DNA from: Oscillospiraceae bacterium
Lineage (GTDB): Bacteria; Bacillota; Clostridia; Oscillospirales; Oscillospiraceae
Direction: 5' to 3'
DNA length: 34,857 bases
Assembly: GCA_022792555.1 (NCBI GenBank)
Contig: JAAWBF010000079.1
Location: 1 to 34,857, forward strand
Both the position numbers and the translations under genes were made by a program. How positions within the stretch are numbered: position 1 is the first letter of the stretch; each line of letters starts with the position of its first letter. Positions 1-34,857 of this stretch are shown here, piece after piece. A model generated the notes under the pieces. The model searched no databases, was not told the DNA's origin, and saw only the letters and a list, made by a program, of their open reading frames with translations.

Positions 1-2604
1 GTTGCCCAGTGTGACCACATGGGGTGGGAGGCGGACCGTTTTCAGGGCGGTGCAGACTGCAAAGGCCGCTTTTTCAATCGACATCAGCCCCTCCGGCAGC
101 TCAATGGCGCCCAGACTGGTGCAGCTGTGAAAGGCCCAGGCGCCAATCTGGCGTATCCCTGCGCCGAAGGTCACCTTCTCCAGGCTGGTACAGCCGTGGA
201 AGGCATCTATGGAGACACGAGTCAACTGGTCAGGGAGGTTGACCTGTTTTAATCCGGTGCAGAACTCAAAGGCGCAGTCGCCCAGGTTTTGCAGGCTCTT
301 AGGGAGTACGGCCCTGGTGATGTCTGTGTTCTCCCGGAACCAAGAGGGGTGGACCGTCTCCACCCCCTCCGGGATGAGGCAAACCCCCTGCGTTCCCTGG
401 GGCAGATAGCAGAGGGTATTGTCTTTGGTTCGGTACAGTCCGCCATCCTCAGGGTGGATGGAAAAATGAGGGTTGTCCGCTGCGGCGCTGAGTTCCGTTA
501 TGGATGGGCAGCCCAGAAAGGCGGTGGGGTCGATCTGCCGAATGCCTGCCGGGAGAAAGACAGACTGGATGCTCTTGCGCAGATCACGGACAGCCTCGGT
601 GAGGGGGGCGGCAAAGGGACTAAAGGCGAAGGGCCCGATCTCTGTCACCAGCTCCCGGCCAATGCGATCCGGGATGATTACCTGGGTCTCCGTCCCCTTA
701 TAGCCCAAAATACACAGGCCGCCTTTTTTCGCCTTTTGGTAGCGCCAGGATTTTTTGGCCTCCGCAGCTGGGACCGCCCCGGTCTCTAGAGCCTTTAGCT
801 GCCGCTCGAACTCCTTGTCCGGATCTCTGGGCTTGAAATGCGCCTGCTGATAGGCCAGCAGCATGGAGGTGAGCTCTGCGTCCCCCTGGGCCAGCTGGAG
901 GATATCGTCAAAGTCGGAGGCTGGAATCATCTTCTCCTGGGTCATGAGATAGAGCAGCGGTTTGGACCGGGCGGCAATGGCGTAGAGCCGCTTGCGCTGA
1001 CCACGAATATACTTGAGGTACCCGGAGCGGACCTCCTCGGACAGTATCGTTCCGTCGGCGTAGCAGTGGGCAAAGCCCACGGATGCCGGGACACGGAAGG
1101 GGGTAGGGAGCTTGGAGAAGGGGATCTTGGGGGTAATCAGGGCGGAGCAGGGGTCCTCAAAGCAGTTGTTCAGGGCGTTCGGGTCCAGCTGGGTGTGTTC
1201 CCCCTGCACGACCACCTCTCGGAGGGCTTTACACCTACCCAAACGGTTGAGGAAGGTCAGGCCGGCGGGAAGGACCAGCCGCTCCAGATGGTCGCAGCTG
1301 GAAAAGGCCGCAGCCTCAATCTGGGTGACACTCTCTGGAATGGTAAGCTGGGTTAGGGCGGTACAGGCTGCAAAAGCGCAGGTCTCAATGCAGATGACAC
1401 CCTTCGGGATGGTCACATGGGTCAGGGCGATACAGCCCCGAAAGAGACTGCGGCTCAGATCGGTCAGGCCCTCCGGCAGAGTCACCCTGGTCAGGCTGGT
1501 ACAGCCGTCAAATACGCCCTCGCCCAGCATCTGGACGCTGTTCGGAACTGCAATGTGCGTCAGGCTGGTGCAGGCTGCAAAGGCGTTCTTGCCAATCTCC
1601 CGCAGGCCCTCTGGGAGGATCACCTCGGTCAGGCACCCGCACTTCCAAAAGGCGCTGGGGCCCAGCCTGGTCACAGAGGGAGGAATGGTATAGCTGCCGG
1701 TGTGCGGAGTCAGCATACGGATCAAAGTTCCGCCCTGCTGGAACAGAACGCCATCCTTGATGTAAAACTGAGAATTGCCTCGGAAGGTGATCTCCGGATT
1801 GGGACAGCCGTAAAAGGCGCTGGCGTCAATCCGCAAAACACTCTCCGGGATGGAGACACTGCGCAGACTGGTACAGTTGTCAAAGAGATAGGCGGGCAGC
1901 TCGGCGGTGCCGTTCTGGATGACTATGTGGGACAGAGCGGTGCAGTCCTTAAACAGGTTGACCGAAAGGGCGCTTCCTTTCGGCAGTATGACGCTGGCCA
2001 GGCTGGTACACCCCTGAAAAATTCCGGAACTCATCCGGTTTACGCTCCGGCTGAACACCACATGGGTCAGTCCAGTACACCTCTGAAAGGCCCCATAACC
2101 CAGCTCCTTCAGCCGCCTTGGGAATACTACGCTAGTCAATCTGGTACAGCCCTCAAAGGCGCTGGCGCCGATCAATTTGAGACTGTTTGGAAAGCAAATC
2201 TCGGTGAGCCCTTCACAGTTCCCAAAGGCGCTCCCGTTGATCTCCTCCAGATGCTTGGGAAGTGTTACCCGCTCCAGGTTGGAGCATCCGTAAAAGGCGC
2301 TGTAGCCAATCGTTGTCACCTCGTCGGGAATGGCGATCTCAGTGAGGGCGCTACAGTCCTGAAAGACGGAGCTGTGGAGCTCTTTTAATCCCTCCGGCAG
2401 GACGATTTCGGTCAGCCCGGTACACCCCTGAAAGGCGGCCCCGCCGATCGCCGTCAGGCCCTCCGGCAGAATCACGCGGGTAATTCCGGTGCGGTCCCGA
2501 AAGGCATAAGTGTCGATAGACGTCACCTGCTCCGGGACTACAACTTCCCCATCCGGACCGTTGTAGCGGTCTAGAACCCCCTTTTTTATCACAAAATCGA
2601 TCAT
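1..2604 (-). CDS. BspA-family leucine-rich repeat protein (LRR_5 type), C-terminus outside window
   Basis: Minus-strand translation from ATG at 2604 is open to the left edge: MIDFVIKKGVLDRYNGPDGEVVVPEQVTSIDTYAFRDRTGITRVILPEGLTAIGGAAFQGCTGLTEIVLPEGL..., many ~23-aa repeats (69-bp DNA periodicity). Missing from the ORF track because it has no stop inside the window. Confidence 0.93.
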   Translation of the reverse strand, partial: MIDFVIKKGVLDRYNGPDGEVVVPEQVTSIDTYAFRDRTGITRVILPEGLTAIGGAAFQGCTGLTEIVLPEGLKELHSSVFQDCSALTEIAIPDEVTTIGYSAFYGCSNLERVTLPKHLEEINGSAFGNCEGLTEICFPNSLKLIGASAFEGCTRLTSVVFPRRLKELGYGAFQRCTGLTHVVFSRSVNRMSSGIFQGCTSLASVILPKGSALSVNLFKDCTALSHIVIQNGTAELPAYLFDNCTSLRSVSIPESVLRIDASAFYGCPNPEITFRGNSQFYIKDGVLFQQGGTLIRMLTPHTGSYTIPPSVTRLGPSAFWKCGCLTEVILPEGLREIGKNAFAACTSLTHIAVPNSVQMLGEGVFDGCTSLTRVTLPEGLTDLSRSLFRGCIALTHVTIPKGVICIETCAFAACTALTQLTIPESVTQIEAAAFSSCDHLERLVLPAGLTFLNRLGRCKALREVVVQGEHTQLDPNALNNCFEDPCSALITPKIPFSKLPTPFRVPASVGFAHCYADGTILSEEVRSGYLKYIRGQRKRLYAIAARSKPLLYLMTQEKMIPASDFDDILQLAQGDAELTSMLLAYQQAHFKPRDPDKEFERQLKALETGAVPAAEAKKSWRYQKAKKGGLCILGYKGTETQVIIPDRIGRELVTEIGPFAFSPFAAPLTEAVRDLRKSIQSVFLPAGIRQIDPTAFLGCPSITELSAAADNPHFSIHPEDGGLYRTKDNTLCYLPQGTQGVCLIPEGVETVHPSWFRENTDITRAVLPKSLQNLGDCAFEFCTGLKQVNLPDQLTRVSIDAFHGCTSLEKVTFGAGIRQIGAWAFHSCTSLGAIELPEGLMSIEKAAFAVCTALKTVRLPPHVVTLGN

Positions 2605-2650
2605 GATATCAACCTCATTTCATTTCACAGGCTTATCACGCTTTCCGCGG

Positions 2651-2689
2651 CTGATACGACAGCAATTTTGAAGGCTGCTATCGTATCAG
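2651..2689. repeat. Palindromic intergenic repeat (ctgatacgacagca...tgctatcgtatcag), related to one end of the repeats at 14325 and 17581; contains the VWA stop codon and may act as terminator
   Basis: Inverted repeat; shares the core GACAGCAATTTTGAAG..GCTATCG with the two other copies. Confidence 0.6.
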
Positions 2690-4044
2690 AGTTCCTCTCG
2701 CTGCAACACCAGCTTGATGGCCCAAGGAGGGACGGAGGGGGTGTTATAGTCGTCTTCCAAAAAGACGAAGGCGGCGTCATAGGCCGGTTTTTGGGCGGGG
2801 AAGGTCCCATAGCCATCGGTGAAGTAGATCAAGCCCTTGAGATTTTCAAACTCGCGGCTTTGTATCAGATGGTCCACATAGGAGAAGACGGGACGAAAGT
2901 CAGTCCCGCCCAGGCCGCGGATCTCCATGGTTCTGAGATAGGCGTCAAATTCCTCCTGACTGGTGATTTTCGCGTCCACTTGGATCTGTGCGTCGCACTG
3001 GAGGATGTGGACGTTGATTTTGGAGAAAAAGCTCTCGGTACTCTTTAAGATGTTGTAGGTCTTCTGGATAAACTTCTGGACCAGATCCCCGGCCACCGAT
3101 CCGGAGGTGTCAATGGCGATGACAAATTCCCGGATGCGCTTGACCTCCCGGTACTCCAGGGGCTCGATAAGGGGCATTTTTTCGTAGAGCCTGAGACCAT
3201 AGGTGTAGTAGACATAGTCAAACTCGTCGGGGTTGAGCTTCATGACCTCCCCCCGGACGGCGAATTTTTTCAAAAAGGCGGTGTAGTCGTATTTCTCCCG
3301 GTTGAGGGCGGCCAGGCTTTGGGTCAGAGAACCGGCTTGGTCCCCCTGCTGCTTGGAGAAAGTATTTAAATCGACCTCCAGCTGATGGCCCAGCTCCTTC
3401 CAGCGCTCCAGGCTGCCGCCCTTTCCCATGCCCATCCGCAATTCACCAGGCGCCAGAGCGGACTTGGGGCCGCCATCCTTGGAGGACCAGGTGAGCTTGA
3501 CCTCCCAGACGTACCAGAGTCGGTGGTCATCCACGGCAAAGAGCTGGGTCAGCTCTGCAATGCGGATAGGAGGCAGAGGGTGTTCCTGTAAAAAACGGTA
3601 GATATGCTCGGCTGTCAGATAACGCACATGGCCCCGCAGCTCCTCTAGCACCGCCCGGCGGGATCCGTCCGCCGGGCTGGGCGTTACTGCAGACAGGTCA
3701 AAGAGGATGGATTCTGCCGCCATATCACAGGCCAGATCCCACAGCACTGGGTCCACCAGCCCGACGAACATATGCTGCAACAGGCAGTGGAGGTGGAGAT
3801 GGAGCAGATCTCTGGCCACATTGTCCTGTCCTGCCCGGTAACGGCGCAGAATGTGGTAGGGGCCGTAAAAGAGGGTTTCTGCGTCAGTGGCCAAAGTGCA
3901 GCTGCGGACTGGCTCCGGCTTCAGCTCGTTGAGGGCCAGGGCCAAAAACCGCAGACGGGTATGGAGCAGGTTGGAGGAGAGCTGGAGGATGTTTTGCGCC
4001 AAAAGCTCTACCTGCCGGTATTGATCCATGCTTTGTTCTGCCAT
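2686..4044 (-). CDS. VWA-like domain protein (DUF2201 / COG3864-type putative metallopeptidase)
   Basis: ORF; start chosen at MAEQSMDQYRQ with upstream GGAGGT; C-terminal VWA MIDAS-like 'FVIAIDTSGSVAGD' and 'GLIYFTDGYGTFP'. Confidence 0.85.
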   Translation of the reverse strand: MAEQSMDQYRQVELLAQNILQLSSNLLHTRLRFLALALNELKPEPVRSCTLATDAETLFYGPYHILRRYRAGQDNVARDLLHLHLHCLLQHMFVGLVDPVLWDLACDMAAESILFDLSAVTPSPADGSRRAVLEELRGHVRYLTAEHIYRFLQEHPLPPIRIAELTQLFAVDDHRLWYVWEVKLTWSSKDGGPKSALAPGELRMGMGKGGSLERWKELGHQLEVDLNTFSKQQGDQAGSLTQSLAALNREKYDYTAFLKKFAVRGEVMKLNPDEFDYVYYTYGLRLYEKMPLIEPLEYREVKRIREFVIAIDTSGSVAGDLVQKFIQKTYNILKSTESFFSKINVHILQCDAQIQVDAKITSQEEFDAYLRTMEIRGLGGTDFRPVFSYVDHLIQSREFENLKGLIYFTDGYGTFPAQKPAYDAAFVFLEDDYNTPSVPPWAIKLVLQREEL

Positions 4045-4177
4045 GATGTACCTCCAAAGGCGATTCTGGTGCTGAAAGCAGGGGGCCACACTTTGCGGCT
4101 GATTTTGTCCCATTTCATTATAGCTGTTTTTTTGCCTTTGTACAGTGTTTGGTTACATAGAAGTTGGAAACAACAGA

Positions 4178-4218
4178 CGCCTGGGGAAAGGTGCTGCTGC
4201 GGCACCTTTCCCCAGGCG
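4178..4218. terminator. Strong hairpin (17-bp perfect stem) downstream of the 4252..4407 remnant
   Basis: cgcctggggaaaggtgc / gcacctttccccaggcg with 7-nt loop. Confidence 0.75.
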
Positions 4219-4251
4219 TTGCTGCTATCTGATTTGAGTTTAGAGCAGGCC

Positions 4252-4407
4252 TTATCCAACACATTTTTGACAGGGAGTAATTTTAATTCCGGTGTAATCC
4301 AGGGCTTCCTGTTCCTGCCGTCCTGCCGCTGCTGCGCTTCCAATCAGACCGCACAGGACCAGCGCAGCGACAAAACCGGACAGAAAGCCTCTCCATTGAG
4401 TTCTCAT
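4252..4407 (-). pseudogene. Truncated signal-peptide remnant of a copper amine oxidase N-terminal ('stalk') domain protein
   Basis: Translation MRTQWRGFLSGFVAALVLCGLIGSAAAAGRQEQEALDYTGIKITPCQKCVG*: signal peptide followed by the family's characteristic '..DYTGIKIT', then abrupt stop and terminator hairpin. Only 51 aa, so not in the ORF track. Confidence 0.65.
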
Positions 4408-4506
4408 ACTCAAAAATACGCTCTTAACTGTCTTATATTGTGATATTTTCCACTTCCAATTATAGCAGAGACTATCTGCTTGTCAATCTATTCTGGGGAA
4501 GCGAGC

Positions 4507-5841
4507 TCAGGGCAGCTCCTCCTGCACCTGCTCATAGACCTGCTCCGGCCGGCCGCGGGTTGAGGTCCTCCGCTCGGAGACCACCCGAAGGATTCCGGTA
4601 TTGGTCATGGCTTTTAAAAAGTAGTTTGCCCCCCGGCGGGTGACAGACAGCTTCATAGCCAGCTCCTGGGCTGTAATACGTCTGTTGGGCATGTCATTTA
4701 AAATGGTCAACACCTTTGAAATGGTGAGAGAGGACAGGCCAGTGCGGGTCACCGCCCGGTGGGGCACCTTTGGCAGAATGGGGACGGCCAGCACATGCTC
4801 TTCTCCCAGCGGACCGATGAGCTCCTCCTTTTCGTTGATCAGATGGCTGCGTCCTGTGATATCCGCCTCCCGTACAGCATGAATCGCGTTTAACCGCGCC
4901 TGATAGATATCCTGTCCGATTCCATAACCAATATAAGTTTTAAAATCTAGGTGCTGGGCGAGAAAGGCGCTGATATGACACTGAGTAAAATTTTCGGTAT
5001 ATTGGACAACGGTTTTCCGGCTGGTTAAAATTTCAAATCCAAAATGTTGCCGCTGGACTACATGGTCCAGCGCATCTCCAATCAGTTGTCCAAGGGCCTT
5101 TTGCAGGGCGGCACAGCGCTGTTCAAAAGCGGCCTTCGTAACATTGCCAGGCTCCGAGGTCCAGATGTTGATATGGATGGCAGAGGGCAGATTTTCCTGC
5201 ATTTTTTGCAGCTCAATGTCGTGCAACAGCTGGCTGCAGGCCCGTTTGATGCTGTCCAAATTGGGATAGGGGTAGAAAATTGGGACCCCTTTTCCCCGCA
5301 GTGTGGGCACTAATTCGCTGAAGCGAGTAATAATAAAATCGACCTGGTTGGTATTCCAGATCTGAAGTAGCTTTTGGTACTGCTCCTGCTCCAGCTGCTG
5401 TAGGGCCTCTACGCTGCAGCGGCTGGGGTCCATGCGCATGGTGTCCGAGAGGGGGATGTCGTGCTCCATGGTCAGAAAGGTATGAAGGTCTACCTGGAAG
5501 CCCTCCAGAAAATCCGAGTGGATTCTGGACAGATCCTTGAGCTGACCCGCGTCCAGCAGCTTGACGTAAAGACGGAAGAGGGCGGCATCGTCAATGTCAA
5601 AGGGGAGGATCACGCGGCGCTCATGGGGAAAGGCGCTCTGGAGTACCTGGGCAAACAGGGTGCTGCACGTCAATACACCGTCCACCTCCTCTGGGATGGT
5701 TCGGTAGACCTGGGCAATGTCCAGCTCAAATGGACGGTACGAGTAAATGCGGTAGTCACAGTCTAAATGCAGCTTAGAAAGGCAGGCTTCAATCTGTGGC
5801 TTGATAAAATCGGTTGCCAAAATGGCGATTTGATAGCTCAT
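4507..5841 (-). CDS. Transcriptional regulator: N-terminal PrpR_N/receptor-like domain, central GGDEF-like/palm-like domain, C-terminal winged helix
   Basis: ORF 444 aa; 'TYIGYGIGQDIYQARLNAIHAVREA' palm-domain-like motif; C-terminal 'RRITAQELAMKLSVTRRGANYFLKAMTNTGIL' winged helix. Divergent from the FolB operon. Confidence 0.6.
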   Translation of the reverse strand: MSYQIAILATDFIKPQIEACLSKLHLDCDYRIYSYRPFELDIAQVYRTIPEEVDGVLTCSTLFAQVLQSAFPHERRVILPFDIDDAALFRLYVKLLDAGQLKDLSRIHSDFLEGFQVDLHTFLTMEHDIPLSDTMRMDPSRCSVEALQQLEQEQYQKLLQIWNTNQVDFIITRFSELVPTLRGKGVPIFYPYPNLDSIKRACSQLLHDIELQKMQENLPSAIHINIWTSEPGNVTKAAFEQRCAALQKALGQLIGDALDHVVQRQHFGFEILTSRKTVVQYTENFTQCHISAFLAQHLDFKTYIGYGIGQDIYQARLNAIHAVREADITGRSHLINEKEELIGPLGEEHVLAVPILPKVPHRAVTRTGLSSLTISKVLTILNDMPNRRITAQELAMKLSVTRRGANYFLKAMTNTGILRVVSERRTSTRGRPEQVYEQVQEELP

Positions 5842-6066
5842 GGTACGCTCTCCTCTCTATTTCGAGCGGGCCGCGGTGCGGACACCGCACTGTTTGTTCG
5901 ACAGCTTATAGCGGCTCTCTCCTATTGTACCATGATCTGCCCGAAAATCCAGCACTACTTTACTTCCTTAAATATTCTTTAATTGAAAATAGCGCTTCCT
6001 TAAGGTCGATTTTTCAGATATTAATTGTGATATTGTACAAAAGAATAAAAGACAGAGGCTTCAAGC

Positions 6067-6094
6067 TTGACTTTGCAACAGAGGGTGGTATAAT
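6067..6094 (+). promoter_or_regulatory. Sigma-A-like promoter for the Fe-ADH/FolB operon
   Basis: TTGACT-N16-TATAAT about 75 bp upstream of the ATG at 6171. Confidence 0.7.
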
Positions 6095-6170
6095 GAAATC
6101 AAAATTACTTCCTTATATATTCCTAAATAAATTTTAAGTCCATTTATACCACAAAAAAGGGGATATTTCG

Positions 6171-7373
6171 ATGCTGAATAGTACATTTTTAAGCCCTACA
6201 CGCCTGATTATTGGCGCAAATACCCATCAGCAGGCTGGAAAGTGGGTCTGCGCCTACGGCGGGCATAAGGTCCTGCTCCACCATGACAGCGGGTACGTCA
6301 AGCAATGCGGCCTGGTCGATGAAATTTCCGCCGCGCTTCAGGCGGAGGGGTTGGAGGTCGTGGAGCTGGGCGGTGTCGTCCCCAATCCACATCTGGAGCT
6401 GGTGTACCAAGGGATTTCCCTGTGCCGGCAGGAGGGAGTTGACTTTTTGCTGGCCGTGGGCGGCGGGAGTGTGATTGACTCAACCAAGGCCATCGCAATG
6501 GGACTGCCCTATGAGGGGGATGTCTGGGATTTCTTTGTGGAGGAGGACAGTATCCCCCACGCGATCCCGGAAAAAAGCACCCCCATTGGTGTGGTGCTCA
6601 CCATTGCCGCCACCGGGAGTGAGGCCTCCAACAGCTGTGTAATCACAAAGGCGGACGAGAATCTCAAACGCTTTTGCGACAACGACATCAACCGTCCGGT
6701 GTTTGCCATTGAAAACCCCATGCTGACCATGAGCCTGCCGCCAAAACAGACCGCCTACGGCATCATTGATATCATGTCCCACTCGATGGAGCGCTACTTT
6801 ACACCGGAAATAGGGGGTAATGAGCTGACCAATCGTCTGGCAGAGGCGATTTTCTTTACCTGTATGACCTGTGGCAAAATCTTGCTGGAGCATCCCGACG
6901 ACTATGAGGCCAGAGCCAGCTTGATGCTCGCCTCCTCCCTCTCACACAACGGACTGACAGGGATTGGCCGTACCGGGGATTGGGCCTCCCATTTTATTGA
7001 GCATGAGCTCTCCGGTGATTATAATGTCACCCACGGCGCGGGTCTGGCGGTGATCATCCCCGCCTGGATGAAATATGTCTACCGGGAAAATCTCCCCCTG
7101 TTCTACCGCTGGGCCACCGTTGTGATGCAGGTGGCGCCAAGCGGCGACCAGGACACGGTCATCCAAACCGGCATTGCCCGGCTGGAGGACTTCCTCCGTA
7201 GCCTGGGCGCGCCGGTGCGGCTGGGTGAGCTGGAGGGTGTCCCTGCTCTGACTGAGGAAGATTTCTGTCGCATGGCAAAACGGGTGCGCAAGGTCCATCC
7301 AGATGGCAGTGTCGGCTGGGTAAAGCAGCTCAATACCGAGGATATTGTAGCGATCTTCCGGCTGGCCCGGTAG
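6171..7373 (+). CDS. Iron-containing alcohol dehydrogenase (BDH/YqhD-like)
   Basis: GGGSVIDSTKAIA motif, DIMSHSMERYF, HFIEHELSGDYNVTHGAGLAVIIPAW metal-binding region. Confidence 0.92.
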   Translation: MLNSTFLSPTRLIIGANTHQQAGKWVCAYGGHKVLLHHDSGYVKQCGLVDEISAALQAEGLEVVELGGVVPNPHLELVYQGISLCRQEGVDFLLAVGGGSVIDSTKAIAMGLPYEGDVWDFFVEEDSIPHAIPEKSTPIGVVLTIAATGSEASNSCVITKADENLKRFCDNDINRPVFAIENPMLTMSLPPKQTAYGIIDIMSHSMERYFTPEIGGNELTNRLAEAIFFTCMTCGKILLEHPDDYEARASLMLASSLSHNGLTGIGRTGDWASHFIEHELSGDYNVTHGAGLAVIIPAWMKYVYRENLPLFYRWATVVMQVAPSGDQDTVIQTGIARLEDFLRSLGAPVRLGELEGVPALTEEDFCRMAKRVRKVHPDGSVGWVKQLNTEDIVAIFRLAR

Positions 7374-7394
7374 CACCGGGGAGGAGGATCTGCG

Positions 7395-7799
7395 ATGGGA
7401 GTCTATTGTGACACGATTTTGGTCAAAAATGCAGTATTTTACGCCTATCACGGCGCCACACAGCCTCAAATCCGACAGGGTCAGCGTTTTATCATCGACG
7501 CCAGTGTGACACAGGACATGTCCCAGGCCTGCGAACAGGACACAATGGCCGGATGCCTGGACTGCGGGGAACTCTATCAGATCTTGGAGGAGGTGACAAC
7601 CCGCAGAAGATATCATCTGATGCAGACCCTGGCCTTGGCCATCATTGAGGAGATAAAAGCGAGATATCCAAAGGTAAAGCGCGTCACCATCGGCGCCTGT
7701 AAGGCGTCCTGCGTCCTGTATCGAGACTGTTGTCAAGTTCCGGGCGGCGGCGGGATCGTTCGGGATCGGATTGGCGTCACCTTGACCAGGGATTTTTAG
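7395..7799 (+). CDS. FolB-like T-fold protein, Cys-rich variant 1
   Basis: FolB-like pattern '..FYAYHGAT..QGQRFIIDASV..D......GELYQILEEV......LMQTLALAIIEEI...VTIGACK..VTLTR'. Confidence 0.8.
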   Translation: MGVYCDTILVKNAVFYAYHGATQPQIRQGQRFIIDASVTQDMSQACEQDTMAGCLDCGELYQILEEVTTRRRYHLMQTLALAIIEEIKARYPKVKRVTIGACKASCVLYRDCCQVPGGGGIVRDRIGVTLTRDF

Positions 7800-7919
7800 G
7801 CTCTGTTTGCTCCCTGCCAATACGCCCCACGGTGTGCGATTTTTGGGACATGCCCCGATTTTTGTTGACCCAGCAGGTGCTGTTTTTTTAGGATTTCATT
7901 TAGAAATGGAGGAGTTATC

Positions 7920-8975
7920 ATGAAAAAGCGTTTGTCCCTTGCTCTAGCCCTTGTGCTCATTGCCGGCATCCTGGCCGGATGCAGCAAAAATCCCGCCCCC
8001 ACAGAGAGCGCGGGGAGCAGCAGTCCGCCGGAAAATGACGCGCTGCGCGTCGCCCTCCTGCTGACCGGAACCATCAACGACGCCAGCTACAACCAGCAGA
8101 TGTACGAAGCCGCAGAGCAGGCCAAGGAGCTGTACGGAATTGATATCGCCTTTACCGAGTCCATCGCCCTGGCCGATATGCAGCGGGCAGTTCAGGACTA
8201 CGCTGACAAGGGCTACGACCTGCTGATTGCCAATGGCTATGACTTTAACGACGCTATTATGAGTGTGGCGAAGGAATTCCCGGAGACCAAGTTTGCCATC
8301 ATCGGCGGTTCGGAGGGCAACGGCTCTAACGCGGCCTCCTACCGGCATTATACCCCCCATGTGGGCTTTTTGGCGGGCGCTATCTCAGCGCTGAAGTCAG
8401 AGACCAATGTGGTCTCCATTGTGGCGGGCATGTCCTTCCCCCATGTGGTTGACGCGGTCAACGCTTTCGAGGCCGGCGCCAAGTATGTCAACCCGGACTG
8501 CAATGTCATCACCGGTTATATTGAGTCTTGGACAGACTCCGCAAAGGCAAAGGAAATGACGGCGGCCGCAATCGCCTCCGGCGCTGATATGATCTACTGC
8601 TCGGCCAACGCCGCCGCCTTGGGCGCCTATGAGGCCATTGAGGAGGCCAACGACGCAGGAAAGAAGGTTGCCGCAGTGGGCGCGACCTCTGATATGTACG
8701 ATACTGCCCCCGATCTGATCCTGGTCTCCATCATCCAAAGCCAGGGCCAGCTTGCCCTGGACGTGATCCAGGATGTGATAGAAGGGTCTTTTACAGGCGG
8801 CGTTGAAGTTGTCGGGATTGAGTCCACTTCGATTGCGCTGTCCGACTGGCACGGTCATGAGAGCTGGCTGCCGGAGGGCGCAATGGATACCATTGATACC
8901 ATCATCGCTGGATTGGAGGACGGCTCCCTTGTCAAGGACGGCATCTGCCCCAAATCCTGCTATGACGAGACCTAG
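7920..8975 (+). CDS. BMP family ABC transporter substrate-binding lipoprotein
   Basis: Lipobox MKKRLSLALALVLIAGILAGC; BMP/PnrA-like 'LLTGTINDASYNQQMYEAAEQAKE', 'FAIIGGSEGN', 'HVGFLAGAISAL'. Confidence 0.9.
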   Translation: MKKRLSLALALVLIAGILAGCSKNPAPTESAGSSSPPENDALRVALLLTGTINDASYNQQMYEAAEQAKELYGIDIAFTESIALADMQRAVQDYADKGYDLLIANGYDFNDAIMSVAKEFPETKFAIIGGSEGNGSNAASYRHYTPHVGFLAGAISALKSETNVVSIVAGMSFPHVVDAVNAFEAGAKYVNPDCNVITGYIESWTDSAKAKEMTAAAIASGADMIYCSANAAALGAYEAIEEANDAGKKVAAVGATSDMYDTAPDLILVSIIQSQGQLALDVIQDVIEGSFTGGVEVVGIESTSIALSDWHGHESWLPEGAMDTIDTIIAGLEDGSLVKDGICPKSCYDET

Positions 8976-9043
8976 TACTCCCTCCGGGGGCGAAGGCAGG
9001 TAAGAAATCCATTTTATCAATAACTTGTTTGAGGTAGGCGGTC

Positions 9044-10558
9044 ATGAGTATTCCTGTTCTGGAACTAAAGGGGATTACAAAGCGCTTCCCCAATGTTTTG
9101 GCAAACAGCAACGTCGATTTTGAGCTCCAAAAAGGGGAGATCCATGCCCTGCTGGGGGAGAATGGTGCGGGGAAATCCACCCTGATGAATGTTGTCTATG
9201 GCCTGTACGAACCGGAGGAGGGCAGCATCCTGATCGATGGGAAAACGGTCCGCTTCAAGGACCCCAACGACGCCATCCGGAACGGGATAGGCATGGTACA
9301 CCAGCACTTTATGCTGGCGCCCCGTCTGACTGTATTAGAAAATGTCGTGCTCGGCATGAGCAAGAGCAGGCTGCGCATCGGCCTGCATGAGGCCAAGGCC
9401 GGTGTGCAGGCCCTGTGCGACCAATACCATTTTAACATTGACATCAACGCTAAAATTCGAGATTTAAGTGTTGGGGTGCAGCAAAAGGTAGAGATTATTA
9501 AAGTGCTCTATCGGGATGCCAACATCCTTATCTTTGATGAGCCCACCGCCGTACTCACCCCAACCGAAGTAGAAGAATTGATTCAAACCCTGCTGTTATT
9601 TAAGCAGAGCGGGAAATCAGTCATTTTCATCAGCCATAAGCTGTGGGAAGTGGAACGGATCGCCGATCGGATTACCGTGCTGCGCAACGGAAAAAAGGTC
9701 GCAACGGTGGAGGCCCAGGGGGTCACCAAAGAGACTCTGGCCAACCTGATGGTGGGGCGGGAGATCCACACCGACTATGGGACCCTGCCCGAACAGCACG
9801 GCCCCGTGATGCTCTCCCTCAAGGACATCTGCACCACGGGAAAGACCAGGGCTACCAGCTTAAAGCGCATCAATTTGGAGGTCCACGGGGGCGAAATTGT
9901 GGGGATCGCCGGTGTAGACGGTAATGGACAGAGTGAATTGGGCGATGTGCTCATCGGCGTTAAGGGGGCGGACAGCGGTACCATCCTGTACAAGGGGGAG
10001 GACCTGACCGGCGTCAAAACCCAGCTCCGCCTGCAAAAGGGAATCGCCCATATCCCGGAGGACCGGATTCAAAACGCAATTGTTCCCGATTTTTCTATTG
10101 AGGAAAATCTCATTTTGGATAGCTATGCCCAGCCACCCTTTACACGCAAGGGGATCTTTTACCCCAAGGAGGTCCATCAATACGCCCAAAAGCTCATTGA
10201 AGACTTTGACATCCGCCCGCCCCTGACCCACCCGCTCATCAAGACCCTCTCCGGCGGCAACCAGCAAAAGGCCGTCGTGGCCAGAGAGTTCTCCAGAGAG
10301 CCCGATTTCATTCTGGCCATGCAGCCGGTACGCGGGCTGGACATTGGCGCCACAGACTTTGTGCATCAGAACTTAATTGACGCGCGCAACAAGGGCAAGG
10401 GGATCTTGGTGGTCTCTGCCGATCTGGACGAGCTGTTATCCATCTGTGACAGAATCTATGTCTTGTTTGAGGGACAGTTTATGGGGTGTTTTCGACCTGG
10501 AGAAATCACATATACACAGATTGGCCTGCTGATGGGCGGCCAGTCGCTGGAAGGGTAG
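9044..10558 (+). CDS. ABC transporter ATP-binding protein, two ABC domains (NupO/NupA-type)
   Basis: Walker A GENGAGKST, FDEPTAVLTPTEV; second domain LSGGNQQKAVVAREFSREPDFILAMQPVRGLDIGA. Confidence 0.92.
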   Translation: MSIPVLELKGITKRFPNVLANSNVDFELQKGEIHALLGENGAGKSTLMNVVYGLYEPEEGSILIDGKTVRFKDPNDAIRNGIGMVHQHFMLAPRLTVLENVVLGMSKSRLRIGLHEAKAGVQALCDQYHFNIDINAKIRDLSVGVQQKVEIIKVLYRDANILIFDEPTAVLTPTEVEELIQTLLLFKQSGKSVIFISHKLWEVERIADRITVLRNGKKVATVEAQGVTKETLANLMVGREIHTDYGTLPEQHGPVMLSLKDICTTGKTRATSLKRINLEVHGGEIVGIAGVDGNGQSELGDVLIGVKGADSGTILYKGEDLTGVKTQLRLQKGIAHIPEDRIQNAIVPDFSIEENLILDSYAQPPFTRKGIFYPKEVHQYAQKLIEDFDIRPPLTHPLIKTLSGGNQQKAVVAREFSREPDFILAMQPVRGLDIGATDFVHQNLIDARNKGKGILVVSADLDELLSICDRIYVLFEGQFMGCFRPGEITYTQIGLLMGGQSLEG

Positions 10559-10568
10559 GGGGCCGCTT

Positions 10569-11681
10569 ATGAATCATGCTTCCAAACCGAACGCCGCTTT
10601 GCGCAGCCTCCGCAAAGCCGGCAGTGCGTTTTCCGGTACAGGGATTACCCTGCTTCTGGTGCTGCTGATCTCCTCCGTGCTGATCGCCTGCACGGGGACG
10701 AGTCCCTGGTCGGCTTTCGGGGAAATTTTGGTGGGTGCTTTTGGCTCAAAACGGATGTTTGGCGAAACTCTGGTGATGATGTGTCCGCTGCTGCTGACCG
10801 GTCTTGGCCTTACCATAACCTTCCGATCCGGCCTGAGCTCGGTAGGTGCAGAGGGACAGATTATTGTCGGAGGTGTCACCTGCTCGGTGGCGGCACTCTC
10901 TCTACCCAGCACGGTCCCCCTCTTCCTCGCCATTCCGCTCTGCCTCTTGGCAGGGGGACTGGGAGGGGCGATCTGGGCCGCCATTCCCGGTCTTTTAAAG
11001 GCCAAAATGAACACCAGCGAGCTGGTGAACACCGTAATGATGAACTACATCGCAACCTATTTTCTCTCCTGGATGCTCACCGATGTCATCAAGGACCCGA
11101 ATGGCTTCTATCCCCAGTCGGCGCAGGTCCCCCTCAATACGCAGATTCCAACCATGATGTCTGGCTCGCGGGCACACTGGGGGATTGTCATGGCGCTGTT
11201 GCTGTCCATCCTGGTGTACTGGCTGCTCTGGCGGACGCCGACTGGCTACCAGCTCCGGGTGGTGGGCTATAACCGGAACGCAGCCAGGTATGTTGGAATC
11301 CCCATCCAGCGCAACATCGTCCTGGCCATGGCGCTGCACGGCTTTTTCTCCGGCCTGGCCGGAGCGGTTGAGATTCTGGCGGTGCAGTACCGCTGTATCA
11401 CCGGCTTTTCCAACAATGTCGGCTTTGATGGGATTGCGGTCTCTCTCTTGGGGAAGAACCACCCCGCTGGGGTCATTGTGTCAGCCTTTGCCCTGGCGGC
11501 CCTGCGCAGCGGATCGGGGAATATGCAGCGGACCCTCCAGGTGCCAACCTCTCTGGTCTCGGTCATACAGGGGCTGATCATCTGCCTTGTGCTGATGGAT
11601 CACTATTTTAAGGACAAATTCCTTCTGCTCCTCCAGAGAGGACGGCCCAAGAAGAACCATCGGAAGGGGGCGGAGTCTTAA
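10569..11681 (+). CDS. ABC transporter permease (NupP-type)
   Basis: Multi-TM protein following the ATPase; 'GLTITFRSGLSSVGAEGQIIVGG' typical of BPD_transp_2 permeases. Confidence 0.9.
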   Translation: MNHASKPNAALRSLRKAGSAFSGTGITLLLVLLISSVLIACTGTSPWSAFGEILVGAFGSKRMFGETLVMMCPLLLTGLGLTITFRSGLSSVGAEGQIIVGGVTCSVAALSLPSTVPLFLAIPLCLLAGGLGGAIWAAIPGLLKAKMNTSELVNTVMMNYIATYFLSWMLTDVIKDPNGFYPQSAQVPLNTQIPTMMSGSRAHWGIVMALLLSILVYWLLWRTPTGYQLRVVGYNRNAARYVGIPIQRNIVLAMALHGFFSGLAGAVEILAVQYRCITGFSNNVGFDGIAVSLLGKNHPAGVIVSAFALAALRSGSGNMQRTLQVPTSLVSVIQGLIICLVLMDHYFKDKFLLLLQRGRPKKNHRKGAES

Positions 11682-12611
11682 ATGTCACTGGAAGCGCTGG
11701 AAGTGATGCTGAAGTCTGTGATGGGGTATGCGACACCGCTGATTTTAGCCGCACTGGGCGGAATGTATACCGCCAAAGTGGCCGTCCTGAATTTCTCTCT
11801 GGAGGGCATTATGATCATGGGAGCCTGTATGGGGTGCTATGGCTCCTGGCTGACCGGCAGCGCCTGGGGAGGCGCCCTGTTCGGGATGCTGGGCGGACTG
11901 TCCATGGCGCTGGTGCTCGGATTTGCCAGCATTGAGACCAAGGTCAACCAGGTGGTGGCGGGAACCGGCGTCAATGTCCTGGGACTGGGGCTGTCTATCT
12001 TCCTGTCCAGCATGATCTATGGCGCCGCGGGACAGCCCACCAAGGTGGCGGCCTTTTCTCCCGTTGCGATTCCTGGGCTCTCCCGCCTGCCGCTGATTGG
12101 ACAGATGCTCTTTTACCAGCACCCCCTGACCTACATCATGTACGGTGTGATTGTGGTGAGCTGGTTTGTAATCTACAAAACCCCGTTCGGCCTCAATATG
12201 CGCGCAGTGGGAGACCATCCGGCGGCAGCAGATTCCCTGGGGATCCATGTCAACCACCTGCGGTGGAAAGCAGTGGTGATCTCCGGCCTGCTGGGCGGGC
12301 TGGCGGGCGCGGCTCTCTCTATCGGCTCTCTGTCGACCTTTCAGGAGAACATGACAGCGGGCCGGGGTTATCTGGCCTGGGGTGTGGTGACGGTGGGCAA
12401 ATGGAATCCCTTCGGCATCCTCCTGGCCGGCCTGTTGTTCGGCTGCGGGGAGGCGGTACAGATGCGCCTGCAAATGGACGGCTTCCATATTCCCTACCAG
12501 TTCCTCTGTATGCTGCCCTATATCCTGACCATGCTGGTGGTCAATGGAGTCATCGGCAAATCGGAGCCCCCCTTCGCCATGGGAAAGCCCTTTATCAAGG
12601 GAGAAAAATAA
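11682..12611 (+). CDS. ABC transporter permease (NupQ-type)
   Basis: Adjacent multi-TM ORF; 'AKVAVLNFSLEGIMIMGAC', 'GLNMRAVGDHPAAADSLGI'. Confidence 0.9.
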   Translation: MSLEALEVMLKSVMGYATPLILAALGGMYTAKVAVLNFSLEGIMIMGACMGCYGSWLTGSAWGGALFGMLGGLSMALVLGFASIETKVNQVVAGTGVNVLGLGLSIFLSSMIYGAAGQPTKVAAFSPVAIPGLSRLPLIGQMLFYQHPLTYIMYGVIVVSWFVIYKTPFGLNMRAVGDHPAAADSLGIHVNHLRWKAVVISGLLGGLAGAALSIGSLSTFQENMTAGRGYLAWGVVTVGKWNPFGILLAGLLFGCGEAVQMRLQMDGFHIPYQFLCMLPYILTMLVVNGVIGKSEPPFAMGKPFIKGEK

Positions 12612-12652
12612 AGGAAGGACTGCGGTCCCTTCCGCAAAAGGAGTTAGAAACG

Positions 12653-13060
12653 ATGAAGCACAATACAGATAAGCTCTTGGTCAAAGGCGCTGTTTTCTAC
12701 GCCTACCACGGCGCCACCCAAGACCAGATCAATCAAGGCCAGCGTTTTGTGATTGACACAGAGGTCACGCTGGACCAGTCCAAGGCGTGCCAGCAGGACG
12801 ATATCTCCGGCTGCCTGAACTGCCAGGAGGTCTACGAGATCATGGAGCGGGTGACCACCCAGCGCCGCTATAATTTGATGCAGACCCTGGCCCTGGATAT
12901 CATCCTGGAGATTCAAAAGGCACATCCGGAGGTGGTGGAGGTCACGGTAGGGGCCTGCAAGGCGATGTGCCCCTTCTATCGGGACTGCAAGAATGTCGTA
13001 GGCGGCGGTGGTTTCATTCTGGACGGCAGGTGCGGCGTCACCATTACACGCAAATTCTGA
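12653..13060 (+). CDS. FolB-like T-fold protein, Cys-rich variant 2 (paralog of 7395..7799)
   Basis: Start trimmed from the 12263 ORF to ATG 12653 after AAAGGAG; MKHNTDKLLVKGAVFYAYHGATQDQINQGQRFVIDTEV... closely similar to the first paralog. Confidence 0.8.
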   Translation: MKHNTDKLLVKGAVFYAYHGATQDQINQGQRFVIDTEVTLDQSKACQQDDISGCLNCQEVYEIMERVTTQRRYNLMQTLALDIILEIQKAHPEVVEVTVGACKAMCPFYRDCKNVVGGGGFILDGRCGVTITRKF

Positions 13061-13084
13061 TTGAAAGAAATGGGAGGAAACACC

Positions 13085-13456
13085 ATGGAGTGTATTGATA
13101 TTTTGGAAGCAAAAGGGATGACTTTTTGGGGCAATCACGGTCTGACGGAGGACCAAAAGAGCGTTGGTCAGATTTTTCAGGTGGATATTGTGGTCCATCT
13201 GGACATGAGCAATCAATTTCAGGAGGACATGCTGACCAGCGGTTTGACCTATACCGATCTGTTTGTGGTGACACAGAAAGTGATCACCGGCGAGCATCAC
13301 AACACCATCCAGCGGGTGGCCCAGCGCATTGTCGACGAGCTTCACGCCCTCAACCGCCCCACTCCCATCTATGAAATTACCGTCACCGTAAAGCAGCCCT
13401 ATCCCTCCATTCCCAATTCGACGCTGGACTATACCGGCGTCACCATCACCCGTTGA
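13085..13456 (+). CDS. FolB-like protein, compact Cys-poor variant 3
   Basis: Start MECIDILEAKG after GGAGG; 'FWGNHGLTEDQKSVGQIFQVDIVVHLD...LTYTDLF...VTVKQPYPSIP...GVTITR' follows the FolB pattern. Confidence 0.8.
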   Translation: MECIDILEAKGMTFWGNHGLTEDQKSVGQIFQVDIVVHLDMSNQFQEDMLTSGLTYTDLFVVTQKVITGEHHNTIQRVAQRIVDELHALNRPTPIYEITVTVKQPYPSIPNSTLDYTGVTITR

Positions 13457-13472
13457 GCCCAAAGGAGGAGCT

Positions 13473-14096
13473 ATGCTGAAGGTTGTCGGTTTAAGCGGTA
13501 GTCCCAGACATGGCGCAACAGAGGCGGTGATCCAGGCCGGACTGCAACTCATGGCGAAATACCCAGGGGTGGAGACCGATTACATCTCTCTGGCAGGCAA
13601 ACAGATCCGTCCCTGTGAGGGCTGTGATTACTGTAAAAAGAATCACTGTGATTGTATCTTTCGGGATGACATGCCGGCCTTGACCGAGCGATTTCTCCAG
13701 GCAGACGCCTATCTCATCGGTACGCCGGTCTATGTACATGCTATTACGCCCCAGCTCATGGCCTTTTTCAGCCGTCTGCGCCCTGTCAGCGCCCTGACAC
13801 CGGAACGGCTGTGCTCCAAGCTGGGGGCTGCCGTGGCGGTTGGGGGAACCAGAAACGGAGGCGAAGAGGCCGCAGACACCATTTTAATCCACATGATGAT
13901 GTCCAGAGGGATGAACATTGTCAGCGGGGAGAGCAGAGGGTATATCGGTGGAAAGGTGTGGTCCCAGGATAAAAAGGAACTCTGCCGCGAAGATGATGCG
14001 CTTGGCATGGAGACCGTACTGGGGCTCTCACGAAAGCTGGTAGAGACAGCACTGATTTATCAGCGGGGAAAGCTGCTCTCTGCGGCGAATCAATAG
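13473..14096 (+). CDS. NADPH-dependent FMN reductase / iron-sulfur flavoprotein-like
   Basis: Flavodoxin-like fold N-terminus 'VVGLSGSPRHGATEAVIQAGL' and Cys motif 'CEGCDYCKKNHCDC'. Confidence 0.85.
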   Translation: MLKVVGLSGSPRHGATEAVIQAGLQLMAKYPGVETDYISLAGKQIRPCEGCDYCKKNHCDCIFRDDMPALTERFLQADAYLIGTPVYVHAITPQLMAFFSRLRPVSALTPERLCSKLGAAVAVGGTRNGGEEAADTILIHMMMSRGMNIVSGESRGYIGGKVWSQDKKELCREDDALGMETVLGLSRKLVETALIYQRGKLLSAANQ

Positions 14097-14118
14097 ACTG
14101 TAAAAGGAGGCAGAACAG

Positions 14119-14322
14119 ATGCCTGTGATCCATGTATTACTCTGGGAGGGCAGGAGTGTGGAGCAAAAAAGAGCCCTGGCGGAAAAGCTGACCCAGGATA
14201 TGGTGGACATTGCAAAGGTCCCGACGGAGAGCGTCGTGGTCACCTTCCAGGACTTCGCGAAAACAGACTGGGCGGAGGGGGGCGCGCTGGCCGCTGATAA
14301 GATCCGGATACCCGTGGATTAA
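14119..14322 (+). CDS. 4-oxalocrotonate tautomerase family protein
   Basis: 67 aa; Pro immediately after Met (MPVIHVLLWEGRSVEQKRALAEKLT), typical of 4-OT. Confidence 0.88.
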   Translation: MPVIHVLLWEGRSVEQKRALAEKLTQDMVDIAKVPTESVVVTFQDFAKTDWAEGGALAADKIRIPVD

Positions 14323-14324
14323 AA

Positions 14325-14419
14325 GATAGCAATCCGCAAAAACAAGGACAGTCAATTGTTTCCCCCCTCCCAGGAAGGGAGGGGGGAAACGGTGTCAGCA
14401 ATTTTGGAGCGTACTATCG
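14325..14419 (+). repeat. ~95-bp hairpin/MITE-like repeat, copy A
   Basis: GATAGCAATCCGCAAAAACAAGGACAGTCAATTGTTTCCCCCCTCCCAGGAAGGGAGGGGGGAAACGGTGTCAGCAATTTTGGAGCGTACTATCG; central 14-bp hairpin; collinear with copy B. Confidence 0.8.
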
Positions 14420-14442
14420 TTTGGCGCGCAGTCCATGCGTGT

Positions 14443-14471
14443 TTGCAAAATGGAACGTCCTGTTTTATAAT
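14443..14471 (+). promoter_or_regulatory. Sigma-A-like promoter for the glycerol module
   Basis: TTGCAA-N17-TATAAT upstream of the 14550 ORF; RBS AAGGAGG at ~14521. Confidence 0.7.
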
Positions 14472-14549
14472 AGCGCTATACCATCCATACAAAGCCACAC
14501 TTGATTTGGACAATAAGAACAAGGAGGAGTCGCTATCAACCAGCAGAAA

Positions 14550-16004
14550 TTGAGTATGAACTATGATGTCCTGATCATAGGCTGCGGAATTACCGGTGCA
14601 GCTGCCGCCTTTGAGTTGTCCAAATACCAGCTCAAGGTAGGCATTTTAGAGCGGGAAAATGATGTGGCCACCGGGACCACCCGCGCCAATTCCGCCATCC
14701 TCCACGCGGGGTATGACCCTAAGCCGGGGACCCTCATGGCCAAGCTCAACGTGCGGGGTTCGGCTCTGGCCCAGACACTGTGCAAGGCGCTGGCGGTCCC
14801 GTATCAGCCCTGTGGCTCTCTGGTTCTGGCGTTCTCCGAGGAGGAGAACGCCATTGTGGAGCGGCTCTACCGGCAGGGGATCGAAAATGGGGTGCCACAC
14901 CTGACCATTCTCACAGGAGAACAGGCCAGAACCATGGAGCCGAATCTCTCGGACCGGGTTACTGCCGCCCTTCACGCACCCACGGCTGCCCTCTGCCTCC
15001 CCTGGACCTACTGTCTGGCTCTGGCAGAGACCGCGGTGCGCAACGGAGTACAGCTACATTTAAATACCGCCGTCACCGGCTTGGAGCAGACAGGGGACGG
15101 CTGGCTGGTTCACACCGCCCAGGGGGACGCTGTGAAGGCCCGGTACATCCTCAACGCCGCAGGGGTAGACGCCCAGACGGTTCACGCGCTGGCCGCCCCC
15201 CATACCTTTACCATCCACCCTGTCCGGGGCCAGTACGATCTGTTGGACAAGAGCGAGGGGGGCCGGGTTGGAAGGATCATTTTCCAGTGCCCCAACGCCA
15301 TGGGCAAGGGAGTCCTAGTGGCCCCGACCGTCCACGGCAATCTCATCGTCGGCCCAGACGCTATCCCTGTCTCCGGCTGTGATGTCTCGGTGACTGCTGA
15401 GGGCTTAGATGCTGTGCGCAAGGCGGCCGCTCAATCGGTCCCCTCCCTCGCTTTCCGCCAGTCGATCCGCAACTTTGCGGGGGTTCGAGCGGTGGCAGAC
15501 ACCGGGGATTTTGTGCTGGAAGAGGCCGCGCCGCACTTCATCGACCTGGCAGGGATCTGTTCCCCTGGCCTGTCCGCAGCTCCGGCCATTGCGGAGTATG
15601 CGGTGGAGCTGTTGAAGCGCGCAGGGCTCTCTCTTAAGCAGAAGACCTCCTTTCTCTCCAGCCGCAGTCATATCTGCTTCCATCAGCGCTCCGCCGGAGA
15701 GAGGGCCGCCCTAGTGGCCCAGAATCCGGCCTATGGCCGGGTGGTCTGCCGCTGTGAGACGGTTACAGAGGGGGAGATTTTAGACGCGCTCCACTCTGTC
15801 ATTCCACCCCAGTCGGTAGACGGCGTCAAGCGCCGGGTCAACACGGGGATGGGCCGCTGCCAGGGGGGCTTTTGCAGTCCCCGTGTGGTGGAGCTTCTGG
15901 CCAAGGCGTGGCAGCAATCCCCCCAGGAGATTTTGCAGGATAGGGCCGGGACCTGGCTGCTGGCCTGTGAGACCAAAGGGAGGGATACGTCGTGTACGAC
16001 CTGA
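14550..16004 (+). CDS. NAD(P)/FAD-dependent oxidoreductase, glycerol-3-phosphate dehydrogenase-like (GlpA/GlpO-type) with C-terminal BFD-like [2Fe-2S] domain
   Basis: DVLIIGCGITGAAAAFELSKY FAD-binding motif; DAO-fold; C-terminal VVCRCETVTEGEI...CQGGFC. Start could be TTG 14550 or ATG 14556. Confidence 0.87.
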   Translation: MSMNYDVLIIGCGITGAAAAFELSKYQLKVGILERENDVATGTTRANSAILHAGYDPKPGTLMAKLNVRGSALAQTLCKALAVPYQPCGSLVLAFSEEENAIVERLYRQGIENGVPHLTILTGEQARTMEPNLSDRVTAALHAPTAALCLPWTYCLALAETAVRNGVQLHLNTAVTGLEQTGDGWLVHTAQGDAVKARYILNAAGVDAQTVHALAAPHTFTIHPVRGQYDLLDKSEGGRVGRIIFQCPNAMGKGVLVAPTVHGNLIVGPDAIPVSGCDVSVTAEGLDAVRKAAAQSVPSLAFRQSIRNFAGVRAVADTGDFVLEEAAPHFIDLAGICSPGLSAAPAIAEYAVELLKRAGLSLKQKTSFLSSRSHICFHQRSAGERAALVAQNPAYGRVVCRCETVTEGEILDALHSVIPPQSVDGVKRRVNTGMGRCQGGFCSPRVVELLAKAWQQSPQEILQDRAGTWLLACETKGRDTSCTT

Positions 16005-17242
16005 TTGTCATTGGAGGCGGCCCGGCTGGATTGGCCGCGGCCTGTACCGCCTGGGAAAAGGGCCTGCGGCGTATCCTCCTGGTGGAGCGGGAGCGGGAGC
16101 TGGGCGGGATTCTAAACCAATGCATCCACAACGGCTTCGGTCTCCACCACTTCAAGGAGGAGCTGACCGGCCCGGAGTATGCCGGGCGGTTTATCCAGAA
16201 GCTGAGACAGACCGGCGTGGAAGTTCTGCTGGACACCATGGTGCTGGATATTGCGGAGAACCGGACAGTCCATATGGTGGGGGCCTCCACTGGCTACCGG
16301 ATAGAGCAGGCGAAGGCTATTATTTTGGCCATGGGGTGCAGGGAACGGCCCAGAGGGGCCATTGGCATCCCCGGCACCCGGCCCGCCGGGATTTTTACCG
16401 CAGGGACTGCCCAGCGCTATGTCAACATAGAGGGCTGGCTGCCAGGAAAGCGGGTGGTTATCCTGGGCAGCGGAGATATTGGTCTGATTATGGCCCGCCG
16501 TATGACACTGGAGGGTGCCAAGGTCCTGGCCTGTGTGGAGCTGATGCCCTATTCCAACGGACTCAACCGAAACATTGTCCAGTGCCTGTCCGACTACGAC
16601 ATCCCCCTGTACCTCTCTCATACGGTGACGGAAATCCGAGGGAAAAGCCGGGTGGAGCAGGTGGTGATTGCCCGGGTAGACGAGACGCGTACCCCGATCC
16701 CCGGCACCGAGCAGGTCTTTGACTGTGACACGCTGCTGCTGTCCGTGGGGCTTATTCCAGAAAACGAGCTCACCCGGCAGGCGGGGATTGAGATGGACGG
16801 CCGGACAGGGGGAGCGGTGGTGTGCGAGACCATGGAGACCTCTCAACCTGGGGTGTTTGCCTGCGGGAATGTGGTCCATGTCCACGACCTTGTAGATTTT
16901 GTCACCGCCGAGAGCCAGCGGGCCGGAGAGGCCGCCGCCCGGTATGTCTTAAGCGGACAAAAGGCCGTCCCCGTGCTGGAGGTCCAGGCAGGGAACGGCG
17001 TCACCTATACTGTTCCCCAGCGTATCCACCCCGATCAAGTGGAAAAAGCGTGCCCACTCTTTTTACGCGTCAACCAGGTCTACCGTGAGCGCGGGTTGAC
17101 TCTCACCTGTGGGGAGGAAACCCTGGCCACCTTCCACCGGGATCATCTGGCCCCAGGGGAGATGGTGCAGATCGTTTTGACCAAGGCCCTGTTGGAGCGA
17201 GCGGCTGGTACACTGACGGTATCCGTCCAGGAGGCGACATGA
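15992..17242 (+). CDS. FAD-dependent pyridine nucleotide-disulphide-type oxidoreductase of the glycerol module
   Basis: YDLIVIGGGPAGLAAACTAWE, VVILGSGDIGLIMARR, second nucleotide-binding region; overlaps the preceding gene. Confidence 0.88.
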   Translation: MYDLIVIGGGPAGLAAACTAWEKGLRRILLVERERELGGILNQCIHNGFGLHHFKEELTGPEYAGRFIQKLRQTGVEVLLDTMVLDIAENRTVHMVGASTGYRIEQAKAIILAMGCRERPRGAIGIPGTRPAGIFTAGTAQRYVNIEGWLPGKRVVILGSGDIGLIMARRMTLEGAKVLACVELMPYSNGLNRNIVQCLSDYDIPLYLSHTVTEIRGKSRVEQVVIARVDETRTPIPGTEQVFDCDTLLLSVGLIPENELTRQAGIEMDGRTGGAVVCETMETSQPGVFACGNVVHVHDLVDFVTAESQRAGEAAARYVLSGQKAVPVLEVQAGNGVTYTVPQRIHPDQVEKACPLFLRVNQVYRERGLTLTCGEETLATFHRDHLAPGEMVQIVLTKALLERAAGTLTVSVQEAT

Positions 17243-17601
17243 GAGAGCTGATTTGTATTGTCTGTCCCAAGGGCTGCCACTTGAAGATAGACGAGGAAAA
17301 GGATTGGTCTGTCACCGGAAACCAGTGCCCCCGTGGGGCGGAGTATGGTAAAATGGAGCTGACCCATCCCACCCGTGTGGTGACATCGACTGTGCGTTGT
17401 ATTGGAGGCGCCCATCCCCGCTGTCCTGTCAAGACAGACCGGGCTGTCCCCAAAGAACAGATCGGGGCCGTCATGGAGGCGCTGAATCAGGTGACGCTGA
17501 CAGCGCCTGTCCGGTCTGGACAGGTGATTGTGGCGGACATCTGCGGCACACAGGCGGACCTGATCGCCACGAGGGATATAGAGAGCAATCTGCAAAAATA
17601 G
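17239..17601 (+). CDS. DUF1667 domain-containing protein
   Basis: Cys pattern CIVCPKGCHL...CPRG; usual neighbour of the two FAD oxidoreductases above. Confidence 0.87.
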   Translation: MRELICIVCPKGCHLKIDEEKDWSVTGNQCPRGAEYGKMELTHPTRVVTSTVRCIGGAHPRCPVKTDRAVPKEQIGAVMEALNQVTLTAPVRSGQVIVADICGTQADLIATRDIESNLQK

Positions 17602-17672
17602 CGGCAGTCAATGTTCCCCCTCCCGGAGGGGAGGTGGGAAATCAGTGTCAGCAATTTTGAAGCTTGCTGTCG
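17581..17672 (+). repeat. ~92-bp hairpin/MITE-like repeat, copy B (overlaps the DUF1667 3' end)
   Basis: GAGAGCAATCTGCAAAAATAGCGGCAGTCAATGTTCCCCCTCCCGGAGGGGAGGTGGGAAATCAGTGTCAGCAATTTTGAAGCTTGCTGTCG aligns end to end with copy A. Confidence 0.8.
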
Positions 17673-17688
17673 GATAGGAGGCCAGTGT

Positions 17689-19176
17689 ATGGGACGTTAC
17701 ATCCTCGCCTTGGACCAGGGGACCACCAGCTCCAGGGCCATTCTCTTTGACCACGAACAGAATATTTTGGGGATCAGTCAGAAGGAATTTACCCAGATCT
17801 ATCCCCGGCAGGGCTGGGTGGAGCATGACGCCATGGAGATCTGGTCCTCTCAGTATGCGGTGATGATGGAGGTCATCGCCCAATCCGGGGTCCAGCCCGG
17901 AGAGATTGACGGCATCGGGATTACCAACCAGCGGGAGACCACCGTTATATGGGACAGGGAGACCGGGCGGCCCATCTGCAACGCCATTGTCTGGCAGTGC
18001 CGCCGGACAGCAGAACTGGTGGATCGGCTCTTGGCCGATGGACTTGGTGGGCATATTCAAGCCGTGACAGGGCTTGTGCCGGACGCCTATTTCTCCGCCA
18101 CCAAAATCAAGTGGATTTTGGACCATGTGGAGGGCGCCCGCGAGCGGGCCCGGCGGGGAGAGCTCCTCTTCGGTACGGTGGAGAGCTGGCTGGTGTGGAA
18201 GCTCACCGGCGGGGCGGTCCATGTGACCGATTACACCAATGCCTCCCGGACCATGCTCTACAACATCCACACCCTGGACTGGGACGATACCCTTTTAAAG
18301 GCCCTGGATATTCCGCGGGAAATGCTGCCCCAGGTGCGCTCCAGCAGTGAGATCTACGGCGAGACCGAGATACAGGGGGTCAAGGTCCCCATTGCCGGAA
18401 TGGCGGGCGACCAGCAAGCCGCCCTCTTCGGCCAGACCTGCTTTCAGCCCGGAGACGCCAAGAATACCTACGGCACGGGCTGTTTCCTGCTGATGAACAC
18501 CGGAAAAAAACCCTGCCAGAGCAGCCATGGCCTGTTGACCACCATCGCCATCGGACTGGACGGAGGTGTGCAATACGCGCTGGAGGGCTCGGTCTTTGTG
18601 GGCGGAGCGGTTATCCAGTGGCTGCGGGATGAGCTGCGCTTCTTCAATGATAGCCGGGACGCGGAGTACTACGCCCAAAAAGTCCCCGACAACGGTGGGG
18701 TCTACTTTGTCCCCGCCTTTACCGGCCTGGGTGCGCCTTACTGGGATATGTACGCCAGAGGCGTCATTGTGGGGCTGACCAGAGGGACCAAGCGGGAGCA
18801 TATCATCCGAGCGGCCCAGGAGTCCATCGCCTATCAGGTGGCTGACCTGGTCCAGGCCATGGAGGCGGATACCGGACTTCCGCTCCAGGTCCTGCGGGCT
18901 GACGGCGGGGCCAGCCGGGACCAATTCCTGATGCAGTTCCAGGCGGATATCATCTGCCGGGAGGTCCGCCGTCCTGCCATCCGGGAGACCACCGCCTTGG
19001 GCGCAGCCTATCTGGCGGGGCTGGCCACCGGGGTGTGGAAAAACACCGACGAGCTCAAGCAGCTCTGGATGTGCGACACCTCCTTCCAGCCTCAGATGGA
19101 GGAGGCACATCGGAAAGCTCTGCTGGAAAGCTGGCACAAGGCGGTGGGTCGAAGCCGGAATTGGGCCGAACCATAA
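17689..19176 (+). CDS. glpK: Glycerol kinase
   Basis: [52 protein letters not shown]; start after ATAGGAGG; the upstream ORF extension is repeat B. Confidence 0.95.
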
Positions 19177-19180
19177 GATA

Positions 19181-19233
19181 AAAAATAGGCAAGTACGGTC
19201 CTTTTCCTGAGACCATGCTTGCCTATTTTTAAA
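19181..19233 (+). terminator. Rho-independent terminator after glpK
   Basis: aaaaaTAGGCAAG...CTTGCCTAttttt stem. Confidence 0.85.
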
Positions 19234-19302
19234 ATTGCCGGTTTTCACATCCCTGGAAAGGGAGATGGAACCCAATTGACTGCCATTATTTTTACCAGGT
19301 GT

Positions 19303-19342
19303 GCCGTAAAGCCCCTGTCTTTAGGCATGGGGATATAAGGCG
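19303..19342. mobile_element. IS200/IS605-type terminal hairpin remnant
   Basis: gccgtaaagcccctgtctttaggcatggggatataaggc resembles IS200/IS605 (TnpB-associated) subterminal ends; no tnpA/tnpB ORF in the window. Confidence 0.5.
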
Positions 19343-19354
19343 CTTGTAGGTTTG

Positions 19355-19669
19355 TCAATGATGTGAAACAAAATCAGCCAGAGCCTGGAAAGGAGAATGC
19401 CAGGCAAGTGGACGGATAGGGAAGTGGTTGCATTGACGCTGCCTAATGGCAAACTGCTTTTGGAAATCCCGGAAGGAAAAGAACTTGTGGGAGGCATAGA
19501 AATATTCATTGTCCTTGCGGTGACTGCGCTCCACTTTACCATTGTGTCTTGGTGTGTTTGGTTCCTGCGTCGCATGTCCTGGATGAGCTTGGCCTGCTTC
19601 AGCGGTAGATGTACTGCCCGTTAGTGTGGTGGCAGATGGCCGCTTTCGTGACTTCGTGTTTCTGCGCAT
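19355..19669 (-). pseudogene. C-terminal fragment of an IS481/IS3-like DDE transposase
   Basis: 'TPRHNGKVERSHRKDNEYFYASHKFFSFRDFQKQFAIRQRQCNHFPIRPLAWHSPFQALADF' matches the rve-type C-terminus; N-terminal half absent. Confidence 0.8.
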
Positions 19670-19953
19670 AGCAAATAGGTGGCACCTGCCTCTCGGTTTG
19701 GTCTGAGCAACTTTACCATACCACAGGCCGCTCCTATTCGCTATCCTTTTATCTCTTCTTGTATCACAATCATTATATTACCTACAGCCGGAAAAATTTT
19801 TTCTCAAGTAGTATCCAAATCCCCATAAATATGCTATGCTTTAAGAAGGTGACACCCCCACCTAGTACAACCTACGAAATGCTCTGCTCCCCAGTCGGGG
19901 AGCGGATAGACTTTCATCATGCAAATTGTCATAAAACTGGAAGGAGACGTAAA

Positions 19954-20949
19954 ATGAACCTTGTTTATCTAGAAAGTTCCCGTACCGACCCCGCCTTTAA
20001 CCTAGCCTTAGAGCAGTATGTTTATGACCAAATGCCCCGGGATCGCTCCTACTTTATGCTGTGGCAGAACGACAATGCAATCATTGTCGGTAAGTACCAA
20101 AATACGGCCGCCGAGATCAACGCGGCCTATGTCAAGGAGCACGGCATCAAAGTCATCCGCAGGCTCTCCGGCGGCGGCGCGGTTTACCATGACCTGGGTA
20201 ATATCAATTTTACTTTTATCACCGATGCTGGGGTCAACGAGGGAATTGACCTGCAGGCGTTCTGTATTCCAGTGGTCAAGGCCTTGGAACACCTGGGGAT
20301 ACATGCTGAGATCTCAGGCCGTAACGATATCACCATTGACGGCCAAAAATTCTCTGGCAACGCCCAATACGTCAAGCAGGGCCGTATTATGCACCATGGA
20401 ACGATTATGTTCGACTCCAATCTTTCCGTGATGGCCTCCGCCTTGAATGTCCCCAAGGATAAAATCGAATCCAAGGGTATCCAGTCGGTCCGCAGCCGTG
20501 TGACCAATGTGAAGCCCTATGTCAAGGGAGACTTGGATATTGCAGGTTTCTGGTCGGTACTCAAGACCTATATGGTAGAGGAACGTCATTTGGAACAGCA
20601 TACCTTCACCCCCCAGGAGATCGCCGCCGTAGAAGCTCTGCGGGATCAGCGGTACAATACATGGGATTGGAACTACGGCCGCTCTCCCCGCTACAGCATT
20701 CAGAAAGAGCGCCGGGTAGAGGGCTGTGGTAAGATCGAGGTCTGCTACGCGGTAGAAAACGGGGTTATCACCGCTTTCACCGCCTATGGCGACTTCTTCA
20801 GCGGCGGAGAACCAGAAGAGCTGGCCCAGCTCCTCATCGGCTGCCATCCAGAGGAGGCCGCTCTGCTGGCCGCCCTGGATGGTGTTTCGGTGGATTACTA
20901 CTTCAAAAATCTGACCCGAAAGGAACTGGTAGACATCATTCTCCAGTAG
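19954..20949 (+). CDS. lplA: Lipoate-protein ligase
   Basis: RRLSGGGAVYHDLGNINFTFI, NDITIDGQKFSGNAQ motifs; start after AAGGAGA. Confidence 0.93.
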   Translation: MNLVYLESSRTDPAFNLALEQYVYDQMPRDRSYFMLWQNDNAIIVGKYQNTAAEINAAYVKEHGIKVIRRLSGGGAVYHDLGNINFTFITDAGVNEGIDLQAFCIPVVKALEHLGIHAEISGRNDITIDGQKFSGNAQYVKQGRIMHHGTIMFDSNLSVMASALNVPKDKIESKGIQSVRSRVTNVKPYVKGDLDIAGFWSVLKTYMVEERHLEQHTFTPQEIAAVEALRDQRYNTWDWNYGRSPRYSIQKERRVEGCGKIEVCYAVENGVITAFTAYGDFFSGGEPEELAQLLIGCHPEEAALLAALDGVSVDYYFKNLTRKELVDIILQ

Positions 20950-21310
20950 TATTTTCTCTGCGAAATAACTCCCGGAGGCCAGTATAGAGGAGAAATCCAC
21001 CAAAGCAACGGCGGAGAAGCTCTACCTCTAGTCCGGTAGCCACCCATGCGGCCAGCCCCGTCCCCGCCAAGCCAGTCAACACTGCGGGAAGGACCGCTTT
21101 CTTGTCTACAAATCCCTGCTTCCAGTGGGTAGGCAGAGAGGCGGCCGCTGCGGGAAGGAAGTAGAGCAGATTAATTCCCTGGGCTTGTGTCTGAGGGACA
21201 CCGGCCCAGGCCGTCATATAGAGGAGGAGCAGGGTCCCACCTCCCACGCCAAAGCCGGATAAAATGCCTGTCGCCCCGCCGGCCAGCAGGGAAATAAACC
21301 ACTCGTTCAA
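20936..21310 (-). CDS. TauE/SafE (TSUP) family half-size membrane protein, second half
   Basis: LNEWFISLLAGGATGILSGFGVGGGTLLLLYMT...; TTG start overlaps the stop of the upstream gene (TTGA). Confidence 0.8.
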   Translation of the reverse strand: MNEWFISLLAGGATGILSGFGVGGGTLLLLYMTAWAGVPQTQAQGINLLYFLPAAAASLPTHWKQGFVDKKAVLPAVLTGLAGTGLAAWVATGLEVELLRRCFGGFLLYTGLRELFRRENTTGE

Positions 21311-21666
21311 AAGAATAACGCCTTGACCCCGCCATAGAGGACCAGTAGAGCAAAGCCCCGTCTCAGCCAGGGAAGCTTGACCCGACGGAACAGCTTCCCA
21401 CCTGCAAAGCCCCCTACAAGCCCCCCTGCCAGATAGGGGAGCGCTGCCCCCAGATCCAACGCTCCCCGCGCCGCATATATGGTGGCAGACAGGGTACACA
21501 GGGGCAGGATAATGGCGATTGAGGTGGCAAAGGCCCGGCGCTGATCCAGGCCGCACCACCCTGTAAGCAGCGGCACCAAGATCATCCCGCCACCCCCTCC
21601 GAAAAATCCGTTGGCCAGCCCAGTGGCCCCCCCTGCTACGGCGCATCGAACCCATCGTTTTTGCAT
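21307..21666 (-). CDS. TauE/SafE (TSUP) family half-size membrane protein, first half
   Basis: MQKRWVRCAVAGGATGLANGFFGGGGGMILVPLLTGW..., ~119 aa. Confidence 0.83.
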   Translation of the reverse strand: MQKRWVRCAVAGGATGLANGFFGGGGGMILVPLLTGWCGLDQRRAFATSIAIILPLCTLSATIYAARGALDLGAALPYLAGGLVGGFAGGKLFRRVKLPWLRRGFALLVLYGGVKALFF

Positions 21667-21669
21667 CAA

Positions 21670-21716
21670 ATATCCCTCCCTGGTCTGTCAAAAACAGTTT
21701 GTCCAGGGAGGGATAT
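21670..21716 (-). promoter_or_regulatory. 5' leader hairpin sequestering the Shine-Dalgarno of the TauE/SafE pair
   Basis: Perfect 14-bp inverted repeat ATATCCCTCCCTGG...CCAGGGAGGGATAT; SD AGGGAGG lies in the 3' arm ~9 nt before the ATG. Confidence 0.65.
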
Positions 21717-21804
21717 CCTTATCCTAATGATACGTCAAAAAAAAGAATGTCCTTCTTCGACATGCTGGTACTGTATGACTATGCTATCTTACTGAATAGG
21801 CACA

Positions 21805-21833
21805 GAATATTCTAGAATTGTGCCGCATATACC
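21805..21833 (+). promoter_or_regulatory. Candidate sigma-E (sporulation mother-cell) promoter
   Basis: GAATATT-N14-CATATACC compared with consensus KMATATT-N14/15-CATACAHT; 35 bp upstream of the spoIIID-like start. Confidence 0.5.
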
Positions 21834-21867
21834 TGATATAGGAATACCTGATAGGAGTGTTGCGGCT

Positions 21868-21999
21868 TTGAAAGGTAATATTGAGGAGCGTGCCTGCCAG
21901 CTGGCCCTTTACATCATAGAGAACAAAGCAACAGTACGAACTGCCGCCCGGCAGTTTGGAATTAGCAAATCAACGGTACATATGGAAATAATAAAATAG
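21868..21999 (+). pseudogene. spoIIID: Truncated SpoIIID-like HTH protein (43 aa)
   Basis: TTG start after TAGGAG: LKGNIEERACQLALYIIENKATVRTAARQFGISKSTVHMEIIK*; matches the SpoIIID N-terminal HTH, lacks the C-terminal half. Below the ORF-track length cutoff. Confidence 0.75.
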
Positions 22000-22031
22000 A
22001 ACGGTTAATATGGATCATCCAATAGAGCAGT

Positions 22032-22063
22032 AAGGCCAGCACCCGATTGTGGGTGCTGGCCTT
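22032..22063. terminator. Strong hairpin terminator
   Basis: aaggccagcaccc-gattgt-gggtgctggcctt perfect 13-bp stem; downstream agactgtcaaaaaaa. Confidence 0.75.
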
Positions 22064-22276
22064 AGACTGTCAAAAAAAGCCTCGCAGAGTTCAAAAGTCA
22101 AATTCGTTTTCCGTGGCGGCATATACGGCGGGGAAAACACATCGATAGCCCGATGTCCCTGCCAATTTTATACCGCACTCCGCTTTGCTGCTTAACTGTC
22201 CATATTTGCATTTTCATTCCGCTTTTTCAGCTTACCTTTGTCCTTTTTTGCGGAAAGGACCCAACCGGACGTTTTC

Positions 22277-22534
22277 CTATTTATCTGGATTAAATTTAAA
22301 TAGAATATATGGTTCAATTTCCAACACAGTAGCAATACGAAAAACGACCTCCAGGGAGATGGCGCGCACCATATTAGGCGCTTCAATGGCGCCCAAATGC
22401 TGCCTGCTGATATTGATACAGTCTGCAAGCTGTTCTTGTGTAAGCTGTTTCCGCTTCCTATAATATGCGATCGCACACCCTAGATCGCGGTAGCGTTCCG
22501 AATAATCAAAGCGTGATTTTGTTTTTATTTGCAT
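22277..22534 (-). CDS. XRE-family HTH transcriptional regulator
   Basis: 85 aa; 'AIAYYRKRKQLTQEQLADCINISRQHLGAIE'. Confidence 0.88.
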   Translation of the reverse strand: MQIKTKSRFDYSERYRDLGCAIAYYRKRKQLTQEQLADCINISRQHLGAIEAPNMVRAISLEVVFRIATVLEIEPYILFKFNPDK

Positions 22535-22696
22535 GATCGACCACCCTTTTCAATTTTACTGGAAGAATGGCCGATATTAAATTGTTTAAATTGTTGCTAT
22601 TGATATGTGTAACGTGACAGTATATAATGTAGTTGTGATAAATGACGTAAATAAAATATCATTATTTCAATATATAGTATAATTTGAATAAAAAGG

Positions 22697-24154
22697 ATGA
22701 TTCTTTTGCGATTCTGTGATGCACTACAAACTTTGCTAAAACTGTCCGAGCTGAAAATTGCACATCTGGCCTCTCATCTGGGTTATGATGTCTCTTATGT
22801 AAGCCGCTGGCAGAGCGGTGTTTCCCTACCATCGCTCAAGAACCGGGAAAATCTGCTCTTTTTGATCAGCGAATTTTTTATCAAAAACTGCAACCTTGCC
22901 ATGTGGGAGAAATTAATTTATACGTTTGACCTGCCAACCGCCAGCAATACCGTGGAGCGCATCCATATTTTATCAGATTTCTTGCGGCGCTGTTATTTGG
23001 AGCAGCAGGTGGGAGCCAATACAAAACCGACCCCCGCTCAGGAGGCGCTGCAATGCCGCTTATTTTCCTATCATTCGTTTTTTTCCCTGACATTTAAGGA
23101 GCTTTTACCATTCCTGGAGACTGCCACCCATGGAATCCATGGAGGCGTATCTGTCATCACATCCTTGGAGGGCTCTCTGCTCTATCGACAATTTCTTCAA
23201 TGGGGTGACGAGTTTCGGCATCTGTTGGATCGCATCCCTGGAACGCTTGAATTTACATTAATTGTAAACCCATCCCATATGATAGAGCACGAATTTTCTA
23301 CCTGTAAGGCCATTACACTTCTGTTAAATTTTCACCACAAATTAATGCCTAGAATTGTAAAAATTACCCAACCAGTTCCCCAAAATATTTTGGTCACCAA
23401 CTCCCATTTCTTACTGCTCTACTTGGAGGAGGTCATTCCAGGGGAAAATCAATTTCTGCTCACAACGGACAAAGCTGTTACCGAACAGGCCTACGCCAAT
23501 CTACAGCTCAAGTGCTTTCAAAAATATGATCTGGTAACTGTCATAGAGCCGGAACGCTATTACCAGCACCGGTACGATTTGAACTTCTCTCTGGTGGACA
23601 CACACAAATATCTGTTGACAAAGATGTATCCCATCTATATGGAAGCCCAGACTTTGGAGATGCTGAACCATCAACACGGACAGGGAAACTCTCTGCACTG
23701 GGTCGAATTTCAGCAGTCCGGCTACCGCACGCCAAAGCATATTATTATCTATAAAAGTGCGCTGTTAGATTATATCTATGAGGGAAGAATGGTTGTAGAT
23801 TACCGGGAGGTCATCGTCTCCCCTGACCTTCGGAGGCGCCATCTCTCAGATCTGGTCCAAAAGCTGAGGGAGGATCACCGCTGGGTGCTTTCCATTCTCA
23901 CGGATACAAACCCAGTTCTCAGCCGAAAGGCCATCTCCCTTTCCTTGTTGATAAATTCAAAAACTGTCTATGCGATAGACAGGCGTCCTCAAAAGGAAGA
24001 TACCTTGATCTATCATTTTGAATCCAGTGTCTGTATTGATGCATTCAACGCTTTTCTTACCGCTCTGTTGACCGACATTGCTGACTACAGCATTTCCGGC
24101 TCAGAGGCCATCGCATGGATAGAACGCGCCATCCAAACACTCCCTGAAGAATGA
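22697..24154 (+). CDS. Large HTH-domain protein of unknown function (485 aa)
   Basis: N-terminal XRE-like 'LLKLSELKIAHLASHLGYDVSYVSRWQSGVSLPS'; the remainder matches no family I recognise. Confidence 0.7.
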   Translation: MILLRFCDALQTLLKLSELKIAHLASHLGYDVSYVSRWQSGVSLPSLKNRENLLFLISEFFIKNCNLAMWEKLIYTFDLPTASNTVERIHILSDFLRRCYLEQQVGANTKPTPAQEALQCRLFSYHSFFSLTFKELLPFLETATHGIHGGVSVITSLEGSLLYRQFLQWGDEFRHLLDRIPGTLEFTLIVNPSHMIEHEFSTCKAITLLLNFHHKLMPRIVKITQPVPQNILVTNSHFLLLYLEEVIPGENQFLLTTDKAVTEQAYANLQLKCFQKYDLVTVIEPERYYQHRYDLNFSLVDTHKYLLTKMYPIYMEAQTLEMLNHQHGQGNSLHWVEFQQSGYRTPKHIIIYKSALLDYIYEGRMVVDYREVIVSPDLRRRHLSDLVQKLREDHRWVLSILTDTNPVLSRKAISLSLLINSKTVYAIDRRPQKEDTLIYHFESSVCIDAFNAFLTALLTDIADYSISGSEAIAWIERAIQTLPEE

Positions 24155-24164
24155 GGTGTTTCCA

Positions 24165-24407
24165 ATGAAACAGAATCGAACTCCAGACAATTCCCCACGT
24201 AAAAAGCAATCTGCTCTTCTGATCTCTCTCTGCCGTGTTGCGGGATATGCCGCCTTTGTAGCCGCGTTGTACTGTATATTTACAAAAGTCCTGCCGCTCC
24301 CATTCATTGTACTTCTCCTTCTTGCAGGTTTTATCCTTACAACTGCCGCCGCTCTGCTGATCCATGCAAATACATCTGTACCGCCCGCCTCCAAAAAGAA
24401 AAAGTAG
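24165..24407 (+). CDS. Small two-TM membrane protein, uncharacterised
   Basis: MKQNRTPDNSPRKKQSALLISLCRVAGYAAFVAALYCIFTKVLPLPFIVLLLLAGFILTTAAALLIHANTSVPPASKKKK; immediately downstream of the 485-aa gene. Confidence 0.6.
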   Translation: MKQNRTPDNSPRKKQSALLISLCRVAGYAAFVAALYCIFTKVLPLPFIVLLLLAGFILTTAAALLIHANTSVPPASKKKK

Positions 24408-24412
24408 TCCAC

Positions 24413-24445
24413 GCCTGCGGCCCATCTCAGCCGCAGGCCTTTTCT
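24413..24445. terminator. Bidirectional terminator hairpin
   Basis: gcctgcggc ccatctca gccgcaggc cttttct between convergent genes. Confidence 0.8.
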
Positions 24446-25714
24446 CTAGTGCCACATAGGGATGTCAGGGTAGGTCAGCCGTAGCCGTCTATGGGCCGAG
24501 AGAACGGCAAAAAATAAGACGCCCATGGTGGTTGACATACACAGCACCATCCCCCAGGCTGGCGCATAGGAGCCAAAGCGGTCATAAATCCAGCCGGTGA
24601 AGCTGGTTCCAACCGTATTGCCAAAAAACACAGCGCTCAATACAACGCTGCAATTTGCACTGTACTCCCGGCTGCCAAACAACTGCCGTGTGGTATAGGC
24701 CATGCTCATGGCAGGAAGGGCGCTGCCAATCCCAGCGCAGATCAGGCCCAAATAGATGACCGGCGGCGTGACGCGCCCCAAAAACAGGAAGACTGCGGAA
24801 AGTCCATAGGCGGAAATTGAGCATAGCATTCCAGCCCGCAGCCCAAGCCGGTCAAAGATCAGCCCAAGTGATAATTTGCTCAACATAAGAAACAGCATTT
24901 GCAGGGAGACCATCACAGAGGCTGTGGCGGTTGAAAAGCCCAGATCTGTTAAATAAGCATAGATATGGTTGGTAATAGATGTATTACACGCGCCGGAGAG
25001 AAACGCAATGGGCAGAAAAAGCCAAAAGCAGGTACTTTTCAGCGCCTGCGTCCGTGTGATCCCCCAGACAGGTCTTATCTCCTCTGTCGTACCCGCTTTC
25101 CGATAGGGTAGCAATCCCTTGTCCTGGGGTTTATCCCGCAAAAGCAGGATCGCGCAAAATTCGATGATAAGAAAGAACGTCAGTCCCGTAAACCGATATG
25201 CGGTACGCCAGCCGTAAGCGGTAATCACAGCAGACACCGCTGGGATCATCACCATCGCCAATCCACTGCCGCAGGAGCCAAGGCCGGTGGCTGTCCCCCG
25301 CAGGTCATCAAACCACGCATTGACAAGGGACGTAACGGGCAGAGTCGAAAAGCTGCCTGTCATCATACCCAGCAGGAGCGCACACAGATAAAATTGCCAG
25401 AGTTGGCTGCACAGAGAAAATCCCAACAGGAGCATGGGAATCAAGGCCCCCGTCACCAGCATTGCCTTTCGGATGGAGTGCTTCCTTAAATACCACCCCC
25501 AGAGCGGATAGGTGATCATCGCTGTGATGTGGGAGAGAGATGTCACCATAGAGTACTGTGCGCGGGTGTAGCCCATCGCAGTGCTGACTGGCTTAATAAA
25601 TGTACCGAGGGTATTGATCAAAATTCCAATCCCGCCGCCTGAGATAAAAAAGCAGGCCAATACGATAATCCACCCATAGTGAATGGAGCATCTTTGCGTT
25701 TTGACACGGCCCAT
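24446..25714 (-). CDS. MFS transporter (OFA/monocarboxylate-type)
   Basis: MGRVKTQRCSIHYGWIIVLACFFISGGGIGILINTLGTFIKPVSTAMGYTRAQ..., 12-TM-like; start after GGAGGAAGGCT. Confidence 0.85.
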   Translation of the reverse strand: MGRVKTQRCSIHYGWIIVLACFFISGGGIGILINTLGTFIKPVSTAMGYTRAQYSMVTSLSHITAMITYPLWGWYLRKHSIRKAMLVTGALIPMLLLGFSLCSQLWQFYLCALLLGMMTGSFSTLPVTSLVNAWFDDLRGTATGLGSCGSGLAMVMIPAVSAVITAYGWRTAYRFTGLTFFLIIEFCAILLLRDKPQDKGLLPYRKAGTTEEIRPVWGITRTQALKSTCFWLFLPIAFLSGACNTSITNHIYAYLTDLGFSTATASVMVSLQMLFLMLSKLSLGLIFDRLGLRAGMLCSISAYGLSAVFLFLGRVTPPVIYLGLICAGIGSALPAMSMAYTTRQLFGSREYSANCSVVLSAVFFGNTVGTSFTGWIYDRFGSYAPAWGMVLCMSTTMGVLFFAVLSAHRRLRLTYPDIPMWH

Positions 25715-25742
25715 AGCCTTCCTCCCTCTTTGAACTATGGAC

Positions 25743-25781
25743 AAAATTCGGATAGATGGCGGAACCACCCATCCGAATTTT
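25743..25781. terminator. Intergenic hairpin between SLC13 and MFS genes
   Basis: aaaattcggatagatgg / ccacccatccgaatttt imperfect stem. Confidence 0.55.
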
Positions 25782-25817
25782 GATCATGATATGCTGGGTG
25801 TCTGTACACCCAATTGG

Positions 25818-27299
25818 TCAGTTTACAAGGGTCGTAATCGCTGGCAGAACACTTGCATAGATGGGATACGCCACAAAGCAGACGGCGATGATGCAGAGGA
25901 TGGAAGCGATTACGCCATATTTGAGTGTGTAGCTGATCCGCACCTGGGGCAGACTACAGCATACACCCATAACGGGATTCGCGGAGGGGATCATGAAGCC
26001 GGAATTTGAGATCATGCCGATGCACATACCCACCGCCAGGGGATTACAGCCGCCTAGGATACAGGCAATGGGGACAAATGCGTTATACATGGTGGCAGAG
26101 GCCGTATTGGACATGAAGTTGGTCTGTATGCCCACCCATATAATGGCGATCCAGCAGAAGATAAGTCCAGGGACACCCAGGTTCTGCATAAAGCCGCCCA
26201 CGACTTGGGTCAGCCAGGGCATCACGCCGTAGTCGCTCTTGCCCAGGAAGCTGGCCATGCCCATCAGGGCGGCCATCATCATCCAAGCGTCCCAGTTGAT
26301 TGCGGCTGCCGCTTTCTTCAGGTTCAGCAGCGGGGCGCCTTCTGTGGGAATGATGCTCAAGGCGGCCACGATCAGTAGCGGAGGTGCGTAGGTCCCCAGC
26401 CCCTTGAGCATGGCGCCAAAGTCATGCAGGCCCGGAATTTTCATGATTGTCTCCGGGAAAACCCACATGATAATCAAAATAATAAAGGCAATCCCGACAT
26501 TGCGCTCCCGCTTGCTCATGGGCGGGATGGAGCTGCGCAGCTTATCGATATCGAGGTTGGCCATCTTCTGAACGTTGGGCCGCTGTAAAAAGCGGAACTC
26601 CAACCAAATCAGCAGGAACTGGGCGAAACAACCCGCCAGTCCGCAGGCACAGACAATCAGTACGCTGGGCTCATAGCCCAGCAGGCTAGCGCTCAGACTC
26701 ATGGCCAGCAGCACGTTGGTGTGGGACATGGGGGTGGACCCCTGGTTGATTTGATCCACCCAGGCCATGGTGCAGTACATGGCTTCCGGCAGGTCATCAT
26801 CTTCCCCGTTGCAGTCGGTCATATTCAGCATCTCTTCTCCGATGCTCATAAACATGGCGTATACCGCGGAGGAGGTCACCACCGCAGACACTGCCCACAC
26901 GGAGAAGAAGAACATAAACATGGTCAGCCAGGGCTTTCCCTTGACGAACTTGCGGGTGATAAAAAACAGGGCCATACGGCGGCTCAGGCCGGTCTCATTC
27001 ATGGCCACATTGAACAGCAGCATAATGGCTACAAAGACGGCCATGCCATGGCCAAAGCACTCCATAATGGCGGTGGTGCCGGAGCAGAAGCCGGTGGTGC
27101 CGAGCATAAAGACGGCCAGCAGGCTGGGCCAGGAAATTGAAACGGTGGACCACAGCCAGATAGTCTGGATAAAGATACCCAGAAGCTGCATACTCATATC
27201 GGTCAACGGTTCAGAATGGGGAATCAAATAGCCGATGATGACATACAGTGCAATTCCGATGGCGGTATTGCGAAGATCTTTTTTCATCTTACTCGTCAT
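25818..27299 (-). CDS. SLC13/DASS-family anion (di/monocarboxylate) permease
   Basis: ~490-aa multi-TM protein; 'AMNETGLSRRMALFFI', 'QTNFMSNTASATMYNAFVPIA', 'SGFMIPSANPVMGVC'. Confidence 0.8.
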   Translation of the reverse strand: MTSKMKKDLRNTAIGIALYVIIGYLIPHSEPLTDMSMQLLGIFIQTIWLWSTVSISWPSLLAVFMLGTTGFCSGTTAIMECFGHGMAVFVAIMLLFNVAMNETGLSRRMALFFITRKFVKGKPWLTMFMFFFSVWAVSAVVTSSAVYAMFMSIGEEMLNMTDCNGEDDDLPEAMYCTMAWVDQINQGSTPMSHTNVLLAMSLSASLLGYEPSVLIVCACGLAGCFAQFLLIWLEFRFLQRPNVQKMANLDIDKLRSSIPPMSKRERNVGIAFIILIIMWVFPETIMKIPGLHDFGAMLKGLGTYAPPLLIVAALSIIPTEGAPLLNLKKAAAAINWDAWMMMAALMGMASFLGKSDYGVMPWLTQVVGGFMQNLGVPGLIFCWIAIIWVGIQTNFMSNTASATMYNAFVPIACILGGCNPLAVGMCIGMISNSGFMIPSANPVMGVCCSLPQVRISYTLKYGVIASILCIIAVCFVAYPIYASVLPAITTLVN

Positions 27300-27403
27300 G
27301 CGTATTCTCCCAATCAAAGACTGTCTGCCCTATCCAGGGCAGGGACGGCGGCATCTGCGAGACAGCGGGCGCCGCCTGCCTCTCTTCTATCTATCCCTCT
27401 TGC

Positions 27404-27437
27404 CCCTGCCTGGAGGCGCATCTGCCTCCAGGCAGGG
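27404..27437. promoter_or_regulatory. Perfect 14-bp hairpin between MaoC and SLC13 genes, no T-tract
   Basis: ccctgcctggaggc-gcatct-gcctccaggcaggg. Confidence 0.65.
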
Positions 27438-27444
27438 CCTGTCG

Positions 27445-27912
27445 TTATGCCTGGGGCTTGCGGCGGATCATGACGGTCAGCTCCTGGTCGACCACCACGA
27501 CATCGTTCTGATTGATGGTCTGGCAGCGATAGACCACCAGACCCCGATCCGGCTTCTTGGTCTCACGGGTGCTTAAAATCTCGCAGTGGCAGTGGATGGT
27601 ATCCCCCGCGCGGGTAGGCGCGGTGAACTTTTCCGTGATTCCGGCCAAGCCGATGGTAGTCCCCTCCAGAATACGAGTCTGGTTGCGCAGGCCGGAGGCA
27701 ATCGCTACAATCAGGGCGCCATGGGCAATGCGGGTTTTATGGATGGTATCCTTTGCGTACTCTTCATTGGTATGAAGGGGGTTGTAATCGCCGGACAGTC
27801 CGGCAAAAATGGCGATGTCAGCTTCTGTCACGGTCCGGGCGGCGGTGTCAAAGGTGTCGCCCACCTTCCAGTCCTCAAAAAACCGCCCAGCGGGCTTGTA
27901 ATCGTATGCCAT
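27445..27912 (-). CDS. MaoC-family (hotdog) dehydratase/hydratase
   Basis: GDTFDTAARTVTEADIAIFAGLSGDYNPLHTNEEYAK...IAHGALIVAIASGL motif. Confidence 0.9.
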   Translation of the reverse strand: MAYDYKPAGRFFEDWKVGDTFDTAARTVTEADIAIFAGLSGDYNPLHTNEEYAKDTIHKTRIAHGALIVAIASGLRNQTRILEGTTIGLAGITEKFTAPTRAGDTIHCHCEILSTRETKKPDRGLVVYRCQTINQNDVVVVDQELTVMIRRKPQA

Positions 27913-27937
27913 GATGTTTCCTCCTTAAAGCTTGTGA

Positions 27938-29509
27938 TCAATTGGCCAGCAGGTTCTCCAGCAGACCCATTGGCTCCGGTTGGAAAATACGGGCGTCCAT
28001 CTCCTTGAGCTGGTGGGAGATCAGGGGCTTAAACTCCATCTGATCGAGAATATCCCTCTGCAGATCCAGCCCAGGCGCGTACTCTGTCAGCAGAATGCCT
28101 TCTTCCGTCAGCTCAAATACGGCGCGTTCTGTAACATAGACTACTTTACAGCCATTTTTTAGGGCGTACTTGGCATTAAAGGTGATCTGCGGCAGTCCGG
28201 TGACAAACTTCCGAATCTTGCCCTCCTGATCGATGACAAGCTTGCCGGCCTCCACATGCTCCTTCAGCTCCTTGGTGGTCAAGGTGCCGCAGAAGACGAT
28301 CTTTTTCGTGGCGGTCACAATATCCACGAAGCCGCCCACTCCTGTGGGCAGTTTTCCAAATTTATGTACGTTGACATCTCCATTGGGAGAGGTCTGGGCA
28401 TTGCCCAGGAGGGTAATATCCAGGCCGCCCGCATGGTAGAAGTCGAACTGGCTGGGAGCGTCCACCAGCGCGTCATAGTTGACATGGACTGCAAAGCGTT
28501 CTCCCGGCGCCGCCACACCGCCGACAATACCATGTTCCACCGAGAGTGTGATATGTTCTGCCACACCCTCCTCAGTCAAGACGGCGGAGGCGATCTCAGG
28601 CATTCCAAAGCCGATGTTGACATTCATGCCCAGCCCAACCTCCATGGCCGCCCGGCGGCCGATGATCTTGCGCTCATCCAGCGGCTTTGGCATGGACTGG
28701 ATCATGCTGGTGGGCATCTTCTCCTCACCCAGCAGATATTTGCTGAACGCGGTTCCTGGGGTCATGCGGTGGAACTGCTCCACATCCTTTGTGGTGACAA
28801 TGGCATCCACCAGAATACCGGGGATCTGAACGCGATGGGCGGGCAGACTGCCAGCCTTGACATAGTCCCGCACCTGGACGATGACCTTGCCGTGATTGGC
28901 CTTGGCCGCCCGCGCCACATACTGCGCATCCGCCCAGTACATCTCATCCTCCAGGGAGATGTTGCCCTTTTCGTCCGCCACAGAGCCGCGGATAAACGCG
29001 ACGTCGGGAGGCACAACGTGATACCAGAGGTACTCCTCCCCCTGGAAGGTGACAAACTCTACCAGTTCCTCGGTGGTGGAGTCATTCATTTTCGCGCCCT
29101 GCTGGCGGGGATCGACAAAGGTGCCTAAACCAACCTTGGTAAGCAGACCCTTTTCACCCGCACTGGCACTGCGGTACAGAATACTCATCAGTCCTTGGGG
29201 CAGGTTATAGGAGGCGCATTTCCCCGCCGCGACAAACTCCTTGAGTTTTGTATTATTGTTGTAATGTCCAACGATCACGCGGGAGGTCATGCCCTCATGG
29301 GCGTACATATCCATACCGTCCAGAGGGGCCGACATGGAGAGAACTGTCAAGTCCCGGGGCGATCCTGTCTCCAAAAACCGCTCCTCCAGTGCGAAGGACA
29401 GCTCCTTCGCCACGCAGGAGTTGGATACTCCGGCCAGGGCAATCACATCCCCATCCTTGACGAATTGGTCAATCGCTTCTCTAGCCGTTGCAAAATACTT
29501 GTTTTTCAA
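27938..29509 (-). CDS. Family I CoA-transferase (acetate/propionate CoA-transferase-like)
   Basis: Fused alpha-beta architecture; 'NVNIGFGMPEIASAVLTEEG...ITLSVEHGIVGG' catalytic Glu region. Confidence 0.88.
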   Translation of the reverse strand: MKNKYFATAREAIDQFVKDGDVIALAGVSNSCVAKELSFALEERFLETGSPRDLTVLSMSAPLDGMDMYAHEGMTSRVIVGHYNNNTKLKEFVAAGKCASYNLPQGLMSILYRSASAGEKGLLTKVGLGTFVDPRQQGAKMNDSTTEELVEFVTFQGEEYLWYHVVPPDVAFIRGSVADEKGNISLEDEMYWADAQYVARAAKANHGKVIVQVRDYVKAGSLPAHRVQIPGILVDAIVTTKDVEQFHRMTPGTAFSKYLLGEEKMPTSMIQSMPKPLDERKIIGRRAAMEVGLGMNVNIGFGMPEIASAVLTEEGVAEHITLSVEHGIVGGVAAPGERFAVHVNYDALVDAPSQFDFYHAGGLDITLLGNAQTSPNGDVNVHKFGKLPTGVGGFVDIVTATKKIVFCGTLTTKELKEHVEAGKLVIDQEGKIRKFVTGLPQITFNAKYALKNGCKVVYVTERAVFELTEEGILLTEYAPGLDLQRDILDQMEFKPLISHQLKEMDARIFQPEPMGLLENLLAN

Positions 29510-29530
29510 CTCACCACATCCTCTCTGGAA

Positions 29531-30316
29531 CTATTCTCCACAATAGGTTGGCTTGCGTTTTTCGAGGAAGGAAAGCGTTCCCTCATATTTATCTTTTGTC
29601 CCATAGATAAAACAGCTTCCCAAATTCTCCATAGCCTGTCCCGTATAGCGGTCCACGTCCATGGAGGCATTGATCAGCTTCTTTGCAACGGCAATGGCCA
29701 CCGGACCGCGCTCCATGATCTTCTGGGCTACCACCTTTGCCTCCTTCAGTAGCGTGTCCTGTGGGACCGCCTTCATCACCAGACCGGCCTCCACCGCCTC
29801 CTGGGCTGTCAGGGTACGGCCCGCCAGAATCATCTCCTTGGCCCTGCCGATCCCGACAATGCGAGCCAGCCTCTGCGTTCCGCCCGCGCCTGGAATGATA
29901 CCCAAGCTGGTCTCCGGCAGGGCAAACTTCGCATGGTCTGCTGCAATGCGGATATCACAGACCATGGCAGTTTCCAGCCCTCCGCCAAAGGCGTGTCCGT
30001 TTATGGCACAGATCACGGGCTTATTGCAGTCCTCGATCCGCTGCAAAGCAATCTGGGCGATCTTGCAGACGGGGCGCAGATTCTCTACCCCGCTGCGTTT
30101 ATGGAGAACCGCCAGATCGCCTCCAGCAATGAAGACTTTCTCTCCGGCCCCGGTGAAAATGACTGTGCGGACCTCGTCCATGTCCTCTACCGCTTGGAAA
30201 AAGGTATTGACCTCCTCCCAACATGCGGCATTCATCGCATTTCTGGCTTCTGGGCGGTCGATGGTGAATACGGCAATCCCGTCGGCAATGGAACACTTAA
30301 AATATTGATAAGACAA
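29531..30316 (-). CDS. Enoyl-CoA hydratase (crotonase family)
   Basis: 'FALPETSLGIIPGAGGTQRLARIVGIGRAKEMILAG' keeps both catalytic Glu positions; TTG start after AGGAGG. Confidence 0.9.
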   Translation of the reverse strand: MSYQYFKCSIADGIAVFTIDRPEARNAMNAACWEEVNTFFQAVEDMDEVRTVIFTGAGEKVFIAGGDLAVLHKRSGVENLRPVCKIAQIALQRIEDCNKPVICAINGHAFGGGLETAMVCDIRIAADHAKFALPETSLGIIPGAGGTQRLARIVGIGRAKEMILAGRTLTAQEAVEAGLVMKAVPQDTLLKEAKVVAQKIMERGPVAIAVAKKLINASMDVDRYTGQAMENLGSCFIYGTKDKYEGTLSFLEKRKPTYCGE

Positions 30317-30373
30317 GATAACACCTCCTTTTTCGCCAGACTGAGTCAATACAGAACACAAAGGGATATTGGA

Positions 30374-31585
30374 TCACTGCTTCTTAAACTTTTCCGCCCA
30401 CTGAGCCTGCATGGAATCGATTTCCTCTTTTGTGAGGCCATACTGGGTCAGATAGTGGTAGTTGTCCTCTCCGAGATCGGGGGCGCGCTTTTGCACCGCA
30501 GGGGTTTTGGACATATGAATCCAGGTGCCGCGGCGTTTCACCGTGCGGTGCTCCTGGAAGCTGGGCGGTGTCTCCACCTCGACTATCGTTCCCCGTTCCC
30601 AGAGGTTCTGGTCGGCCACGACCTCGTCAGTATTCTTAATCTTGCAACAGGCGATGCCAACTGACTCCATCACTTGAATGGCCCCGCCAATATCGTCAAA
30701 GGTCTTGAGCCAGCTCTCCACCTGCTCCACAAGATAGTCAATGTTTTTGGTTCGGCTGACATTGGAGGCGGTTCTGGGGTCCTCGATCAGCTCCGGCTTT
30801 CCCATGAGATTGCACAGCTTGACCCACGCGCCGCCGGTATAGGCCGAGATGACGCAGCTCTGGCCGTCCTTCCCCTGGTAGACGCCATAGGGAGCCATGT
30901 TTAAATAGTGGTTTCCTGAGCGGGTCGGATGGGTGTCCAGATTGGCCGCGCCCTCCAGCGTGGAGTTCATGGATACCATCCCGTCCAGCAGTGAAAGGTC
31001 AATGTGCTGTCCCTCGCCAGTGCGGTCCCGATGATACAGAGCGGCTGCCATGGAGAATGCAGCGTTAAAAGCGCCTACATAGTCGCCAATGGGGACACCC
31101 AGACGGGTAGGAGGTCCATTGCGGTTTCCGGTCAGATCCATCTGTCCGCTCATGGCCTGGGCAATGATATCAAAGCCTGGCTTTTTGGCATATGCGCCTG
31201 TCTGTCCGCAGGCGGAGACTGACAGGTAGATGATCTTGGGCTGGATGGCTTGGATACTCTCGTAATCCAAGCCGAATTTCTTCATCTGTCCCGGCTTAAA
31301 GCTCTCTGCCACAATGTCGGCGTCCTTGATCATTTTGTAGAGGATCTCTTTGCTGCGGGGGTCGTCTAAGGCAAGTGTGATAGATTTTTTGCCCCGGTTT
31401 GACCACAGACCAAAAATAGCCTGTCCCTCCAGCCGGGGAGAGATGCCGCGGATGTCGTCCCCGGCTACAGGGCGCTCGATTTTGATTACCTCGGCACCAA
31501 AGTCGGCCAGCATGGCAGTAGCGCCCGGACCTGCAAGGTTGTTGGTAAAGTCAATGACGCGAATCCCATCAAAAATACTGGACAT
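30374..31585 (-). CDS. CaiB/BaiF family (family III) CoA-transferase
   Basis: 'GIRVIDFTNNLAGPGATAMLADFGAEVIKIERPVAGDDIR', 'NRGKKSITLAL'. Confidence 0.93.
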   Translation of the reverse strand: MSSIFDGIRVIDFTNNLAGPGATAMLADFGAEVIKIERPVAGDDIRGISPRLEGQAIFGLWSNRGKKSITLALDDPRSKEILYKMIKDADIVAESFKPGQMKKFGLDYESIQAIQPKIIYLSVSACGQTGAYAKKPGFDIIAQAMSGQMDLTGNRNGPPTRLGVPIGDYVGAFNAAFSMAAALYHRDRTGEGQHIDLSLLDGMVSMNSTLEGAANLDTHPTRSGNHYLNMAPYGVYQGKDGQSCVISAYTGGAWVKLCNLMGKPELIEDPRTASNVSRTKNIDYLVEQVESWLKTFDDIGGAIQVMESVGIACCKIKNTDEVVADQNLWERGTIVEVETPPSFQEHRTVKRRGTWIHMSKTPAVQKRAPDLGEDNYHYLTQYGLTKEEIDSMQAQWAEKFKKQ

Positions 31586-31615
31586 GCTTCTGCTCTCCTT
31601 TTCAAGATTTCATGC

Positions 31616-31654
31616 TTCCTCCCCCGTGTCGGGGGAGGAAACGGGCGTATCAGC
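31616..31654 (-). repeat. Hairpin with partial similarity to the 14325/17581 repeat core; overlaps a stop codon
   Basis: ttcctcccccg-tgt-cgggggaggaa followed by acgggcgtatcagc. Confidence 0.4.
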
Positions 31655-32438
31655 GTCCCTGGAAATTCGGTTTGCGCTTTTCCAGGAAAGCGTTGACCGC
31701 CTCCTTGAAATCATCGGTCTCCTCACACATCCCTTGCAGTTCGATCTCGGTCTGCATCCCGTCACTGTAGCGGTCGAACTGCGCCCGGTTGATCATGGTT
31801 TTGATGTTGGCATAGGAGACCGTCGGTCCATTGGCATACTTTTTGATGTACTTTTGGACCGTTTCCTCCAGCTCGGCAGCGGGAACCGCTTTGGTAAACA
31901 GACCCCATTGTTCGGCGTCCCGGCCTGTAAAGACCTTGCCAGACATAAAGAGTTCTGTGGCCCGTGTCGTTCCAACAGCTCTTGTGACAAAGTAAGTCGC
32001 GCCTGAGTCGGGTACAAAACCGAGGTTTACAAAAGCAAACAGACATTTTGCGGCCTCATCAGCAATCTGAAAATCACAAGCCAGCGCGAGGGAGAGACCG
32101 GCACCCGCTGCGGAGCCTTCGATGTATGCAATAGTCGGCTTTTTTACGTTGCGCAGACGCAGGAAGGCCTCTCCCAGCATCCGGCATACAGGGCGGGTTC
32201 CACGAATTCCGGCATCAATGCGGGCCTTCATAGCATTAATATCGCCGCCTGCGCTAAAGGTGCCTCCCGCACCGCGGATCACCACCAGGCGAATGCTTTC
32301 ATCGTAGTCACAGCGATCAAAGCACTCTTTTAGCTCCCGCCCGGTGTCTATGTTAATGGGGTTCCTTTTTTGTGGGTTGTTCAATGTAATATAGGCCACA
32401 TGATCTTTGACTTCCATCAAGACATACTGGAATTCCAT
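31650..32438 (-). CDS. Enoyl-CoA hydratase/isomerase family protein, PaaG-like
   Basis: Crotonase fold; 'FAFVNLGFVPDSGATYFVTRAVGTTRATELFMSG'. Confidence 0.88.
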   Translation of the reverse strand: MEFQYVLMEVKDHVAYITLNNPQKRNPINIDTGRELKECFDRCDYDESIRLVVIRGAGGTFSAGGDINAMKARIDAGIRGTRPVCRMLGEAFLRLRNVKKPTIAYIEGSAAGAGLSLALACDFQIADEAAKCLFAFVNLGFVPDSGATYFVTRAVGTTRATELFMSGKVFTGRDAEQWGLFTKAVPAAELEETVQKYIKKYANGPTVSYANIKTMINRAQFDRYSDGMQTEIELQGMCEETDDFKEAVNAFLEKRKPNFQGR

Positions 32439-32474
32439 TGTGTTCCCTCCTGCTGTCAAAACACGTCTGTGTTT

Positions 32475-33620
32475 TTACTCTGCGATGAGATCGTTGCCAA
32501 CGATCATGCGCTGGATCTGATTGGTACCTTCGAAGATCTGGTACAGCTTCGCGTCGCGGAAGCGCTTTTCCACCGGGTACTCACGGCTGTAGCCATAGCC
32601 GCCCAGAACCTGTACTGCGTCCTCACAGACTTTCATGCCGGCATCAGAGGCAAAATACTTAGCCGCAGAGGCCAGACGCCCGTCTCGGATTCCGGCATCG
32701 GCGCAGCGGCAGACATACCAGGTCATCTGTCGGGCGGCCTCCAGACGGGAATACATGTCGGCCAGCATAAAGCTGACACCCTGATTTTTACAGATAGGCT
32801 TGCCAAAGGTCTTGCGGACCTTGGAGTATTCAACCGCGCACTCAAATGCGTATTGGGCGTTTCCAATGGAACCGGCGCCGGAGGAGGGGCGTGTGTAGCC
32901 CAGGGAGGACATCGCGATCTTGAAGCCCTTGCCCTCCTCGCCAATCAGATTGGCCAGCGGAACCTTTACATCTTCAAAGACAATGTCGTTTGTGGGGGAG
33001 GTTCGATAGCCCATTTTGTCCTCATGGCCGCTGATGCTAACGCCGGGGGACTTCATGTCCACCAGAAAAGCCGAAATCCCCTTCGCCCGCAGGGACAGGT
33101 CCTTGGAGGCAAACACCACGGCAAAGGAGGCCTTTTCAGCCCCAGTAATGAAGCCCTTGCGTCCATTGAGGACAAAGTACTCTCCCTCCCGTGTGTAGCG
33201 GGTTGTCAGGGAGCTGGCGTCCGAACCGGCGTTGGGCTCTGTAAGCGCGAAACAGCCTCTCTCGCCGCCAGTCAGCCGGTCAGCAATCCATTTGAGCTGC
33301 TCTTTGGTGCCAAACACCTTCACGGGAACTGTGGCCATATAGCACACAGCGATATTGCCGGAGAAGCCCGCGTCGCCCCGCGCCAGTTCCTCTTTGATCA
33401 GGGCATTTTCAAAAATACTGCCGCCAGCTCCGCCCACTTCTTCGGGAAGGGTAAAGGTGGTCAGGCCCATTTTGAACGCCTTGTCAAACAGGTCGTCCAT
33501 CACTGCTGGGTCTACATCAATGGGGGCCGTCTTCGGAATGATCTCCTTGTTCGCAAAGTCGCGGACCATCATTCGCAGATCCTCCTGCTCAGGGGTGAGA
33601 AGATACCGTACATCTCGCAT
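32475..33620 (-). CDS. Acyl-CoA dehydrogenase
   Basis: '[16 protein letters not shown]', '[27 protein letters not shown]', '[14 protein letters not shown]'; start trimmed to [15 protein letters not shown]. Confidence 0.93.
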
Positions 33621-33791
33621 GGTTTCAGTTCCTCCTTCAAAATTTGATTTATGGCGATTGCGAAGCTCAGAAAAGGATTGAACATAAAGGGATTCCGAGC
33701 CTGCAAAACATCTGATTTTCTCCCGCTTTGCGGTATCATTGAAGCGGAACACAACAACTGACCAGACAAAACCGGAGGAAAAATCATACGA

Positions 33792-33908
33792 AATAAATGT
33801 GTGCAGACGTCGCTGCTCGACACCTGTAAGACTGTGGTCACCAGCATGGAAGACGATAAGCCAAAGTTGTTCCGCGTACTGGACGAACACATAGATGCAG
33901 CCCTATAA
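33792..33908 (+). pseudogene. N-terminal fragment of an IS transposase (IS1182-like)
   Basis: [38 protein letters not shown] resembles the transposase N-terminal 'S(M/S)E..KPKL..LL.EHID' segment; truncated by stop. Confidence 0.5.
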
Positions 33909-34167
33909 TCAGCGCTTAGGATGTAGCTATCGCACAATTTATTTTTTAAATTACCTGTGTTTATGTTAAAATTCTACAACGTCCCAGGGTGAAAGTCCAA
34001 AGCACCCAGTTGCGAAACTATGCGGTGTTATGACAAAAATGTGCAAAATGCAGCATATTGCGACAGTCTGCGCCAGTAAAATAGAAAGGTATAATAGATC
34101 TAGAAGATCTAGGTTATAATACAAATCTTTGAATCAAGCAGGACACACACCGCCGCCCACGGTTAAC

Positions 34168-34212
34168 GCCGCTTTTCTTACCGCTAGCCCAGGCTGGCGG
34201 TAAAAAAGCGGC
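34168..34212. repeat. Large hairpin in a mobile-element-like intergenic region
   Basis: gccgcttttcttaccgctagcc...ggctggcggtaaaaaagcggc. Confidence 0.65.
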
Positions 34213-34268
34213 GCATCCACATCCACCAGGAGGACCCGTTTGCCCTCCTTTATATCAAAAAATAAAAC

Positions 34269-34318
34269 AGGACTAAACCAGTGCCCCCTTGTTGAAAGGG
34301 CTTTCCTGATTTAGTCCT
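34269..34318. terminator. Hairpin, terminator-like
   Basis: aggactaaaccag...ctgatttagtcct then attttaa. Confidence 0.5.
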
Positions 34319-34558
34319 ATTTTAATCGTGCCGTCTAGGTAAGACATCCTATATGAGCACCTTGATCAATCTCGTCCATTTGCGATATATACAGAAATGC
34401 TTAAGTAGCGGTTCCGCTTCTTTATGTCTTAATCGTATGCTTAACAATATATTCTTTTGACAGCAGGGAACGCTAGAATGCACTGTTTCTGTGTACTATT
34501 TCTGGCTCTACACGCATAGAATGTGAAAAGCCAGCAGGGAGGAGGTGGCAATGCCACT

Positions 34559-34744
34559 GTGAAGGAACGCAAGCTCAATTATCGGTTCCACGACCCCAAC
34601 CCAGCGGCAATAACCGCCGACTACATATTGAAAATCTTCATCGAGGCCAACGCGGGAAAGGTGGAGGCGGCGATACAAAAAGCCGCCGACGCCATCCCCG
34701 CTACCGGTGAAGAACAGGACCGCTGCCAGGGGCATTCCGCATGA
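34559..34744 (+). CDS. Small mobile-element-associated protein
   Basis: GTG start after GGAGGAGG: VKERKLNYRFHDPNPAAITADYILKIFIEANAGKVEAAIQKAADAIPATGEEQDRCQGHSA; resembles small proteins common in clostridial integrative elements. Confidence 0.6.
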   Translation: MKERKLNYRFHDPNPAAITADYILKIFIEANAGKVEAAIQKAADAIPATGEEQDRCQGHSA

Positions 34745-34745
34745 C

Positions 34746-34766
34746 GCGGGGTGTCCCGCTTTTTTG
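34746..34766 (+). terminator. Rho-independent terminator
   Basis: gcggg-gtgt-cccgc-ttttttt. Confidence 0.8.
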
Positions 34767-34767
34767 C

Positions 34768-34857
34768 CTATACCCTGTAGCTTTTCAGCATATCAGCATA
34801 CTCCACCAGCGTCACACTGCCCAGCTCGTTTGCTTTTTCCATGCAGCCCTTGGTAAA
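34768..34857 (-). CDS. C-terminal end of an unidentified minus-strand protein, truncated by window edge
   Basis: FTKGCMEKANELGSVTLVEYADMLKSYRV* read from the edge. Confidence 0.45.
   Translation of the reverse strand, partial: FTKGCMEKANELGSVTLVEYADMLKSYRV

Follow-up and report, generated by a model that had tools for sequence, protein, structure and literature searches.

The minus strand of the window (the whole stretch of 34,857 nucleotides that was analyzed) encodes two adjoining TauE/SafE half-proteins preceded by a hairpin, around which a sigma-G promoter is predicted (Table 1). An earlier note on this DNA had claimed a perfect 14-bp hairpin with the Shine-Dalgarno (SD) sequence inside its 3' stem, and both features are present. 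The hairpin spans 21670–21716, with arms of 14 nt each that are 100% complementary and lie 19 nt apart. The minus-strand RNA folds at -37.1 kcal/mol (z = -4.41; none of 200 dinucleotide shuffles was equally stable), and the predicted fold extends the stem by approximately two flanking pairs. A further pairing described within the loop, CTGT with ACAG, also exists, but comprises just 4–5 bp, with the CTGT side lying partly in the predicted -10 box.

Table 1. Features of the tauE locus, in window coordinates
Feature	Position	Strand	Remarks
tauE-2, second TauE/SafE half-protein (PF01925)	20936..21310	-	overlaps the end of tauE-1
tauE-1, 119-aa TauE/SafE half-protein (PF01925)	21307..21666	-	ATG at 21666-21664
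Hairpin 3' arm, part of the predicted sigma-G leader	21670..21683	-	inverted-repeat and folding analysis
SD, AGGGAGGG	21674..21681	-	within the 3' arm
Predicted transcription start	21688..21689	-	6-7 nt past the -10 box, from usual promoter geometry
Predicted sigma-G -10 box, CAAACTG	21695..21701	-	in the hairpin loop; family consensus CANACTA in loop
Hairpin 5' arm, the promoter spacer	21703..21716	-	perfect complement of the 3' arm; pairing retained between species
Predicted sigma-G -35 box, GGATA	21720..21724	-	family consensus GNATA 17-18 nt upstream of the -10 box

The window contains four perfect 14-bp inverted repeats, the other three, with short loops, being located at 22031–22064, 14358–14390, and 27404–27437. 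Since such repeats are not unique in the window, conservation is needed as the deciding evidence. The hairpin sequence occurs once in the window's genome, the only genome representing its genus, and the stem is not followed by a T-run, unlike in many relatives. A 14-aa open reading frame (MSKKDILFFDVSLG; 21719–21763, minus strand) stops at the predicted -35 box; it has no clear SD and probably occurs by chance. In a search with a TcdA query, 54 of 90 tauE loci had tcdA as the adjacent upstream gene in the same orientation; no tcdA lies upstream in the window. A frequent gene order, all on one strand, is foldase (PrsA-like)-tcdA-tauE-1-tauE-2 (locus L018 and many other tauE loci).

Conserved pairing and conserved boxes at tauE loci

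Relatives of tauE-1 are found in 218 of the 401 genomes sampled from the family, and the upstream regions of 90 orthologous tauE loci were compared. A hairpin that buries the SD in its 3' arm lies directly 5' of the start codon in approximately 70 of the 90. The earlier note had proposed covariation across orthologs as a check, and compensatory stem changes are indeed found. In the 17 loci of equal geometry used for covariance model R1 (a MAFFT alignment of 27 loci had gaps through the stem), 11 of 20 stem pairs are changed on both sides. The covariation score of these loci is 0.34, compared to 0.156 for shuffled and at most 0.12 for slid alignments; because these loci are relatives of one another, the shuffles exaggerate the significance, a fault from which the slid control is free. 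The spacer also pairs preferentially with its own leader. The duplex energy is -23.6 kcal/mol for native partners and -15.4 kcal/mol for swapped partners, and the native pairing is better in 74 of 83 loci. At least 12 spacer bases are paired in one register in 65 of 83 loci, compared to a fraction of 0.59 of the swaps; this count separates only weakly because the SD complement is common to all loci, whereas the duplex-energy test does separate.

Named relatives that carry the element include Flavonifractor, Pseudoflavonifractor, Intestinimonas, Flintibacter muris, and Evtepia gabavorous; beyond the Flavonifractor-Evtepia group, the element also occurs in some Clostridiales MAGs and in Agathobaculum. 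The promoter is retained with a weak hairpin at certain loci of the Butyricicoccus type and of Clostridiaceae. Some tauE loci lack the hairpin or the boxes (L104, L106, L110, L112, L120, and L121, among others). The tauE leaders of L011 and L239 (Flavonifractor sp. An10) retain the SD side of the hairpin, but the two promoter boxes are gone, as is the 5' arm.

Only two unpaired stretches are conserved across the tauE loci: GNATA, which directly precedes the 5' arm, and CANACTA, which lies in the loop. They are 17 nt apart in 17 of the 90 loci and 18 nt apart in 36, compared to approximately 0.1 for each spacing in shuffled sequences. We take GNATA and CANACTA to be the -35 (GHATR) and -10 (CATNMTA) boxes of sigma-G promoters. 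Boxes of this form, 17–18 nt apart, are found family-wide at tauE loci, and an identical pair occurs upstream of spoVAC in the same genomes, which provides an independent control. In the window the arrangement is GGATA-18 nt-CAAACTG, one base from the commonest form at -35 and two bases at -10. A preQ1-like or loop-pseudoknot structure had also been entertained and was discarded once the loop was recognized as a -10 box. The leaders of SASP genes fit the box scan poorly and no hairpin was seen in them, and the strict promoter pattern by itself is not enriched genome-wide. The consensus sequences of sigma-F and sigma-G overlap, and a contribution of sigma-F is therefore possible. The sigma-G consensus of Clostridium difficile is reported to be very similar to that of Bacillus subtilis (PMC3789822).

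Leaders of other sporulation genes

By gene content, the organism from which the window derives looks like a sporeformer, its genome containing spoIIAA-AB-sigF, SASP, spoVAC, and ypeB. A sigG gene was not found in the assembly, which is 86% complete; the best match scores 161 bits, compared to approximately 400–440 bits in most relatives, where sigG is near full length. In five genomes of one genus (G118, G022, G182, G271, and G393), sigG is in two pieces approximately 6–7 kb apart. In G118 (L165, G118:C12:256500-264300), the intervening DNA carries a large serine recombinase gene adjoining the 3' piece, together with ThiF, ferredoxin-like, and Fe-ADH genes, an arrangement that resembles a skin-like element in sigG.

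Covariance model R1, which was built from tauE leaders only and is blind to gene function, was run over the 401 genomes. Its strongest matches are nearly all tauE leaders. Of the 61 matches inspected away from known tauE genes, L056 and L319 turned out to be additional tauE genes, and 18 precede sporulation-type genes, namely TepA/ClpP-like (five), spoVAC (four), ypeB (four), and one each of spoVAD, sigG, spoIIP, DUF421, and TrxB-like. The genes behind the matches were named by family searches on representatives and otherwise by sequence resemblance. Most of the remaining matches are ordinary terminators without boxes. R1 favors box-containing hairpins, so the enrichment of boxes among its matches is partly built in, whereas the gene functions are not. 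When sigG leaders are read directly, the SD is often buried; in ypeB leaders it is buried in approximately half of 23 genomes (eight by the automatic box picker and four by eye); and spoVAC leaders are mixed, with 6 of 25 below -20 kcal/mol in spacer-leader duplex energy.

The same kind of promoter-hairpin precedes two kinds of small open reading frame, one of 45 aa (MKIWEPRKKNN...) and one of 49 aa (MKKGPNNLPWE...), all on the minus strand (L316:1389-1523, L149:945-1079, L334:1338-1484, and L337:1363-1509). Neither kind has a Pfam or NCBIfam match, and both are possible unnamed spore proteins.

It seems reasonably probable that insulation by a promoter within a hairpin is a regulon-wide device of many sigma-F/sigma-G genes in the Oscillospiraceae and their relatives, by which forespore proteins would be made only from forespore-initiated RNA. 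With similar assurance, the genes covered would be the tauE pair, spoVAC, spoVAD, ypeB, sigG, spoIIP, the TepA/ClpP-like, DUF421, and TrxB-like genes, and the two unnamed small open reading frames, each with a spacer that can pair with its own SD. A search of open-licence papers, a scope that makes for a weak negative, found no report of a promoter in a hairpin used across many forespore genes.

A predicted forespore promoter inside the hairpin

By far the best reading of the locus, and in our judgment a highly probable one, is that a forespore (sigma-G) promoter lies within a hairpin that sequesters the SD and acts against read-through. The layout is of the spoIIIG type, with the -10 box in the loop, the 5' arm upstream of the -10 box, and the SD in the 3' arm. 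Sigma-G RNA polymerase in the forespore would start in the loop and produce a leader of approximately 22 nt without the 5' arm, on which the SD would be free and from which both TauE half-proteins would be made. Transcripts entering from upstream, from tcdA in most relatives, would contain both arms and form the hairpin that hides the SD; where a T-run follows the stem, as in many relatives, the hairpin may also terminate transcription. The spacer would serve as an anti-read-through insulator that restricts the TauE pair to the forespore. In predicted folds, the probability that the window's SD is unpaired is approximately 0 in read-through RNA and 0.66–0.74 in sigma-G RNA, and predicted SD accessibility is greater in sigma-G RNA at 53 of 56 loci, at a moderate absolute level (median 0.39). 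Computation shows that the hairpin is there and covaries, that the boxes and the distance between them are conserved, and that SD exposure is predicted. We infer that sigma-G is used, where transcription starts, that read-through is blocked, and that TauE acts in the forespore.

The hairpin could instead serve the upstream gene as an intrinsic terminator and simply overlap the SD of the next gene, the promoter being incidental or absent. In many relatives, a T-run does follow the stem, and tcdA lies just upstream in the same orientation. However, the hairpin is retained in 17 of the 33 loci without tcdA, and it thus tracks tauE rather than tcdA; the window itself has no T-run. A terminator also needs neither CANACTA in its loop nor GNATA at a fixed spacing, and the ordinary terminators matched by R1 lack the boxes. 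This explanation is considered unlikely.

The earlier note had proposed that translation is off by default and that an effector is needed to open the hairpin. The first part of this proposal agrees with the near-zero SD exposure predicted for RNA with both arms, but the second is not supported. A -10 box is predicted in the loop, and 18 nt separate it from a predicted -35 box; on sequence grounds, transcription should thus start in the loop, the very circumstance that the note had named as speaking against its proposal. Because a sigma-G start in the loop omits the 5' arm and so exposes the SD, no ligand, thermosensor, or antisense RNA would be required. A riboregulator under effector control, whether a riboswitch, an RNA thermometer, or a hairpin opened by a protein or antisense RNA, would account for the strength and covariation of the SD hairpin and for the conserved bases in its loop. 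Yet those bases that are conserved without being paired form promoter boxes, spaced as in a promoter, and the hairpin is common to genes of differing functions, all sporulation genes, that belong to no single metabolic pathway. In addition, Rfam covariance models gave no match at the gathering threshold in the window and only sub-threshold chance matches at the loci (E<=1). A riboregulator is therefore very improbable. The note's other suggestion, a palindromic DNA operator to which a regulator would bind, would suit a dyad that overlaps a promoter, but is hardly credible given that the stem differs between species while complementarity persists, that it differs even within a genome whose genes share the promoter boxes (tauE, L010, and ypeB, L333, in G077; spoVAC, L156, and ypeB, L360, in G069), and that the conserved center is asymmetric.

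With a forespore promoter in the hairpin, an apparent orphan riboregulator becomes a readable developmental promoter, and the split TauE/SafE transporter of a large group of gut bacteria is predicted to be a forespore protein. The arrangement also supplies a rule with which to search for forespore genes in uncultured Clostridia, that of sigma-G boxes 17–18 nt apart with a spacer complementary to the SD. If the device is regulon-wide, it would show a way to hold compartment-specific expression tight despite common read-through, and the spacer, usually thought free to drift, would be selected as an RNA that is absent from the productive transcript. As a caution, conserved, covarying hairpins that contain the SD are not necessarily riboswitches.

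Comparison with known systems

A similar device operates in phage T4 for the late genes e, soc, and 49, whose SD is buried by a hairpin of the early read-through RNA; the late promoter starts inside that hairpin and frees the SD. The T4 genes differ from the tauE locus in belonging to a phage, in using another sigma factor, and in having unrelated sequences.

For the gene pair itself, the comparison is with C. difficile. DUF81 is the former name of PF01925 (TauE). In C. difficile, CD0793-CD0792, an operon of tandem DUF81 membrane-protein genes, belongs to the sigma-G regulon; in a sigG mutant, the transcriptome showed a fall of CD0793-CD0792 expression to 0.33 and 0.43, and qRT-PCR showed a fall of CD0792 to 0.01 (PMC3789822). 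Both species would thus have two adjoining DUF81/TauE genes under sigma-G, by prediction in the present case, a likeness of family and regulon.

The closest parallel in layout is the leader of B. subtilis sigG (spoIIIG), where it was proposed that a hairpin of 20 or more bp blocks the ribosome binding site and stops read-through from spoIIG, and that RNA from the gene's own promoter cannot form the hairpin (PMC5942855). The tauE leader is similar in that the spacer region of its predicted forespore promoter can pair with the region of the SD. It differs in preceding a TauE/SafE pair, in its stem sequence, and in the T-run that often follows the stem; the tauE-type element is, moreover, conserved across many genera and common to several other forespore genes. 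The same logic has already been proposed for B. subtilis sigG, and what is possibly new is its regulon-wide extent.
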